In this document: positions 1 through 64,000 of the stretch, piece by piece | Numbering within the stretch: position 1 is the stretch's first letter | Layout of the letters: each line of letters starts with the position of its first letter | Assembly: GCA_945904015.1 (NCBI GenBank) | Contig: CAMDPK010000007.1 | Location: 1 to 64,000, forward strand | From: Candidatus Kuenenia stuttgartensis | Lineage (GTDB): Bacteria > Planctomycetota > Planctomycetia > Planctomycetales > Planctomycetaceae | Direction of reading: 5' to 3' | DNA: 64,000 nt | Made by a program: the position numbers and the translations under genes | Notes under the pieces: model-generated | What the model saw: the letters and a program-made list of their open reading frames with translations, nothing else | The model's database searches: none | Told to the model about the DNA's origin: nothing

Positions 1-2027
1 CGACGCTCGGCCTGCATCTGGTGGATGAGGTCGTCGAGCACTTCGTCCTGTTCTTGCAGGGCCTGCAACACGGCCCAGACTTCGTCGAACTCGGCCCGCG
101 CGACGGCGGCGTCCAACGATTCGCCCGCCGCCTGTTCCACGTACAGCGGAACCAGGATGTCGCCGGTCGTCTTGCCCGGTGCGTTCCGCATCGCTCGGCC
201 GACGGCCTGCACGATGTCCACCTTGCTCCGCTTGGGAGTCAGGAAGGCGACCATGTCCACGGTCGGCACGTCGATCCCTTCCGTCAGGCAGCGCGCGTTC
301 GATCCGCCGCGGCGGACCTGCCGAGCCGCTTTGAACTCGGTCATCAAGCCGTCGCGAGCCGCCGTGGACATGGCTCCGTTGACATGCAACGCGGCGAATT
401 CGGGAAGGTGAGTCCCAATCCCTTCGCTCCCCTCGCTGGTGAATGATCTCGCCGAGGCCACGTTGCGATGGAATGTGAAGATTTTCTTGAGCTGATGTTC
501 GGTGACGGCCTGAGCCAATGCGATTTGATTGGCGACTTGCTGTGCTTTCACTTCTTCGCCGTTGATGAGCACGGTGCCGTGCCGCATCGCGTTTTGAAAA
601 TCGCCCTCAACAACGGAACTGGCGAGCCGATGGGCGTTAGCCCTCGGACGGTCTTGGAGATTCGGTTGGCTCGGCGATCTCGGACGGTCCGGGGGCTGAC
701 GCCCTCCGGCTCGCCTGGGATTTTCGCACGCCGAGCGGGTCAGCATGTTCGAGGTGACGACCGAGATCACCACCTTGTAGTTGCAAATGATCTTCTGTTT
801 CGCTGCCTCGGCGAACGACAGCGTGTGGACGACGGGGCCGTAAATCTCCGGCCGATTCATCGAATAGACTTCGATCGGTTCGCCCTCGGCATCGCGTCGC
901 TTCAAGTCGTAATGCCGAGGCGTCGCCGTCAGGAACAGCCGCTTGCGAATCGGCAAGTTGTCGTCCTTGAGCGTGAAGCTGAACTTGGCTCCCTCTCGGC
1001 CAGCGGTCTTGTGAGCTTCATCGAAGATGCCGATGTCGAATCGCAAATTGCGATGCATCCCGCGCGCGACAACATCCGCCGATTGGTACGTCGAAAAAAT
1101 GATCTTCACGCCAGCGAATGAGTGAGCCAGAAATTCTCGGACCTGCTCCGGCTGGGTGCTTACCGAGAACTCTAACTCCGTGGGCCGCATGACCAATTCG
1201 TCGTCCCCTTGGCTCACGGTCGGGTCCGAGCAGACGCAGAGGTAGTCGAACGGCTCCCACGCCGTGTTCTTGACCCATTCGCGCAGCGTCTGCCTCAGCA
1301 ACGCCAGCGAGGGAACGAGCACCAAGACCGTCCGCTTGGCGATGGCCTCGGCCACCCACAGCGCGACGAATGTCTTCCCTGTGCCACACGCCATGACGGC
1401 CGTGGCTCGATCCTGTTGATTCAGGGCCGGCAGAATCGCATCGAGCGTTCGCTGCTGATACGGCCGAGGCGAACTCTTCTTCCGCGTCACGATCTTTCCG
1501 GCAAGCCAAGCGTCTATCGTGTCGAAGTCTTCGGCGGTCAACGAATCGAGGTCGGTGCCACGAATGCTCGAAAAATCTTTTCGCTGCTCAGCGACCTTGG
1601 ACACATCTTCCGAATTGGTGAACAGCAACCGGTCGTCGCAGTGGTCCGTGACTCCAAAGAACGTGGCCGTGTCGCTCCAAGTCAGCGGCGCACGCCCACT
1701 GCGGAACTTCACTTGATAAGCCCGGCACTTCCCAGAAACCGTTTTGATCACGCCGTCCGCACCGACATCACGAGCCGACAGTCGCAACCGTTTGCGCAAC
1801 GAAGGCGGGATGGCCTTGTCCGGCCAAACGTACTTGGCCATTCCGACACGCTGCGTGGCAAGATACGCCTCCGCGAACACCTCGAAAGCGTCACCCTTCT
1901 GCTTCTCGTCGGCTAACGCTTCGATTCGCCGCTCAAGTTCGGAAAAATGTTGGACGCCTGAAAACAGACCAATCCTTCGGAACTCAGCAGCTTTGCCATG
2001 CAGCGGTGCGGTCATTTCGTCGCCCAT
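1..2027 (-). CDS. Restriction-type DEAD/DEAH helicase with N-terminal nuclease-like domain (3' end cut by window)
   Basis: The minus-strand frame is open from the ATG at 2027 to the window edge, about 675 residues, so the C-terminus is missing. Residues about 30-190 look like a restriction-endonuclease-fold domain, with QVKFRSG near residue 105 resembling a (D/E)XK core. The helicase part follows: Walker A (MACGTGKT, residues 212-219), DEAH (336-339), a LTATP motif III, and a QAVGRAMR motif VI near residue 606. This order matches the predicted helicases tied to type III/ISP restriction or stand-alone defence. It would unwind or translocate on DNA. GTG and TTG codons just upstream are alternative starts. 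An inverted repeat at 621-715 lies in frame between the two helicase lobes. No methylase is visible in the window. The function beyond helicase/nuclease is inference. Confidence 0.85.
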   Translation of the reverse strand, partial: MGDEMTAPLHGKAAEFRRIGLFSGVQHFSELERRIEALADEKQKGDAFEVFAEAYLATQRVGMAKYVWPDKAIPPSLRKRLRLSARDVGADGVIKTVSGKCRAYQVKFRSGRAPLTWSDTATFFGVTDHCDDRLLFTNSEDVSKVAEQRKDFSSIRGTDLDSLTAEDFDTIDAWLAGKIVTRKKSSPRPYQQRTLDAILPALNQQDRATAVMACGTGKTFVALWVAEAIAKRTVLVLVPSLALLRQTLREWVKNTAWEPFDYLCVCSDPTVSQGDDELVMRPTELEFSVSTQPEQVREFLAHSFAGVKIIFSTYQSADVVARGMHRNLRFDIGIFDEAHKTAGREGAKFSFTLKDDNLPIRKRLFLTATPRHYDLKRRDAEGEPIEVYSMNRPEIYGPVVHTLSFAEAAKQKIICNYKVVISVVTSNMLTRSACENPRRAGGRQPPDRPRSPSQPNLQDRPRANAHRLASSVVEGDFQNAMRHGTVLINGEEVKAQQVANQIALAQAVTEHQLKKIFTFHRNVASARSFTSEGSEGIGTHLPEFAALHVNGAMSTAARDGLMTEFKAARQVRRGGSNARCLTEGIDVPTVDMVAFLTPKRSKVDIVQAVGRAMRNAPGKTTGDILVPLYVEQAAGESLDAAVARAEFDEVWAVLQALQEQDEVLDDLIHQMQAER
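621..715. repeat. Inverted-repeat (REP-like) element inside the helicase gene
   Basis: The left arm starts GGCGAGCCGATGGGCGTTAG and the right arm ends GACGCCCTCCGGCTCGCC. The arms are near-perfect inverse complements of about 33 nt around a short centre. The helicase frame stays open through it and gains about 32 residues rich in Arg, Pro and Gln, with no helicase motif among them. Confidence 0.75.
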
Positions 2028-2384
2028 CACCAATCGGTTGCACAGATCCCCTGAACGCTGGCCAGAGTACGAATGGTCGCGATGCCGTTCAATTGACTCC
2101 GTAGAGAAGCAGAAACGTCAGGATGGGGCCGAGAACTTCGATTCGTGTATGCAGCCCCGACGCGCGGAGCGATTGCATTCGGCAATCGACCAACTCCACT
2201 CAAGCCAGCACTCTGTTCCCAGCCGTTTCTTTGGGTTCCCGCGGGAGATTGCCGCCAAACTCGCGAACCAGAATTTGACCTTCGTTCTTTGGTGAGCGGA
2301 GCAGGAATGGATTGTCGAGTGGCTTCTAGCGGTCAACCGTCGTAGTGCATATTGTTTGCCCGACCGAAGGAGGATCCGGCGAGC
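2028..2384. other. Divergent intergenic region
   Basis: This separates the leftward helicase from the rightward acyl-CoA ligase and should hold both promoters. I see no convincing gene and no clear sigma-70 boxes. The only firm signal is an AAGGAGGA ribosome-binding site at 2367-2374, 10 nt before the ATG at 2385. Confidence 0.5.
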
Positions 2385-4055
2385 ATGGGCACTCAGAATC
2401 TTTGCGAATTGCACCGGCGTACTGCGGAGCGGTTGGGGCCGCGAGTGGCGTTGCGGCACAAACAGGCCGGACAATTCTGCGATCTGTCTTGGGCGGACTA
2501 CCGGCGACAGGCGGACGACGCAGCCGCAGGGTTCAACTCGCAAGGAATTCGAATTGGCGATCGCATCGCAATTCTGAGCGAGAACCGGTGGGAATGGTTG
2601 ATCGCCGATCATGCGATTTTGAGTTGCGGAGCGGCCGATGTTCCGCTGCATGCACCGTTGGCCGCAGCTCAAGTGGAGTACCAAGTCGGGCACAGTGAGT
2701 CGCGCGGAATTGTTGTGAGCGGGCAGTGTCAAGCAGACAAAGTGTTCGCCGTGTTGGATGCGTTGCCGCTGCTCGAATTCCTCGTCTCATTTGAGCCGAT
2801 CATTTCGCCACCGGACTGCCGGCTCAAGCTGTTGACTTGGGACGGACTGAAGCATCGCGGTTGGCAAATGGGTGCCGCTGGTCGCCAAGAGATTGCTCGG
2901 CGCGAGGCCGCGATCAGTGGCGGCAACTTGGCGACGATCATCTACACGAGCGGCACGACCGGGAATCCCAAGGGGGTCATGTTGTCGCACGATAACTTGC
3001 TGACCAATGCGGTGGGCACTGGGAAGATTTCGTTTATGGAACCAGACGACGTGTTGTTGAGTTGGCTGCCGTACAGCCACATTTATGCGCGGACGGTCGA
3101 TCATTATTTGACGACCTGGGCCGGCATTACCGTCGCACTGGCGGAGTCGATTGAAACGCTCATTTCCGATTTGGAGGCCGTTCAGCCGATGTGGCTGACG
3201 GCGGTGCCTCGCTTTTACGAAAAGGTGTGGAACAGCGTCGCCGAGTTGGTTCCGCCAGAACGTGACGACCGGTTACGAACGCTGTTTGGGCCGCGAATCA
3301 GACAGCTCACATCGGGGGGAGCACCATTGCCTCAACACGTTTGCCGCGCGTTTCACGCGGCGGGATTGCCGTTGCTGGAAGGCTATGGACTGACGGAAAG
3401 CTCGCCGGTGATTTCGTTCAACAACTCCCAGTCGTTCAAGATCGGCTCGGTGGGACAAGCGATCGAAAACGTCGAGGTGCGCATCGCTGAAGACGGCGAG
3501 ATCCTGACGCGCGGCCCGCACGTGATGCAGGGCTATTGGAAGAATCCGACCGCAACCGCCGAAACGATTCGCGACGGTTGGCTGTTCACCGGCGATGTCG
3601 GCAAGCTCGACGACGAAGGCTTTCTGTCGATCACCGATCGGAAGAAAGATCTCTTCGTCACGTCCGCCGGAAAGAACATCGCTCCCAGCGAATTGGAACG
3701 GCTGCTGACCAGCGATCCGTTCATCGACCAGGCGGTCGTCTACGGTGACGGCCGGCACTTCATCAGCGCGTTGATCGTGCCGAACGAAGCGTCATTGAAA
3801 GCCGAAGCCACAAAACTCGGATGCGACTGGAACGTCACCGACGGATTCGTGACGACGGCGGTTCTGGTCGATTTCATGCAATCGAGAATCGACGCCGTCA
3901 TGGAAGTGGTCAGCCAACCGGAACGAGTCAAACGCTGTTTGTTGCTCGACAAGCCGTTCCAACTGGCTGCGGATGAATTGACCGCGACGATGAAAGTCCG
4001 TCGCCGGCACATTCTCGCGAAGTACGATCGAGAATTGGCGGCGCTGTACGGCTGA
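2385..4055 (+). CDS. AMP-forming long-chain acyl-CoA ligase (FAA1/FadD-like)
   Basis: This is a 556-residue adenylate-forming enzyme that activates a fatty acid with ATP and joins it to CoA. The AMP-binding motif YTSGTTGNPKG is near residues 186-196, followed by the GYGLTES adenine-binding motif near 332, GDVGKLDDEGFL near 403, and the catalytic lysine region KNIAPSELE near 430. Length and motif order fit the long-chain FAA1 branch. The ATG at 2385 was chosen over a TTG at 2352 because a strong AAGGAGGA site precedes it at the right distance. It ends 1 nt before the convergent subtilase gene. Chain-length preference cannot be read from the sequence. Confidence 0.92.
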   Translation: MGTQNLCELHRRTAERLGPRVALRHKQAGQFCDLSWADYRRQADDAAAGFNSQGIRIGDRIAILSENRWEWLIADHAILSCGAADVPLHAPLAAAQVEYQVGHSESRGIVVSGQCQADKVFAVLDALPLLEFLVSFEPIISPPDCRLKLLTWDGLKHRGWQMGAAGRQEIARREAAISGGNLATIIYTSGTTGNPKGVMLSHDNLLTNAVGTGKISFMEPDDVLLSWLPYSHIYARTVDHYLTTWAGITVALAESIETLISDLEAVQPMWLTAVPRFYEKVWNSVAELVPPERDDRLRTLFGPRIRQLTSGGAPLPQHVCRAFHAAGLPLLEGYGLTESSPVISFNNSQSFKIGSVGQAIENVEVRIAEDGEILTRGPHVMQGYWKNPTATAETIRDGWLFTGDVGKLDDEGFLSITDRKKDLFVTSAGKNIAPSELERLLTSDPFIDQAVVYGDGRHFISALIVPNEASLKAEATKLGCDWNVTDGFVTTAVLVDFMQSRIDAVMEVVSQPERVKRCLLLDKPFQLAADELTATMKVRRRHILAKYDRELAALYG

Positions 4056-4056
4056 C

Positions 4057-5037
4057 CTACGAAAAGACTTCATCGAGCGCCGCCTTCAGGTCGAGGCGTC
4101 GGAACGTGAGCTTGCTGCCGGGGTCTTCGACTGCTGGGCCGGTGAGTTTGAAGATGGCCAACATCGCGTCGGGCAAATTTGGTCCGGCCTGTTTCCAGTC
4201 GTAGCCGGACTTGTCGATGGCCTCACGCAGCAACAGAACGGCTCCGCAAACGATTGCGTTCGAGGAGGACGTCGCGGCGGCTGGAACGACCAGATCGATC
4301 TTCGCGTGTCGATCGAGATAGACTTCGTCTTTGCCCGGCCGGACCGCACCGATCGCGAAACAATTTGGCTGGCATGCGGGCCAAGAGATGCCGTTCGTGA
4401 AGGCGTGATTGCCGGCCGGCGCACTCACCCAGATGTTTAGCTCGCGAAGCCGCTTGAGCTTGGCATCGATCTCGGTGGGGACCGGCTCGGCGTGTTCGAG
4501 GTCGTCCACCGGAGCCAGATTGATCGCGGTAATGCGATGCTGTTTGTGATGCTCGATCACCCACTGCAGGCCGGCGGCGAGAGTCTTGCTGTCGGCAACG
4601 TGGCAGTGACAGCACTCCAAAGCGCGGACGACGGCGACTTGGTTGTTGAAGGCGACTCCGCGCTTCCCCTTGTAGTTCACGGAGGACGGAATACCGATTG
4701 TCGATCCGTGGTAGCCGCGGCCTTCGTGCTTCGGGTCGTCGTCGCCATCGACACTGTCGTACGACACGAGCACCTTCGGCACGTCGCCATCCGATTGTGA
4801 CCATTCGGGCATCGACAACTTGCAGCCGTCGTCGAGCAGTGCCAGCGTTTGGCCTTTTCCAAACGTGAGCTTGTCCCGGTAGGCCTCCCAGGCATCGGTC
4901 ACTCGCGCGTGCTTGAACGCCGGCGGATCGGCCGGCTCAACTTCGTCGGCGCTGGCCGAGTTGCGAACCAACAACGAACTCATCGCAGCCACGCCAACGG
5001 ACAACAAGCTGCGACGCGAGAGAGGTTCGTGAATCAT
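4057..5037 (-). CDS. Tat-exported subtilisin-like serine peptidase (S8)
   Basis: This 326-residue protein starts with a twin-arginine leader (SRRSLLSVGVAA) ending near residue 30. Subtilase landmarks follow in order: Asp in LALLDDG (about residue 69), His110 in GYHGSTIG, the oxyanion Asn210 in APAGN, and a serine cluster ATSSSNA at 256-261 where the family normally has GTSMA. The serine motif departs from consensus, so activity is likely but not certain. It is smaller than most S8 enzymes and has no clear propeptide. It probably acts outside the cytoplasmic membrane. Its downstream neighbour on the same strand is unrelated, and it converges with the acyl-CoA ligase. Confidence 0.85.
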   Translation of the reverse strand: MIHEPLSRRSLLSVGVAAMSSLLVRNSASADEVEPADPPAFKHARVTDAWEAYRDKLTFGKGQTLALLDDGCKLSMPEWSQSDGDVPKVLVSYDSVDGDDDPKHEGRGYHGSTIGIPSSVNYKGKRGVAFNNQVAVVRALECCHCHVADSKTLAAGLQWVIEHHKQHRITAINLAPVDDLEHAEPVPTEIDAKLKRLRELNIWVSAPAGNHAFTNGISWPACQPNCFAIGAVRPGKDEVYLDRHAKIDLVVPAAATSSSNAIVCGAVLLLREAIDKSGYDWKQAGPNLPDAMLAIFKLTGPAVEDPGSKLTFRRLDLKAALDEVFS

Positions 5038-5064
5038 TGGACTTCGCCTCGGATTGTTTGTCTC

Positions 5065-6303
5065 TCACCCTCTGCGGATTTTCGAGCCTTTGAAGTGGAT
5101 TTGAATGCGGTAGATGAACTTCGTTCGAGAGTGGATTTGACCGGTGACGAGATCGACACGCTCCGGAACCTCGCGGACGTGTTTGTCGACGACGGCGTGA
5201 AAGCCTCGCTCGGAGAAGATGTCGATCAGCATCGAGATTGCCAGCGGGTCTTCGAAGATCCGGTCTTCGGAATTCACATGAGCTCGGCCCGACAGCGCGT
5301 GGCGGGTAATGATCGGGAGGAACTTCGTTCTGATGAGTTCCACCATTCGAGTCAGCAGTGCGACGTGCTCCAATTCGTAGCTGTCGAGACGCCGCACGAG
5401 TTCTTGCCGAGCATGCAGCGTGATTTCGTCCGCGAGCGGCAACGTTCGCAAACGCTCGAAAGTGCGTGGGTCCAACTCCAGCGAGCTTTGATACTGCAAC
5501 TCTTTGAGGATGTTCTCCTCGACCTCTTCGATCGGGCCTTCGGCGTTGATGAAGTGGTAGTGGTAAAGCTGCTTCAGAGAAGTCAGCGCGTTCCACGTTT
5601 GTTCTTTGAAGACGCGATATCGGCGGCGCACGGTTTCTTCGGACATGTCCGTCGCGCGTTGTTCGATGAGCCTTCCGACGCCCGTCTCGGCCACTTTGCG
5701 ATTGTGTTCAGTGATCTCGCGGCCGCGATTGACCTGACGCGCGATGCTGGTGTTCTCGCTGACGAACAGCACCATCGCGTGAATGGTCGGACGCCGAAAA
5801 TGAATCGCCAGCGGCGTATTGGCATAGTCGTTGTGAAGTTGGCTGATTTTGTCGACCAGCAGCTTGAGACACTCGACCTGCACCTGAGTTCTCGGAAAGC
5901 CATCGAGCACGACACCATCGCGAAACTGCGGTTCGAGCAACTTGCGGAGCAGCAGACCAATCACTTCTTTGTCACCGACCATGCCCCCTTGCACCTTGAT
6001 CTTCTCCGCTTCGGGCGTCGTCAGCAGATCGCTGATCACAATCGGCGGGCAGGTCAATCCGCGAGCCGACATGATGAAGCGCGTGTGCGTTCCCTTGCCG
6101 GCTCCGGGAGCACCCCCCAGGAGGATGATCTCTTTTGGAAATCGCAGGTTCTCTTGTCCGACCTCTTCTTCGAGGTCTTCCCAGATCGGTGCAAAAATGA
6201 CCCGGACGTCTTTGACTTCCAGGTCGAGAAGCTGTGGTGCGGGAGTTTGTGCGGGCATGTTGCTGGCTTGATGGAATGAGACGAGTGGTTGTTTCGATGG
6301 CAT
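5065..6303 (-). CDS. Adenylate kinase-like protein with extra C-terminal domain
   Basis: This 412-residue protein contains a nucleoside monophosphate kinase core: P-loop GGAPGAGKGT at residues 63-72 and an LDGFPRT motif further on, typical of adenylate kinase. The core spans about residues 55-250. Bacterial adenylate kinases are about 215 residues, so an N-terminal extension of about 50 and a C-terminal part of about 160 residues are additional. The C-terminal part has no motif I recognise. The start at 6303 (ATG) was preferred to a TTG at 6312; an ATG at 6258 is also possible. It lies 27 nt upstream of the subtilase gene and may be cotranscribed with it. The substrate may not be AMP. Confidence 0.82.
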   Translation of the reverse strand: MPSKQPLVSFHQASNMPAQTPAPQLLDLEVKDVRVIFAPIWEDLEEEVGQENLRFPKEIILLGGAPGAGKGTHTRFIMSARGLTCPPIVISDLLTTPEAEKIKVQGGMVGDKEVIGLLLRKLLEPQFRDGVVLDGFPRTQVQVECLKLLVDKISQLHNDYANTPLAIHFRRPTIHAMVLFVSENTSIARQVNRGREITEHNRKVAETGVGRLIEQRATDMSEETVRRRYRVFKEQTWNALTSLKQLYHYHFINAEGPIEEVEENILKELQYQSSLELDPRTFERLRTLPLADEITLHARQELVRRLDSYELEHVALLTRMVELIRTKFLPIITRHALSGRAHVNSEDRIFEDPLAISMLIDIFSERGFHAVVDKHVREVPERVDLVTGQIHSRTKFIYRIQIHFKGSKIRRG

Positions 6304-6570
6304 CCGTGGCAACCGACAAGCAAAAGCCGACTTGTTTTAGCGGCCTCAGGAGCGACATGACAGTTTCGGTGACGTACCTCGTTTTTCTGGTGTCACGTAC
6401 GACCGCAAGAAGTCCGCAGGCACCATGACCAACTCTTGGCGAATGACGTCGATTGGCGGATACTCGGCGAGTGGCAAAAAACCGCTGTTTGCGGCGAATG
6501 GTTTCGTAGTTCGGAAGGTCATACTTGCCACCCATCCGACCTGATTCTCTTTGTGATCTTGGAAACTCAA

Positions 6571-7683
6571 ATGTCTGAACGCTGGATCGCTGACCGGATG
6601 CATCTCATTGACGCTTCGGGAATTCGAAAGGTCTTCGACCTTGCTGCAAAAATGCAGGATCCGATCAATCTCAGCATCGGACAGCCGCACATGGACACTC
6701 CCACGGCGATCAAAGAGAGCCTGATTTCGGCGGTGCTCGCGGGGAAGAACGCTTACTGCCAGACTCAAGGCATCGCGCCGTTGATTCAAAAGCTACAAGC
6801 CCAGATTGATGCCGACTTCAATCACCCGGATCGAAAGATCTTCGTCACCAGCGGAACCAGCGGCGGTCTAATGTTGGCATTGCTGGCTCTGGTCAACCCC
6901 GGTGACGAGGTCATCGCCTTCGATCCGTATTTCGTCATGTACAAGCATCTGACAACGGTCGCCGGTGGCAAGATCGTGCCGATCAACACTTACCCGGACT
7001 TTCGGCTGAACGTGGCCAAAGTTCGGGCGGCCATCACTCCGCGCACGAAAGTCATCCTGTGCAATAGCCCGTGCAATCCGACTGGCTACGTCGCCTCCGA
7101 ATCGGAACTCCGCGAATTGGCCGAGTTGGCGGCGGAGCACGACATCGCACTCATCAGTGACGAAATCTATCGAGCCTTCTGCTACGACGCCCCATTCGTC
7201 AGTCCGGCTCAATTCAATCCGCAGACCATCGTGATCGACGGCTTCAGCAAGTCGCATTCGATGACCGGCTGGCGGCTTGGTTGGGTGCATGGACCAGAAC
7301 AACTCATGCAGCAGATGTCGAAGCTGCAACAGTTCTCATTCGTTTGTGCTCCGCATCCCGTGCAGTGGGCGGGCCTGTCCGCGTTGGATGTGGACATTTC
7401 CGGCTCGGTCGCCGAATACCGCGGCAAACGGGACTATTTGTTGAAGGAACTCAGTCCGCACTACGAAATCGCTCCGGCAGGCGGAGCGTTTTATCTGTTC
7501 CTGAAAGCTCCCTGGGGGACCGCTACCGAATTCGTCACAGAGGCCATCCGCCATGATTTGCTGATGATTCCTGGCAATGTCTTCAGTTCCCAAGACACAC
7601 ACTTTCGAATTTCGTATGCTGCTGACAATCGGACATTGGAACGTGGTGTGGAAGTGCTCATTCGACTCGCGCATCGAACATAG
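6571..7683 (+). CDS. PLP-dependent class I/II aminotransferase
   Basis: This 370-residue fold-type I aminotransferase of the aspartate family has the PLP-lysine motif DGFSKSHSMTGWRLG near residue 227 and the N-P-C-N-P-T-G substrate and cofactor motif before it. It moves an amino group between an amino acid and a 2-oxo acid in the cytoplasm. The ATG at 6571 matches the usual family N-terminus (DRMHLIDASGIRKVF). An in-frame start at 6436 would add 45 residues that do not fit the family. The next small gene follows after 11 nt, so the two are probably cotranscribed. The exact substrate is not decidable. Confidence 0.92.
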   Translation: MSERWIADRMHLIDASGIRKVFDLAAKMQDPINLSIGQPHMDTPTAIKESLISAVLAGKNAYCQTQGIAPLIQKLQAQIDADFNHPDRKIFVTSGTSGGLMLALLALVNPGDEVIAFDPYFVMYKHLTTVAGGKIVPINTYPDFRLNVAKVRAAITPRTKVILCNSPCNPTGYVASESELRELAELAAEHDIALISDEIYRAFCYDAPFVSPAQFNPQTIVIDGFSKSHSMTGWRLGWVHGPEQLMQQMSKLQQFSFVCAPHPVQWAGLSALDVDISGSVAEYRGKRDYLLKELSPHYEIAPAGGAFYLFLKAPWGTATEFVTEAIRHDLLMIPGNVFSSQDTHFRISYAADNRTLERGVEVLIRLAHRT

Positions 7684-7694
7684 GGATTCAGGCG

Positions 7695-8066
7695 ATGACG
7701 CTATCAGCTCTCGACGATTGGCGAGAAACACTCCGGCACGAGTTTCAGGCCGAAGAGGGCAGCTTCCTGGAGATTGCCCAAAACGAGCGGCGTTGGGACA
7801 AGGCCGTGTTCCGGGAACTGATCGAAGCCATGCGTGACTGCTGCGTCCGCTGTGCGGACGACGAACAACTCGATCGTTGGATGGCTCACGGTTTTTTCTA
7901 CGTCCCCGCATTCGTCCGCGCTTGGACTCAGCAAGATGATTTTCATCGTCCCGACGAAGAGTACTGGGATCGCGCCATTCACCTCCTGGAAGTGATCAGC
8001 CACTGGTTCTTTTGGGGAGAACCTCCGACGCAAGAAGGCGAGGTTGATGTCTTGACGTTGGAGTAA
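7695..8066 (+). CDS. Small conserved-looking hypothetical protein
   Basis: This 123-residue acidic protein is rich in Trp, Asp and Glu with no signal peptide, membrane segment or motif I recognise. It starts 11 nt after the aminotransferase stop, so it may be translated from the same message. Codon use matches its neighbours, and no competing frame is better, so it is probably real. It may be a cytoplasmic helical protein. Confidence 0.65.
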   Translation: MTLSALDDWRETLRHEFQAEEGSFLEIAQNERRWDKAVFRELIEAMRDCCVRCADDEQLDRWMAHGFFYVPAFVRAWTQQDDFHRPDEEYWDRAIHLLEVISHWFFWGEPPTQEGEVDVLTLE

Positions 8067-8117
8067 CCGGGCAGGAGATCGCCCATCAGCGTGAATCAAT
8101 CTCCGCGAGAATTCCTT

Positions 8118-8203
8118 GGCCGAGTGGCGAAATAGGCAGACGCACAGGACTTAAAATCCTGGGTTCCGAAAGGGGCGTGCGGGTTCGATTCCCGCCTCGG
8201 CTA
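8118..8203 (+). tRNA. tRNA-Leu (anticodon TAA)
   Basis: This 86-nt class II tRNA has acceptor arms GGCCGAG (8118-8124) and CTCGGCT (8196-8202) with a G-U first pair and discriminator A at 8203. The anticodon stem ggac.../...tcc carries a TTAAAAT-type loop with TAA. It has a long variable arm and the T arm GCGGG-TTCGATT-CCCGC. CCA is not encoded. Confidence 0.96.
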
Positions 8204-8284
8204 TTCAGTGATGTCGATTTCGTGCTGTGCCGCAGATTCGGGTTTCAGGTTTCCAGGTGAGTGTGTTCGATCTTTCCACCGCGT

Positions 8285-8599
8285 CTACGGTTTCGCGGTC
8301 CTGGGTTTCTTGCGTCCTCGCTTGGCAGACGGCAGAGCCTTGTCACCCGCTCGGCCGATGTATTCGGTGGCCGCTCGCGCCAGCAGTCCTGATCTCGATT
8401 GACCGTTGGCATCCGCAAAGCGATCAATGGCGTCCAGCACACGCTCTGGCAGAGTAATGTTGATTCGTTTGCCCGCTTGTTTGAAGATGCTCCGCAGAGT
8501 CCCCCGCAGAATATCTTTCTTCGGACGTGTCGCAACCACTATGCCGCCTGGCGTTCCGTGAAACCGGCGGACTTTTTCAGGTGTGTTGCTGTAGCCCAT
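8285..8599 (-). CDS. Ribbon-helix-helix protein, HicB-antitoxin-like C-terminus
   Basis: This 104-residue basic protein contains INITLPERVLDAIDRFA followed by SRSGLLARAATEYI, the strand-helix-helix pattern of RHH DNA-binding domains as found at the C-terminus of HicB antitoxins. The usual HicB N-terminal degraded-nuclease domain is absent, and no HicA toxin lies nearby. It is therefore a stand-alone RHH regulator, a divergent antitoxin or a remnant. The tail is very Lys/Arg-rich. An internal start is possible. Confidence 0.6.
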   Translation of the reverse strand: MGYSNTPEKVRRFHGTPGGIVVATRPKKDILRGTLRSIFKQAGKRINITLPERVLDAIDRFADANGQSRSGLLARAATEYIGRAGDKALPSAKRGRKKPRTAKP

Positions 8600-8638
8600 G
8601 CGATAAACTCACCGCCACACACAACCAGAAGGCGAATC

Positions 8639-8863
8639 ATGTCTGCAACTATCGAAGCTCCTGTCGATCTTGTCGAATCGGTGGCTCATTTGCGACTGCC
8701 GCCCAAAGAGGACTCTCGGCTTCAAGAATTGATGGATGCCAACACCAACGGTTCGCTGACCGCTGCGGAGCGTGAGCAATTGGCGTCGTTGGTGGAATGG
8801 AGCGAGTCGCTGTCACTGCTGCGTGCCCGCGCGTTGCGTTTGCTGGGAGAGCAACCCGCATGA
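8639..8863 (+). CDS. Small partner protein encoded ahead of an HNH endonuclease
   Basis: This 74-residue acidic, helical protein starts at an ATG preceded by AGAAGG. Its pattern (LQELMDANTNGSLTAAEREQ, then a Leu-rich helix with SLLRARAL) resembles short proteins that accompany HNH nucleases in cyanobacteria and planctomycetes. Its stop overlaps the HNH start (ATGA at 8860-8863), so the two are translationally coupled. An inhibitor or chaperone role for the nuclease is inference. Confidence 0.75.
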   Translation: MSATIEAPVDLVESVAHLRLPPKEDSRLQELMDANTNGSLTAAEREQLASLVEWSESLSLLRARALRLLGEQPA

Positions 8864-9270
8864 GTTGGTCGCTGATCGTGGCTGAAGTGGAGCAGCGCGC
8901 GGCGGGACGATGCGAATACTGTCGGATGCACCAGTCGCTGCAAGGCGCGACGTTCCATGTCGAGCACATCGTGCCAACGGTGCAGGGTGGTTCCTCGACG
9001 TTGTCCAACTTGGCTTGGGCTTGCCCCGGATGCAATCTCCACAAGTCAGATCGCACGGAAGTCACGGCCGCCGACACCGGCGAATCCGTGCCGCTGTTCC
9101 ACCCGCGAGCACACGCTTGGTCCGACCATTTCGCTTGGGACGGTTTCCGCCTCCTCGGTTTGACGCCCATTGGCCGCGCGACGATTCTGGCTTTACATCT
9201 CAATCACGAACGCCGTCTGCGAATCCGACAAGCCGAGCAACTCTTCGGACTGTTCCCACCAGCAGATTGA
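8860..9270 (+). CDS. HNH endonuclease
   Basis: This 136-residue protein carries a classic zinc-supported HNH module: CEYC near residues 19-22, HVEHIVP with the catalytic His, and WACPGCNLHKSD completing the metal site. Stand-alone HNH proteins cut or nick DNA. It belongs to a three-gene unit with the small protein upstream (4-nt overlap) and possibly the HTH gene downstream, whose best start overlaps its stop. No restriction methylase is nearby, so it could be a homing-type or regulatory nuclease. Confidence 0.88.
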   Translation: MSWSLIVAEVEQRAAGRCEYCRMHQSLQGATFHVEHIVPTVQGGSSTLSNLAWACPGCNLHKSDRTEVTAADTGESVPLFHPRAHAWSDHFAWDGFRLLGLTPIGRATILALHLNHERRLRIRQAEQLFGLFPPAD

Positions 9271-9677
9271 CGCACCACCACGACGCGCACGGGCGAATTG
9301 GTGACAGCGACAGGAGTCGTCTTGGAAAAGAACTGATCGGCGGGCTGCGAGAACTGTCCGACTTGCTCAAGCGAAAGGAATCCGCAGGAGGCGGATCGGC
9401 CAAGTTCACTTGCCACACGATTGTCTTGGACTTCCAGCCGACGCAGTACGACGCGGCCTCGGTCAAGAAAGTCCGCAAGCTGTTGGGAGCCAGCCAAAGC
9501 ATCTTCGCGCGGTTCTTGGGAGTGACCGCGAAGACCGTGCAATCATGGGAGCAAGGTCAAAGCACCCCCTGCGACATGGCCTGCCGCTTCCTCGACGAGA
9601 TTCGCGCCGACCGCGACTACTGGCTCAAACGCCTGCGCCGCATGGCCACGCCGAAACGGCAACCGGCCGAGCGTTGA
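9267..9677 (+). CDS. HTH (XRE/HigA-like) transcriptional regulator
   Basis: The C-terminal half is a helix-turn-helix: SVKKVRKLLGASQSIFARFL, then VTAKTVQSWEQG, the recognition-helix pattern of XRE and HigA-type antitoxins. No ATG fits in this frame near the 5' end. The best start is TTG at 9267, whose TTGA overlaps the HNH stop, giving 136 residues. A later start before GKELIGGLREL is equally possible. A regulator of the HNH unit is the simplest reading. Confidence 0.72.
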   Translation: MTHHHDAHGRIGDSDRSRLGKELIGGLRELSDLLKRKESAGGGSAKFTCHTIVLDFQPTQYDAASVKKVRKLLGASQSIFARFLGVTAKTVQSWEQGQSTPCDMACRFLDEIRADRDYWLKRLRRMATPKRQPAER

Positions 9678-9828
9678 CAAAGACCACTCGCTTGCGCGTC
9701 GTGCTGGTGTCGCACACCCGACCCGCGTTGCCGTGTCGGCTTGTGGCGCGATGTTCACGCGCTTACGTTGGCTGGCAATTCCAGGCGCGCTGTGCGCGGG
9801 TCTCCTGGCCCAACTTTGTTTCGCGAGA

Positions 9829-11034
9829 TCAGCGGTTTGATGGTGGGATGACGGCCTCACCCAGCAATCGAATGGCAGACGCGGTCAGGGGCGAGCCATC
9901 GAACTCGATTTGAAGACACGCCTTGTTCGGGCGGTTGCGGAGATATTGCGTGAGATTCATCCAACAGATGGTTCCGTGTCCGTCGCGAATGACCAACCAC
10001 ACATCGCACGGTTGGCTTTGCCAATAGTGGAGGTGTCGATGCTTCTTCACGTCGAAAATCAGCTTGCCATCTACTTGTCGCAGACGCAGATGTGAGTCAC
10101 CGCTCCTGAGCTGCACGTAGATCTTGCGGCCACTCGCGTTGCCGTCTTTGTCCCGGAACTCCAACTCACCGTCGATGCCGTTATCGGCTTTGGTTAGATC
10201 ACGGAAGATCGCGTTCGCCTCACCGCAGATGGTGTGCATGTGGCCTTCAAGTATCTGTTCGAGTGCCTGCGTGCTGAGTTGCAAGCCGGCCAGTGCGTCG
10301 TTGGGTGATTGATTCGATGCAGCGACATCCGCCAAATCATCCGCGAGCTTGGAAAAAACAACGGACGTCGCGGGCATGGACGTGAGCGGTCCCTTTTTCG
10401 CGGTGCCTGGCGGTTGCTGCTCACCGCTCAGCGGATTGCCGCCGAGCTTCACCGAACAATTCTCTTTGCCTTTTGACTGCAACGATTCGAGTCGTACAGC
10501 CAACGCGACGAGCGCGGGAGCGGCTAAAGATTTCTGGATTCGTCCGATTTCCGAAAAGAGACACAGTTCGCGACCAACGACTTGGATTGGCGGTTCACTC
10601 GGACTCGATGGCTGCTCGGCAATCGGAGGTTTGATTGGAAGCCGAATTGTGGCCTCGGTGGCGTTCCGATGCGCACGAACTCCGAGTCGCCTCACGTTCC
10701 GTCCGTTCGCTAAGTCGTCGTCTCGTTCCGCCCAATTTCCGAGTGCATAAACGACAGAATAGAGTTCGTCCAACGCACGAGTGACGGCAACGGCATCAAA
10801 GTTAATGTTACCTGCCTCGGCAATGCACGCTTTGCCAAGACGTTCCAACTCTGCGATTTGTTCAACGCGATTGCGTCGCGTTTCTTCCCAGACTTCACGA
10901 GGTAATTCATCGGCTTTCGCCGGGTCGACCCAATTGTTGGAGTAAAAAAGAAGCTGTTCAGATTCGATGATCTGTTCGACATGGCTCCGAATTCGATCAA
11001 CAACGCTATCCGTCACGGCATCACCAAGTCGCAT
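9829..11034 (-). CDS. DUF4365-type (PD-(D/E)XK-like) domain protein
   Basis: This is a 401-residue protein read from the ATG at 11034. The C-terminal about 110 residues match DUF4365: D-N-G-I-D-G-E-L-E-F, then KIYVQLRSGDSHLRLR, then CDVWLVIRDG. The D...E...QxRSG pattern is a (D/E)XK-like nuclease core, with Arg where Lys is usual. The first about 290 residues are helical with a Pro/Gly linker and no known domain. A TTG at 11220 would extend it by 62 residues but would abut the divergent ATG at 11220 and leave no promoter space. A role in defence or mobile-element biology is plausible but unproven. Confidence 0.72.
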   Translation of the reverse strand: MRLGDAVTDSVVDRIRSHVEQIIESEQLLFYSNNWVDPAKADELPREVWEETRRNRVEQIAELERLGKACIAEAGNINFDAVAVTRALDELYSVVYALGNWAERDDDLANGRNVRRLGVRAHRNATEATIRLPIKPPIAEQPSSPSEPPIQVVGRELCLFSEIGRIQKSLAAPALVALAVRLESLQSKGKENCSVKLGGNPLSGEQQPPGTAKKGPLTSMPATSVVFSKLADDLADVAASNQSPNDALAGLQLSTQALEQILEGHMHTICGEANAIFRDLTKADNGIDGELEFRDKDGNASGRKIYVQLRSGDSHLRLRQVDGKLIFDVKKHRHLHYWQSQPCDVWLVIRDGHGTICWMNLTQYLRNRPNKACLQIEFDGSPLTASAIRLLGEAVIPPSNR

Positions 11035-11219
11035 TACACAGCGAGAGTTTCGATTCAGACACCGCTCGGCGGCGGCTACGGAGTCTAATCTCAACGCGGC
11101 AGGGTATCGCAAGGACTCGCACAGGCTTGAAAGCGCAAAGCTCTTCTCGAAGAATTGCGTTCGGAATCTGTTTGCCACGACATAGCTTTTGGCTGCTCTC
11201 GATTTGCAAGGGTCTGGCA

Positions 11220-12281
11220 ATGACGATCACGATGAACTGCCCGCATTGTTGCTCGAAACTCCGTGTCGAAGAACGGCTTGCCGGATCCACGCGCCCATGC
11301 CCGAAATGTCATCAGCCTGTCGCGATTCGCCCAACCGAGTCGGCGGGATTGGACATTGATGCGGTCAGACCACGAGTTTCTGTCACGCCGCAACATGAAC
11401 CAAAGCCGAATCTGGTAACGACCGTCTTTGGCCGCTTTCAAAGACTTCCGCCAATTCTTCGCTGGTCGGCACTCGCTGGTGGAGTAGTGATCGCCATGCT
11501 CGTGTTCCTCGCCCTTATGCCGCGAACAAATCCAGCGGAAGACCTGGCTCGGCGAGCAAAAGATGGTGCCGCATCCGCCACACCCGAAGAGTTAGCGGAC
11601 GCCAATGGAGAGGAGCCTAACCCGGCACTCGAAAAAGTGCCGGTGAAGAAACAACTTCACGGGCGGAGGGGCAACCGCGATCGTGAAGTCGAGATCGCCG
11701 AAGCCGCGATTGCTGAGAAGCCGAAAGAAGAAATTGCTGAGAAAGCAAAAGTCCAACCCGACGTACCCCCTTGGGAAACCAAACTCAAAGAACCCAAACT
11801 TGTCGCTGAGGAACTAGAGCAATTGCTCGCAAAATTTCAAGAAGATGAATTCTTTGCGCATGATCTGAATAAGAAGTCGATCCGATGTCGATTTGCGCGA
11901 ACGAAAGCGAATCTATCGAGAGACAACAAAGACCCTTCAATTGAACTTGGGCACATGTTTATCAACAAGATGGAATATGACTTCAAGAATGGCGTTTTTT
12001 CGGTAGTAGCGACTGTCGAACTCGCAGGTACCAACCTGTCGGCAGAGGAGTACGTCAATCTTTTGGGAAACCGCTATTTGACGTTTTCGATACCAGTTGG
12101 CGAGGAGGAAGCGCGACAATTCAACTTATGGTACAAAGCGGCGCATCTAGGATTGGACGTCCAATTCGAGATTGTTGGATTTCGCAATCAATCGGAATAC
12201 TCCACTTTCTGGGAGCAGAATCTGAAGCACACATATTTCAGCACAAAAATAAGAAGTGCGAAATTTATTTTTGTGCCATAG
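11220..12281 (+). CDS. Zinc-ribbon, single-pass membrane protein
   Basis: This 353-residue protein begins with a zinc ribbon (C7-C10 and C27-C30), of the kind found at the N-terminus of many planctomycete membrane proteins. A Pro-rich stretch follows, then one hydrophobic segment (about residues 79-98), a charged Lys/Glu/Ala coiled region (about 115-200), and a folded C-terminal domain of unknown family (about 210-353). The topology suggests a cytoplasmic zinc ribbon and an external C-terminal domain. AT content rises in the last third, unlike its neighbours, which may mean a foreign domain. Function unknown. Confidence 0.75.
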   Translation: MTITMNCPHCCSKLRVEERLAGSTRPCPKCHQPVAIRPTESAGLDIDAVRPRVSVTPQHEPKPNLVTTVFGRFQRLPPILRWSALAGGVVIAMLVFLALMPRTNPAEDLARRAKDGAASATPEELADANGEEPNPALEKVPVKKQLHGRRGNRDREVEIAEAAIAEKPKEEIAEKAKVQPDVPPWETKLKEPKLVAEELEQLLAKFQEDEFFAHDLNKKSIRCRFARTKANLSRDNKDPSIELGHMFINKMEYDFKNGVFSVVATVELAGTNLSAEEYVNLLGNRYLTFSIPVGEEEARQFNLWYKAAHLGLDVQFEIVGFRNQSEYSTFWEQNLKHTYFSTKIRSAKFIFVP

Positions 12282-12320
12282 CGAGAGTTGTCGGCGGTGC
12301 TGCGGTTCGTCTCTTTGTCG

Positions 12321-12398
12321 CTGCTCAGCTTGGCCCCTATTGGGCCACGAAGTCGTGGAATCTTGAGCTACAGTCCGGGCCAATAGCCTGGGGCAGCG
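12321..12398. repeat. Imperfect inverted repeat in intergenic region
   Basis: The left arm resembles CTGCTCAGCTTGGCCCCTAT and the right arm ends GCCAATAGCCTGGGGCAGCG, which are imperfect inverse complements. It falls in the 295-nt gap between two rightward genes, so it could act as a terminator or be a decayed REP element. The rest of the gap shows no gene. Confidence 0.5.
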
Positions 12399-12576
12399 AA
12401 TCCGGAGTGACGTCTCCGTCAGCATGGCGGTGCGACGCAGAGTCAAAAAGCATGGCGGCTGGCGGCCTCGGTGGAGCCTGAGTTTGACCGCTGTTGACTG
12501 CGCGCTGATCCGTCGTATCTTATCCACCGTATCCCGTTGAATCGTCTGAGTCGTCGTGCCCGAAAGCGAGCGATCA

Positions 12577-13617
12577 ATGGATCTTCAAACCGCCCCTGCG
12601 CGAATGGTTGAAGCCACTCTCTTCGCCTTCCTGGTTTCAACCGCTGCCCTCATGCCGTTCGCTCCAACGCTGGCCTCACCGCCGGCCGAGCCGCAACGTG
12701 ATGTCCAGGCGGGCGTTCTCAGCGGTATGTCCTATCTCGAACTCAAAGGCCTCGACTGGAGGCGCGAACGGAAGTGCTCCTCGTGCCATCATGTGCCGAT
12801 GATGATCTGGACGCAGCAAGAGGCGCGGCGACGGGGAGTCAAGGTGAATGAGGCCGCCCTGCAAGAGGCCACGGATTTTTTGCTGGCGGGAGATAATCGC
12901 GCGAACATCCTGAGCAACCCGGATGTGCCGCTGCCAGGCAACGAGAACTACGCGAAGCTGGGCCCGCTCTACACGATGATGGCGTTTCGCGAGTACCCCG
13001 TTCCGCCGGCGGCGGACCCCGATGGAACCGTCCCGCGCTGGACTGCATACTTGCGTTCCAAGCAGCAAGCCGACGGCTTCTGGTTGCCGCATAGCGGCCG
13101 GCCTCCCAACAGCCCCAATGACGAGGAGTCGATGACGTTGACCGTCCTCTACACTCTGGGCTCGGACGCGGATGCCGACGCCGAGACGAAACGGACTCGC
13201 ACGCAGGCCCACCAGTGGCTCGCCAAGAACTTCAAAGGGATCACTCCGCAAGCACTCTGCTGGAGCATCCTCGCGGGTTACGAGGAGAAGTCTGCCGCCG
13301 CGCAACTGTTCGAGCGACAAAACGCCGACGGGGGTTGGAGTCAGACGAAAGAGCTGGCCAGTGATGCCCAAACGACGGGCCACGCGCTCTATGCCCTGCT
13401 CTCGCGCCGCAGCGTGGGAACGGACCATCCCGCGGCCGTCAAGGCGCGCGACTTTCTGCTGAAGGCGCAGACGCCGGACGGTTCGTGGTCGATGACCTCG
13501 CGACCCCGCGCCGACAGACCGGAGGAAGGCCCCGCCAAGAACCTGGAGCCGATCACCTACTTCGCAACGGCGTGGGCGGTGCTCGCCCTGCTGCAGTATC
13601 TTCCGCCGACTCCTTGA
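12577..13617 (+). CDS. Secreted terpene-cyclase-fold (alpha/alpha toroid) protein with a haem-binding motif
   Basis: This 346-residue protein has a Sec leader cleaved near residue 35. A CSSCHH motif (C67-C70-H71) can bind haem c. The rest is made of helical repeats with Q-x-x-x-G-x-W motifs (NADGGWSQ, TPDGSWSM), as in squalene-hopene cyclase and prenyltransferase toroids. The catalytic DxDD of hopene cyclases is not evident, so cyclase activity is doubtful. It is more likely a periplasmic protein using the fold as a scaffold. The ATG at 12577 was preferred to a GTG at 12556 because an AAGCGAG site precedes it. Confidence 0.75.
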   Translation: MDLQTAPARMVEATLFAFLVSTAALMPFAPTLASPPAEPQRDVQAGVLSGMSYLELKGLDWRRERKCSSCHHVPMMIWTQQEARRRGVKVNEAALQEATDFLLAGDNRANILSNPDVPLPGNENYAKLGPLYTMMAFREYPVPPAADPDGTVPRWTAYLRSKQQADGFWLPHSGRPPNSPNDEESMTLTVLYTLGSDADADAETKRTRTQAHQWLAKNFKGITPQALCWSILAGYEEKSAAAQLFERQNADGGWSQTKELASDAQTTGHALYALLSRRSVGTDHPAAVKARDFLLKAQTPDGSWSMTSRPRADRPEEGPAKNLEPITYFATAWAVLALLQYLPPTP

Positions 13618-13750
13618 ATTCCGGCGGCACGGCGACGCGACCAGAAAACTCGCGCGGCGAACGTGCGGTCGTCGGCTCACTTCGCGTGCAGCATGTCGGA
13701 GAGGATGAATTCCGAATCGGTGACCATCAGGCATCGAGCTGCGAAAGACA

Positions 13751-14533
13751 TCATGGCAGAACTCTTGTGACAATCGGCACACGCACAACGCGCGTGCGGA
13801 ACGAGCCGTCCGGCTCCAAGTCGAAGATGCGGAAACCCGGTGGGACGGAATCGGGGACCAGCATTTCAGTTTCCGGAAGGAATTGCACGCTTGTCGAGGG
13901 AGTCGTCAGCAGGAGTACGTTCGCTTGGGCGACCGTCATCTCGTGATGGATGTGCCCGCAGCAGACGAACTTCACCTGCGGTGATCGCCGCAGCAATTCC
14001 AGCAACCGTTCGGCATCTTCGAGTCCGATTTCGTCGAGCCAGCCGGTGCCGACCTTCAGCGGCGGGTGATGCAAAAACACTGCCGTCGGCCGGAGCGGTT
14101 CGGCCGCCAACTCGCGCGCGAGCCAATCTCGCTGAGACTCGCCCAATTGACCGCGCACTTCACCGGGCAATTGCGAATCGAGTCCGATCAGCCGCCAGCC
14201 GCCGATCGCATCCGCGAAGACGTTGCGATCGTCCACGACAGTCACACGATCGCCGAAGACTTGCCGCATGAAACCGCGATTCTCGTGATTGCCAGGGATC
14301 AACCGCAGCTTCGGCAGCCAATCGCCGAGCAGTTCGCGGAGCACTTCGTAGGTTTCCCGGAGTTCATCGTGAGCCAAGTCGCCGGTGACGATCAGCCGCT
14401 CGGCCGAACCGAAATCTCGCCGCAAGACGTCGAGCACCGCCTGCAAATTGGTGCGAGTGCAGACCCCCTTCAATTCGCCAAGCGGATCAGCCAACAGATG
14501 CAGGTCGGTGATTTGCACAATGCGCGCGGTCAT
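13751..14533 (-). CDS. Calcineurin-like phosphoesterase, CpdA (cAMP phosphodiesterase) type
   Basis: This 260-residue metallophosphoesterase has all family motifs in order: QITDLHLL near residue 7, VTGDLAHDE near 49, PGNHE near 80, a FLHHPPL motif, and CGHIHHE near 192. These form the two-metal site. Size and the GNHE/GHIHH spacing match the CpdA branch that hydrolyses 3',5'-cAMP, but many relatives act on other phosphodiesters. No signal peptide is visible, so it is cytoplasmic. The 133 nt between this stop and the upstream convergent gene shows nothing else. Confidence 0.85.
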   Translation of the reverse strand: MTARIVQITDLHLLADPLGELKGVCTRTNLQAVLDVLRRDFGSAERLIVTGDLAHDELRETYEVLRELLGDWLPKLRLIPGNHENRGFMRQVFGDRVTVVDDRNVFADAIGGWRLIGLDSQLPGEVRGQLGESQRDWLARELAAEPLRPTAVFLHHPPLKVGTGWLDEIGLEDAERLLELLRRSPQVKFVCCGHIHHEMTVAQANVLLLTTPSTSVQFLPETEMLVPDSVPPGFRIFDLEPDGSFRTRVVRVPIVTRVLP

Positions 14534-14622
14534 CGAAAAAAGACTCCTCTGCCGCGATCGTAAACCGCGATCTGGCTGGCGAGAACCTTGGAGTGCGGTG
14601 TGTCAGCACCGCTTTGGTTCAA

Positions 14623-14658
14623 TGAAAAGGCCGTTCGAGTGAAGTCACTCGAACGGCC
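14623..14658 (-). terminator. Rho-independent terminator of the YTV gene
   Basis: A perfect 14-bp stem (GGCCGTTCGAGTGA with TCACTCGAACGGCC, loop AG) lies 30 nt after the YTV stop on the minus strand and is followed on that strand by TTTTC. Confidence 0.85.
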
Positions 14659-14688
14659 AGTGGTCAGGCGAGATTGAATTGAAAGTCG

Positions 14689-16050
14689 TTACGCCTTCGG
14701 TGCGCCATCTTCGGCGGGCTTGGGCGCGTCGGTCTTCGGCTCTTCTTCCTTGGGCGGCTGCGCTGGCTGCGGTTCGGCTTCCGGTTTCAAGACTTTGTGC
14801 TCTTGAGCGTCACCTGCCGGAGCGGCCACTCCACACGAGCTGCAACCGGTCGGAGTCGGATTGCAGACCGTCACGGGGACCATCTGGCAGACTTCGTAGG
14901 CCACTTGCTTCGGCACGCAACGAGCCACCATCCGGGTGTACGTCGTCGGCACTTGCTTGGCGACGCAACGAGCGACTCGCTGAGTCACCGTGTACGGCAC
15001 TTGCTTGCAGACTTGGTACGGAATCTGGCAGGTCTTGGTCTCTTCGACGTTCTTGTACGTCGTGCAAGGGACGCTGCGGACGTGCTCTTCCTTAACCCAG
15101 CGGCAAGTTTGGACCGGCACCTTTTGAGTGACCGTCTCGTTCACATACCTGACGGTTCGGACCGGAATCCGATCGACCACTTCTTCATTGACCATGCGGC
15201 AGGTACGGACCGGGATGCGATCCACAACAACTTCCGGGACGTAGCGGCAAACTTGTTGCGGGCAGATTTGGCGAACGACTTGCGGCTCGTAGGTCGTGTA
15301 GTTGACTTGGCGTTGCACGACTTGCGTTTGCCAGACTCGATAAGTGATTGGCTGCACATTTTGCTGCCAGCCCATTGTCGGAGTCTGGCTGCACGGATTG
15401 CATTGCCACTTCGGTGTCGGCAGTCCGTAGTAGCAGTCCTGCTTGCAGACCCATTGGCCGCAGACTTGCGGCACTGTCGCACAGCGAGTCACCGGACGCA
15501 TGACCGTGTGGCAAACTTCGCGATTGATCGTTTCCGTCACGGGACGCATCACAGTCCGGCGGCACTCGCGAAAGCTGTCTTCAAAGACTTGCTTCTGGAC
15601 GGTGCGACGGCACTCGCGAACCGATTCTTCCCAAACGGGCTTGCAGACCGTGTAGCTGCGCTCTTGTTCGCAGGTCTCGTTGATCTGCCTCATGACCGTG
15701 TAGCGTTCTTCGCGAGCGGCGGTCTCGGCAACTTGGCGGCAGACCGTGTAGGTTTGCTCGCGATAGGCAGTCTCGACGACCGTTCTGTTGCAGGTGACTT
15801 GTTGCTCGTCCCAAACAGTCTCATAGACCGTCTTGTTGCAGTTGACTTGTTCGGGTTCGTAGACCGTCTCGTACACGGTGCGATAGCAGGTCTGGCGTTC
15901 GACCTTGCACGACGTGTAACACGCCGACGGCTGGCAAGCGTTCGTGGGGCAACTGCCGTAGTTGCAGCTACCGCAATAACCGCCCGCTTGAGCAGTGCTC
16001 GCGGCGGCGAGGGTGGCGACGGCCACCAATCCCAACAGAATGGCTCTCAT
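14689..16050 (-). CDS. Secreted Cys-rich YTV-repeat protein
   Basis: This 453-residue protein starts with a Sec signal (MRAILLGLVAVATLAAAS) cleaved after AQA. The mature part is built almost wholly of short repeats of the type C-x-T-V-x-(E/R)-x-V-x-(E/D)-x and Y-T-V-C-(R/K), the YTV repeats known from planctomycete surface proteins. Many evenly spaced Cys residues point to disulfide cross-linking in the cell envelope. The C-terminus is Pro/Glu/Lys-rich. The ATG at 16050 is preceded by GGGAG. A long upstream extension of the frame has no signal sequence and is not used. It ends in a strong terminator and is probably well expressed. Confidence 0.9.
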   Translation of the reverse strand: MRAILLGLVAVATLAAASTAQAGGYCGSCNYGSCPTNACQPSACYTSCKVERQTCYRTVYETVYEPEQVNCNKTVYETVWDEQQVTCNRTVVETAYREQTYTVCRQVAETAAREERYTVMRQINETCEQERSYTVCKPVWEESVRECRRTVQKQVFEDSFRECRRTVMRPVTETINREVCHTVMRPVTRCATVPQVCGQWVCKQDCYYGLPTPKWQCNPCSQTPTMGWQQNVQPITYRVWQTQVVQRQVNYTTYEPQVVRQICPQQVCRYVPEVVVDRIPVRTCRMVNEEVVDRIPVRTVRYVNETVTQKVPVQTCRWVKEEHVRSVPCTTYKNVEETKTCQIPYQVCKQVPYTVTQRVARCVAKQVPTTYTRMVARCVPKQVAYEVCQMVPVTVCNPTPTGCSSCGVAAPAGDAQEHKVLKPEAEPQPAQPPKEEEPKTDAPKPAEDGAPKA

Positions 16051-16357
16051 GAAATATCTCCCAAGGGTGTGGATCACGTCGCCAAGCGAGGGGGTATCTC
16101 TGGCGGCAGACGGAATCGTCTCGAATCGTTTGGAAACAAAAACCACCAGTCTGGTTTTCCGGTTTGTGGCAGTAGCGTAAGTTGCGTTGTGTCGTCCCGT
16201 GAGCGAAAAGCTCTCGATTCTCCCGGTCTCGCGGCGAGGAACGGTTTTCACACCGCACGACTGTTACTTCCGGCAAGGTTTCCCCAAGTTCGAGCGAAAA
16301 ATGAAGGTTGGGGAAGTGCATCCAGCCCACCAATTTCGCTAACCCGCAAAGTTTGAC
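16051..16357. other. Divergent promoter region
   Basis: About 300 nt between the leftward YTV gene and the rightward FAD oxidase. No gene is apparent. It should hold both promoters, and the YTV ribosome-binding site GGGAG is next to 16050. Confidence 0.45.
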
Positions 16358-17779
16358 ATGCTCGATACAACCGAATCACTGAGCAAAACCGCCAACTTCG
16401 CCAGTCCGGAAGAGCGAAACAGGGTCGTTCAACAGCTTCAGACTTTGCTCGGCGATCGCTGCTCAGTTCTGCCTGGCGATCTCGATCAGCACGCGAAGGA
16501 CGTCTCGCATCACAAGCCGCAGCGGCCGGACTGCGTGGTCTTCCCACTGTCGAATGACGAAGTCGCCGCCGTCGCGTCACTGTGCCATAAAAGTCGCGTG
16601 CCGATCATCCCGTTCGGCACGGGCACGGCGGTCGAGGGCGGAGTCGTCGCGATTCACGGTGGAGTTTGCGTGGACCTCAGCCACATGAATCGCATCCTGC
16701 GATTCAGTCCCGACGACATGGACGTCACCGTGCAAGCCGGTGTGACACGGTTACAGCTCAACAAATACCTCGACGAGTCAGGCACAAACCTCTATTTCCC
16801 AATCGACCCAGGTGCCGACTGCACGCTCGGCGGCATGACCGCGACACGAGCCTCCGGTTCCGCCGCCGTGCGCTACGGCACGATGCGCGACCGAGTGCTC
16901 GCGCTCACCGTCGTCTTGGCACACGGAGAAATCATTCGCATCGGCTCGCGTGCGCGAAAGTCATCAGCCGGCTATGACCTGACGCATTTGTTCGTCGGCT
17001 CGGAAGGAACGCTCGGACTCATCGCCGAGGTGACGCTGCGATTGGCTCGCAAACCCGATGCTGTGTCCGCCGCAGTGTGTGCGTTTTCTGATGTCGATGC
17101 CGCCGTGCATGCGGCGATCGCGATTCTCACCACCGGCATCCCGATGGCACGCCTCGAACTGCTCGACGAAGTACAAATGGCAGCGGTCAATCGTTACAGC
17201 GTCTTGAACTATCGCGAGTCACCGACGCTCTTCTTGGAATTTCACGGCAGTCCCTCGAGCGTCGCCGAGCAAACGGAAGCCGCCCGCGCGATTATTCACA
17301 GATTCACGAGCGAAGAGTTCCAATGGGCGACCGACGAGGCCGACCGACGACAATTGTGGCAAGCACGACACGACAGCTACTACGCCTCGCTCGCCCTGCG
17401 TCCCAATGGTGCCGGCTACGTCACTGACGTCTGCGTCCCGATCTCGAATCTTGCCGAGTGCATCCACCGATCCAAAGAGACGCTGAAGACCACCCGCATC
17501 CCGGCCCCGTTGTTCGGCCACGTCGGCGACGGCAACTTCCACGTCGTGTTCTCGATTGATCCAAACTCAGCCGAGGAACTCGCCGAAGTCCAACGTCTCA
17601 GCGACGAGATCATCACTCACGCCCTCGCGCTCGACGGCACTTGCACCGGTGAGCACGGCATCGGTCTCGGCAAGCGTGCTGCTCTGCGGCGCGAGTTCGG
17701 ACCCGCCGTCGATGCGATGCGGGCGATCAAAACCGCCCTCGATCCACACGGAATCATGAATCCCGGCAAGGTGCTGTAA
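16358..17779 (+). CDS. FAD-linked oxidase, D-lactate dehydrogenase / glycolate oxidase subunit GlcD type
   Basis: This 473-residue cytoplasmic flavoprotein oxidises a 2-hydroxy acid such as D-lactate or glycolate. The N-terminal half is the PCMH-type FAD-binding domain (FGTGTAVEGG near residue 88, then LGGMTATRASGS and SSAGYDLTHLFVGSEGTLG). The C-terminal half is the FAD-oxidase C domain with GHVGDGNFHVVF and GTCTGEHGIGLGKR supplying metal and substrate ligands. No Fe-S partner (GlcF) is adjacent, which favours the single-subunit D-lactate dehydrogenase group. The 256 nt after it before the next operon shows no convincing gene. Confidence 0.92.
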   Translation: MLDTTESLSKTANFASPEERNRVVQQLQTLLGDRCSVLPGDLDQHAKDVSHHKPQRPDCVVFPLSNDEVAAVASLCHKSRVPIIPFGTGTAVEGGVVAIHGGVCVDLSHMNRILRFSPDDMDVTVQAGVTRLQLNKYLDESGTNLYFPIDPGADCTLGGMTATRASGSAAVRYGTMRDRVLALTVVLAHGEIIRIGSRARKSSAGYDLTHLFVGSEGTLGLIAEVTLRLARKPDAVSAAVCAFSDVDAAVHAAIAILTTGIPMARLELLDEVQMAAVNRYSVLNYRESPTLFLEFHGSPSSVAEQTEAARAIIHRFTSEEFQWATDEADRRQLWQARHDSYYASLALRPNGAGYVTDVCVPISNLAECIHRSKETLKTTRIPAPLFGHVGDGNFHVVFSIDPNSAEELAEVQRLSDEIITHALALDGTCTGEHGIGLGKRAALRREFGPAVDAMRAIKTALDPHGIMNPGKVL

Positions 17780-18035
17780 GCGAGAAACCAACTCGCTGAT
17801 TCACGACGGCTTGAACTTGACGGTTTGGCGCGCTGGCTTTGGCGAACAGGCTTCGTGAAACTCCCTGTCGACTCGTGGGTCCGGCGATGGCGGGACAATT
17901 TCCACTTTACGAGAGAGCGGATTGGCTCAGACTTGTCGGTGTTGAACCAGCTTTTCGCCGACGAATACACTGGCGGAGCGAAGTCTGGCAACGCTGCGTT
18001 CGCCGAAAGACCTCCTGGTGATTGACGAAGGTCAC

Positions 18036-21000
18036 ATGATGGATCGCATCGATACCTTGCGACAGTTGGTGGAATCTCAACGAGTTCGTTGGCAGCGATG
18101 GAATCTGTTGGAGGCGCTGGGTTGGACGCTGTCCGCTCTCTGGGCGTACTTTCTGGTGGCCATCCTGGTCGATAGTCTGGCGCATCTTCCGATGTGGGGG
18201 CGCGTCGGGACGGCCGGCGGTTTATGTGCTGTCCTATTCAAGTTCGGACGAGGTCTGGCACGGCGCTGGCAGGAACGGCATGCGACCGAAGACGAAGTCG
18301 CTTTGGCCATGGAACGGCGGTTTGCCGGTCGGATTCAGAATCGGCTGATCAATACGTTGCAGTTGAGCCGTGAGGCGGCGCAGGGCAATTCTGCCTGGGC
18401 ACCGGCACTCGTTCAGGAGAATTGTCTCCAGCTTTCTCAACTGCGGTTGCCGGCGGCCGTCGCAGTTCAGCCGGCGGCGATGTGGTTGGCCTTGGCGGGA
18501 ACATTCACTCTTGTCGCGGCGATTGGTTGGATGTGGCAGCCTCAGCGGTTTGCCAGTTCCGCCAAGCGGATCCTGCTGCCGTTCGCCTCGGTTGATCCTG
18601 TCTATCGGACACGCCTGGAAGTCGAGCCGGGAAATATCGAAGCGTCCGGCGATGTCGAAATTCGTGTGCGGATTCTCGGTGAACTGCCCGCTGAAATCTC
18701 GATTCTGCTCGACGAGCAAAATCGTCGGAGCACGCAGTTGGTTTCGGTCAAAGGCGAGACGGTGGTCTACACGCTTCGCAACGTTCAGCGGAGTCTGTCC
18801 TATGCCGTGCATGGCGGCGATTTCACAAGTCCCTATTACCGGATCGATGTACCGCCGCTGCCTCGGCTGCAATGGGTCGAGGCCAACTACCACTTTCCGG
18901 AGTACACGCGGTTGCCCGATAAGTCAGCGCAAACCAGCGGCGACTTGGAGTCGCTCGAAGGAACCCAAGCACAACTGAAATTCGTGTTCGATCAACCCGT
19001 GGAAGGTGTCCGGTTGCTAGTTCGCGAGATCAGCCGGAACGCGCTAGCGTCCGGTTCCGGCGCGGATCGCACGTCCGAACCGGGGCGGCGGGGGAGCGTT
19101 GGCTCGGTTCGCCGCTTCACGTCCGGTTCTGGCGCGGATCGCACGTCCGAACCGGGGGCTAACGCCCCGCGGCTGATTGAGGACGGTGCGGTCGAATTGA
19201 AGAAACTCAGTGCGACAGAGTTTTCGGGCGAATTGACGCTGGCAAACGTCACGGAGTACGCGCTGGAAACGCAGCGGGCCAATCGAACGCCGTATCAGAG
19301 TCCTTGGTACAACATTCGAGCCGTTGCCGACGAACTTCCGCGTCCCACATTGCTGGGGCTGCCAACGACCGGCGAACTGGCGATCGACTCGGCGATTGTG
19401 TTGCAGGTGGATGCGCTGGATGACATCGGGCTATCTCGCACCGGACTTTTCTTCCGAAAGGTGAAGACCAAGGCCAACGCCGATCCGATGGAAGATGACG
19501 GTTGGATCGCGCTGCAAACGTGGCCATCGGACAACGCTCGGCAGGCAACGAATACCGTCGCGATCACTCCGACGGCTTTTGGCGTTGCCGAAGGTGAGCG
19601 GATTGAATTGGCAGCCCGCGCGTCGGATTCGCGACCCGATCGCGCCGAGGTGTGGACGACGGGAACCACGCACTTACTGCTTGTGACGGGTGATGGTTCG
19701 CAGTTGCAGTTGCTCTACGAGCAGATTCTGAAATCCGAAGCGGAGATCGCCGGCTTGATCGCTGTCGAGCAGAAGCTGCACGCGGCGCTCGATGTGTTGA
19801 TTCGCAAGCTCGACGCCGATCCCGCCGCAGATGGGAATGTTCCGGAACGTGTGAAAGGTCTGGTCATGGAATCTGCAGAACATTCCAAGACGCAGGATCA
19901 ACTGCGACAGACGGCGGGACGGATCGCTCGCGAGATGGCACCGCCGGCCGGCAGTTTGCGACTGTCGGTCGCGATGCTGGCGGATTCGGAAATGATCCGT
20001 GCCATTCGAGTGTTGGACAGTGTGCCCACGCGGGATGACGCTGCCGGTCGCCGCACTTCGTTTGCCGATGCACGAGCCACGATGGCTCGGACGTTGCAGA
20101 GTCTGCGAGAGATTCACGAGCAATACATGCACTTCCGCAAGGAATGGGAATTGGCTCACATGACGCCGTTCCTGCGAATGTTGGCTGATCGACAGGCGAT
20201 TCTGCGGGATCAATCCGCTCGTTGGGCCGAGGCCAGCATGTCACATCAGCCGCAGGGCGCTAGCCCCGGTTCGAGTGATTCTCGGCAGACTCAAACCGGG
20301 GCTAGCGCCCTGCGGCTGATTTCGTCACAGGCTCAACCGACGGCGGCACAACAGGCGACCGGATCACGGCGGCAACAGAAACTTGCCGAGCTGTGTGGAC
20401 TGGCCTCCACCGCGTTTTCCGGTCTGGCCGAACGAGCCGCGGAATCTGAGTCGCCATTGAGCGAAGCGTTTGCTCAAACCGCCAATGCGTTAGTCGGAGA
20501 GGAATTGCTTGGGTTGCAGAAGTCGGCACTGTCCGCGATCGAAGCGAAGAACTGGTCGCTCGCCGCTCAGCAGCAAACTCAGGCGGCGGCGGCGCTCGAT
20601 GAAATCTACAAGAAGCTGCGCGAGGCGCTGGCGGAAGCCGCTCGTCGTCTGCTGGCTGACAAAAATCAAAACGATGAGAGCAAGCTAGAACGTCAGGCCG
20701 AGTTGGGAAAGCTGAAGGAGGGTTCCTCCGAAGATCTGCTCGACGAACCCAACGGACTCAAGCTGGAAGAGATCATCCATCACGCCGAAGTCGCTCAACA
20801 GAAAAAGAAGAAGGGCGAAGGGGACGACGAATCCAAACCGAACGACTATCTGTTTCCCGACAGCGCCGTGCCGGGATTGAACGCTGCGGACAAGGGCATT
20901 CGGCAGGAGTTTAAGAATCTCAGTCTGGCCAAGACTCCGGGCGGCGAGCCGAGCTTCCCCAACCAATCCGATCGCAAGGGGAATAAGGTCAAGCCGCACA

Positions 21001-21908
21001 TTCAGGAGAAGTTCGAAGACCTCGTCGGCGATCTTCTGGAAGAAGAAGACGCGATGAAGGAGAACTATGAGACTTACAATCTGAACGCCGCGTTCAACAT
21101 CAATGAAAAAGGAGATGTCGGCAAGCAGGGCGGCGATTTGAACTCGACGGCCGCCTCGGCTGCCACCGGCAACCAAAAGCCTCCCACGACCAACGTCGGC
21201 GGGGCATCGCGAGTCGGTCGGCAAGGGGCGCGGGCGCATGGCGTGGCGGTCGGGAATGAATCGATCAATCGCCGCGGTCGGGACAAAGTCCAAGAAGGCC
21301 AGGATCGTGTTCCCGACCAGAAGGACACCGTCAAAGAAACCAAGAGCGCCGATCCTCAAAGCGACACATCGACAGGCATCGGTGGACGAAAAGTCGAATC
21401 GGATGACGCCAAGTTCAGCTTGAGTGATGTCGGCGAATGGACTGACGACATGATCGGTCGGATGGACAAGCCGCAAGCGAAGAACTCCATCGTCGAACGC
21501 CAAGGAGCGAAGTTGGATGCCAGCGTCGCCGAATTGATGCGCGACATGAACAGCAAGCAAGAGCAGATCATCGAGCGGCTGAAGACCATCCGTAAAGATC
21601 TCAAGAATCTTTATCTGCCGACAGAACATCTCGATCAATTGATTGATCAGATGCAAGCGAATCTGCACAGCCTCAACGACCGGCCCTCGGCGGAAATTTT
21701 TCGGTTGCAGCAGCAGACACTCGAACGAGTTCGCGGAGTATTGCAGGTCTTTCACCAGGCACACTCCGGCTTCCAAGCGAGCCTGCCTCGCGAGCAGCAT
21801 GTCCGAGGTCAAGTTCTGGACGACCCGGCCCGCTCCGTTCCGCCGGGTTACGAGGAGGCCGTGAAGACCTACTACCAACGGCTGGCCGCCCCAGATCGAA
21901 CGCCATGA
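18036..21908 (+). CDS. DUF4175-like large membrane protein, first gene of the MoxR/DUF58 operon
   Basis: This 1290-residue protein has hydrophobic segments near residues 28-46, 55-70 and 149-167, an exported beta-rich region (about 200-560), long helical coiled stretches (about 560-900) and a very polar Gly/Lys/Asp-rich C-terminus. Size, topology and position fit the DUF4175 proteins that accompany MoxR, DUF58 and DUF4159 genes in other bacteria, though the sequence match is inferred by layout. Two inverted-repeat elements (19049-19177 and 20245-20320) are read in frame and add low-complexity segments. The ATG at 18036 is preceded by GAAGG; a GTG at 18018 is an alternative. It overlaps the next gene by 4 nt. 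It probably anchors an envelope complex. Confidence 0.75.
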   Translation: MMDRIDTLRQLVESQRVRWQRWNLLEALGWTLSALWAYFLVAILVDSLAHLPMWGRVGTAGGLCAVLFKFGRGLARRWQERHATEDEVALAMERRFAGRIQNRLINTLQLSREAAQGNSAWAPALVQENCLQLSQLRLPAAVAVQPAAMWLALAGTFTLVAAIGWMWQPQRFASSAKRILLPFASVDPVYRTRLEVEPGNIEASGDVEIRVRILGELPAEISILLDEQNRRSTQLVSVKGETVVYTLRNVQRSLSYAVHGGDFTSPYYRIDVPPLPRLQWVEANYHFPEYTRLPDKSAQTSGDLESLEGTQAQLKFVFDQPVEGVRLLVREISRNALASGSGADRTSEPGRRGSVGSVRRFTSGSGADRTSEPGANAPRLIEDGAVELKKLSATEFSGELTLANVTEYALETQRANRTPYQSPWYNIRAVADELPRPTLLGLPTTGELAIDSAIVLQVDALDDIGLSRTGLFFRKVKTKANADPMEDDGWIALQTWPSDNARQATNTVAITPTAFGVAEGERIELAARASDSRPDRAEVWTTGTTHLLLVTGDGSQLQLLYEQILKSEAEIAGLIAVEQKLHAALDVLIRKLDADPAADGNVPERVKGLVMESAEHSKTQDQLRQTAGRIAREMAPPAGSLRLSVAMLADSEMIRAIRVLDSVPTRDDAAGRRTSFADARATMARTLQSLREIHEQYMHFRKEWELAHMTPFLRMLADRQAILRDQSARWAEASMSHQPQGASPGSSDSRQTQTGASALRLISSQAQPTAAQQATGSRRQQKLAELCGLASTAFSGLAERAAESESPLSEAFAQTANALVGEELLGLQKSALSAIEAKNWSLAAQQQTQAAAALDEIYKKLREALAEAARRLLADKNQNDESKLERQAELGKLKEGSSEDLLDEPNGLKLEEIIHHAEVAQQKKKKGEGDDESKPNDYLFPDSAVPGLNAADKGIRQEFKNLSLAKTPGGEPSFPNQSDRKGNKVKPHIQEKFEDLVGDLLEEEDAMKENYETYNLNAAFNINEKGDVGKQGGDLNSTAASAATGNQKPPTTNVGGASRVGRQGARAHGVAVGNESINRRGRDKVQEGQDRVPDQKDTVKETKSADPQSDTSTGIGGRKVESDDAKFSLSDVGEWTDDMIGRMDKPQAKNSIVERQGAKLDASVAELMRDMNSKQEQIIERLKTIRKDLKNLYLPTEHLDQLIDQMQANLHSLNDRPSAEIFRLQQQTLERVRGVLQVFHQAHSGFQASLPREQHVRGQVLDDPARSVPPGYEEAVKTYYQRLAAPDRTP
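19049..19177. repeat. Direct/inverted repeat element in frame inside the DUF4175-like gene
   Basis: Two near-identical units begin at 19049 and 19121 (GTCCGGTTCYGGCGCGGATC, about 34 nt each). Each is bounded by CCGGTTC and GAACCGG, and the pair is followed by CTAACGCCCCGCGG. The frame stays open and the protein gains two copies of SGSGADRTSEPG. Confidence 0.8.
20245..20320. repeat. Perfect 27-bp inverted repeat in frame inside the DUF4175-like gene
   Basis: The arms ATCAGCCGCAGGGCGCTAGC... and ...GCTAGCGCCCTGCGGCTGAT are exact inverse complements over 27 nt around a 21-22-nt centre. The frame stays open and adds a Gln/Ser-rich segment (QPQGASPGSSDSRQTQTGAS). Confidence 0.9.
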
Positions 21909-23308
21909 ATTGGCAGAACAATTGGGGCAGAACAATGAGAACAAGAATGATGCAGTCAAACATGGTGACTCGATCATTTTCATCCCATCGTTCTGCCCAC
22001 ATCGTTCTGCCAAGTATCAAGTGGGTCGTAGCGTTCTGCTTGATCAATGCAGTCAATCCGACATTCGCGCAGCGAGAAATTCGTGTGCGCACTGTGCCGG
22101 AAACTCCGTTGCCGTTTGTGACCACCGTGGTCGCACCAGCCGCGAGACATGTCGCGGTCAACGATGTTGCCGGAGTGCTCGCCGTGGGGCATCGTCCGAA
22201 GTCGCCGGCGCATGTGTCGCTCTTTCGTTTGGATGCTCAAGGACAGATCGTCCCCGGCGATCCCGTGACGATCACATTGCCCAAGCCGGCGACGTTCGGT
22301 GCGCGTCCCAACCATGTGCTCGGTCTGCTTTGTCATCCTCGGCTGCCGCTGCTTTATGTCTGGCAGGATGTTGAACCCTTGCCGGATGACAAGCCGACCG
22401 ATCCGGCGGTCTCCGCCGAGTTCGATCATCTTTTGATCTACGGTCTCGACGAACCACAGCCGAAGCTCATCTTCGCTACGGCGCGCGGGGCGGAATTCAG
22501 TTGCGGAGCGTTGGCCGGCGGATTCGCGCTGAGCCCTGCGATGACGAGGTTGTACATTCCCAACATGCAGCAACTGGATCGCACGAAGAAACTGGTCACG
22601 ACGATCGGTTGGTTCGTGCTTGATCCCGACGGCTTGCCGGCCTTTGCTCCACCAAATGCCCCGCCGGAAGATGTGAAGGCAATCGCGCCGCCTCCTCCGC
22701 TTGATCCTGCTGCGGCCAATGCGGCTCGGATCGCGAAGCTCGCGGCCATCGAGCAAGCGAAAGCGGTCGGACAACCGCTCGTCTTGCGGAAGTACATGGA
22801 AGCGACCACCTACTCGTTCTCCAGTCCGCCGGCCCCGTACTGCTATGCCCCCTTCAACGATGATGCCATTTTTCTGGCCGGTCACTCCGGTCCGGTCAGT
22901 TGGGTGCTGTCCGACCGATTGGGTCGCTACTGTTATTTCTACCTTCAGCCGTATGTGGCCTACCGCTACCGAGTCACCGTTCATCCGACTGCTCCGTCGG
23001 TCTATATCGCAACGCTCATTTACGACGGCCGCATCAATCGGATGGAGCACGCCGATGGGCAATTGACTCTGGCTCCGCAGACCATGACTAACGACCACTT
23101 CGTGTATTACAGCACTCCGTTGGTCTTAGAAAAAACCAATCAGTTGGCGATCGGAGCCAATGGCCGCGTCTGTTTGATCGACTTGGACGCCGAAGGGAAA
23201 TTCAAACCCTCGGCCGTGCAGATGACGGTCAACAATCCGACGGTCGAAGCCATCGCCTGGTCGCCAAAGTTTGGCAAACTGTATGTTCCCGTGGAGAAGA
23301 TGCCGTGA
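21905..23308 (+). CDS. Secreted beta-propeller-like protein, unknown function
   Basis: This 467-residue protein has a long N-region encoded by an inverted repeat (21910-22013), then a hydrophobic core (VVAFCLINAV) and a likely cleavage after TFAQ. The mature part carries repeated hydrophobic strands with phrases such as GVLAVGHRP, PLLYVWQDVEPLP and PSVYIATLIYDG, consistent with a lactonase/YncE-like propeller, but no catalytic residues are recognised. A Pro-rich loop sits near residue 255. It starts within the stop of the DUF4175-like gene (ATGA). It is probably an exported client or partner of the operon's envelope machinery. Confidence 0.7.
   Translation: MNWQNNWGRTMRTRMMQSNMVTRSFSSHRSAHIVLPSIKWVVAFCLINAVNPTFAQREIRVRTVPETPLPFVTTVVAPAARHVAVNDVAGVLAVGHRPKSPAHVSLFRLDAQGQIVPGDPVTITLPKPATFGARPNHVLGLLCHPRLPLLYVWQDVEPLPDDKPTDPAVSAEFDHLLIYGLDEPQPKLIFATARGAEFSCGALAGGFALSPAMTRLYIPNMQQLDRTKKLVTTIGWFVLDPDGLPAFAPPNAPPEDVKAIAPPPPLDPAAANAARIAKLAAIEQAKAVGQPLVLRKYMEATTYSFSSPPAPYCYAPFNDDAIFLAGHSGPVSWVLSDRLGRYCYFYLQPYVAYRYRVTVHPTAPSVYIATLIYDGRINRMEHADGQLTLAPQTMTNDHFVYYSTPLVLEKTNQLAIGANGRVCLIDLDAEGKFKPSAVQMTVNNPTVEAIAWSPKFGKLYVPVEKMP
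21910..22013. repeat. Inverted-repeat element (GGCAGAAC family) 5 nt after a start codon
   Basis: The left arm TTGGCAGAACAATTGGGGCA is mirrored by the right arm ending CATCGTTCTGCCAAG, each arm itself containing two GGCAGAACA-type units. It covers residues 2-37 of the secreted protein and its N-region. Confidence 0.85.
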
Positions 23309-24039
23309 ACCAATGCACTAACGCGAAGCGTGAGCGAGGGCGAACGCTTCACAAGACTCGAATACTTCCGGAATCCACGTCGCGTGATGCGTTCGCCCTC
23401 GCTCGCGCTTCGGGTTACTTTTTCCTGCTGATCCTGTTGGCGGCATCAACCGCCTCGGCGAAGACGATCGTGCTGACTGACGCCGATTGCGAGCAGATGG
23501 CTGCGATCTCGGAGGATGCTCCACGGATGAGTTGGGCGGCGGTCGTGAATGCCAACGGGGAATATGGCAATCACCAGATTGATCTGACTCCCAAGACTTC
23601 GTTCCTAATCCGCTATCCGCTCGAGAAAATCCCACCCGGCCAGCGGATCACGAAAGCGGAATGGGTCGTGCCGTATTCCCAGGTTTATCCCGCGACCGGC
23701 GTTCGCGTGCAGGTCCGCCGGATCTTGCAGGGTTGGGGGGCGGGTGTCTCACACCAATATCGCATCACGCGACCCAATCGTCTGGAATGGCACACACCCG
23801 GTGCTCTGGGGCTGGGACAAGACCGAGCGGTCAAGGCGACGGCCGCTGCTTCAATTCAAGGATCGGGCGAGCATACATTCAACGTCACGGAAGACGTCGA
23901 GTTGTGGTATTCGGGAACCGTCCCCAACTTCGGCTGGCAGATCACGACAGATGAAGCGATGGGCTGGTTCCGCACGCATTCGCCATTTTGGAATGGTGCC
24001 AAGCTTTGGAAGTTGCGGATCACCTACGAACCGCAATGA
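23305..24039 (+). CDS. Secreted DNRLRE-like beta-sandwich protein
   Basis: This 244-residue protein starts at a GTG overlapping the previous stop (GTGA). The N-region is encoded by an inverted repeat (23317-23418) and is followed by a hydrophobic core (FFLLILLAAS) and a cleavage site after TASA. The mature part (TSFLIRYPLEKIPPGQRITK, then a QV-R-I-L-Q-GW segment and HTFNVTEDVELW) follows the DNRLRE domain pattern: a jelly-roll seen in secreted, often carbohydrate-associated proteins, with many ordered strands and no catalytic residues. It overlaps the next gene by 4 nt. Likely periplasmic or surface located. Confidence 0.72.
   Translation: MNQCTNAKRERGRTLHKTRILPESTSRDAFALARASGYFFLLILLAASTASAKTIVLTDADCEQMAAISEDAPRMSWAAVVNANGEYGNHQIDLTPKTSFLIRYPLEKIPPGQRITKAEWVVPYSQVYPATGVRVQVRRILQGWGAGVSHQYRITRPNRLEWHTPGALGLGQDRAVKATAAASIQGSGEHTFNVTEDVELWYSGTVPNFGWQITTDEAMGWFRTHSPFWNGAKLWKLRITYEPQ
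23317..23418. repeat. Inverted-repeat element, GAAGCGTGAGCGAGGGCG family, copy 1
   Basis: The left arm ACTAACGCGAAGCGTGAGCG and the right arm CTCGCGCTTCGGGTTA flank about 50 nt. It starts 12 nt after the GTG start of the DNRLRE-like gene and is translated as AKRERGRTL...ALARASGY. Confidence 0.88.
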
Positions 24040-26825
24040 GGTGTGGAATGCAGTGGTACTCGACAAACCCGAAGCGTCAGCGAGGGCGAATGCTATACGC
24101 GACGCGGATGCTGTCAAAATTCCTGCTGATTGGAGCGCTCGCCCTCGCTGACGCTTCGGGTTACTTAGTTGCGGCCTTCGGGCAGGCCGTCGAACCGCAG
24201 AAAAACGTTGTCGAAGCATTGCCGGAGAAACAGCCGGCCTGGCTCGACGGTTATCAGTTGCGGTACACGCTCCGACTGATGGGTTTGAGTCCGGCCCAGT
24301 CCACATCGAAGTCGATCGTGGCCCGGTTGCCGACCGGCGGCTGGTTGAAGGCGGATGGTTCGGACATCGCCGTCGTTTGTGCCGATGGAACGGCGCTGCC
24401 GGTTGCCGTGCTGTCTCATGCTCCTCATGGAGACACGCTCATTCAGTTTCCGCGTCATGGCGCGGATGTCTGGTACTGGGTTCATGCCAGAAATCCTGCC
24501 GCGCCGCCGACCGCAGTTCAGCCGATTCCTGAGGGGATCGTTTTGGAAGCTCGTGACTGGAAAGGGACGGATATCTCCAGTTGGACGGCGGTTCGCGAGG
24601 GACTGACCAAGAGCGACCCCGTCGTGGCGAATGGGCTCGTCACGGAGATGGTGCAGAATAGCAATCCCGTGCGCCCGGCCAATCCGCATGATTACGCGGT
24701 GACGTATCGCGGTTCTCTGAATATCAAAGCCGACGGCGTCTATCGTTTTTTTGTGAACTCCGAGGATGCGTCGTTTCTCTTCATCGACGGATTCAAAGTC
24801 TGCGACCGGCCGGGATCGAATGCTCGACTCACCGGCTCGATTCCCACGAAGTCGATCGGTGCGGAGATTGAACTCAAAGCCGGAGTGCATCACGTCGAGA
24901 TGTATCACGTGCTAAAGGAAAGCCCCGGCACCTACGGCGGATGTTCGTTGTTGTGGGTTCCGCCGGGCGCGAAAGTCTGGGCCTATGTGCCGCGCGACAT
25001 GTTCGTGCATCCCGATTATGCCCATGTCGCCGCGCTGGAAGTGGCCGGGCCGAATACGGGCGCGTCGTTCGGATACGGCATCGACGATTCGCTGGTGACG
25101 TCCGGCGACTCCACGCTGTACCTCGTCCGCTTTGAAGCTCAAGGGGATTTGCCGGAGGACTCCAAATTGACTTGGAATTTCGGCGACGGCACGGCAGCGG
25201 TCGGACGGAGCGTGCGGCATGCTTACTTTGCTCCTGGGGATTATGTGGTGACGTTGTCCGGCGGCGGCTCGTTGCCGCAGTTTCAACGCCGAGTGCATGT
25301 CTGGGCCGCGCCGGGTTCGATCAGTCCGTTTTCCATTCGATACGTCATCCAAGAATTAGCGGCGGCAGACGCGCCGGTCGAAAAAATGTCGGCCGAGCGG
25401 CAGGATCGAATCTTGGATCTGCTCATGTCATCGGAAGCGCCGGAGCGCTGGCCTCTGTTGGAGAAATTGGCGAAGCATCGCATGGCGGCACCGGGACTCG
25501 ATCCGCAATTTCGCGCCGAGTTGTACAAGTCCTTGATCGCCGCTCTGGGACACAACGGTCGCAAGGCCGAGATGGAGAAGGTGCTCGAACAGGCCAATCA
25601 AGAGTTCGGCAAGTTGCCGACGCTGCAAGTGGGAATCCAACTGACCGCGACGGACATCGTGCATCGGCAATTCAAAGACCCCGAAGAAGCGGCTCGTCGT
25701 TTTGACGCGCTCTTGGAGAAGCATCGTCGCCTGGAACATCCCGACATGCGACTTGTGGCGATCCACCGCGGCGACCTGTTTGCCGAAGCCGGCCAGATCA
25801 AAGCCGCTGGCGAGCTGTACCGCATGGCGGCCACGTTGGGCGGAGAAGCTTTCTTAGCGACCGCTCAATCCGAAGCCGTGACACGCGGGGCGCTGCTGCG
25901 TGTCGCCGAGCAAAAACTGCGGACGGGTGACATCCGGGAAACTCGGCTGTTGCTCGATAAGATTGAGTTGAATTACCCGGATCAAAAACTCGAAGGCTTG
26001 TATCGCTTTCTGCGAGCCGAAGCGGATCGCGTCGCCGGAAAGTACGACGCCTCGCTGCGGAACTACGAAGTCTTGCTCCAACTGAGACAGTGGGCCGGCT
26101 ATCGAGATCGCACGCTGCACGGCATGGCGGAATGTCTGGTCCGAATGGGCCAGCTTCCCGAAGCGCTGAAACGGCTCGCTCAACTGGAACAAGCTTTTCC
26201 CAAATACTTCGCGAAGGAAAAGTTGGCCGATCGCAAGAAGCAGTTTGAGGAACGATTGGCACGTGCGGTCCCCGCGACGGACGGTGGCTCGCCGAAATCG
26301 CCGCCGTTCGCCGATGTCGTCAGCGGTTTTGAGCCGGAGGAATCGCAGTGGTTTGGCAAGCCGACCAACCTCAAATTCGTGCGCGGCATGGGGCTGGCGG
26401 GTCCGCACGTTGGACTGCTGGAAGCTCACCCGGTTTATCTCGGATACCTGACGCTCGAACGCCCATTGCCGAACCTGACAACCACTGGGCATTACTGGGT
26501 CGAATGCTGGTATCGAGACGACTTGTTGACGGCGTTTCCAGGATTCAACTCGCACGTCTACCTGAGCCTCTACGGCCAAGGGCCCGACACCGTCCCGCTG
26601 AAAGGGACCGGCACTTACTTTCTGGAGCGGACGTACGGCGCGTGGCGCAAGATCGGCTTCCTGCTCGACGCCCCGCCGCAAGCGTTGGATGGCCGCGTCG
26701 CGTTTAGCTCGCTGATGTATGGAGCCGCTGAGATCGACGCCTTTCAAGTGCGCGCCGTCTCCGACGAAGAATTGCACTGGCTGAGCAATTTCATCGACGG
26801 ATCAACGCCGGGAGAACGGCCATGA
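24036..26825 (+). CDS. Secreted PA14/PKD/TPR multidomain protein
   Basis: This 929-residue protein starts in the previous stop (ATGA); an ATG at 24048 has a GAGGTG site and is an alternative. The signal peptide is encoded by an inverted repeat (24066-24163) and includes FLLIGALALADASG. A PA14-like domain (about residues 170-310; FFVNSEDASFLFIDG) is followed by a PKD domain (about 375-410; WNFGDGTAAVG), TPR-like helical repeats (about 450-740) and a C-terminal beta-sandwich, concanavalin-like (about 765-920). PA14 and PKD modules bind glycans or act as spacers, and TPRs bind proteins. It is probably an exported adhesin or scaffold handled by the operon's machinery. Confidence 0.78.
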   Translation: MRCGMQWYSTNPKRQRGRMLYATRMLSKFLLIGALALADASGYLVAAFGQAVEPQKNVVEALPEKQPAWLDGYQLRYTLRLMGLSPAQSTSKSIVARLPTGGWLKADGSDIAVVCADGTALPVAVLSHAPHGDTLIQFPRHGADVWYWVHARNPAAPPTAVQPIPEGIVLEARDWKGTDISSWTAVREGLTKSDPVVANGLVTEMVQNSNPVRPANPHDYAVTYRGSLNIKADGVYRFFVNSEDASFLFIDGFKVCDRPGSNARLTGSIPTKSIGAEIELKAGVHHVEMYHVLKESPGTYGGCSLLWVPPGAKVWAYVPRDMFVHPDYAHVAALEVAGPNTGASFGYGIDDSLVTSGDSTLYLVRFEAQGDLPEDSKLTWNFGDGTAAVGRSVRHAYFAPGDYVVTLSGGGSLPQFQRRVHVWAAPGSISPFSIRYVIQELAAADAPVEKMSAERQDRILDLLMSSEAPERWPLLEKLAKHRMAAPGLDPQFRAELYKSLIAALGHNGRKAEMEKVLEQANQEFGKLPTLQVGIQLTATDIVHRQFKDPEEAARRFDALLEKHRRLEHPDMRLVAIHRGDLFAEAGQIKAAGELYRMAATLGGEAFLATAQSEAVTRGALLRVAEQKLRTGDIRETRLLLDKIELNYPDQKLEGLYRFLRAEADRVAGKYDASLRNYEVLLQLRQWAGYRDRTLHGMAECLVRMGQLPEALKRLAQLEQAFPKYFAKEKLADRKKQFEERLARAVPATDGGSPKSPPFADVVSGFEPEESQWFGKPTNLKFVRGMGLAGPHVGLLEAHPVYLGYLTLERPLPNLTTTGHYWVECWYRDDLLTAFPGFNSHVYLSLYGQGPDTVPLKGTGTYFLERTYGAWRKIGFLLDAPPQALDGRVAFSSLMYGAAEIDAFQVRAVSDEELHWLSNFIDGSTPGERP
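24066..24163. repeat. Inverted-repeat element, GAAGCGTGAGCGAGGGCG family, copy 2
   Basis: The arms AACCCGAAGCGTCAGCGAGG and CCTCGCTGACGCTTCGGGTT are exact inverse complements over their outer 20 nt. It is read in the same frame as copy 1 (NPKRQRGR at the 5' arm) and its centre encodes the hydrophobic core of the signal peptide. Confidence 0.92.
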
Positions 26826-28513
26826 ATGATCGGATGACTGACACCCAAGTGAGCGGCACGGCGCTAGCCGCCGGTATGCAGGAAACACCGGCGGCTAGCG
26901 CCTTGCCGCTCACAACGATCCTCGCCGTGCTGTGTCTGATGATTGCCTGTGCGACCAGCATCGCTGACGAAATCTATTCCAACGCATCCGGCGGTGGTGA
27001 GTGGTCGGATGCGGTGACATGGCGCGGCGGCAAGGTTCCCGTGGCGGAAGACGACGTGGTGATCGCCCGCGATGACACCGTGACATTCAACCGCAATGAC
27101 GACGCGCAGATCACTTGCAAGCAACTGTCGCTCGATCCGCGAGCGGTGTTGCAATTCAAAATCGGAGCCGGACCGATCGTGTTCTGCGCGAACGGGCTTG
27201 TGGAGAGTTACGGCTACATCCGTCTGGATGCCTCTAAGTCGGCGAAAGATCAGCAGGAATTCCGGCTGGTCGCCGAAGACCCCGAACAGCGGATGCTCAA
27301 GATCGCCAAGGGAGGCGGTCTCGTCGTGTCTGGACGACTGGGATTACTTCAGGGACGCAAGAACGCCTTGATCACTTCGCAGCCTCCGAAGAAAGAAGTC
27401 CCGGCGGGAATGCCTCAACCCGATCCGACAGCGATCCTGGAAGCCGCGACCGGATCGACGTTCGACATTCAACGAGCGGAACTCATCAACATCTACGCTC
27501 AGCCGACCGGCATCGACAACACTGGTGCCAAGCCCGGCGAACGAATCAACGTGATCAGGAACCGATTCAGCGGGACCAGCCGGCTGTATCTGACTTCGTG
27601 CGATTCGGCCGTCATCGCAGACAACCACTTCGAGCGCGACGATCCGTTTCCCGTACCGACCCCGGCTCTTTACATCTCCGTCTGTCCCTTGATCGAAGTC
27701 CGAGGCAACACGATTCGCGGCAACTATCCCAGCGGCATCACCTGCTACGGCCAGCCTGAGTGCATCATGACCAACAACGTGATCGAGAAGTGCGCTCAGG
27801 GCTTGTATTGGTACGGCAGCGGATTCATGGTCAAGCAGTTGCTCATTAAGGACTGCACGCACGGCATGACGCTCACCAGCGCCGCGGGGACATTGGAGGA
27901 TGTCACGATCACGGGGGCGCAGTCGGCTTACTATCACGGCGGCGCGACGGTCCAGATGACGAACCTCGTGATCCGCGACATGGTGCCCAATCCCAATGGT
28001 TACAAAATCTATATGGCGACTGGCCCGTTGACGTTGATCAATTCTCCGGTGACACCTCAAGACATCACCTTCCCGCCGGGTTGGACTCCCACTCCGGTCG
28101 TCGCGGGAAAGCCTCGCCTGCCGGCGGTTCAGATGCTGAACTTCGTGGTGGCCCAAGTCAGCGGCCAGGTTCCATTGGGATTGGCCGTCGAGATGAAGAC
28201 AGCGCAACCGGCGATGCCGATACCGGCCGGCGCGCAGGATCCCAACATCCGCAACTCGCCGGCACCGGTGTTGAAAAATGGCTTCACTCCGTTGCCGCAA
28301 TCGCTGGAACCTCTCATCGTCCTGAGTTGGCAATTCGATGCGGATGCGAAACTCCAGCCCGCGCCGGCGTATCAGCTCAACATTGTTGGGCCGGTCCAAG
28401 CCGCGGGCACGGAGCGGAAAATTTTGAAGTCGGTGACAGTCACGCCGGAGGTCGGATGGTATCGTGCCATTCCGAATGAAAAGAAACCGACCATCGAGGT
28501 CAGTCTGCCATGA
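26822..28513 (+). CDS. Secreted right-handed beta-helix protein
   Basis: This 563-residue protein starts in the previous stop (ATGA) and has a signal peptide whose N-region is encoded by an inverted repeat (26849-26913), a hydrophobic core (ILAVLCLMIACATS) and cleavage after IADE. The first 100 mature residues resemble a G8-like cap (SDAVTWRGGKVP). Residues about 215-400 are short parallel-strand repeats (IRNRF, IADNHF, VRGNTIRGN, MTNNVIEKC) typical of pectate-lyase-like solenoids. No lyase residues are obvious. Such proteins bind or cut polysaccharides. It overlaps the DUF4159 gene by 4 nt. Confidence 0.8.
   Translation: MNDRMTDTQVSGTALAAGMQETPAASALPLTTILAVLCLMIACATSIADEIYSNASGGGEWSDAVTWRGGKVPVAEDDVVIARDDTVTFNRNDDAQITCKQLSLDPRAVLQFKIGAGPIVFCANGLVESYGYIRLDASKSAKDQQEFRLVAEDPEQRMLKIAKGGGLVVSGRLGLLQGRKNALITSQPPKKEVPAGMPQPDPTAILEAATGSTFDIQRAELINIYAQPTGIDNTGAKPGERINVIRNRFSGTSRLYLTSCDSAVIADNHFERDDPFPVPTPALYISVCPLIEVRGNTIRGNYPSGITCYGQPECIMTNNVIEKCAQGLYWYGSGFMVKQLLIKDCTHGMTLTSAAGTLEDVTITGAQSAYYHGGATVQMTNLVIRDMVPNPNGYKIYMATGPLTLINSPVTPQDITFPPGWTPTPVVAGKPRLPAVQMLNFVVAQVSGQVPLGLAVEMKTAQPAMPIPAGAQDPNIRNSPAPVLKNGFTPLPQSLEPLIVLSWQFDADAKLQPAPAYQLNIVGPVQAAGTERKILKSVTVTPEVGWYRAIPNEKKPTIEVSLP
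26849..26913. repeat. Inverted-repeat element (GGCGCTAGCCGCCGG family) 27 nt after a start codon
   Basis: The arms GTGAGCGGCACGGCGCTAGC and GCTAGCGCCTTGCCGCTCAC are near-perfect inverse complements around a centre of about 11 nt. It is translated as VSGTALAAGMQETPAASALP in the N-region of the beta-helix protein. Confidence 0.92.
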
Positions 28514-30126
28514 CACTAACCCGAAGCGCCAGCGAGGGCGAACGCTCCTCAATGCTGTCATTTGCGATGCGTATCGAGCGCTCGCCCTCGCTGGCGCTTC
28601 GGGTTAGTGTGTTCTTCGCCGTACTTGCTTCGACCTCATCGGCGTTTGCCCAGCGGCGAGTCAATTTTCCTCCGGCCGAGGCCCCGCCTCCGCCGCCGGT
28701 GAAGGCTCCGCAGAAGATGGAGGCCAGCGGTGAAGATACCGGAGTCATTCCCGACCCCGGACCTGGTCAGCGAAAAACGCAGACGCGCACGCCGCCGCCA
28801 CCAACAAATCTCACGGTGATGCACAAAGTCGAATACGGCGAAACGCTGGAGTACGTTCACACCGACGGCACCGTGCAAAAGTTCGAGCAGTGGAAAAGCT
28901 TTCCGAATGATGGTGCCTACTTGATGTCGACCGTCAACTCGCGGCTGGCCGATGGCAACAACTATCAGTACGCCACGAAGCCGCTCGCCAGTCCCGGATT
29001 TGATCCGGTCGATATCCCGTTGCTCTTCATGGCCGGCGATTACGACTTCACGTTCAAACCGCAAGAAGTCGAAAATCTCCGAAAGTTTCTGAGCGAAGGA
29101 GGCACGATTCTGTTCAACGCCGCTCGTGGGCGGGATGAGTTCTCGCAAGCCGTGGCTCGTGAGATGCGGAAGGTTTTCCCGCAGAAGCGATTGATGCGAG
29201 CGCCGCAGGATCATCCGTTGTTCAACTCGCGATACCGCGTGCAACAGTTGATGACTCTGGTGAATGGCGTGCAGTTTCAGCAGCCTCCGGAGATCTACAC
29301 GCTGGATATCGGCACGCGAGCCGCCGCGATCCTGGTCCCCGTCGGCATGGGAGCTGCCTGGAGTGGCGAGCCATATCACCCGCAGGGAAAACATTTCGTG
29401 GGCGAATCGGCTTTGCGTCTCGGAGTCAACATCGTGGCCTACGTCTTGGGTGCCACGGAATACGGCCGCTTCCTCGCTCAAGAGTTCCCGGTCTATGACG
29501 GCCGAACCGCCGCCGGCGACGTGTTCCGATTCGGGATGGTGTCGTACAGCGGCAGTTGGGACGTGAACCCGGCGCTACAAAATAGCGTGCTCCAAAACCT
29601 CAAAGAAAATACTGGCCTGGAAGTCGATTACTCGCCCGTCACGGTGTCGCTGGATGATCCGCAACTCGCCGATTACCCACTCACATTCATGACCGGCCAC
29701 TACGATTTTCAATTGACCAGCGAGGAGGTCGAAGGGTTCCGGCATTATCTGCAACGAGGCGGGATGGTTGTCGCAACCGCAGCGGCTGGCTTGAAGCCTT
29801 TCGATCTCGGCTTTCGGCGCGAGCTGAAGAAAGTCATTCCCGAAGGAGAGTTGCTCAAGCTGCCGGCAACGCATCCGTTGTTTGCCAGCGGCTGGAATCC
29901 AGTGGATCGTGTGGAATACACCCCGCCAGCGCTCCGCGATGATCCAACACTGGAGATGCCGGAATTCTACGGCCTGTTTCTCGACGGTCGGCTGGCCGTT
30001 ATCTATTCGCCGTTTGATCTGATGAGCGGCCTCAATCACGAGTCCAATGCCTATGCCAAAGGACTAACCGCCGACGATGCCACACGAGTTGTCATGAACA
30101 TCATCACGTACGCGTTGAGCCATTAA
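28510..30126 (+). CDS. Secreted protein with two tandem DUF4159 domains
   Basis: This 538-residue protein starts in the previous stop (ATGA). Its first 33 residues come from an inverted repeat (28514-28609). The signal core FFAVLASTSSAFA follows, with cleavage before QRRVNF; a GTG at 28608, at the right end of the repeat, could be the true start. A Pro-rich linker leads to two DUF4159 domains (about residues 95-310 and 325-537), each with an R-x-L-x-DGNNYQYAT or equivalent start, an (M)AG-x-YDF strand, and an FR-x-(Y/F)L-x-x-GG motif. DUF4159 usually occurs once, often fused to a BatA-type region, so the tandem form is unusual. It is followed by an inverted repeat and then MoxR. Confidence 0.85.
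   Translation: MTLTRSASEGERSSMLSFAMRIERSPSLALRVSVFFAVLASTSSAFAQRRVNFPPAEAPPPPPVKAPQKMEASGEDTGVIPDPGPGQRKTQTRTPPPPTNLTVMHKVEYGETLEYVHTDGTVQKFEQWKSFPNDGAYLMSTVNSRLADGNNYQYATKPLASPGFDPVDIPLLFMAGDYDFTFKPQEVENLRKFLSEGGTILFNAARGRDEFSQAVAREMRKVFPQKRLMRAPQDHPLFNSRYRVQQLMTLVNGVQFQQPPEIYTLDIGTRAAAILVPVGMGAAWSGEPYHPQGKHFVGESALRLGVNIVAYVLGATEYGRFLAQEFPVYDGRTAAGDVFRFGMVSYSGSWDVNPALQNSVLQNLKENTGLEVDYSPVTVSLDDPQLADYPLTFMTGHYDFQLTSEEVEGFRHYLQRGGMVVATAAAGLKPFDLGFRRELKKVIPEGELLKLPATHPLFASGWNPVDRVEYTPPALRDDPTLEMPEFYGLFLDGRLAVIYSPFDLMSGLNHESNAYAKGLTADDATRVVMNIITYALSH
28514..28609. repeat. Inverted-repeat element, GAAGCGTGAGCGAGGGCG family, copy 3
   Basis: The arms CACTAACCCGAAGCGCCAGC and GCTGGCGCTTCGGGTTAGTG are exact inverse complements, extending inward over GAGGGCG/CGCCCTC. 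The repeat begins directly after the overlapping ATGA and is read as TRSASEGERS...RSPSLALRVS, a different frame from copies 1 and 2. Confidence 0.95.
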
Positions 30127-30130
30127 GAAA

Positions 30131-30230
30131 CTAACCCGAAGCGCCAGCGAGGGCGGGCGCTCCAAACAGCATGGATTCCGACAGATTCTGAGTCACTTGG
30201 AGCGCTCGCCCTCGCTCACGCTTCGGGTTA
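30131..30230. repeat. Inverted-repeat element, GAAGCGTGAGCGAGGGCG family, copy 4
   Basis: The arms CTAACCCGAAGCGCCAGCGA and CTCGCTCACGCTTCGGGTTA are inverse complements with one or two mismatches. It is the only copy fully outside a reading frame, between the DUF4159 stop and the MoxR start. Confidence 0.92.
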
Positions 30231-30285
30231 TTGATTTCCCTGCCGCTTTCCCACCAAACCTCCTCACCTACCCGAAGCACTCACC

Positions 30286-31293
30286 GTGAACAACGAACCT
30301 GCCGACATCGAACGTGACTTAGCGCAATTGAAAGAACTTCACACCCGCATGTTGGACGGCATGTCCCGCGTGATCGTCGGACAGCGATCCGTCCTGGAAG
30401 AATTGCTGATCACGATCTTCGCCGGAGGACACAACCTCTTGGAAGGTGTCCCCGGACTGGCCAAGACACTGATGATCAACACGTTGGCGCAACTGCTCTC
30501 TTTGAATTTCAAACGCATCCAGTTCACGCCCGACTTGATGCCGTCGGATATCGTCGGGACGAATGTCATCGAGGATGATCACACCACCGGCAAGCGCGTG
30601 ACGGTCTTCGTGGCCGGCCCGATCTTCACCAACCTGGTGCTCGCCGACGAAATCAACCGCACTCCGCCAAAGACCCAGGCGGCGCTGTTGCAGGCGATGC
30701 AAGAGCATGAAGTCACGGCCGGCGGCAAAACATACCCGCTCGCGAAACCGTTCTTCGTGCTGGCGACGCAAAACCCGATCGACCAGGAAGGGACATATCC
30801 GTTGCCTGAAGCTCAGAAAGACCGCTTCCTGCTCAACACGTTCATCAAATACCCCGGCTTGGAAGAGGAAGAACAGATCGTCGAGCGGACGACGTCGAAC
30901 GCGACCGTCGATCTCCAGCCAATCTGCGATCACGACGCCGTCATCAACATGCAGAAACTCGTGCGAAGTCTTCCCGTCTCGAAGCACGTCACGCAGTACG
31001 CCGTTGATCTGGTCCGAGCAACAAGACCAGGCGAACCGGGCGTTCCCGACTTCATCGAAGACCAAGTTTCCTGGGGAGCCGGTCCCCGCGCCAGCCAAGC
31101 GCTGATCTTATGTGCGAAGTGCCTCGCCGCGTTGAACGGAAGGATCAACGTCTCGTGCGATGACGTGCGTCATTTGGCGCTCCCCGTGTTGCGTCACCGC
31201 ATCTCGTGCAGCTTTGCCGCCGAGGCCGAAGGGACGACCACGGACGACATCGTCCGCCGGTTACTCGAAATCGTTCCGGAGCGGAAGAAGTAA
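30286..31293 (+). CDS. moxR: MoxR-family AAA+ ATPase
   Basis: This 335-residue ATPase has Walker A GVPGLAKT (residues 54-61), Walker B LVLADEINRTPPKTQ with the adjoining QAALLQAMQE segment, sensor 1 (ATQNPIDQEGTYPLPEAQ) and a C-terminal helical lid. MoxR proteins act as chaperone-like motors together with a VWA/DUF58 partner, which is the next coding gene. It is cytoplasmic, at the membrane face. The start is GTG at 30286, with no strong Shine-Dalgarno. Its neighbours make it the energy source of the operon's envelope system. Confidence 0.96.
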   Translation: MNNEPADIERDLAQLKELHTRMLDGMSRVIVGQRSVLEELLITIFAGGHNLLEGVPGLAKTLMINTLAQLLSLNFKRIQFTPDLMPSDIVGTNVIEDDHTTGKRVTVFVAGPIFTNLVLADEINRTPPKTQAALLQAMQEHEVTAGGKTYPLAKPFFVLATQNPIDQEGTYPLPEAQKDRFLLNTFIKYPGLEEEEQIVERTTSNATVDLQPICDHDAVINMQKLVRSLPVSKHVTQYAVDLVRATRPGEPGVPDFIEDQVSWGAGPRASQALILCAKCLAALNGRINVSCDDVRHLALPVLRHRISCSFAAEAEGTTTDDIVRRLLEIVPERKK

Positions 31294-31302
31294 ATCATGC
31301 CG

Positions 31303-31370
31303 CGTCATTGAGCGGAACGGCGTTAGCCGCCGGTCTTTGAAGAACCGAGGGCTAAATCACCGTGCATGAA
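31303..31370. repeat. Degenerate GGCGTTAGCCGCCGG-type repeat
   Basis: The segment ATTGAGCGGAACGGCGTTAG followed by CCGCCGGT and, further on, ACCGAGGGCTAA resembles one arm and a decayed second arm of the element at 26849-26913. Confidence 0.45.
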
Positions 31371-31406
31371 GAGTGTCGATGCTTCACCAACTTCAATTCC
31401 TGTGGT

Positions 31407-31479
31407 TTATCCGCGGGCCTTCCTGAATCCGCGGGGTGTCAGCTTTTCACCCCGCGGATTCAGGAAGGCCCACGGATAA
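31407..31479. repeat. Long perfect hairpin between moxR and DUF58
   Basis: The arms TTATCCGCGGGCCTTCCTGA and TCAGGAAGGCCCACGGATAA continue inward (ATCCGCGGGGTG with CACCCCGCGGAT) to about 32 bp with a single mismatch and a loop of about 9 nt. The right arm is followed by GAAAAAAC. It could attenuate transcription between moxR and the downstream genes or be another mobile repeat. Confidence 0.9.
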
Positions 31480-31563
31480 GAAAAAACAATTACGGCAATT
31501 GAGTCATGCCGGTCATCAACACTGATCACGCACGGTCATTTAGCGCCCCGTCGCTCACACCCC

Positions 31564-32646
31564 ATGCAACGAATCGCCGCGATGTCTTTCAGCCTTTCAC
31601 CGCCGACCAAGAGTGTTCCACCACTGCGACCGGGACCGCTATCCGCCTGGTGGAGGCAGCTTGGTCCGGCGGCTTCGACTCTGATCCAGAAACTGCATCA
31701 GGCTTTGGCACAGCAATCGGGACAGCCAGTCTTGGCAGAAGGAATGACTGGGACCGCGTCGGAGAAATATCTGCAACCTGAAGTGCTGGCTCGCATCGGC
31801 TTATCGCCTCTGCTGGCGCGACTGGTCGTGGAAGGTTTTTTGAATGGACTCCACAAAAGTCCGTTTCACGGCTTCTCCGTGGAGTTCGCCGATCATCGTG
31901 AGTACGTCGCGGGTGACGATCTGAAGTATCTCGACTGGCATCTTTATGCTCGCACGGACCATTACTACATCAAACGGTTTGAAGAGGAAACGAATCTTCG
32001 CTGCTACTTGCTCTTGGACCGTTCCGCGTCGATGGCTTTCGGCACCGGCTTGTTGACCAAATGGGATTACGCCTGCTTCCTCGCCAGTTGCCTGGGGTAC
32101 TTGGTGCTGCGGCAGCAGGATGCCTGCGGACTGGCGTTGTTCGGGACGAAGCCCGGCATGTTGGTGCAGCCGCGCTGCCGCCGGCCGCACCTGAGTCAGA
32201 TGATGCGCGTGATGATCGACAATCCGCCGGCCGGAGGGACCGATATGCCCAGCAGTCTGCGGCAGATCGCGCGGAATCTCAAACGGCGGGGGATGGTCGT
32301 CGTCATCAGCGATTTGATCGACGATCCCGATCAGACGCTGCGAGCCATCCGGCAACTGCGCAGTCAGAAACACGATGTGATCGTGTTCCATCTTCAGGAC
32401 GCCGCCGAATTGGAATTTCCATTTCAAGGGGCGACTCAGTTCCGTGATCTGGAAACCGGCGAGGAGTTGGAAATCGATCCCGCCGCTGTGCGCGACGGCT
32501 ATCTCGAACAAGTCCAGCAGTGCGGTGAGTTCTACCGAAAAGGGTTGGCCGAAGCTGGCATCGACTACCACTTGATCAACACCCGACAGCCCTATGATCA
32601 GGCGCTGTCGGCGTACTTGAACCGGCGCAGCAAGGTGCGACGATGA
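31564..32646 (+). CDS. DUF58 protein (MoxR partner)
   Basis: This 360-residue protein has the DUF58 signature REYVAGDDLKYLDWHLYART near residues 116-135, followed by a VWA-like fold with the degenerate metal motif LLLDRSASM. DUF58 proteins are the usual partner of MoxR ATPases. No transmembrane segment is present, unlike some relatives, so it is cytoplasmic. The first about 60 residues are Pro/Gln-rich and poorly conserved, and a start at 31582 is also possible. It overlaps the BatA-like gene by 4 nt (ATGA). Confidence 0.93.
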   Translation: MQRIAAMSFSLSPPTKSVPPLRPGPLSAWWRQLGPAASTLIQKLHQALAQQSGQPVLAEGMTGTASEKYLQPEVLARIGLSPLLARLVVEGFLNGLHKSPFHGFSVEFADHREYVAGDDLKYLDWHLYARTDHYYIKRFEEETNLRCYLLLDRSASMAFGTGLLTKWDYACFLASCLGYLVLRQQDACGLALFGTKPGMLVQPRCRRPHLSQMMRVMIDNPPAGGTDMPSSLRQIARNLKRRGMVVVISDLIDDPDQTLRAIRQLRSQKHDVIVFHLQDAAELEFPFQGATQFRDLETGEELEIDPAAVRDGYLEQVQQCGEFYRKGLAEAGIDYHLINTRQPYDQALSAYLNRRSKVRR

Positions 32647-34952
32647 CGTTCTTGTCCTCCGGCGCGCTGTTTGGTCTGGTCTTGCTGACCATTCCCATTG
32701 TCGTGCATCTCTTCAAGCCTCGGCATGTGCGACAGACTCCGTTCAGCAGTTTGCGTTGGCTGCATCTGACTCAACAGCGGATGGCGCGGCGGATTCAATG
32801 GCATCAGGTGCTCTTGTTTTTGTTGCGTGCCGGATTTCTGACGCTGCTGGTGTTGGCTCTCTCGCGACCGATCTGGTCTCCCACAGGAACGGCCACTGGT
32901 CTCGATCGCATCGTGGTACTCGACATCAGCCGCAGCATGGGGCGGCGTGTCGAAGGGCGTCCGACTCCGTGGGAGACGGCCCGCGATCTCGCCTCGCAAC
33001 TGATCCGCAAAACGCTGCCGGGTGATCGGGCTGCCGTACTGCTCACGGGGAGCACGACCGAAGTGCTGGCTCCGTGGACGAACGAGGCCACGCTGTATCT
33101 GCCGTCGTTATCCAGCCTGCAAACGGGATCGGCGGAGACGCAACTTGACTCCGCGTTTGAACCAATCCGCTCGTTGTTGGCACAGCGGCGTCCGGGAGTT
33201 CACGTTGAAATCGTCTTCTTGACTGACAATCCAGCGAATGGTTGGAACACGAGTGAGATCTCGACGTTCGCTCAAGAAATCGCGAGTAGCCGAACTCGTG
33301 AGAGTTCGGACCGAAGTCTCACGACTTCAGCTACCGGAGAAGTCTCGTTGCGATTGATCGATGTCGGATTGCCCGCGCCGCGGAATGCTTGGCTCACTGC
33401 CGCACGCCTGCGAACTCGAAATTCGGAAACCGTGCTGCATGTGGAGGCTTCGTGTACCAGCGATGGCGTGATGCAGCGAACGCTGCGAGTTTCCGGTTTG
33501 TCCGGCGTCGAGCAACAGGAGTTTCCGCTGACGTTGCAACCGGGGCGACGAACGGCGCTCGACCTGCCCTTGCCCACGACGTTTGATCGGAAGGGAAGTC
33601 TGGTCACGCTGAAACTCGAGCCGTCGGATGAGCTGCCCGATGACGATGTGTATTTCTGCGATCTCGACAGCACCGGCGATCCGAGGCTGCTGCTCATCAC
33701 GCCGAATCGAGTAGGTTGGGACTCCGTCCCGACCGTTCCGAACGATTCAACGCCAACGCGGTCGGGACAGAGTCCCAACCTACATCCCGGACTGGCGTTG
33801 GAAACGGCGATCCGTTCGCTGGCTGAAACCGGCTCCATTGCTGCTGACGGACAGCTTGTCCTCCACACGCCGATCACTGTGTCGGCCGCGGAGATCGCCT
33901 CGGCCGATGTGATCCTGCTGGCCGATGTCCCCGGTCTCAGCGAAGCGTTGTCCACGGCGATTTCGGAGCGGGTTCGGCGTGGGGCCGGCTTGGCCATGTT
34001 CCTGGGACCGACGGTGGACTCGGAACTCTACAATCGCGCCTTTGTGCAGCCGCTCGTTCCAGCTCATAGCCTGTTGCCGAGTGAATTATCCGGAAGCGTT
34101 CAGGCCGATGACAAGCAAGGGGGGCTTTCGCCGTGGAAACAATGGAATGATCGCCACCCGCTACTGACGGGCTTGGTCGATCCGGAAGTGGGCGACCTGG
34201 CCGGAACGGAATCGCGAGCGTGGTATCGGTTTGGTCCGATGACGACGGCGGATGACGTGCTGGCCACGTTGGAAGACGGAACGCCGGCGTTGATCGCGCG
34301 ACGTGTGGAAGCCGGTCGCGTGGTTGTGATCAATGGCTCGGCCGATGACCGCTGGTGCGATCTGCCCCGCCGAAAGAGTTTTGTGCCTCTGATAGATCGC
34401 CTGCTGCTGCATCTGCAATCGGCCGGGATTCGACGTCAATTCATATCCGGTGAGACAATGACCGTGGCGTTGCCAGAATCGTTTGATTCAACGCAGCCTC
34501 CGCGTGTGATCTCGCCGACCGGCCGCACTTTGTCGGCTCCGGTGCATGCGGTGGCGAATCGCACTTGGCTCACACTGTCGGAAACAACGGAGTCCGGCTT
34601 TTATCACATCAAGCCGCACGTTGGTTCGGAATCGGACTTGATCCTGGTTGTTCAACCCGGCCGAGCTGATAGCCGTCTGGAACTCTTCGATCCGGAAAAA
34701 TTCCACGCTTGGTGGACTCCGGCCGAAATGAAAATCGAACAGCCGACCGCCTCCGTCGCGAAAGCAACGTCGGTTGATCGTCGGTTCGCGCTGGAACCGT
34801 GGCTCGTCAGCTTGGCGTGCCTCTGCTTGCTGGCCGAGATGTTTCTGACGCACTGGTTGTGCCCGCGGATGAATCCCGCGCTGAGCACATCGCATCTTCG
34901 CCGACGCGGGTTTGTGGCTCCGCTGCGCGAGCGGGAAGGAGTCGAGCCCTGA
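32643..34952 (+). CDS. BatA-like VWA membrane protein
   Basis: This 769-residue protein begins with the BatA N-terminal module: a first membrane segment (FGLVLLTIPIVVHLF), the PRHVRQTPFSSLRWL motif, then a second segment (VLLFLLRAGFLTLLVLAL). A VWA domain with a MIDAS-like DISRSMG (about residue 92) follows, then an exported beta-rich region and a final membrane helix near residues 719-739. This is the classic partner of DUF58 and MoxR in Bat/aerotolerance-type operons. Two repeats (33286-33334 and 33711-33783) lie in frame between folded parts. Confidence 0.88.
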   Translation: MTFLSSGALFGLVLLTIPIVVHLFKPRHVRQTPFSSLRWLHLTQQRMARRIQWHQVLLFLLRAGFLTLLVLALSRPIWSPTGTATGLDRIVVLDISRSMGRRVEGRPTPWETARDLASQLIRKTLPGDRAAVLLTGSTTEVLAPWTNEATLYLPSLSSLQTGSAETQLDSAFEPIRSLLAQRRPGVHVEIVFLTDNPANGWNTSEISTFAQEIASSRTRESSDRSLTTSATGEVSLRLIDVGLPAPRNAWLTAARLRTRNSETVLHVEASCTSDGVMQRTLRVSGLSGVEQQEFPLTLQPGRRTALDLPLPTTFDRKGSLVTLKLEPSDELPDDDVYFCDLDSTGDPRLLLITPNRVGWDSVPTVPNDSTPTRSGQSPNLHPGLALETAIRSLAETGSIAADGQLVLHTPITVSAAEIASADVILLADVPGLSEALSTAISERVRRGAGLAMFLGPTVDSELYNRAFVQPLVPAHSLLPSELSGSVQADDKQGGLSPWKQWNDRHPLLTGLVDPEVGDLAGTESRAWYRFGPMTTADDVLATLEDGTPALIARRVEAGRVVVINGSADDRWCDLPRRKSFVPLIDRLLLHLQSAGIRRQFISGETMTVALPESFDSTQPPRVISPTGRTLSAPVHAVANRTWLTLSETTESGFYHIKPHVGSESDLILVVQPGRADSRLELFDPEKFHAWWTPAEMKIEQPTASVAKATSVDRRFALEPWLVSLACLCLLAEMFLTHWLCPRMNPALSTSHLRRRGFVAPLREREGVEP
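33286..33334. repeat. Inverted repeat in frame inside the BatA-like gene, first
   Basis: GTAGCCGAACTCGTGAGAGT with its imperfect inverse GTCTCACGACTTCAGCTAC. It encodes a Ser/Thr/Arg-rich stretch (SSRTRESSDRSLTTSA). Confidence 0.75.
33711..33783. repeat. Inverted repeat in frame inside the BatA-like gene, second
   Basis: The arms GTAGGTTGGGACTCCGTCCC and GGGACAGAGTCCCAACCTAC are inverse complements with one mismatch. The frame remains open (VGWDSVPTVPNDSTPTRSGQ). Confidence 0.9.
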
Positions 34953-34960
34953 TGAGTTGA

Positions 34961-35051
34961 TTAACCCGAAGCGTGAGCGAGGGCGAACGCTTCACGAAAC
35001 TTGGAATTCATCGGTTGTTGGAGCGCTCGCCCTCGCTCACGCTTCGGGTTA
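34961..35051. repeat. Inverted-repeat element, GAAGCGTGAGCGAGGGCG family, copy 5
   Basis: The arms TTAACCCGAAGCGTGAGCGA and CTCGCTCACGCTTCGGGTTA are inverse complements with one end mismatch. It lies in the gap between the two VWA genes. Confidence 0.93.
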
Positions 35052-35081
35052 GTTGTCTCTTACTTCGGAGTATGGACCCAG

Positions 35082-37334
35082 ATGACTTGGCAGTTCTTTC
35101 CAATCTTGCATCCCGCGCTGATTGCGCTGATCGGCCTCGCGCTGCTGGCGGTGCTGATGATTGGTAGTCGGCTCTTAGTCCAGAAGCACGTTCCACGACG
35201 CTCGATCGTGCAGTTGGGCGTCCTGCGAATTGGAATGATCGTGCTGCTCGTCTTGGGCCTGTTTCAGCCGGTGCTGTCGATACCGCGAAGCATCACGGAA
35301 TCTCCCGGCCTGCTGGTGCTGGTCGATACGTCGGCGAGCATGTCGTCGGCAGCAGTCAACGGCACACGCTTCGACGATGTGAAGCAGCAGTTCGCGAGCA
35401 GTCCGGCAGTGCAGGCCGCCGCGCGGACTCATTCGTTGCATTGGTTCACGTTCGACCGGCGAGCTTATCCGACAACGCTGTCGGCACTCGATCAAGCCGC
35501 GCCTCGCGGCGAGGGAACCGATGTCGCGGCAAGTTTGAAGTCGGCCTGGAACTACGTCCGGCTACTGAATGCGTCGCGCGAATCGTCCGCCACGCCGAGC
35601 CGGGCGCTGATCGTCAGTGACGGACAGCATCGCAGCTCCGCAGATGTGGTTGCCACCGCCATAGAACTAGGGCTATCGCTCGACGTGCTCGCACCCACGA
35701 AGGCTCCCGATCAGCCGGCAACGACCGCTGCGAAAATCGTGCTCGTCCAGGCGGCGCAGCGCGTGCTCATTGGTTCGGAGACTGCGTTTCAAGTCACGGT
35801 TCGTCCGCATCAGGTGCTGGATCGGCTGACGCTTGTTGTTGAAGAAGATGGCCAGGAAATTCAACGGCGCGAATTGACAGGGCTGATTGCCGGACAGGAT
35901 CAGTTCGCGATGATCACGCATCGGCCGAAAGAGGCCGGACTCAAACGCTACCGTTTCCAATTGATGCAGGGTGAAATGCCAGTCGATCAGGCATATGCGG
36001 TCAATGTGCAGGCCGTCGATGATCGCCACGATGTGCTGATCCTCGAAGACAGTTGGCGTTGGGAATTCAAATACCTCCGCCGCGTACTGGAAGATGATCC
36101 GAGTTTCAGCCTGACGGCCTTGTTGTCGCGTGGCGAAAATGCGTTCGTGCAATTCGGCGAACCGGAGCGCCGCGTCAAGCTGGCGGGATTTCCGCAGAGC
36201 CGCAGCGAACTCGACGGCTTCGACACTCTCGTATTGGGCGACGTTCGGCCGGCCACATGGCCGCGCGGCTTGGCCCGCCATATTTACGGAGCCGTCACGG
36301 AGGGGGGCAAATCTCTGGTGGTGATGGCCGGGACGCATCTGGAGGAATGGGTTGACACTCCCGAACTGACGCGCCTGTTGCCGGTGGAACTGACACGCGA
36401 ATCGGGCACTCCAATTTCCGGACAAGTCGAAGTGCGACTCACGCCGGAAGGGAAAGCTTCGTCATGGTTCGCGCTGACGGAGGAAAAAGGTGCCGCGGCC
36501 AAGACCTCGGCAGCCACCGTGACATTGCCAACGTTGGAACATGTCTATCCGGTGCTTCGCAAACGCCCTTTGGCCACGGTGTTGTTGGAAACGGCCGGAC
36601 AACAGAACGCCTATGGTCCGCTGGTGGTCATCGCGGAACAAAGTGTCGGACGCGGGCGCGTCTTGTTCATCGGCACGGACACCTTGTGGCGCTGGCAATC
36701 GCACGGCCCCCGAACCGATGACGGCGTCACGCTGCATTCCGCGTTCTGGCAGCACGCCTTCCGAGCGTTGGCTCCCACCGAGCAAACGTCAGCCCGCCGC
36801 CAATTGTTTCTGCGACCGGAACGAACTCAGTATCGAGTCGGCGATTCGGTCCGGATCGCGACGGAAATCTCCACAGGCGAAGAAACGGCCTCGCCGACAT
36901 TGGACGGCACAGTCGTCCTTCCGGATGGACGCCGCTTGCCTCTCGCGCTGCAAACCCACGAACAGTTGAACGAGGCGTCGTCCGCGCAATTCGAGCCGCC
37001 GCAATCCGGTCGATATCGCATCGAAGTGACCGCTCGCAGTGAAGGCCAGAACGTGGCGGAAGCCTCCGTCGTTATCGAGGTCGCCTCCCGTGGAAACGAA
37101 ACCGATGGCTCGCCGGTGGATCACGCATCTCTCGAACGCTGGGCAGCAGCCACCGGCGGCCACAGGATCGAATCGAGCCTGCCCGATGGTTGGATCGGAG
37201 CCGACTCGCGACCATCAACAACCGTGGTCCGCCGGCAAGCGCTCGACCTGTGGCACAATTTCTCCCTGGTCTTGCTGCTGTGCGTGTTGCTGGCTGCCGA
37301 TTGGACGCTCAGACTCTTCCACGGATACGTGTAG
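35082..37334 (+). CDS. VWA-domain membrane protein with glutamine-amidotransferase-like fold
   Basis: This 750-residue protein has membrane segments near residues 8-30 and 43-63, a VWA domain with LVDTSASMS (about residue 84), an exported region containing a GATase-like alpha/beta core (VLILEDSWRW, later FDTLVLGDVRP and GGKSLVVMAGT), an Ig-like region, and a last helix near 725-745. It is a common final membrane partner in MoxR/DUF58/BatA operons. The ATG at 35082 was chosen because it follows CGGAG and gives the expected N-terminus; an upstream in-frame start at 35001 would put repeat-derived sequence at the N-terminus. Confidence 0.85.
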   Translation: MTWQFFPILHPALIALIGLALLAVLMIGSRLLVQKHVPRRSIVQLGVLRIGMIVLLVLGLFQPVLSIPRSITESPGLLVLVDTSASMSSAAVNGTRFDDVKQQFASSPAVQAAARTHSLHWFTFDRRAYPTTLSALDQAAPRGEGTDVAASLKSAWNYVRLLNASRESSATPSRALIVSDGQHRSSADVVATAIELGLSLDVLAPTKAPDQPATTAAKIVLVQAAQRVLIGSETAFQVTVRPHQVLDRLTLVVEEDGQEIQRRELTGLIAGQDQFAMITHRPKEAGLKRYRFQLMQGEMPVDQAYAVNVQAVDDRHDVLILEDSWRWEFKYLRRVLEDDPSFSLTALLSRGENAFVQFGEPERRVKLAGFPQSRSELDGFDTLVLGDVRPATWPRGLARHIYGAVTEGGKSLVVMAGTHLEEWVDTPELTRLLPVELTRESGTPISGQVEVRLTPEGKASSWFALTEEKGAAAKTSAATVTLPTLEHVYPVLRKRPLATVLLETAGQQNAYGPLVVIAEQSVGRGRVLFIGTDTLWRWQSHGPRTDDGVTLHSAFWQHAFRALAPTEQTSARRQLFLRPERTQYRVGDSVRIATEISTGEETASPTLDGTVVLPDGRRLPLALQTHEQLNEASSAQFEPPQSGRYRIEVTARSEGQNVAEASVVIEVASRGNETDGSPVDHASLERWAAATGGHRIESSLPDGWIGADSRPSTTVVRRQALDLWHNFSLVLLLCVLLAADWTLRLFHGYV

Positions 37335-37360
37335 CCCATTTCGACACAACTCCGACGACG

Positions 37361-37459
37361 ATGCGAATCAGACAATGGATTCGTGCTTGCTACCAATCCT
37401 CTGCTTCGCCGATTGGCCACTTTCAAGAGCAAACGCGCATGACAACTGCCGACCACTAG
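37361..37459 (+). pseudogene. Possible start of a further operon gene cut by an IS630-type element
   Basis: A frame from the ATG at 37361 (or 37439, MTTADH) runs only to TAG at 37457-37459, which is formed at the edge of the transposon. This is where another gene of the rightward operon could have begun. It is too short to identify. Confidence 0.3.
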
Positions 37460-38553
37460 TGTCCTGAGTTGTTAATTCGTTGACAAACCTTTTTGACACG
37501 GCTGAGGATCAAGTCCGCATCAGCGGTCCATTGAAATGGCTTGGAGTTTGAGTTGTGGTGATCCAAGTATTCGAGGATGGCTTTCTTGAGTGCCGCGACG
37601 CTGCGGAACGCGCTGCGTCGGATTCGTTTCTCGGTAATTTCCGCAAAGAATCGTTCGACTTGGTTGAGCCAGGACGCGCTGGTGGGCGTGAAATGCACCT
37701 GGAAGCGAGGCCGCTTGGCGAACCAGCGTTTGACACGCGGGGCTTTGTGGGTCGCGTAGTTGTCCATCACCAAATGGATTTCGACTCCCGGTTCTGTGGG
37801 GATCGTCTGGTCAGTCAGGTCCAAGAACTTGAGGAACTCCTGCTGCCGATGGCGTTGGTGGCAGCGGCCGATCACGTGACCGGTGGCCACATTCAAAGCG
37901 GCAAACAACGAGGTCGTGCCGTGACGAGCATAATCATGCGTGTGACGTTCCGGACGCCCCGGTTCCAGAGGCAGCAGTGGCTGTGTGCGGTCCAGAGCCT
38001 GCACCTGACTTTTCTCGTCAACGCACAACACGATGGCCTTCTCGGGCGGACTCATGTAAAGCCCGACGACATCCCGCACTTTGTCCACGAACAGCGGATC
38101 GGTCGACAACTTGAAGGTTTCAGTGCGATGGGGTTGCAGGGCGAAAGCACGCCAAATTCGCGAGACCGCCGTTTGACTCAAGCCCGACGTTTTCGCCATG
38201 CCGCGTGTGCTCCAATGCGTGGCATGAACCGGTTTGGTTTCCAAGGTCTGAGTCACCACCCGTTCCACGTCGGCATCACTGATCTTTCGCGGCGCACCGG
38301 GGCGGGGTTCATCCAGCAATCCGTCCAACCGCCGCACCACGAATCGCGAACGCCACTTCCCCACCGTGGGCTTCGACACGCTCAGTTCCTCGGCCACCTG
38401 AGTGTTCGACGAACCCCGGCCACAGGCCAAAATGATTCGCGACCGCAGCGCCAAGAACTGACTGCTCTTCGGACGCCGCGACCATCGCTGCAACGTTGCA
38501 CGTTCTGTCTCCGTCAAAATCAGCTCCGCCTTCGGACATCCACCAGCCATCAT
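37456..38553 (-). CDS. IS630 family transposase
   Basis: This 365-residue protein has an N-terminal helix-turn-helix pair (NTQVAEELSVSKPTVGKWRS, then GLSQTAVSRIWRAF) and a DDE catalytic domain: VLCVDEKSQVQALDRTQ (first Asp), IHLVMDNYATHKAPRVKRW (second Asp) and NQVERFFAEITEKRIRR (Glu). It appears full length and intact. The ATG at 38553 (or 38550) fits the family; the frame stays open upstream to 38925 but that part overlaps unrelated sequence. It would catalyse cut-and-paste movement to TA sites. Confidence 0.92.
   Translation of the reverse strand: MMAGGCPKAELILTETERATLQRWSRRPKSSQFLALRSRIILACGRGSSNTQVAEELSVSKPTVGKWRSRFVVRRLDGLLDEPRPGAPRKISDADVERVVTQTLETKPVHATHWSTRGMAKTSGLSQTAVSRIWRAFALQPHRTETFKLSTDPLFVDKVRDVVGLYMSPPEKAIVLCVDEKSQVQALDRTQPLLPLEPGRPERHTHDYARHGTTSLFAALNVATGHVIGRCHQRHRQQEFLKFLDLTDQTIPTEPGVEIHLVMDNYATHKAPRVKRWFAKRPRFQVHFTPTSASWLNQVERFFAEITEKRIRRSAFRSVAALKKAILEYLDHHNSNSKPFQWTADADLILSRVKKVCQRINNSGH
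37457..38553 (-). mobile_element. IS630-type insertion sequence, one end not found
   Basis: The transposase gene fills the element. The left boundary is placed at the TA dinucleotide (37457-37458) because IS630 elements insert at TA. The terminal sequence TAGTGTCCTGAGTTGTTAAT has no inverse copy in the 190 nt after the transposase start, so the right end is missing, very diverged, or the boundary is wrong. The right coordinate is therefore only the start of the transposase. Confidence 0.6.
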
Positions 38554-38746
38554 TCCACCTCCGACGAACAACACTATCGAGGCGGGAATGATGAGACTCG
38601 CCGTGGCCGCCCTGACATCACGCAGCGAGAGCGTGATCTGACGCGCATGCTGGTCGATTCGCATCGCGCACCACCACGAGTTGAGCCGTTGAGCGTGCCG
38701 GTAGATGAAGGCTTCTGATGTTCCAACTGAGCGAACCAGACAAGGC
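38554..38746. other. Unassigned segment between the IS630-type transposase and the DUF1501 gene
   Basis: About 190 nt. The plus frame is open and ends at 38718 with a gene-tail-like sequence (RVEPLSVPVDEGF), which may be the 3' remnant of the gene interrupted at 37459. No transposon end was recognised. Confidence 0.3.
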
Positions 38747-40072
38747 TCAGCCAAACATCTCGCGGATCGGTTCCCCGCCGGGCAACAAGGGGATTGGTCG
38801 GCCGGAGAAATCAGTCGCGGAAATGTCCGTCGAAATCCCCAGAAAGCGGTACATCGTGGCCAGTAAATCCGCAGGGCCGAGCGGGCGGTCCAACGGCAAC
38901 GCACCCTTGGCATCACTCGAGCCAATCACTTGACCGTGACGCAATCCGCCGCCAGCGAACAGGGCTGTGAAGACGTTCCCCCAGTGATCTCGGCCAGCGG
39001 TCGTGTTGATATTCGTTGTACGACCGAACTCGCCAAACACCTGCACCAACACTCGATTCAACAGACCTCGCTGTTTGAGATCCAGAATCAAGCTCGACAA
39101 GGCCATGTCGAGATGCGGACCTTTGGTTTTCGTCCCCTCAATGCCGGGTCCGCCCACCGTTCCGTGCAGATCCCATTCAAAAAACTCGTAGTCTTTCACA
39201 TTGACGAAGGTGACCCCCGCTTCCACCAGCCGCCGGGCGAGCAGACAGCCCTGTCCGAGCCGCGTTCGTCCGTAGCGATCGCGCAGCCGCGGGTCTTCGC
39301 CCGAGATATCGAAAGCGCGCCGCACGACCGGGCCGGAAATCATGTCCTGCGCCGCGGCCTGAAAGGCATCCATCGCGGCGAACTGGCCGTGCGTGTCGAC
39401 ATCGCGACGGTAGCGATCCAAGCCCTGCAGAATCCGCAGCCGATCGTCTAGCCGGTTGGTCGTGATGCCCTCAATCGGCTTCAGATTCGGCACATGGAAA
39501 TCAGGTTTGTTCGGATCGGGGATTTCCAGCGGATCGTAGCGCGACCCCAGATAGGCAGCGGTGCTGTAGTAGAAGCCATCGGGAATCGCGACGTTCGGCG
39601 GCAGGCCACGGGCGTTGGCTCCCCGATACTTGGAGATCACAGTGCCACTGGCGGGAAACTGATTTTGGCCAAAGACTAGCTTGTCGGGATAACGTCCGGT
39701 TTGCATCCAGTGGACGCTGTGATTGTGACTGCCATCGCCATGATGAAGGGACCGAACCACCGAAAACTCATCGAAGATCGCCGCCAGTCGCGGGAAGAAT
39801 TCCGTGACGCGCACGCCTGGCATCGCCGTTTCAATGGAATCAAACGGCCGGCACTCCATCGGAGCCAGCGGCTTGGGATCAAACGTATCATGCTGACTCG
39901 GCCCGCCGCACAAGAAGACCTGGATAACAGCGGAATCCCGTGGCACGTGATCGGCCATCGCGCGACGCCGGCAAAGATCGGCCAGAGTCACTCCACCAGC
40001 CGCCAGAGACCCAATCCGCAGAAACTCACGACGACCGATTCCTTTGCTGTCGGTCGAGAGGAGATCTAGCAT
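38747..40072 (-). CDS. DUF1501 family protein (Tat-exported, sulfatase-fold)
   Basis: This 441-residue protein has a twin-arginine leader (GRREFLRIGSLAAGG, about residues 12-26). It matches DUF1501: IQVFLCGGPSQHDTFDPKP, a SVVRSLHHGDGSHNHSVHWM segment and the C-terminal VFGEFGRTTNINTTAGRDHW. These proteins have an alkaline-phosphatase/sulfatase-like fold and are strongly amplified in planctomycetes, with unknown substrates. The ATG at 40072 gives a compact leader; an upstream in-frame start at 40120 does not. It is the last gene of a leftward cluster with DUF1552 and cytochrome genes and abuts the IS630-type element. Confidence 0.9.
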   Translation of the reverse strand: MLDLLSTDSKGIGRREFLRIGSLAAGGVTLADLCRRRAMADHVPRDSAVIQVFLCGGPSQHDTFDPKPLAPMECRPFDSIETAMPGVRVTEFFPRLAAIFDEFSVVRSLHHGDGSHNHSVHWMQTGRYPDKLVFGQNQFPASGTVISKYRGANARGLPPNVAIPDGFYYSTAAYLGSRYDPLEIPDPNKPDFHVPNLKPIEGITTNRLDDRLRILQGLDRYRRDVDTHGQFAAMDAFQAAAQDMISGPVVRRAFDISGEDPRLRDRYGRTRLGQGCLLARRLVEAGVTFVNVKDYEFFEWDLHGTVGGPGIEGTKTKGPHLDMALSSLILDLKQRGLLNRVLVQVFGEFGRTTNINTTAGRDHWGNVFTALFAGGGLRHGQVIGSSDAKGALPLDRPLGPADLLATMYRFLGISTDISATDFSGRPIPLLPGGEPIREMFG

Positions 40073-40123
40073 TTTGTAGAACCTAGCTCTATCCGGATCA
40101 CAGCCGAGTCTCTTGACCACACG

Positions 40124-40153
40124 GGCATGCCCTTCGAGTACGCAGGGCGTGCC
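40124..40153. repeat. Short hairpin between DUF1552 and DUF1501 genes
   Basis: GGCATGCCC and GGGCGTGCC pair over 9 bp with one G-U around a 12-nt loop. It could be a processing site or a REP remnant. Confidence 0.45.
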
Positions 40154-40160
40154 ACTCGAA

Positions 40161-41558
40161 TTAGACCCGACTCAATGATCCGGTGTACCCACCGAACGAA
40201 TTGGTCTCGACGCCAAGCCTCTGCAAAATGGTGACGAAGAGTTTTGCCAGCGGAAGCTCTTCCACTTCCTGCTTGCTTTGCCATCCAGCATCCGTGTCGA
40301 TTCCTGCGCCGGCCTGATTGTCTTCGTTTCCTTTGCCGAACTTGAGATATCGGCCGTTGGTGAAGCCGAGGTTCTTGCCACCGGCGGAAATGATCGGGTA
40401 GTTGCGTGAGAGGTGGAAGCTGCTGGAAGCGGAACCGTGCATGGCAAACGTGTTGTCCAGCATGTTGCCTTTGCCGGTCGGCTCTGGGGTGCCCTTCAGT
40501 CTCTGCGCGAAACGACCGAATTCTTCGGCCTGATAGCGATTGTAGGTGCCAAGGTTTTTCCAACCGTCCGGCTTCTTGACTTCGTGAGTCAGCCCATGAG
40601 CACCACCAAGACCAACGGCTTGTGACAGCAGATCGTGTGGACCTTCGCCATTTTCTCGTCCCAATTGGAATGTCGCGACGCGAGACGAATCGCTCAGGAA
40701 AGCGAGATAGATCAGTTCATACATCGTCTGGAAATAGAGCCTGGCTTCTTTGGGCTCGGCATCCAGATGCAGGTTGCTCGCATCCACCTGGGGAATCGGC
40801 GTATCAATCCACCTTTGAGCCTTCGCGAGCTTCAACTCGGTATCGCGCACGGCATCGAGATACTGCTTGAGCGTCTCTTGATCGCGGCTGGAGAGTTGGC
40901 GATTCAGCGAGCGAGTGTTTTCCATCAGGAGATCGAGGGCACTCTTGCTTCGCGCGAGTCTTTCGGCCGCGTCTTTGCCGCTCGTCACGAACAGCATGTC
41001 GAAGATTTGCTTGGGCTTGTTCATCGCCGGAATCGGCCGTCCTTCACGATTGTAGGACTGAGTCTGCGCACCGCGAGGACCGCCAACGCCGCCATTGGTG
41101 GACAGGACCAGCGAAGAGTGTCGAGTGAAGTCACCGGCGTGCTCGGCATACACCTGATCCAGCGAGATCGTATTCCGATACGGGCCCTCACCACCGATCG
41201 GCGCGCCCGTCAAATACTGATCGGCATTCGAATGGCCATGCACGTTTCTGGCAGCGGGATGCGACAGCCCGGAATAGATCGTGATGTCGCTCCGCAGCGG
41301 CTCGAGCACATCGAGCACTTTGGTCAATTTGAAATCCGCTTCGCCGCCGCGTGGAAACCAGCTCCAGTCTTCCCACGCCGGATCGGACTTGAGTGGCAAT
41401 CCAACACCATCCGGGTGGTAGACGCTGACAAACCGTTTCGGAGTCTCGTCCTTGGTTGGGCTGCCGACAGCAAACGATTCAAACCACGGCAACGCCAGAG
41501 CCACACCGGTGCCGTGCAGAAAAGTTCTACGACTCAGCAACATGGATTTGTCGTTCAT
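40161..41558 (-). CDS. DUF1552 family protein (Tat-exported)
   Basis: This 465-residue protein has a twin-arginine leader (LSRRTFLHGTGVALALPWFE). It matches DUF1552: RFVSVYHPDGVGLPL, a long GLSHPAARNVHGHSNADQYL segment, SLDQVYAEHAGDFTRHSS and a C-terminal IISAGGKNLGFTNGRYLKFG. This family is nearly always encoded beside DUF1592/DUF1588 cytochromes in planctomycetes and is thought to act with them outside the membrane, with chemistry unknown. Here a small nuclease-like gene sits 9 nt upstream instead. Confidence 0.93.
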   Translation of the reverse strand: MNDKSMLLSRRTFLHGTGVALALPWFESFAVGSPTKDETPKRFVSVYHPDGVGLPLKSDPAWEDWSWFPRGGEADFKLTKVLDVLEPLRSDITIYSGLSHPAARNVHGHSNADQYLTGAPIGGEGPYRNTISLDQVYAEHAGDFTRHSSLVLSTNGGVGGPRGAQTQSYNREGRPIPAMNKPKQIFDMLFVTSGKDAAERLARSKSALDLLMENTRSLNRQLSSRDQETLKQYLDAVRDTELKLAKAQRWIDTPIPQVDASNLHLDAEPKEARLYFQTMYELIYLAFLSDSSRVATFQLGRENGEGPHDLLSQAVGLGGAHGLTHEVKKPDGWKNLGTYNRYQAEEFGRFAQRLKGTPEPTGKGNMLDNTFAMHGSASSSFHLSRNYPIISAGGKNLGFTNGRYLKFGKGNEDNQAGAGIDTDAGWQSKQEVEELPLAKLFVTILQRLGVETNSFGGYTGSLSRV

Positions 41559-41567
41559 GGTTTGTCT

Positions 41568-42044
41568 CTATTCTTGTTCGTCACCGCAAACAGATAACCG
41601 CGCTATTGCGGTATCAAACTGGTAGTGTGTCAACACCGTCTTACTGTTCCGGGATATCTGAACGCCCCATTCCGGCTTGCTCTTTAGCCCTACATAGTCT
41701 CTGTCAACAAGTAGCGCATTCGGCGACAGCCAATCTGTCGCTCGAATCAGATACAAGTCTGGTGGTTGGTCTTCTTTCAGAAGTACGAGAGCTAGGAGCC
41801 GATTGGAATGGAGAGGGAATTTCGACTTCTGCATGAACACGTAATTTGAAGTTCGGGCAGACTTTACCTGTATTTCATAAAAAGGACTTTGTCCGCGACG
41901 CACGACAAAGTCGATTCCTCTGTCATCGACTTCGGATGTAAAGATTTCGAACCCGTAAAGGGCAAACTCCATCTTCACGAAGTATTCAGCGAATCGACCA
42001 ACCTGATGTGGATTCAATCGACTCCAAGTAAATCGTCCCATCAA
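41568..42044 (-). CDS. Small PD-(D/E)XK nuclease-like protein
   Basis: This 158-residue protein matches the core of PD-(D/E)XK/DUF4365-type nucleases: VGRFAEYFVKMEFALYGFEI (start helix), then DRGIDFVVRRG (Asp) and YEIQVKSARTSNYVF (E-x-Q-x-K). It has no leader. AT content is higher than in the flanking genes, and it is placed between DUF1592 and DUF1552 genes that are usually adjacent, so it looks like a later insertion. The gaps are 9 and 20 nt, so it is probably cotranscribed. Nuclease activity is inferred from the motif only. Confidence 0.78.
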   Translation of the reverse strand: MMGRFTWSRLNPHQVGRFAEYFVKMEFALYGFEIFTSEVDDRGIDFVVRRGQSPFYEIQVKSARTSNYVFMQKSKFPLHSNRLLALVLLKEDQPPDLYLIRATDWLSPNALLVDRDYVGLKSKPEWGVQISRNSKTVLTHYQFDTAIARLSVCGDEQE

Positions 42045-42064
42045 AATGGCCTTTTATCTAACAA

Positions 42065-44674
42065 TTACTTCGAATTAAAAAGCTGGCTGCTAACGATCAA
42101 GTGGATCAGGTCGCCCAGGCCATCATTCCGCCTTCTGAACTGTGAGGTCAAGCTGTCGATGTCAGCGCGGTCGCCAAAAGTGAGTGGTCTGCCGAGAGCG
42201 TAGGCCGTCAGCTTATGCACAATCGCTCGGGCAAATTGATCTTGTCGGTCCGTCAGCAAATATCGCTTGAGTCCATCTATCCCAGCCAGCGTCTGCCGAT
42301 TGAACAGTTCTGAAGTCGCATCGACCGGCTGGTTCTTGATGTGAGTTCGGTAGGCTCCGAGAGCATCGTAGTTCTCAAATGCGATTCCCCACGGGTCGAT
42401 CCTGGAGTGACACGAGATGCAGGCCGGTTTGTTCCGGTGATTGGCGATCCGTTCCTTCAGCGTCATTTTCAGGATCTCCGGGTCCGTCAGATCGACTTCC
42501 GGGACATTCGGCGGTGGTGGAGGCGGCGGATCGTCCAGGATGCGTTTCAGCATCCAGACGCCACGCTTGAGAGGATGCGAATCCGTGCCGTCGGAGTTCA
42601 TGGTCATGATCGCCGCACTCGTCAACAGGCCGCCGCGATTCGTTTGAGGGGTGATTGGCACGCTGCGGAAATGAGGCCCGAACACCTTGGGAATCCGATA
42701 GTGCGCCGCCAGCCGTTCGTTGACTACCGCGTAATCGGAATGGAGGAAGTCCATGACGCTGTGATTGTGCTTCAGGACTTCATCAAAGAAGGCGATCGGC
42801 TCTTCCAGCATCGCTTCGCTCAGTGACCTGTCAGTGACATGAGTGATACTGCTCATCCTCTCCAAACCGAGCCATTGCTCGACGAAATTCTGCGAGAATC
42901 GTCTTGAACGCGGGTCTGCCAACAGGCGTTTCACTTGAGCGGTCAGGATCTCTGGCTCTCTGAGCTTCCCCTGCTCCGCGAGTTTCAGCAGTTCGTCATC
43001 AGGAATGCTCGACCACAGAAACACGGCGAGGCGGCTGGCCAACTCCAGCTCGCTGATCCTTGCCGGAGATTTCGCTTCGTCGGTCGTCACTCGTTGAGTC
43101 AGGTAGAGGAACTCCGGAGTGGCCAGCGCGGTCGCCAGGACTTCCACCATCGCCTCTTCAAAGGTCGAGAATTCCGGACGGTACTTCGCAAACAGGGCCA
43201 TGAACTGATCGACTTCCAGTGAGGTGACGGGGCGACGCCAGACACGTCTCAGGAATCGAGTCAGCACCTCGCGGCCATAGATCTGTTCGTCACTCTTGTT
43301 GTCGCTCTCAAAGAAGATGTCAGTGTGAGTCTTCGGCGGCCACTGCTCGTAAAACGGAGCACTGATTTCGATGTAGTCGATCAGAACCTGGAGACCGTCG
43401 TCACCGCCGGGTGCATTCGAGACATTGTGAATGTGTAGGAATTCATCCCGTCGCGGAAACGTTGTGGTGAGCTTTCGGAACGGGTTGCGCTGGATATCGC
43501 TCAGCGGGATGTCGAAGTGAATGAACTGCGGATCGTCGGCAGTTGCCGTCACTGGGATGTCACGCTCACTGATGACCTGCGAGAAGTTGGCGTTGTTGCT
43601 GGTGTGAGCACTGAAAATCAGACGCAGGCTAGCGTACTCGTCAGGGTTCATGGTCGAGCGACCGGCTCGAATGCGAACGCGCATGACCCCTTCGTCGGGA
43701 AGAAAGCGATCCAGGTCCAGCTTCAACTCATTGGATCGAGGAAGAACCAGCACAACCGGAGAAACGACCGGCGTTGTTCCGACAGCAGCCTCAGCCCGAG
43801 GCATCGTCTTTCCAGCGGCAAACGGAATGCTCTCGCCGGTCTCTCGATGAAAGAGCTGCTGCTGGTTTCTTGGCTTCCTTTTGTTCTTCTTATTCGTGTC
43901 GGACTCCTTGTCATCCTTTTGGGACGCCGCCTTCTCCATCTCTTCCTGCATCGAGACGACGTAGGTAACGGCTGGCGGACGCTCTCCCGTCACGGTGGCT
44001 CGCTTAAGCGCATTCAGCCCGATCTCACGATAGGTCTCGAACTGCATGGCCGACATCTGCAGCAATTCCGAGCTGTTCTTGAAGCCGTCCTCAGATGCGG
44101 CTTCCGGCGGCAGCTTGTTCGCGAGGGCATAAGGCAGACCCAGCAAGTCCTGCAGGGCGTAGTTGTATTCGTCTTTCGTCAGCCGGCGAAAAGACGAATG
44201 CTCCTTGCTGTTGCGCCGGATGCGAGACGCCGTATTCAGCTCCTCGCTGAGCCAATCCACAATGCGACCACGATCCTCGTCGGCGAGTGCATAATCCGGT
44301 TCGTCCTCGGGAGGCATCTCGGACTTGCTGAGGGCGTTATAGACCTCGCGCCACCGCTCGACGTCAGGGCCGGTCAGCAGGTCAGGATTCAGTTGGTCGA
44401 TGCGAAGACTGCCCTCGGACTTTTCGGGACCATGACAGGCCAGACAGCTCTTCTTCAGGAGCGGTCCCACCGACTCGTGAAAGAAAGCAATGTTCGGCTT
44501 TGGAATGGCGTCGGTGGCTTTCGCGGCTTCCTTCGTCTCTTTCAAGAATCTGGACTTGGTGCGTCCCTGTTCTTTGGTCGCTTCCAAAGTGATTGGAGCC
44601 TCCTGACCATCGGCGGCCAGAATGAGGCACGCGCTTCCGAGCACAAGCAGAATCGTGATCTGTAGTACCTTCAT
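42065..44674 (-). CDS. Planctomycete cytochrome, DUF1587/1592/1588/1585 multidomain protein
   Basis: This 869-residue secreted protein has a Sec leader (about residues 1-23). An N-terminal cytochrome domain carries CLACHG (C77-C80-H81). DUF1587 follows with SSFRRLTKDEYNYALQDLLG. The middle holds a carbohydrate-binding-like beta domain, then DUF1595/DUF1592 (FLRRVWRRPVTSLEVDQFM and LELASRLAVFLWSSIPDDEL) and DUF1588/DUF1585 with a second haem motif, CISCHSRIDPWGIAFEN. This is the standard planctomycete PSD-type architecture, linked to redox steps in polysaccharide or steroid breakdown but not biochemically defined. It leads the leftward cluster. Confidence 0.93.
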   Translation of the reverse strand: MKVLQITILLVLGSACLILAADGQEAPITLEATKEQGRTKSRFLKETKEAAKATDAIPKPNIAFFHESVGPLLKKSCLACHGPEKSEGSLRIDQLNPDLLTGPDVERWREVYNALSKSEMPPEDEPDYALADEDRGRIVDWLSEELNTASRIRRNSKEHSSFRRLTKDEYNYALQDLLGLPYALANKLPPEAASEDGFKNSSELLQMSAMQFETYREIGLNALKRATVTGERPPAVTYVVSMQEEMEKAASQKDDKESDTNKKNKRKPRNQQQLFHRETGESIPFAAGKTMPRAEAAVGTTPVVSPVVLVLPRSNELKLDLDRFLPDEGVMRVRIRAGRSTMNPDEYASLRLIFSAHTSNNANFSQVISERDIPVTATADDPQFIHFDIPLSDIQRNPFRKLTTTFPRRDEFLHIHNVSNAPGGDDGLQVLIDYIEISAPFYEQWPPKTHTDIFFESDNKSDEQIYGREVLTRFLRRVWRRPVTSLEVDQFMALFAKYRPEFSTFEEAMVEVLATALATPEFLYLTQRVTTDEAKSPARISELELASRLAVFLWSSIPDDELLKLAEQGKLREPEILTAQVKRLLADPRSRRFSQNFVEQWLGLERMSSITHVTDRSLSEAMLEEPIAFFDEVLKHNHSVMDFLHSDYAVVNERLAAHYRIPKVFGPHFRSVPITPQTNRGGLLTSAAIMTMNSDGTDSHPLKRGVWMLKRILDDPPPPPPPNVPEVDLTDPEILKMTLKERIANHRNKPACISCHSRIDPWGIAFENYDALGAYRTHIKNQPVDATSELFNRQTLAGIDGLKRYLLTDRQDQFARAIVHKLTAYALGRPLTFGDRADIDSLTSQFRRRNDGLGDLIHLIVSSQLFNSK

Positions 44675-45144
44675 AGGCTGCTTTTCGTTCTAAGCTAGCT
44701 ACGGGGGCGAGTGTCTGCACTGGCAAACCGGCGGCCGAACGGGAGGGATCAAATCGGTGGGAGCTTCTTGGATGGCCGAGTTTCGGCAGGGCATGGCGCT
44801 TTCCAAAATGGTGCCACGACTCGCCAAGCCAGCATAGCAGCACCGAGCACATGTGGTCAAAAACTAAGCCGCGTTGGAAACTCGTTGGCCAATCGAGTTT
44901 CACAGGAACAAACGATCGAGAACTGAGCCGGTCGTGACTGAAGTCAGTACGGGATCACGCTGAATGGGCGAAGTTGACCGTCGGTTATTCAGAAGTTGAC
45001 CGTTGGTTTTTCAACGGTTGCGCACGCGGTAAACAATGCCGTGATCTTGCGGCGAGACAAGCCTTGAGCCATCGACTGCTGATTCAAGCGGCTCTGCGGT
45101 GGCAGTAGTGCAGCAGGCCACCGAGTCGCTCGCCCTTGTCGTAG
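44675..45144. other. Non-coding stretch
   Basis: No convincing gene in about 470 nt. A small perfect hairpin (ACCGTTG, loop of 6, CAACGGT) lies at 44999-45018, and the 11-mer GAAGTTGACCG occurs twice just before it. The part nearest 44675 should contain the promoter of the cytochrome gene. Confidence 0.45.
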
Positions 45145-45345
45145 CTACGCCGCCTTCCGCTCAAACGACTGCACCAGACCGCCGACGTACGACCGGACTT
45201 CAATCTTGCCCCGCGACAACTTGCGAACCGCTTTTGGAGCGGTGGCAGGTGGTCCCGCTCCATCTGCGGCTTTGATGCCAAAGTCGTCACGGATACGGGT
45301 GGCAATGTTTTGGTGAAGCCAGTGCAGGTCATCTCGACCGTGCCC
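45145..45345 (-). pseudogene. C-terminal fragment of an unidentified gene
   Basis: A coding-like frame (DLHWLHQNIATRIRDDFGIK, ending SYVGGLVQSFERKAA) has no start codon and is closed upstream by TGA and TAA. It looks like the tail of a decayed gene. Confidence 0.4.
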
Positions 45346-45349
45346 TCAT

Positions 45350-45540
45350 GGCGGAGATTATTCAGACTCTTGCGGCCTCACTGAACACGACGCGACCCAG
45401 CGGAAAGAAGCGCTTACTCAGATTGCTCGTATTGAAGACATCATCACGCTCGTCGAGCGAGGACGACTGGAGATCCCTCCCGACGTCGATCCTGCTGACT
45501 TCATCGTTTCGGACGGACGCCTAACAAAGCCTCGCATGAC
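45350..45540 (+). pseudogene. Coding-like fragment, unidentified
   Basis: The plus frame reads as protein-like sequence (ARIEDIITLVERGRLEIPPD, then VDPADFIVSDGRLTKPR) without a good start. After about 45540 it runs on as antisense of the TPR pseudogene, so its real end is unclear. Function unknown. Confidence 0.3.
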
Positions 45541-46141
45541 GAGCGAACTTGTTCGCCTCAAAGAGTTGTTTGACGCCTTCGTGCGCTGCCGCCAACAAGT
45601 TACTTGCCTTCACCGAAGCTGCGGACATGTCTCGTTGAACGCCAGCGAGCGCCCGCCACGCTTCAACATCGTCGCGATCCGTCTGCACGGCGCGCGTCAG
45701 GATGATCTCTGCCTCGCGGAGACGGCCCTTTTTCCGAAGGTTGTCGGCCTGCATGAGAAGATCGGCTACTGTGACCACGGGGCCACCCGGAGGATCTGGG
45801 GTGTCCGGTCCGTTCGGTTGGGTCGTCGGAGCGGGTGGTATCCCGCGCAGCTTGTCGAGTTGGTGCCGCGCATCGTCGAACTGACGGCGTGCTTCGGCGA
45901 GCTGTTGGTGGAGATCATCTAGCTCACGGTGCGATTCATCGAGTTAGCGACGTGAGTCGTCAAGCTGCCGACGTGAGTCGTCAAGTAAGTTGCGAGCCGC
46001 GCTGGCCTCCCGGAACGCTACACCGGTCCAAATCCGCGCAGCACTGCCACCGACCGCCAAGAGGACAAGGGTCGCTGTTAAGACGGTTACGGCACCCCAG
46101 CGGTTTGCGGCGAGATTCGGCATAGTCGGTTCGTCGGTCAT
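45521..46141 (-). pseudogene. Membrane-anchored coiled-coil/TPR gene interrupted by an in-frame TAA
   Basis: The frame starts at the ATG at 46141 with a single membrane segment (GAVTVLTATLVLLAVGGSAA), then a heptad-like coiled coil of repeated LDDSRRQ units, a Pro-rich linker (GIPPAPTTQPNGPDTPDPPG) and a TPR-like pair of helices (ADLLMQADNLRKKGRLREAE and ILTRAVQTDRDDVEAWRALA). TAA at 45944-45946 occupies the position of the Gln (CAG) in the preceding repeat unit. Without it the product would be 206 residues. Either the gene is broken, or only a 65-residue membrane peptide is made. Confidence 0.75.
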
Positions 46142-46417
46142 GAGGTGGGGCTCCAAGGCAAGAAGTTCGCTGCACGCCGCTGTGTCGATCAGCTCAATGG
46201 CAACTTGGCAAATGAGGACATCGAATCTGCATCGCAGACACTCGCGCTGAATGTCACGTCGGCCAATCGGCAGCGACTTTGTATCACCGCCAGCGCCGTT
46301 GCCACCGAGCGATGCCTCATGCGACTTAAACGAGCGATCTCGATACCGAACTACGTCCGTCAGGAAGCGGTGATTGATGACCGCTTTCTGACGGTCGCGG
46401 CTCGGAAAGGATCTCGC

Positions 46418-46777
46418 TCACCAATCCGGGTTTCGCGTCAACTGTGCCGTTCGCAGGGCGTAGTCGATTTCGAGACGGTGCGGCTTGAGCATGTCGGTGC
46501 CGAGGAGACAAAGTTTGCCGGGGCCGACCAAGACGAGCACTTGAGTTGGTTCATCGAACCAGTTCACGACGACCACGAAACCCTCATAGCGGGCGATGTG
46601 TTCGTCAGCCAACTCGGCTTACATCGTGCCAACGGGAGTGCCGCAAGTGGGGTCGAATAATTCTTCGCCGACGATCAATGTGCCGGAGAAACCGGTGTCG
46701 ATTTGAAAATCGAGCGGCTGGCCACCGAGTTGAAACGTGAAGAAAGCTTGGTCGAGTTCATCCAGAAAGCCGTGCAT
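46418..46777 (-). pseudogene. Clan AA (retropepsin-like) aspartic protease gene interrupted by an in-frame TAA
   Basis: The frame from the ATG at 46777 gives a single-domain aspartic protease: FQIDTGFSGTLIV has the catalytic D-T-G-x-S-G, and LLGTDMLKPHRLEIDY has the second hydrophobic-hydrophobic-G motif. The length, 118 residues without the stop, is usual. TAA at 46619-46621, after VGTM, takes the place expected for a Gln before AELADEHIARYEG. The start overlaps the end of the upstream small gene (46758-47027), as is usual for this pair. Confidence 0.75.
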
Positions 46778-47027
46778 GGCGAACTGCTCCCCCAATTTTT
46801 ACGGCAGCGCCGCCACCCACTCGAAAAATGTGAACCAGTTTGGAACCAAACTTTCGTTCGCGCTCGGCTTCGAGTTCCCAAAGGTCTTTGCCGAGAACGT
46901 AGTCGCCCGAATCCGGTTCCACGGCAATGAGTTCACCGATATGGTCTGGTTCGAGGACGGCACTCCATCGCTCCGCGTAGGCTCGCTCGGCTCGCGACGC
47001 AAATTCGTCACGTTGAGTTTTTGTCAT
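46758..47027 (-). CDS. Small protein usually encoded ahead of a clan AA protease
   Basis: This 89-residue protein contains LEPDHIGELIAVEPDSGDYV followed by LGKDLWELEAERERK and FRVGGGAAVKIG. This pattern recurs in short proteins paired with retropepsin-like proteases in cyanobacteria and planctomycetes. The start is one of two adjacent ATG codons at 47030 and 47027, with GAGG upstream. It overlaps the broken protease gene by 20 nt. Function unknown; it may now be an orphan. Confidence 0.65.
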   Translation of the reverse strand: MTKTQRDEFASRAERAYAERWSAVLEPDHIGELIAVEPDSGDYVLGKDLWELEAERERKFGSKLVHIFRVGGGAAVKIGGAVRHARLSG

Positions 47028-47157
47028 CATGATCTGCCTCGATAGGTCGTGTGCCCGGTGAGTCTCAAACCGCAATCAGTCTCTTGACGAATGGTGAACT
47101 CATCAAGGCCAATCGGAAAAGGCGTTGCCCAAGTCCGCCCGTATCGCTCCAAAAGGG

Positions 47158-47208
47158 CGGGCAAGAACGCGTCAGAAGTCTTGCCCGTTTCGTCTGCCGA
47201 CTTCTGAC
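47158..47208. promoter_or_regulatory. Two overlapping, mutually exclusive hairpins
   Basis: CGGGCAAGA (47158-47166) pairs with TCTTGCCCG (47179-47187). GTCAGAAGTC (47171-47180) pairs with GACTTCTGAC (47199-47208). Both stems are perfect but share 47179-47180 and enclose each other's arms, so only one can form at a time. They lie in the gap between two divergent small genes. Confidence 0.6.
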
Positions 47209-47372
47209 AGTTCCAGCCTTTCAGTTAGGCCGCGATGATCCGTTCTCGCAACTCTGACGGAAGACCTGCTCGTATTGTACAAGTTGGATGAACTAGAAAA
47301 CGAACGAGCATAGGGCGATCTACTGCTGGAAGAGTTGAACCAACGGCTGGCGACCAGATAGGAGACGACGAG

Positions 47373-47614
47373 ATGACCAAGACGCTACGCGGCGCGATTC
47401 ATGGAAAGACCATCGAATTAGCGGATGCTCTTCCATTCGATGAAGGTGCTGAGGTTGAGATTCAAGTACGAGCGATTCGGCCAAGGCGAAAACCGGGCGA
47501 TGGTTCTTGCGCACGGAAGGCGCTTTGGCTGACGATACAGAATGGGACGCGATCATTGAGGAAGTCCAGCAAGGCAGAAAACTTGAACGGCGGCCGCAGT
47601 GGGAGGAGCAATGA
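47373..47614 (+). pseudogene. AbrB/DUF104-like antitoxin gene with a frameshift, toxin reduced to its start
   Basis: The start at 47373 has a good AGGAG. The first 43 or so residues read MTKTLRGAIHGKTIELADAL and on to VRAIRPRRKPGDG, an antitoxin-type beta strand domain. The natural continuation (FLRTEGALADDTEWDAIIEE, ending RRPQWEEQ) is in another frame, so about one base was lost near 47510. The stop overlaps an ATG (ATGA at 47611) with GGGAGGAG before it, where a toxin should start, but that frame stops after MIFLDQPQQ. The pair is dead. Confidence 0.65.
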
Positions 47615-47676
47615 TTTTCCTGGACCAACCGCAGCAGTGACCCGAACGTCAGCCCGTACAACGTCCATCCGGCTTG

Positions 47677-48117
47677 TCATCGTGACTTGGCTCGCCGTTT
47701 GGCAGTATCGACGACCTGAAACGACACTCGCTTGCCGAGCGCGTCGGCGTAGCGGTTGAGCGTGCCGATGGTGGGGTTCTGGTGTTGGCCGTTCTCCAGC
47801 CGGCAAATCGCCGCGCGGTCGATGCCGGTTCGCTCGGCCACGTCCGCCAGACTCAAGCCCGCGGCCTCTCGCAGTTGCTTGAGCCGCAGAACCGCCTTCC
47901 GCAAGTCCCAATACTCCGCCTGCGACATCGGCTCGGAGTAGTCGCCGCTGGCCAGCAACTCGGCCAGGCCCGGCTTCTCGTACTGCAAGCGTTTCCGCTT
48001 CGCCTGCTCGGCGGCGGCTTGCTCGGCCCGCCTTCGTCGGGTTGTCGCGGCCGATGAATTCGAGTGCGGCTGGTCATCGTTTCTTCCGAGCCGATGGCTC
48101 CGGCGCGTCTGTTGCAT
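47677..48117 (-). CDS. XRE-family HTH regulator
   Basis: This 146-residue protein has a clear XRE helix-turn-helix in its C-terminal half: LKQLREAAGLSLADVAERTG then DRAAICRLENGQHQNPTIGT and LNRYADALGKRVSF. The N-terminal half is Arg/Ala/Gln-rich and helical. The true start may lie downstream of the ATG at 48117. It is convergent with the antitoxin remnant. Its targets are unknown, and it could be the antitoxin of a lost toxin. Confidence 0.75.
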   Translation of the reverse strand: MQQTRRSHRLGRNDDQPHSNSSAATTRRRRAEQAAAEQAKRKRLQYEKPGLAELLASGDYSEPMSQAEYWDLRKAVLRLKQLREAAGLSLADVAERTGIDRAAICRLENGQHQNPTIGTLNRYADALGKRVSFQVVDTAKRRAKSR

Positions 48118-48180
48118 TCTTCAACAACAATCGTCGCCGGTCAAACAGACGCACGGAACCAACTCTCTCACGAGCCGCCG

Positions 48181-48345
48181 TCACTTCGCCCGCGCCGACT
48201 CCACGAGCATCCGAATCGTCGCCCGAAGATGCTCCGGCAACGTCGGCCAAGCCTCAACCAGCCGGCACAAGTCAGCATCTTTTCTGGTCGATTCCGGTAA
48301 GCCGGCTGGTAGGACACTCGGCACGGAGGATTCGGAACTGGTGCC
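48181..48345 (-). pseudogene. Gene-tail remnant, copy 1
   Basis: A frame closed upstream by TAG encodes VPSVLPAGLPESTRKDADLC followed by RLVEAWPTLPEHLRATIRML and VESARAK. It has no start. The WPTLP-type ending is typical of C-terminal tails of planctomycete recombinases and regulators, but the parent gene is not certain. It is related to copy 2 at 48836-49024. Confidence 0.55.
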
Positions 48346-48367
48346 CTAGTCTGTTGATGCTGGCCGG

Positions 48368-48652
48368 TCAGTGTTGTTTTCGTTTCGTGCTGCCCGTGAC
48401 TTTGCCTTTTCGCGGCTTCTCGGTTTTCTTGCCTCGACTGCGCCGAACGAAGTGGAGAATGACGAGCACGATACCCACGACCCAGCCGAGCGCCACGCCG
48501 ATACCGCGTCCAAGTAGCTCGGCCCGATTCTTCGCGGGCTGCATCGTCATAATCAATCCCGTGAATCCGCTGGCAAACATGCAGAGTCCTCCCCAATGGA
48601 GGAGCGTGAACTGGCGCATTCTGTCGCGAAACGATTCCTCGTTCTTTGGCAT
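48368..48652 (-). CDS. Small two-helix membrane protein
   Basis: This 94-residue protein has two hydrophobic helices (GGLCMFASGFTGLIMTM and GIGVALGWVVGIVLVILHFV) and a strongly basic tail (RRSRGKKTEKPRKGKVTGS). A GGGAGAG ribosome-binding site precedes the ATG at 48652. Positive residues at the C-terminus suggest both ends are cytoplasmic. No family recognised. It sits between the two related gene tails. Confidence 0.65.
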   Translation of the reverse strand: MPKNEESFRDRMRQFTLLHWGGLCMFASGFTGLIMTMQPAKNRAELLGRGIGVALGWVVGIVLVILHFVRRSRGKKTEKPRKGKVTGSTKRKQH

Positions 48653-48835
48653 CTCAAGCTCTCCCGGTGTTGGAAGTCACGGTCGCTCTGAAGCACCGCA
48701 AAATCAAAACCCCGAACCAGCCGAAACCGATCCGGGGCCGCTTCGCCGATTCGGCGTCGGTGAGGACGCCGATGTCGGCTAGGCGACAACAGCCTATCGC
48801 GCTGTGGACTGGTTTACCCGCCAATCACCTCGCCG

Positions 48836-49024
48836 TCACTTCGGACGAGACGACTCCACGAGCATCCGAATCGTCGCCCGAACATGCTCCGGCAACATCG
48901 GCCAAGCCTCGACCAACAGCATCAGCGCGGGGTCGGATGGCTCGTCTTACCTACCGTCTGACGACTGCCAATCGGTGTTTTGCCGAGCCGTTTCCTGTAA
49001 GCCGGCCTGTAAGACGCTCGGCAC
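48836..49024 (-). pseudogene. Gene-tail remnant, copy 2, with an in-frame TAA
   Basis: The frame encodes VPSVLQAGLQETARQNTDWQ and, after TAA at 48947-48949, DEPSDPALMLLVEAWPMLPE then HVRATIRMLVESSRPK. It is clearly related to copy 1. The TAA falls after DGR, a point where Gln would fit. The frame is open further upstream but crosses the tRNA-Ser remnant, so the parent gene start is unknown. Confidence 0.55.
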
Positions 49025-49042
49025 ACTCTCCGCAACTTCCGA

Positions 49043-49131
49043 CGCATCAGACTGGTTGCGACATTCGCCGTCTGGTCTCGAAAACCAGTGTACCCGCAAG
49101 GTTACCGAGGGTTCGAATACCTCCCTCTCCG
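49043..49131 (+). pseudogene. Decayed tRNA-Ser (anticodon CGA)
   Basis: The anticodon arm CTGGT-CTCGAAA-ACCAG (49072-49088) with CGA is intact, a serine-type long variable arm follows, then GAGGG-TTCGAAT-ACCTC (with a G-A pair at the loop base) and the acceptor 3' half CCTCTCC plus G. The matching 5' acceptor GGAGAGG is absent and the D arm is degraded, so it is likely non-functional. tRNA 3' ends are common integration sites. Confidence 0.6.
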
Positions 49132-49423
49132 CTTTGAAGTTTTGATGCGTGCCGCACTCAATCGAGTGTGGGTTGTTTTTCTCTGAGAGCTCGGTGCTGG
49201 TGCATTTCTGGTGTTTGGGGTGTCTTGGGTGTGACACCGCTTTTCGGATCTCGTCCGATTTTGAATGAGGCTGGGGGAGCGGCCAACATCAAGCATCCGA
49301 TCGCTGCAAGGTCGTCTGGAAATCCTCGCGGATTCTGGAGTTGCTCACCCCGCAGCACCCAAGTTCGTGGACTCCGGGTTGTCGACGAGGCATGAAGATC
49401 GGGTGAATCGACTCGACCTGAGC

Positions 49424-50764
49424 CTAGCCCAAGACCATTCGCGCGACGCTGTAGTAGATCACTCCGCCACTGATATCGACCAGGGCGGCGATCAGCGGAT
49501 TGGACATCATGGCCGGGTCCATGCCGAGTTTCTTGAACGCCAACGGCAGTAACGTTCCTGCCATCGAACCCATCCAAACCAGCATGAAGACCGTCATCGC
49601 GACGACCATCGCCTTCGACGGATGTTCGAGGAACATCGCTAACAAGAATGCCTCGACCATCAGAGCTAGGCCGAGCAGCGTGGCCATCAACAGCTCGCGG
49701 CCCAGCAGCCGGATGCAATCCTTTCGCGTGAGCGTTTCGATCGTCAACGCGCGGATCACCAGCGTCGCCGATTGCGATCCGCTGTTGCCGCCGCTGGCCA
49801 GCACGAGCGGCAGGAACGCGACGGCCCATTCCGCTTCGGTGGCATTTGGTCGAAAATGCTTGAGCGCGGTCGCCGACAAAAAGCCGGTCGCCAACAGCCC
49901 GACTAGCCACACGCCGCGCTTCCAGAGGATTTGCATCACTGGGGTGGCGAGGTAACTGTCTTCGAGAGGTGACATGGCACCCGCGCGGTACACGTCTTCG
50001 GTCGCCTCTTCTTGCAACACGTCGATCACGTCGTCGTGCGTGATGATGCCGACTAATCGGTTCTGGTTGTCAGTGACGGGGATCGCGAGGAAGTCGTACT
50101 TCGCCATGACTTGAGCGACTTTTTCCTGATCATCATCGACGCGAACGGCGAAGACGTCTCGCTCCATGATTTCGTCCAGCTTCGCGTTCGGCCGCGCGAG
50201 AATCAGCGTGCGCAGGGTCACGAAGCCGTCGAGTTTTCGGTCGTCATCCAGAATGTAGATGTAGTAAATCGTCTCGCGATCGGGAGCCTGTCGGCGAAGT
50301 TGATCGAGAGCCTCGGCGACAGTGATGTGCTCCGGCAGCGAGGCGTAGTCGGTCGTCATAATCGACCCGGCGCTGCCGTCGGGATACGACAGCAGACGGC
50401 GAATATCGTTGCGCTCGGCCTGGGCCATCAACGGCAGCAGAGCATCGACGTGGTCCGGGTCCATTTCTTTGAGCAGGTCCACTCGATCGTCGGGAGCCAT
50501 CGTCTCGATCAGCTTCGAGAGATGCGGGCGTTCGACGCTTTCGACTAACTGCATCTGCCGAGCCGGCTCGAAGTAACCGAAGATTTCCGCTTGCTTCTCG
50601 AACGACGCACTGGCGAGAACCGACCAAACCTCGGCTGGCGTGACCTGATTCAACACTTCGGAGGACGTGGCGGGATGCAGCGCATCGAGAAACTCGCGCA
50701 GCCCGGCGGAGTCGTTGAGTTGGAGCAACTCACGCAGTTCGGGAAGCAGCAGTTGTCCGAGCAT
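49424..50764 (-). CDS. mgtE: Magnesium transporter MgtE
   Basis: This 446-residue protein has the full MgtE layout: N-terminal helical superfamily domain (about residues 1-130), two CBS domains (about 135-255, with MTTDYASLPEHITVAEAL and ERDVFAVRVDDDQEKVAQVM), the plug helix and five membrane helices (about 280-445). The conserved PLVLASGGNSGSQSATLVIR and the C-terminal NPLIAALVDISGGVIYY supply the Mg2+ pore. It takes up Mg2+ under control of its CBS sensor. The 3' intergenic stretch (49132-49423) shows no gene. Confidence 0.96.
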   Translation of the reverse strand: MLGQLLLPELRELLQLNDSAGLREFLDALHPATSSEVLNQVTPAEVWSVLASASFEKQAEIFGYFEPARQMQLVESVERPHLSKLIETMAPDDRVDLLKEMDPDHVDALLPLMAQAERNDIRRLLSYPDGSAGSIMTTDYASLPEHITVAEALDQLRRQAPDRETIYYIYILDDDRKLDGFVTLRTLILARPNAKLDEIMERDVFAVRVDDDQEKVAQVMAKYDFLAIPVTDNQNRLVGIITHDDVIDVLQEEATEDVYRAGAMSPLEDSYLATPVMQILWKRGVWLVGLLATGFLSATALKHFRPNATEAEWAVAFLPLVLASGGNSGSQSATLVIRALTIETLTRKDCIRLLGRELLMATLLGLALMVEAFLLAMFLEHPSKAMVVAMTVFMLVWMGSMAGTLLPLAFKKLGMDPAMMSNPLIAALVDISGGVIYYSVARMVLG

Positions 50765-50814
50765 CGCGGACTCCGTCGTTCGTCGTTCCGCCTGAAAGCG
50801 GGACTACGAACAAA

Positions 50815-50845
50815 TTCGCCCCGTGGGAAGTCCCGACGGGGCGAA
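50815..50845 (-). terminator. Terminator-like hairpin of the rplM-rpsI operon
   Basis: TTCGCCCCGT and ACGGGGCGAA form a perfect 10-bp stem with an 11-nt loop, 36 nt after the rpsI stop on the minus strand. Only a short T tract follows, so termination may be partly Rho-dependent. Confidence 0.65.
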
Positions 50846-50880
50846 GTGTGAAATGATTCGTAGCCAATCCGCGAAAGCGA

Positions 50881-51417
50881 TCAACGCTTCGAGAATTGGA
50901 AGCTGCGGCGAGATTTCTTGTGGCCGTACATTTTTCGTTCAACCATGCGGCTGTCACGAGTCAGGTAACCGCCGTCCGCCAGTGCTCCGTGCAGCAGCGG
51001 GTTCTTGGCCTGCAAGGCACGAGCGATGCCGAGCATCACGGCTTCGGCCTGTCCTGTCGGACCACCACCGTGAGCGAGCACCGAGACATCGACTTTGCCC
51101 ACCAGTTCGGTCGCCTTGAGCGGCGCGAGGACCGAGTTGCGGTCTCGTTCGTTGACGCAGTATTCCGCCAGCGGCCGTCCATTGATCGTGACGATGCCAT
51201 TGCCGTCCTTCAGTCGCACACGAGCGACCGCTTTCTTGCGACGGCCTGTCCCCATTGCGACGCCATTCTTGTCGATCTTGCCACGCACCAATTGCGGCAG
51301 GCGCGGCTGTATTTCCGCCACGGCGATGGGTGCTCCTCCGGCTTGTCCCAGTGTCAGGTCGGCAGCCAATTCGGTGGCGACCGGAGCGGCTTCAACTGCT
51401 TGTTCTTCGTTTTCCAT
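50881..51417 (-). CDS. rpsI: 30S ribosomal protein S9 with N-terminal extension
   Basis: This 178-residue protein has the S9 core from about residue 50: GTGRRKKAVARVRLKDGNG, the central GKVDVSVLAHGGGPTGQAEA and the C-terminal DSRMVERKMYGHKKSRRSFQ ending FSKR, which reaches the ribosomal P site. Bacterial S9 is about 130 residues, so the acidic, Ala-rich N-terminal about 48 residues are extra. It follows rplM by 60 nt in the conserved rplM-rpsI order. Confidence 0.98.
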   Translation of the reverse strand: MENEEQAVEAAPVATELAADLTLGQAGGAPIAVAEIQPRLPQLVRGKIDKNGVAMGTGRRKKAVARVRLKDGNGIVTINGRPLAEYCVNERDRNSVLAPLKATELVGKVDVSVLAHGGGPTGQAEAVMLGIARALQAKNPLLHGALADGGYLTRDSRMVERKMYGHKKSRRSFQFSKR

Positions 51418-51477
51418 GAATCTCGATCCGATGATTTTCTGTCTGTGAACTGTGCGAAGATGACTGTGCGAGGATGA

Positions 51478-52011
51478 CTACACGAACGTCGGCAACTCGA
51501 CCGGACATTGAGCTTGATGATCGTGCTTGGGGCCTTTGAAGAGCCTCAACTTCATGAGCATGTTTCGGCCGAGTTTGGTCTTGGGCAACATGCGTCGGAC
51601 AGCGTTCATCAAAACGTCATCCGGTTTTTTGGTCAGCCGATCGGCGGCCGTCATGATCTTGCGACCGCTGGGGAATCCAGAGAACCGCTGATACAGCTTT
51701 TGGGCCGTCTTGGTGGTGAAGTACGGAATTGTTGGATGGCTCATCTTCCGGCCGGTGAATCGCACGCGCTCGACGTTGACGACCACGACATAATCGCCGC
51801 TATCGACGTTCGGCGTGTAATCCGGCTTGTGCTTGCCCATCAAAACAGTGGCGATCTTGGTGGCAAGCCGCCCCACCACTTGTCCGTCGGCATCGACGGC
51901 GAACCATTTTTTGGTGCTGGGGGCAGCCTGTTCGACGGTCAATGCGAATGATTGATGGTTCGCGGTTTTGCGTCGCTTGATCGACGGAATCTTACGAGTC
52001 TCGGTAGTCAC
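51478..52011 (-). CDS. rplM: 50S ribosomal protein L13 with N-terminal extension
   Basis: This 177-residue protein has the L13 core from about residue 33 (KKWFAVDADGQVVGRLATKI, then MGKHKPDYTPNVDSGDYVVV, and MLPKTKLGRNMLMKLRLFKG). The usual length is about 142-150, so the first about 30 residues, basic then hydrophobic, are extra. First gene of the rplM-rpsI operon. Confidence 0.98.
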   Translation of the reverse strand: MTTETRKIPSIKRRKTANHQSFALTVEQAAPSTKKWFAVDADGQVVGRLATKIATVLMGKHKPDYTPNVDSGDYVVVVNVERVRFTGRKMSHPTIPYFTTKTAQKLYQRFSGFPSGRKIMTAADRLTKKPDDVLMNAVRRMLPKTKLGRNMLMKLRLFKGPKHDHQAQCPVELPTFV

Positions 52012-52403
52012 GGATAGTCCTCGAAAATCTCAACGCATCAGGTCGCCATCGGCCAGAGTTTTGGACGACAATTTGTCCCAAGCCGGGCGTAAGAACGCGG
52101 CAAAGTAGCGACTGGCCACAGCCAGTTCAACCTCGCCGTCCGTCTTTCAACGACGAGGTTGCGAAGGAGGTGCCTGGCATCCCTCCGACTCGTGACGCGG
52201 CGGTCGCGCGATCGGGTTGACGCCCGCGGCGGCGTTCCCCTACTGTCCGCCCCGCTTTGACGCGGTCAGAACGCCCCGTTCGAACGGGGGTCTGTTCTCC
52301 GCGTTTTGTCGAGCCGATTTGGGCGGATCGCAGACGGACGCGATCGCTCGGCCCGGTGAATCCTTGGTCCAAACGTGGCCGCATTTTTGAGGTGACTCTC
52401 GCA
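52012..52403. other. Divergent promoter region of rplM and sat
   Basis: About 390 nt with no convincing gene. A perfect 16-bp palindrome (CCCCGTTCGAACGGGG, 52274-52289) lies in the leader of sat and could be an operator or a hairpin in the mRNA. A GAGGTG site at 52389-52394 serves the sat start. Confidence 0.5.
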
Positions 52404-53663
52404 ATGGCTGATCTGATTCTCCCGCATGGTGGTCTGTCCGAGCCGGTGTGCCGGACCGTCTCGAACGACGAAATCGCGAGCTTCCAAGTCGAAGCCGCCT
52501 CGCTTCCCAAAGTCCCCGTGTCGAGCGGCGATTTGTCGACCGTTTATCGCTTCGGAGACGGCACGCTCAGTCCGCTGACCGGGCCGATGAATTCGGCAAC
52601 CTTTAATCGCGTACTCGACGAGTCGGTCATCGAGCACAACGGCAAGCTCTTCGCCTGGACGATTCCGATTTCGTTCCCGATCACCGCTGATCTCGCCAAA
52701 ACGATCAAGGCGGGACAGAAGGTCGCTCTCACGAATCCGGCCGGAGAAGTGGTCGCGACGCTCGACGTGAACGACGTCTTCGCCTGGCCGAAGCTGAAAT
52801 ATCTCCAGTCGGTTTATCTGACGAATCGCATCGACCATCCCGGCGCGGACATGGTCATCAAGGGCGAGGCCGACAAGTCACATCTGATCGGCGGCGAGAT
52901 TCGCGTTCTGCCGCAGCCGAAGAATCCGTCGTTCGGAAAGTACGTGCTCACGCCGCGCGAAGTTCGGAAGCAGCTCGTCGAGAAAGGCTGGAACGCCGTC
53001 GTGGCGTTTCAGACTCGCAATCCGCTGCACCGTGCTCACGAGTACGCACTGGTTTACGGACTCGAAACGCTGCTGCGTGAAGGCTTCAACGCCGGAGCGT
53101 GCTTGAACCCGCTGATTGGCGAAGTCAAAGGGGACGACGTCAATGCCGAGATTCGGATGCAGACCTACGAAAAACTGATCACCGATCGCTCGCTCGGCGA
53201 CGGCGACAGCGACCAATCGCTGTGGGGGCCGCGCAACGAATCCGTGCCGGATCGCGTTGTGCTCCTCGGACTCGACATCAAGATGTTCTACGGCGGGCCG
53301 AAAGAAGCTGTCATGCACGGCATCTATCGCCAGAACATGGGCTACACGCACATCGTCATCGGCCGCAAACACGCCGACGCCCCGTACGCCAACGGCGAGT
53401 CGATCTGGGGCGACTTCGATGCTCAAGAGATTTTCAAAAAGCTCGGCGGTGATCTGAAGATCAAGACGGTCAACGTCGGCTTCGCAGCGTACTACGAATC
53501 GGCAGGCCGAGTTGATCTGATGGAACGTCACAAAGACGAGAAGCCCTGGTCGATCAGTGGCAAAGACATTCGAGCCACGTTGCAGAAGGGCGAACTGGTT
53601 GACAGCCGCATCATGCGTCCCAGCACCAGCAAAATTCTCGGCGCGGCGATGAAGGTCGGATAG
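52404..53663 (+). CDS. sat: Sulfate adenylyltransferase (ATP sulfurylase), monofunctional
   Basis: This 419-residue enzyme makes adenosine 5'-phosphosulfate from ATP and sulfate. The PUA-like N-terminal domain is followed by the catalytic domain with [14 protein letters not shown] (substrate- and phosphate-binding Q-x-R-N and H-x-x-H) and later [11 protein letters not shown]. The length fits the monofunctional Sat form. An in-frame TTG/ATG region up to 52257 would add residues unlike the family. No cys partners are adjacent, so assimilatory or dissimilatory use cannot be told from context. Confidence 0.95.
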
Positions 53664-53666
53664 TCG

Positions 53667-53740
53667 CGTAGGTTGGGCACTCTTGCCCGACTTTGGACGC
53701 TCACTCGACCATGAGGACGGACAAGAGTGTCCATCCTACG
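53667..53740. repeat. Inverted-repeat element (CGTAGGTTGGGCACTCTTG family)
   Basis: CGTAGGTTGGGCACTCTTGC and ACAAGAGTGTCCATCCTACG are near inverse complements with a 30-nt centre. It starts 3 nt after the sat stop. Confidence 0.88.
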
Positions 53741-53880
53741 AGTTCATTGGCCCGGCTCGCCCAACGCGAGTCGGGCTTTTTTGTCGCTTGCGCGACTGCT
53801 TGTCGCGAACGAGAGCACTCGCCAGACTCCCTCGCGTCCTGCGACAAATCGACGAGTGAATCGCTCACACCGGGGGACTC

Positions 53881-55110
53881 ATGAACGCGCTCGAGACCGT
53901 CAATCGCTACGTCACCGAAGCGGCCACCACCCTCAAGCTCGACGACGCTTTGATGTCGTTTCTGCTGACGCCTGACCGGCAATTGCGAGTCGAGATTCCG
54001 ATCATCCGCGACAACGGCAAGCTGCAAGTTTTCATCGGCTATCGCATCCAACACAACGATTCGCGCGGGCCATTCAAAGGCGGACTGCGGTATCACCCGG
54101 AGGTCACCGACTCGGAAGTTTGTGCGCTGGCGTCGCTGATGACGTGGAAAACAGCAATCGTCGATGTCCCGTTCGGCGGAGCGAAAGGAGGCATTCAAGT
54201 CGATACGAAGACGCTCTCGCAGTTGGAACTCGAACGGCTGACGCGGCGGTTCACTGACATCATCGACCCGATCATCGGCCCGAACATCGACATCCCCGCC
54301 CCGGACGTCGCGACCAACGAGCAGACGATGGCCTGGATCATGGACCAATACTCGCGGCGTCACGGCTACACGCCAGCGATTGTCACGGGCAAACCGGTTT
54401 CGCTGGGCGGCTCGGAAGGCCGCGGAGCCGCAACGGGCTTGGGTGTGGCTTTCGCGACCCGCGAGGCGTGCCAATCTTTTGGGATCGAACTGCGAGGAGC
54501 GCGAGTCGTCATTCAAGGTTTTGGAAAAGTCGGAACGCACACCGCAACCTCGCTACGCGACATGGGGGCCAAAATCATCGGCATCAGCGACGTGTCTGGC
54601 GGCGTCGTCAACACGAGCGGAATCGATCTCACCGAAGCGTTGCGACTGCAAGCCGCGAGTGGCTCGATTCAAGGGTTGACGGACGGTACGGCAGTCTCGA
54701 ACGCCGAATTGCTCGCGACCGAATGTGAAATAATGATCCCCGCCGCTCTCGAGGATGTGTTCACCGAGCAGAACGCCGACACGGTCAAAACCAAACTGAT
54801 CGTCGAAGGGGCGAACGCTCCGACAACCTTCGAGGCCGACCGGATCTTCGAGCAGCGTGGCATTCACATCGTCCCCGACATCCTGGCGAACGCCGGTGGC
54901 GTGACCGTCAGTTATTTCGAATGGGTGCAAAACCTCCAGCAATTCCGCTGGGAGTTGTCCGAAGTCAATCAGCGTCTCGAACGCCGCATGGTCCAAGGCT
55001 TCCAGTCGATCAAAGCCAAAGCGGAAGAGCATCGCACGACGCTCCGCCGCGGTGCGTTCCTTTTGGCCCTTGATCGAGTCGCCGAAGCGACGCGACTGCG
55101 CGGTTTTTGA
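53881..55110 (+). CDS. gdhA: Glutamate dehydrogenase (Glu/Leu/Phe/Val family)
   Basis: This 409-residue enzyme interconverts glutamate and 2-oxoglutarate plus ammonia with NAD(P). It has the K-G-G-L-R-Y-H and PFGGAKGGIQVD substrate motifs (catalytic Lys and Asp), then the Rossmann motif VVIQGFGKVGTHTATSL. The size fits hexameric small glutamate dehydrogenases; leucine or valine dehydrogenase is less likely because of the full GGLRYHPEV context. GGGGG precedes the ATG. The oxidoreductase gene follows after 13 nt. Confidence 0.9.
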   Translation: MNALETVNRYVTEAATTLKLDDALMSFLLTPDRQLRVEIPIIRDNGKLQVFIGYRIQHNDSRGPFKGGLRYHPEVTDSEVCALASLMTWKTAIVDVPFGGAKGGIQVDTKTLSQLELERLTRRFTDIIDPIIGPNIDIPAPDVATNEQTMAWIMDQYSRRHGYTPAIVTGKPVSLGGSEGRGAATGLGVAFATREACQSFGIELRGARVVIQGFGKVGTHTATSLRDMGAKIIGISDVSGGVVNTSGIDLTEALRLQAASGSIQGLTDGTAVSNAELLATECEIMIPAALEDVFTEQNADTVKTKLIVEGANAPTTFEADRIFEQRGIHIVPDILANAGGVTVSYFEWVQNLQQFRWELSEVNQRLERRMVQGFQSIKAKAEEHRTTLRRGAFLLALDRVAEATRLRGF

Positions 55111-55123
55111 GATTGGAGTCCGC

Positions 55124-56101
55124 ATGAAAATCAAATATGGCCAAATCGGAGTCGGGCACGCTCACGCCAGCAAGATGTCGGTCTATCGGCAGTCCGCCGA
55201 TTGGGAAGTCATCGGCGTTGCTGAGCCAGATGCCAAGTTGCGCGAGCAGGCGGAACGCGATCCGATTTATCGCGGCCTGAAATTCATGACGAAAGAAGAG
55301 CTGCTCAACACGCCTGGACTGCAAGTAGTCGGCGTCGAGACGCACGTTCGCGACGCGCTCAACTCGGCCGGAGAGTGCATCGCGGCCGGCAAGCACATTC
55401 ATCTCGACAAGCCGGCCGGCGAGTCGCTGCCGCAATTCAAACAGCTGCTCGACGACGCCGCGAAAAAGCACCTCGTCGTTCAAATGGGCTACATGTTTCG
55501 GTACAGCCCGGCCGTGCTGATGCTCCGTGAGTTCCTCAAAAACGGATGGCTCGGCGAGGTTTTCGAGATTCACACGCTGATGAGCAAAGTCGTGCCCAAC
55601 GGCGATCGACTGAAGCTGGCGGAGTATCCCGGCGGGATCATGTTCGAGCTGGCCTGTCACGTCATCGACTTGGTCATCGGAGTGCTCGGCAAGCCGGACC
55701 AAGTGCATTCGTTCGCTCGCAAGGTGGGACCGCAAGACGACAAGCACCTGGACAACATGCTGGCCGTCTTCGAGTACCCGAAGGCGATTGCCTCGGTCAA
55801 AGCTAGTTCGGTCGAGATCGACGGCGGTGACCGTCGGCACTTCGTCGTCTGCGGCACACAAGGGACGTTTCACATTCAACCGCTCGATGCGCCGAATGTG
55901 CGGTTCACGCTCAATCAGCCGCGCGGCAAGTACGGCAAGGGCTATCAAGACGTCCGCTTTGGAAACTACCCGCGCTACGTCGGCGACGCGGCCGATCTCG
56001 CCAAGATCGTCCGTAACGAGAAGGCGGCCGATTATTCCTACGACCATGACTTGAATGTGCAGGAAGCCGTCTTGAAGGCGAGCGGCCAAAAGACCTCGTA
56101 G
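55124..56101 (+). CDS. Gfo/Idh/MocA family oxidoreductase
   Basis: This 325-residue NAD(P)-dependent protein has the N-terminal Rossmann fold (GQIGVGHAHASKMSVY, with the family pattern G-x-G-x-x-x in variant form), then GKHIHLDKPAGESLPQFKQL carrying the usual catalytic E-K-P-like element as DKP, and a C-terminal beta-alpha domain (HVIDLVIGVLGKPDQVHSFA). It oxidises or reduces a sugar or inositol. The ATG at 55124 follows TTGGAG. The substrate is unknown. Confidence 0.88.
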   Translation: MKIKYGQIGVGHAHASKMSVYRQSADWEVIGVAEPDAKLREQAERDPIYRGLKFMTKEELLNTPGLQVVGVETHVRDALNSAGECIAAGKHIHLDKPAGESLPQFKQLLDDAAKKHLVVQMGYMFRYSPAVLMLREFLKNGWLGEVFEIHTLMSKVVPNGDRLKLAEYPGGIMFELACHVIDLVIGVLGKPDQVHSFARKVGPQDDKHLDNMLAVFEYPKAIASVKASSVEIDGGDRRHFVVCGTQGTFHIQPLDAPNVRFTLNQPRGKYGKGYQDVRFGNYPRYVGDAADLAKIVRNEKAADYSYDHDLNVQEAVLKASGQKTS

Positions 56102-56177
56102 GATGGGCACTCTTGCCCGTCCCATGTTCGGTCTCCGAATTCGCATCGAAGAGGGACGGCCAAGAGTGGCCATCCTC
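56098..56177. repeat. Inverted-repeat element (GTAGGATGGGCACTCTTG family)
   Basis: GTAGGATGGGCACTCTTGCC and GGCCAAGAGTGGCCATCCTC are near inverse complements. It is a sister of 53667-53740 and overlaps the oxidoreductase stop. Confidence 0.85.
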
Positions 56178-56193
56178 CAATTGAAAGTCCTCC

Positions 56194-56640
56194 ATGCTGA
56201 AGCACACTCTGATTCATCCAGAAATTACCGCCATCCTCGCTCGTGCCGGGCATCATTCCAAAGTGCTGATCGCCGACGGCAATTATCCGGCGTCGAACAC
56301 ACTCGGCCCGAACGCGCAGCTTGTCAGTTTGAATCTCGCTCCGGGCATCGTCACATGCACGCAGGTTCTGGAAGCATTGCTCACCGCGCTGCCGATCGAG
56401 GCCGCGAACACGATGGGCATTCCGGCCGATGACCCGTACGCGCTGGCTGGCGATCCACCGATTTGGGCCGAGTACCGTTCGATTCTGTCCGGTGCGGGAC
56501 TGTCGATTCCGTTGCAGCCGATTCCGAAGTGGGATTTCTACGACGCGGTGGCTTCGCGCGATCATGTGCTGACGATTCAAACCGCCGACCAACGCTTGTG
56601 GGCCAATCTGCTGCTGACCATCGGTGTGCGTCAGCCGTAG
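56194..56640 (+). CDS. RbsD/FucU-type sugar mutarotase
   Basis: This 148-residue protein matches the RbsD/FucU family: HPEITAILARAGHHSKVLIA with the active-site His, then DGNYPASN, and W-x-x-Y-x-x-I-L. These enzymes interconvert sugar anomers or ring forms in the cytoplasm. It is probably cotranscribed with the oxidoreductase 92 nt upstream, suggesting a shared sugar pathway. Confidence 0.85.
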   Translation: MLKHTLIHPEITAILARAGHHSKVLIADGNYPASNTLGPNAQLVSLNLAPGIVTCTQVLEALLTALPIEAANTMGIPADDPYALAGDPPIWAEYRSILSGAGLSIPLQPIPKWDFYDAVASRDHVLTIQTADQRLWANLLLTIGVRQP

Positions 56641-56651
56641 TCGTTGAGTTC

Positions 56652-56864
56652 TCACAACTCGTCGCGGCGTTGTTCCAGCTTCTCGGCCTCTTCCGCTAAC
56701 TGCAGCGGGCCGAGTGGTTCCTCGATCGCGTACTTGCCGTCGAACCAGCGGAAGAAATCGACGCGCCGGCAACGCTCGCTGCAAAATGGCAGGAACTCCG
56801 ACTGGCGAGCGACCTCGCCCGCGATCGTCTTTTTGCAAATCGGACACTGCGGCAGCTTGATCAT
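56652..56864 (-). CDS. yacG: DNA gyrase inhibitor YacG-like zinc protein
   Basis: This 70-residue protein has the YacG zinc site CPICKKTI and CSERCRRVDFFRWFDGKYAI. YacG binds zinc and, in E. coli, inhibits gyrase. Its ATG overlaps the stop of the ligase upstream (ATGA), so the two are coupled. A gyrase role here is inferred from family. Confidence 0.9.
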   Translation of the reverse strand: MIKLPQCPICKKTIAGEVARQSEFLPFCSERCRRVDFFRWFDGKYAIEEPLGPLQLAEEAEKLEQRRDEL

Positions 56865-58207
56865 GAAGTTGTTCCCTTCCGACGTCGCATCCGCTGGGAC
56901 TTCAGCTCCGACCTCGGCAAGCTGAGCGGCGGGACAGCGACGATCTCCGGCCGGAAATGCAAACGGTCGTGAATCGCCGCGGCGATGCGTTCGGCCAAGA
57001 GCGCGAACAGTTTCAGTTCGTTTTCGGAGTTCGAGAGACCAACGGTCGTCTCGATGTCGATTCGCAGTTGCGTCATCGAATCGCGAGTCACCGCTTCGAA
57101 TTGGTACTCGATGACCTCCGGGAACTCGCGCAGGATCGCTTCGACCGCCGTCGGAAACACGTTGTTGCCGCGGATGGTCAGCATGTCATCGACGCGGCCG
57201 AGGATTCCACCTTTCAGCCGCATGAGTTGCCGTCCGCACGGGCACGGCTGCGGATCGAGTTCCACGATGTCGCCAGTACGGTAGCGGATCATCGGCGAAC
57301 CAACGCGACCAAGATTCGTGATGACGAGTTCGCCACGAATGGGCGCGGTCGTGTCCTTCAAATCGAACGCCTGCTCGGTCGCCGAGTCGATGATCTCGGC
57401 GATGCACTCGGTTTCGAGGATGTGCAAACCGCCGGGATTTTCGACGCACTCCGCCGCGAGCGGGCCGACTTCGGTCATGCCCCAATGGTCGATGACACGC
57501 GCTCCCCAACCGGCTTCGATCTTGTGCCGGATCGATGTGATACTCCCGCCCGGTTCCCCGGCCACGATTAACAGTCGCACGGACTTCAGCATCTCGGAGG
57601 CGGTCGAATTCCCAGGCTGCTTCGCCAAATCGGCGGCGACTTCAGCGAGCCGCAAGGCGTACGTCGGCGTGCAGCAGACGACGGTCGCTTGATTCTCTTC
57701 GATGAACTTCAGTCGCGCTTCGGTCGACATTCCCCCCGCAGGCAAACAGAGCCGGCCCATTCGAGCCGCTCCTTCAAACGCCGCCCAGAAACCGAGGAAC
57801 GGTCCAAACGAAAACGGAAACGCCAAGCGATCGTCCGCTCGCAGCCCGACCAACTCAAAGATTTGTTCCCAACAGCCCAGCATCCACTGCCACGACTCCG
57901 GCGTGTCGAGCCACCGCAGCGGCTGACCGGTCGTGCCGGAGGTCTGACAAAATCGCGAATACGATCCGACTTCAAACGTCAGGTTCGAGCCATACGGCGG
58001 ATGAGCCTTGTGGTCCTCGACGAGTTCGGCCTTCGTGGTCAGCGGCAACTTGGAAAGATCAGCTTTCGTCAGATCGACTCCGGCCGCTTGCCACTTCAAT
58101 TGCCAAAAACGATTCGACGCCCCGACCGTTCGCAGCAGTTCGCGTAGTCGCTCTTGCTGCCGCGCTCGGATTATCTCACTTTGCACTTTGCACTCTGCAC
58201 TTTGCAC
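56861..58207 (-). CDS. Phenylacetate-CoA-ligase-like AMP-binding enzyme
   Basis: This 448-residue adenylate-forming enzyme of the PaaK group has QTSGTTGQPLRW near residue 92, a DHWGMTEVGPLA motif near 241, YRTGDIVELDPQPCPCGRQL near 308 and RVDDMLTIRGNNVFPTAVE near 336. It activates an aryl or other acid to a CoA thioester. The first about 11 residues (QSAECKVQSE) are encoded by an ACTTTGC-type simple repeat, so the true start may be a later codon such as one before IIRARQQERLREL. It is followed by yacG with a 4-nt overlap. Confidence 0.85.
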   Translation of the reverse strand: MQSAECKVQSEIIRARQQERLRELLRTVGASNRFWQLKWQAAGVDLTKADLSKLPLTTKAELVEDHKAHPPYGSNLTFEVGSYSRFCQTSGTTGQPLRWLDTPESWQWMLGCWEQIFELVGLRADDRLAFPFSFGPFLGFWAAFEGAARMGRLCLPAGGMSTEARLKFIEENQATVVCCTPTYALRLAEVAADLAKQPGNSTASEMLKSVRLLIVAGEPGGSITSIRHKIEAGWGARVIDHWGMTEVGPLAAECVENPGGLHILETECIAEIIDSATEQAFDLKDTTAPIRGELVITNLGRVGSPMIRYRTGDIVELDPQPCPCGRQLMRLKGGILGRVDDMLTIRGNNVFPTAVEAILREFPEVIEYQFEAVTRDSMTQLRIDIETTVGLSNSENELKLFALLAERIAAAIHDRLHFRPEIVAVPPLSLPRSELKSQRMRRRKGTTS

Positions 58208-58217
58208 TTTGCACTCT
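58178..58217. repeat. CACTTTG/CACTCTG simple repeat
   Basis: About six tandem 7-nt units of CACTTTG or CACTCTG. They encode the apparent N-terminus of the PaaK-like protein, which looks accidental. Confidence 0.85.
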
Positions 58218-58233
58218 CACGGTCTCGATGAGA

Positions 58234-59709
58234 CTACTCCGGCAGATAGTTCAACGTGTAGTACGCCTGTTTGTGAAGCAGCGGCGATCCTTCGGCAGAC
58301 TTCACGCCATCAAGATGCAACTCGTGGACGTGTCCTTCTTGCAGGCTATTGATCTTCAGGCGGACGCTCTTGCCGTCGGCGGCGACAGTGACAGCTTCGA
58401 TCGTCGGCGTCGTTTGATCGACTTCAGGACTGCCGTAGCTGGCCTGATAAATGTAGGTGTAGGTCGAGAGTTTGTACGACTTCACTTCGCCGGCCGTCGC
58501 GGCGTCCACCGGTTGAGTGAATGTCAGCTCGAAGCCATCCGGTTTGGCGCGCATCTCGTGGATTTCAAACGGCACTTTGCCGGACCAGTCCAGGCGATCC
58601 AGCGAGTGCGGTTTCGTGCCGCGCGAACCCCAGCCGCGATTGGTTCCGCCAACGAACATTGAACCATTCGGCGACATCAACATGCCCAGGCTGCCGGAAC
58701 CGATCCCGCTGCGGAACGGGAAGCACGCCCCTTGATAGTGCCCTTTGACTTTCTCCAAAAAGACCCGCATGACCGTGCTGTCCGACTGATCGCCGACGAA
58801 CAGTTGATTGACGAACGGCCCGAACTTGCCGGTCGTGTCGCAGGCGATGCCGCTGGCGGACTTGCCCATCTTGGGATACGGGAAGTAACAGGCCGGTGGT
58901 TCCAGTTCGGGAATCTTCTTGGCTTCGGCCATCAAGCGGCCGCCGCTTTCGGGCTCCTTTGGCTTCGAACCAAGAGCCGCTTTGGCGGCGGGTTCGTCGT
59001 ACCATTTGAAGCCACCCGGATGTCCGACGAACTTGCCCGGTCGCAGATGTTTCAAGGCGCAAGCACCATTCCATGGCCCTTGGTTGTCGGTATAAAAAAC
59101 CTCGCCCGCGTGATTGAAACCGATGCCGCCGGGCGAACGGATGCCGCTGGTTGTCGGGATCACCTTGCCCTCCGGAGTGATCCGCAGACACCAGCCGCGA
59201 TATTTGCTCTCGCTGCTGAACGAGCCGGTCAGGCAGAGCACGACCCAGATGTTGCCATCTTTGTCAAACCGCGAACCGAATGCGTACTCGTGGTAATCGC
59301 CGCTGATGCCCCAGCCGTCGGAGACCGTCTCGATGAGATCGGCTCGCCCGTCGCCGTCGACATCCTTCAGCCGAGTCACCTCCGGCCGATGCGTCGCGTA
59401 CAGCCAGCCGTCGCGATACGCGATGCCCAGCACCTCGTGCAGACCACTGGCGAACTGCGAGAATTTCGCATCCTTGCCCGTCGCCGAAAACGGTTTGTCG
59501 AGCAAATAGATGTCCCCTCGTCGCGTGCTGATCGCCAACTTGCCGTCCGGCAGAAGTTCGACGCCGCCTGCCTCCAACACGATGTTGTCGGGGATGACGA
59601 ACGAAGTAATCGGATAGTAGTCATCCTCGGTCAGCGGCTTGTCGGCGGCGAAAGTGGACGAAACGCCGATGACTACCAAGCTGCAAAACACCGCAGAGAC
59701 CCAACGCAT
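58234..59709 (-). CDS. Secreted PQQ-dependent sugar dehydrogenase-like propeller protein
   Basis: This 491-residue protein has a Sec leader ([18 protein letters not shown]) cleaved near AADK. It is a beta-propeller with [59 protein letters not shown] and [17 protein letters not shown], as in soluble glucose dehydrogenase-like proteins common in planctomycetes. The C-terminal about 120 residues form a separate beta domain. The ATG at 59709 follows GGAGTTCACA. It lies 52 nt after the multihaem gene and may donate electrons to it. Confidence 0.82.
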
Positions 59710-59761
59710 TGTGAACTCCAATCGGCCGATGGGCTGTTTTTTTTGGGCAATGACCACCAAC

Positions 59762-62674
59762 TCACCAAACGTATTTTTGTTCGATCTTCGCCGAGCCGTT
59801 CTTCAGTTCGACCGGCACGAGCAATTCAAACCGGTTGCCGGCTTGGCGGACGAGGGGTTGTTTTGAGGAGTTCGCAACGACTCGCAGTTTGAGCGTGCCA
59901 TCAATCGTGAACCACCCATCTGTGCCGGTTTCAATTTTCTGAGCGGTGACCGCTCGGAAGAAGAGGTTGTTGAGCGACACTTGGTCACCGGGCGTGACCG
60001 ACAGCGACAGCGTGCGGTCGAGCGACAGTTCTTTCTTGTCCTTGCCGGACTTGATCGCGCGCGGGTGATCGGCAACGGCGACGTGGCCGAACGTGTATTG
60101 GAAGATCGGCCGCCGAGCGTCATCGAAGCGATAGCCTTTGAACTGGTAGCCTTGATCGCGAGCCGGTTGGCTCGGCCACGCGGCGCTCGCGGCGGCCAGC
60201 ATCGCAAATGGCACTTCGGCCGGCAGCGGCAGCACGTTGTCCCCCAGCGGATTCTGGAAACCGGGGCCGCGGCCGACCCAATGCTTTGAGGCGTCGATGA
60301 ATTGTCCCTGCCAAATCCAAAGCAGCGCGAAGCGGTCGAAGTCGAACGCGAGATTCACCCCTTCGGGATATCCCACCGCGAAGCCGCGCGGAGCGGTGAT
60401 GTTGCCGCCATCCGACTTCGGGCCTTGCAGAAAGTTGCGATACACGATCGGCTCTTTGTCCGGCGTGAGCACGATCGCTTCGCGCACGATGCCGGCGGGG
60501 ATCGGGGCATTGCTGCCGTCGGCGAGGTACGCCCACACGGCTTGCATCTGCTTGGGCGGGCTGCCGTCGAGCACGTCTTTGATGGTCGCCATGCCAAACG
60601 GCCACGCGGCCGGCATGCGTGTGCCTCGGCGATAAACCTGTGGGTCGGCGAGATACCGATAGAACCAATCCTCGCGCAGCCGGCGAGTCATCGCATTAAG
60701 GTTGACCGCTTGCACTCCCGTCGCGGCGTGTTCGTTGAACGGATGGCATTTGACGCACGACAAGCCTTTGTCGCCGACCAGTTGCCGTCCGACGGACTTC
60801 GCTTTCGAGTGCGACTCACCGAACGTCGGCAAGTTCGCTTCCGTCTTGAGGTCCACTGCGGCGAACACCTTCGCCAGCGAACCGGCATGAAACTTCGGCA
60901 TCCGAGCGTGCATGTAAGGCCGGTCCTTTTGCTTGGGGTCGCCTTTCGTGCCGTTTTGCAAGAGGTCCGTCAGCGCCTCTTCGCGCAGCTTGTCGCCGAC
61001 GCCGTCGAGCGCGGGCGGGATGCGGCCTTCGTCTCCCATTTCCGGGATCTGTGTTTCAAAGTACGCATTGCGAACCGTCTCGACGCCGCCGACTTGGCCG
61101 CGCTCGTGACAGGCGTAGCAGTTGAAGCTGAGCAGTGACTGAGCAATCGTCTCCGCCGGAGTTGGCTCGGCGACTTTGCTCTGTGCCGTGATCACCGCCG
61201 AGCGCTGCAACGGAGTCAGCCGAAAGAACGGCAAGCCGCGCTGAGCGACATCGGCCACGCAACCTCCGCTCGCAGCGAGCTTCGACAGCGGCTTCGCTTT
61301 CAACTCCGAGGCGATTTGTTTGTTGTCCTCTTTCAACTGGTGACACGACGCGCAGCCGAGCGTCGCAAACAACTGGCGGCCTTTAGCAGCCAGTGACGCA
61401 TCGACGACAAACGGCTGGTCGCTGCCATCGGTCGCGACTGGCTTCGGCCTTTCGCGAGTCAGCGTGATGAACGACGCGGCTCCGAGCCGTTTGAAGCCGT
61501 GGCCGGACATCTCCAGCGTGAGTGTCCATTCGCCGCCTCCTTGGAAGTAGTCAACAATGATCTCGTGCGGGCCGACATCGAGCGAGACTCGACCCTCTTT
61601 TTCCGAGTGCGGATGCACTCCGCCGTTTTTGACGACCTCTTTTCCGTCGATGATCAAGCGGCTGCCGTCGTCGCTGCCGAGAAAAAATTGATGCTGTCCC
61701 GGCTTCTCGATTTGCAAATAGCCCGTGAACCTCATGCCGAAGTTGTTCTCTCGCTTCCCGACCGCCAGATCAAAACCGCTGACGGTTCCAGTGGCGACCG
61801 GCTTCATCGAACCAAAATCCGGCACATCGTCCCAGCCACCTTCAAAGTAGGCGTAATTCATGTTCGGCGGCACTTTGTGCCCTTGAAAGAAATACGCTGC
61901 GACTTCGCGAGCTTCCTTCTCGTTCAAGTTGAGGCTCGGCATCCGGCCGCTCGGCCGCAACTGAAGCGGGTCTTGCAAAAACTTCGCGAGGCTCGGCAAC
62001 GTGTACTTCGCCGCCAAATCGCCCAGCGGAATGAACGTCTGCGTGATCGGCTTCTTCGGAGCCTCGTCGTCTTCATCGATCAGCGCTGGTGACACCTTCG
62101 GCACCGGCCCCGCCGCCTTGCGAGGCATGTGGCAGGCGACGCAGCCCAGCCGATGAAAATGCTGCTCGCCTGCTTTGACCGCGCTGTGCTCAGCTCCTGC
62201 TTCGGTTGGCGCACCGGTCGTCGCGAGGAAGTGCGTGAGCGCCTCGACGGCGACGGCTCGATCGGCGTCCGGCAATCCGGCGAGCACGTCCGGCATGGTC
62301 GTCCCCGGCTTCGCCTGCTGTGGGTTCGACAGCAATGCCTTGATGAAACTCAGCCGCACGCGCGAGCCAACTCCGTCCAAGATCGGAGACTGCTTCTTCG
62401 TAATCCGCTTCGCTGCCGATCCGTCCGCCTGATGACACGCGACGCAGCCCAACTCACCCAGCAACAGTTTTCCGCCCGGTTCCAAATCCTTCGGAGCGTT
62501 GCCGCCCGCCGCCGTAAAGAACCGTTCGAATCCGGCGACGACGGGATGATTCACCAATGGTTCGGCAAACGGATCACTGGTCGGCTTGGGGTCCGCAGCC
62601 AACAGCGACACGGAGAACAACAAGCACAACATCGCGCCGCTCAATGGGCGAGCGACAGAACCAACTCGTGGCAT
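59762..62674 (-). CDS. Secreted five-CxxCH cytochrome c with PA14 domain
   Basis: This 970-residue protein has a Sec leader ([17 protein letters not shown]). Haem c motifs are GCVACH (C77-C80-H81), GCVACHM near 180, GCASCHQ near 450, NCYACHERG near 537 and SCVKCHPFN near 640. A PA14-like domain (about 270-410) has [20 protein letters not shown]. The C-terminal about 300 residues are beta-rich. It is translated ahead of the propeller gene. It would bind five haems and a glycan or similar ligand outside the membrane. It is a typical planctomycete electron-transfer protein whose donor and acceptor are unknown. Confidence 0.85.
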
Positions 62675-63442
62675 GAACGCAATCCTTGAGAAGCCGTACC
62701 GTCCGCCGCTGGCGGATCAGGGAGCGGCCCGGAACGCCAATCAACAGTGGAAAATCGCGGCAGAGTCTAATACCAGTGGGACGGAGCCGACAGCGATTCG
62801 CGGGCACGTGGAAAACGTGCCCGACGTCATGTCATCGAGCGGAGCCGCCAGCAGCCAGCCGCAAAAGACATGGCCGAAATGCTGAGCAACAACAAACAAC
62901 TCTTATCGAAGGGTTCACCGCGTCACATTCCCAAAAAAGTTCTTGCCGCTCTCCAGGACACGAGTAAACTGTTCCAGGTCACCGACGAATGCCCTCCCCT
63001 TCCCTGGGGGGGTGATGACTTCATAGTTGACAGGAGGGACGCCGTGTCAGAACCACCGGGCCAGCGTGAGAGCCGTCCAAGGAAGAGCCGGCTCGCTTGA
63101 GCGTAAACAAGGATCGGTCATTGTGAATCTCGGGACTTCAGCCCCGTCGGACCTCTCGGTTCGGCGGGTTTTTCTTTTTCGGCCAGCTTGTTGGCCTGGA
63201 CTGCGGCTGATCAATCCATCGGAAACCGCGTTGTTTGTGTGAACTCTGCCGACCCAAACGATTGGCTTTCGGGGCGACCGCCGCGGAACCGTGAGGTGGC
63301 CGTTGATTGCCACGGCATGCGTCAGTAATGTGCCGCACTTCGCTGGATGTCGTTTCTCGGTGGTCGATGTTTGAGAGTGTTTTCCAGTCTGCTGCCGATG
63401 ATTTTAGGTATCCCGTTTCCCATTCCCTGAAGGAGAATCTCC
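62675..63442. other. Long intergenic region
   Basis: About 770 nt. It must hold the promoter of the multihaem gene and of the DUF3467 gene. I see short weak frames only (for example 62870-63100) without supporting ribosome sites. A G-rich run (GGGGGGG at about 63006-63012) and a hairpin-plus-T region near 63137-63180 are the only marked features. A strong GAAGGAG lies before 63443. Confidence 0.45.
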
Positions 63443-63808
63443 GTGGCTAAAGACAAGACTGAAGAAATTTCGGAACCCGCTGCGCTCGCTGCCCCTGTAG
63501 CCGCGCAGCAGCAAACTCTGACGGTCGATGACTCCACCGTCAGCGCCGGGTATGCCAACTTCTGCCGTGTGTCGAGCACGCCGGAAGAGCTGATTTTGGA
63601 CTTGGGGTTGAACCCCAATCCTTACGCTCAAGGCAATGTGACCGTGCATGTCGGGCAGCGGATCATCATGAATCACTACACGGCCAAGCGATTGCTGAGC
63701 GCGCTGTCGATGGCCTTGCAACGCCACGAGCAAGCCTTCGGCGTTCTTGAGACCGACGTTCGCCGCCGCGTCAAGCCGTCCGTCACCGCGACGATGCCAC
63801 GCAGCTAA
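63443..63808 (+). CDS. DUF3467 domain protein
   Basis: This 121-residue protein matches DUF3467: SAGYANFCRVSSTPEELILD, then VHVGQRIIMNHYTAKRLLSA and LQRHEQAFGVLETDVRRRV. The start is GTG at 63443 with a strong GAAGGAG. The family is small, cytoplasmic and of unknown function. The N-terminus is Ala/Pro/Gln-rich. It has its own terminator. Confidence 0.9.
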   Translation: MAKDKTEEISEPAALAAPVAAQQQTLTVDDSTVSAGYANFCRVSSTPEELILDLGLNPNPYAQGNVTVHVGQRIIMNHYTAKRLLSALSMALQRHEQAFGVLETDVRRRVKPSVTATMPRS

Positions 63809-63832
63809 CGCGATCACTGTGCCACAATTCGA

Positions 63833-63867
63833 ATGCCCGACGTCGCTAGACGTCGGGCATTTTTTTG
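63833..63867 (+). terminator. Rho-independent terminator after the DUF3467 gene
   Basis: ATGCCCGACGTC and GACGTCGGGCAT form a perfect 12-bp stem with a 4-nt loop, followed by T(7-8). The opposite strand also has an A/T-poor tail, so it works mainly rightward. Confidence 0.95.
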
Positions 63868-63872
63868 CGCCC

Positions 63873-64000
63873 TCACGGCAAGCGGCCGGCTTTCAGCAGA
63901 TGCCGCAGTTGGCGTTCGGATTCTTCGGTGGCGGGGTAAACCAGCGGCGGCTCGTGTGGCAGTTTCGAGGGCGTGATCTGCCAACCCTTGCTCGTCAACG
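63873..64000 (-). CDS. C-terminal part of an unidentified gene (cut by window)
   Basis: The minus frame is open from the window edge to TGA at 63873-63875: about 41 residues, with KGWQITPSKLPHEPPLVYPA and ESERQLRHLLKAGRLP. No domain is recognisable in so short a piece. It is convergent with the DUF3467 gene. Confidence 0.6.
   Translation of the reverse strand, partial: LTSKGWQITPSKLPHEPPLVYPATEESERQLRHLLKAGRLP

Follow-up and report, generated by a model that had tools for sequence, protein, structure and literature searches.

Three neighboring frames in the window (the whole 64,000-nucleotide stretch of DNA analyzed) are each interrupted by a single TAA codon, and the locus raises the question of whether these codons are translated, share a mutational origin, or are simply damage in genes that have ceased to function. 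A first-pass annotation had suggested that glutamine would fit at each position and that the clustering reflects local C-to-T decay or a special readthrough context. The three in-frame codons were borne out, all on the minus strand, as were the bases that follow them: CTC in the tetratricopeptide (TPR) frame, GCC in the protease frame, and GAC in the tail frame. Their explanation is a different one. The region from 45.0 to 49.1 kb is, with high probability, a decaying remnant of at least one integrated mobile element in which the TAA codons are plain lesions, the third lying in the tail of a tyrosine integrase that was left at a tRNA-Ser(CGA) attachment site, presumably by an integrase gene running through attP. 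The features are as follows.

45521 to 46141, minus strand: TPR or coiled-coil frame with one TAA (45944-45946); TPR_14 match, E value 2e-4, below the curated cutoff
46418 to 46777, minus strand: retropepsin-like (gag-asp type) aspartic protease frame with one TAA (46619-46621)
46758 to 47075, minus strand: open frame, partner gene directly upstream of the protease; no Pfam family over the cutoff
47373 to 47618, plus strand: small gene lacking one base of its copy in genome G006, which is intact (80 aa)
47677 to 48117, minus strand: HTH_31/HTH_3 DNA-binding gene; open, and common to the islands of genomes G005 and G006
48184 to 48324, minus strand: further copy of the integrase tail, truncated, found in the tail search
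48839 to 49024, minus strand: C-terminal end of a tyrosine integrase gene, detached from the rest (Int tail), with TAA at 48947-48949
49072 to 49134, plus strand: decayed 3' piece of tRNA-Ser(CGA), 63 nt, the scar of an attachment site; contig C238 carries the complete gene
49424 to 50764, minus strand: conserved chromosomal transporter gene bordering the island, which we take to be MgtE-like

Origin of the three TAA codons

Clustering of TAA codons had been singled out as special, and simulation does not uphold this. Between positions 45001 and 49200, a run of >35 open codons lies on both sides of 29 stops (17 TGA, 6 TAA, and 6 TAG), and 300 first-order Markov simulations gave an expectation of 32.3 ± 5.3 such stops in all and 5.5 TAA. 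A further broken frame is present at 47045-47340 on the minus strand, with one TAA at 47227 (...RERIIAA*LKGWNCQK...); by eye it is transposase-like or HTH-like.

The suggestion that glutamine would fit holds for the TPR frame only, and there by its internal heptad repeats. The heptads beside the TAA carry Gln or Glu, so that both CAA and GAA are possible ancestral codons. A search of 12 genomes of the genus provided no usable relative of this frame, returning its own copy and a weak match (E value 3e-4) over residues 46 to 96. The protease frame, which contains the DTG motif but matches gag-asp_proteas below the cutoff (E value 0.0026), was found at 24 places in the genus, and the window copy was aligned with 12 of the 23 others. 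The genome itself holds three paralogs (contigs C3, C134, and C249) that are open throughout. At the column of the stop, the 12 relatives and paralogs have GAT (five), GAG (three), ATC, AGA, CGT, and AAT (one each), encoding Asp, Glu, Ile, Arg, and Asn, and Gln is found in none of them. In the tail frame, the nearest relative (G005, 88% identity over 285 bases) has Asn (AAT) where the window has TAA.

Local C-to-T decay, by which three Gln CAA codons would have become TAA, is consistent with the TPR heptads, which carry CAG or CAA at most equivalent positions, but is already contradicted for two of the three codons by the protease column and the tail relative. The substitutions point the same way: among 271 informative columns of the HTH gene, compared with G005, G006, and three outgroups, five substitutions fall on the branch of this genome, of which, in this small sample, C>T or G>A accounts for one and T>C for two. 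A frameshift and a deletion are present as well: one base is missing from the small gene at 47373, and the gene that follows it in G006 is absent here through a deletion of >400 bases. These two genes are presumably antitoxin-like and PIN-like, respectively. Decay therefore stands as part of the earlier proposal and its C-to-T component does not; a common C-to-T origin of all three codons is highly improbable.

A second possibility is decoding of TAA as Gln, or its readthrough, either throughout this organism or in this context. The frames do continue on either side of each TAA, but a genome-wide check for in-frame stops found none in 101 domain matches of this genome (70 ABC_tran, 27 Phage_integrase, and 4 DDE_Tnp_1), by which both reassignment of TAA to Gln and a special readthrough context were rejected. 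TAA also terminates 6 of the window's 32 long nonoverlapping stop-to-stop frames. A pattern for tRNAs with a TTA anticodon, a limited test for a suppressor, matched three places, none of which was called as such by ARAGORN. Translation through these codons is thus scarcely conceivable.

Sequencing or assembly errors might be expected in a fragmented draft of 286 contigs, which this genome is. The lesions are nevertheless of several kinds rather than single-base differences, including the deletion of >400 bases and a truncated tRNA copy that is shared with G005, and the domain matches elsewhere in the genome are free of stops, making such errors a very unlikely cause. Each TAA is best explained as a separate lesion, in a frame on which selection no longer acts; none is read through, and at least two did not arise from Gln codons.

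Limits of the island and the tRNA-Ser scar

The frame interrupted by the third TAA runs from 49237 to 48839 on the minus strand and is antisense to the tRNA-Ser(CGA) piece over 49072-49134. This piece covers the anticodon arm to the 3' end, its 5' part having been replaced, and ARAGORN called no tRNA there. Rfam returned only two weak matches, one of which is the antisense of the tRNA piece. In G005, the same junction is found, with the 5' part of the tRNA replaced by related foreign sequence. With only the 3' piece of the tRNA remaining, the complete gene on another contig, and the junction recurring in G005, positions 49072-49134 bear the mark of an attachment site. In G005 (contig C264, 3208-4632; locus L045), approximately 75 bases past the 3' piece of tRNA-Ser is the start of a second, different integrase gene, which points away from this piece.

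A displaced tRNA 3' fragment thus borders the element, as in tRNA-island scars. At the other end, no complete tRNA accompanied by an integrase was found, the only tRNA genes being a tRNA-Leu at 8117 of the window and a tRNA-Pro further along the contig, and no integrase was found in the island. The integrase beside the complete tRNA-Ser on contig C238 was considered as the partner of the window tail and rejected, as its frame stops before the core. For this reason the interpretation of the window depends on relatives, the island having neither an integrase nor, at its other end, a complete tRNA.

An empty site was sought in the downstream flanks of the transporter gene in ten relatives. Homology ended at the stop codon of this gene in all ten, and the limits of the island therefore cannot be set from their flanks. 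The region from 45.0 to 49.1 kb is an eroding island that is not shared at this place with those ten relatives.

Repeated sequences are also present. Positions 45003-45267 and 46166-46310 match many scattered places in the genomes of the genus and are probably interspersed repeats. An imperfect inverted repeat of about 65 bases at 46339-46406 resembles a small mobile palindrome, and ten further occurrences of the sequence around 46341-46420 were found in 5 of the 21 genomes searched (G000, which is the genome of the window, and G005, G006, G007, and G010).

Integrase, core, and tail in relatives

Thirty tails situated in large contigs were each followed over 40 kb downstream. Ten had been picked by hand first and 20 were taken roughly by E value, skipping contig edges and frames already fused; G052_3191 and G054_5663, in which integrase and tail already form one frame, are outside the 30. 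For 12 of the tails, a direct repeat of the pre-tail sequence was found 9 to 39 kb away together with a tyrosine integrase frame on the same strand, and in all 12 the integrase frame runs into the repeat. Nine of these repeats lie within a complete tRNA that is encoded on the opposite strand (Arg and Lys, two each; Glu, Leu, Phe, Ser, and Cys, one each), and three cores lie outside any tRNA. The remaining 18 tails had no repeat plus integrase, although 3 of them had the repeat and a complete antisense tRNA, with no integrase found by six queries.

When the two ends were joined at the repeat, an open frame consisting of integrase, core, and tail was obtained in 10 of the 12 cases (the exceptions being G046_935 and G026_1891), compared with about one-third at most for a random frame. 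Among 870 mismatched pairs of tail and far end, a repeat with an integrase was found in 13, with the tail in frame in 7 of these. In the open joined frames and in natural fusions, the attachment core accordingly lies in frame within the integrase gene, past the part for the catalytic domain. The Phage_integrase domain ends before the core, and separation of the catalytic domain by integration, as in SSV-type elements, was not found.

The tail could instead be an independent small gene that resides beside tRNA attachment sites and is separate from the integrase. Many loci do have the tail in its own short frame, but the upstream frame in many of them is antisense tRNA rather than a start region. 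The open joined frames and the existence of natural integrase-tail fusions also argue against an independent gene, which is unlikely. The tail is better regarded as the cast-off end of the integrase.

Conservation of the tail across Planctomycetia

The tail search found the short conserved tail, with its W-P-x-L-P motif, in 117 of 198 genomes of the Planctomycetia, which, judging from named relatives, we take to be the class of the window. The tail reads roughly D-x-x-L-x-x-L-V-x-A-W-P-x-L-P-x-x-x-R-x-x-I-x-x-L-V. Peptides resembling translated tRNA precede it and vary from locus to locus. An exact antisense T-arm motif occurred ≤240 nt upstream of the tail at 22 of 35 loci, and controls gave 0 of 32 downstream, none far upstream, and 1 of 35 for the opposite strand. 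In the contig search, most matches cover only the tRNA-antisense part of the query. Comparison of the tail with 50,697 phage records gave no match above noise, and plasmids likewise gave nothing beyond noise.

Three loci (L092, L096, and L099, the last cut at its start) naturally contain a Phage_integrase domain, an antisense tRNA peptide, and the tail in one frame, and a fourth (L090) has integrase and tail without the tRNA peptide. Tails without the tRNA signature occur, e.g., at L090, L085, and L098; the last two (G163:C130 and G191:C264) are ion-channel-like frames ending in a weaker version of the motif. At L083 (G114:C1, 3273765), the tail and the tRNA-Met that precedes it share a strand, in contrast to the antisense arrangement elsewhere.

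Proposed mechanism and significance

In these elements the integrase gene most probably runs through attP: the catalytic domain comes first, followed by the core, which is the 3' end of the tRNA in antisense, and last by a conserved tail some 30 residues long. In the circular form, the integrase would carry the tail. Integration at the core would leave the catalytic part at one end of the element, now ending inside the antisense strand of the tRNA, and would place the tail beyond the other core copy at the opposite end, where it would have no start. A stop such as the TAA at 48947 costs nothing in a detached tail, which lacks any start. The joined frame is predicted to be translated in the circular form, the tail may affect or steer recombination, and the element of the window itself may once have worked by a detachable tail.

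More tentatively, and with more doubt than conviction, the detachable tail could be a built-in switch. The circle would make a tailed integrase, whereas integration would yield a tail-less integrase ending in an antisense-tRNA peptide, with the tail parked at the other junction. The W-P-x-L-P tail would then set the direction of recombination without a separate factor and could pass between elements sharing a tRNA target.

The stop codons themselves are ordinary. One of them, however, lies in a cast-off integrase tail and so draws attention to a group of mobile elements, widespread in planctomycetes, whose insertion into a tRNA gene severs the end of their own integrase gene. The arrangement occurs widely within a bacterial class and at many tRNA targets, and because of the shared tail its role can be tested. 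It also provides a simple rule for finding element ends in Planctomycetes: a tail after an antisense tRNA 3' end.

Comparison with known systems

No report of an attP-spanning integrase with a detachable tail in Planctomycetes was found in the openly licensed papers searched. Islands borne by tRNA genes (Islander type) have a complete tRNA at one end, a displaced fragment at the other, and a tyrosine integrase (PMC4383910). The planctomycete elements share all three features; extension of the integrase across attP is treated in PMC4383910 as an exception, described for Mx8 and SSV.

In the “suicidal” archaeal integrases of the SSV1 type, attP lies in the gene, which is parted by integration, and self-disrupting recombinases are considered exclusively archaeal in a review (PMC8371274). 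In the SSV1 type, the catalytic domain is split off and the gene inactivated, whereas the planctomycete cut falls downstream of the Phage_integrase domain. Streptococcal integrative and conjugative elements (ICEs) in rumA resemble the planctomycete elements in having the att site within the integrase gene and a C terminus that differs in the excised state (PMC4701971); however, the enzyme is a serine integrase and the target a protein gene.

The closest parallel is the integrase of Mx8 (and Mx9), in which attP lies inside the coding sequence and integration provides a new 3' end and, for Mx8, changes integrase activity (PMC6070905 and PMC4701971). The planctomycete integrase gene likewise spans attP, and its C terminus is swapped on integration. 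It differs from Mx8 in extending to a whole bacterial class, in its many tRNA targets, and in the short tail motif shared after the core. We therefore rate the planctomycete arrangement as a variant, distinguished by its shared tail, of a principle already known from Mx8.
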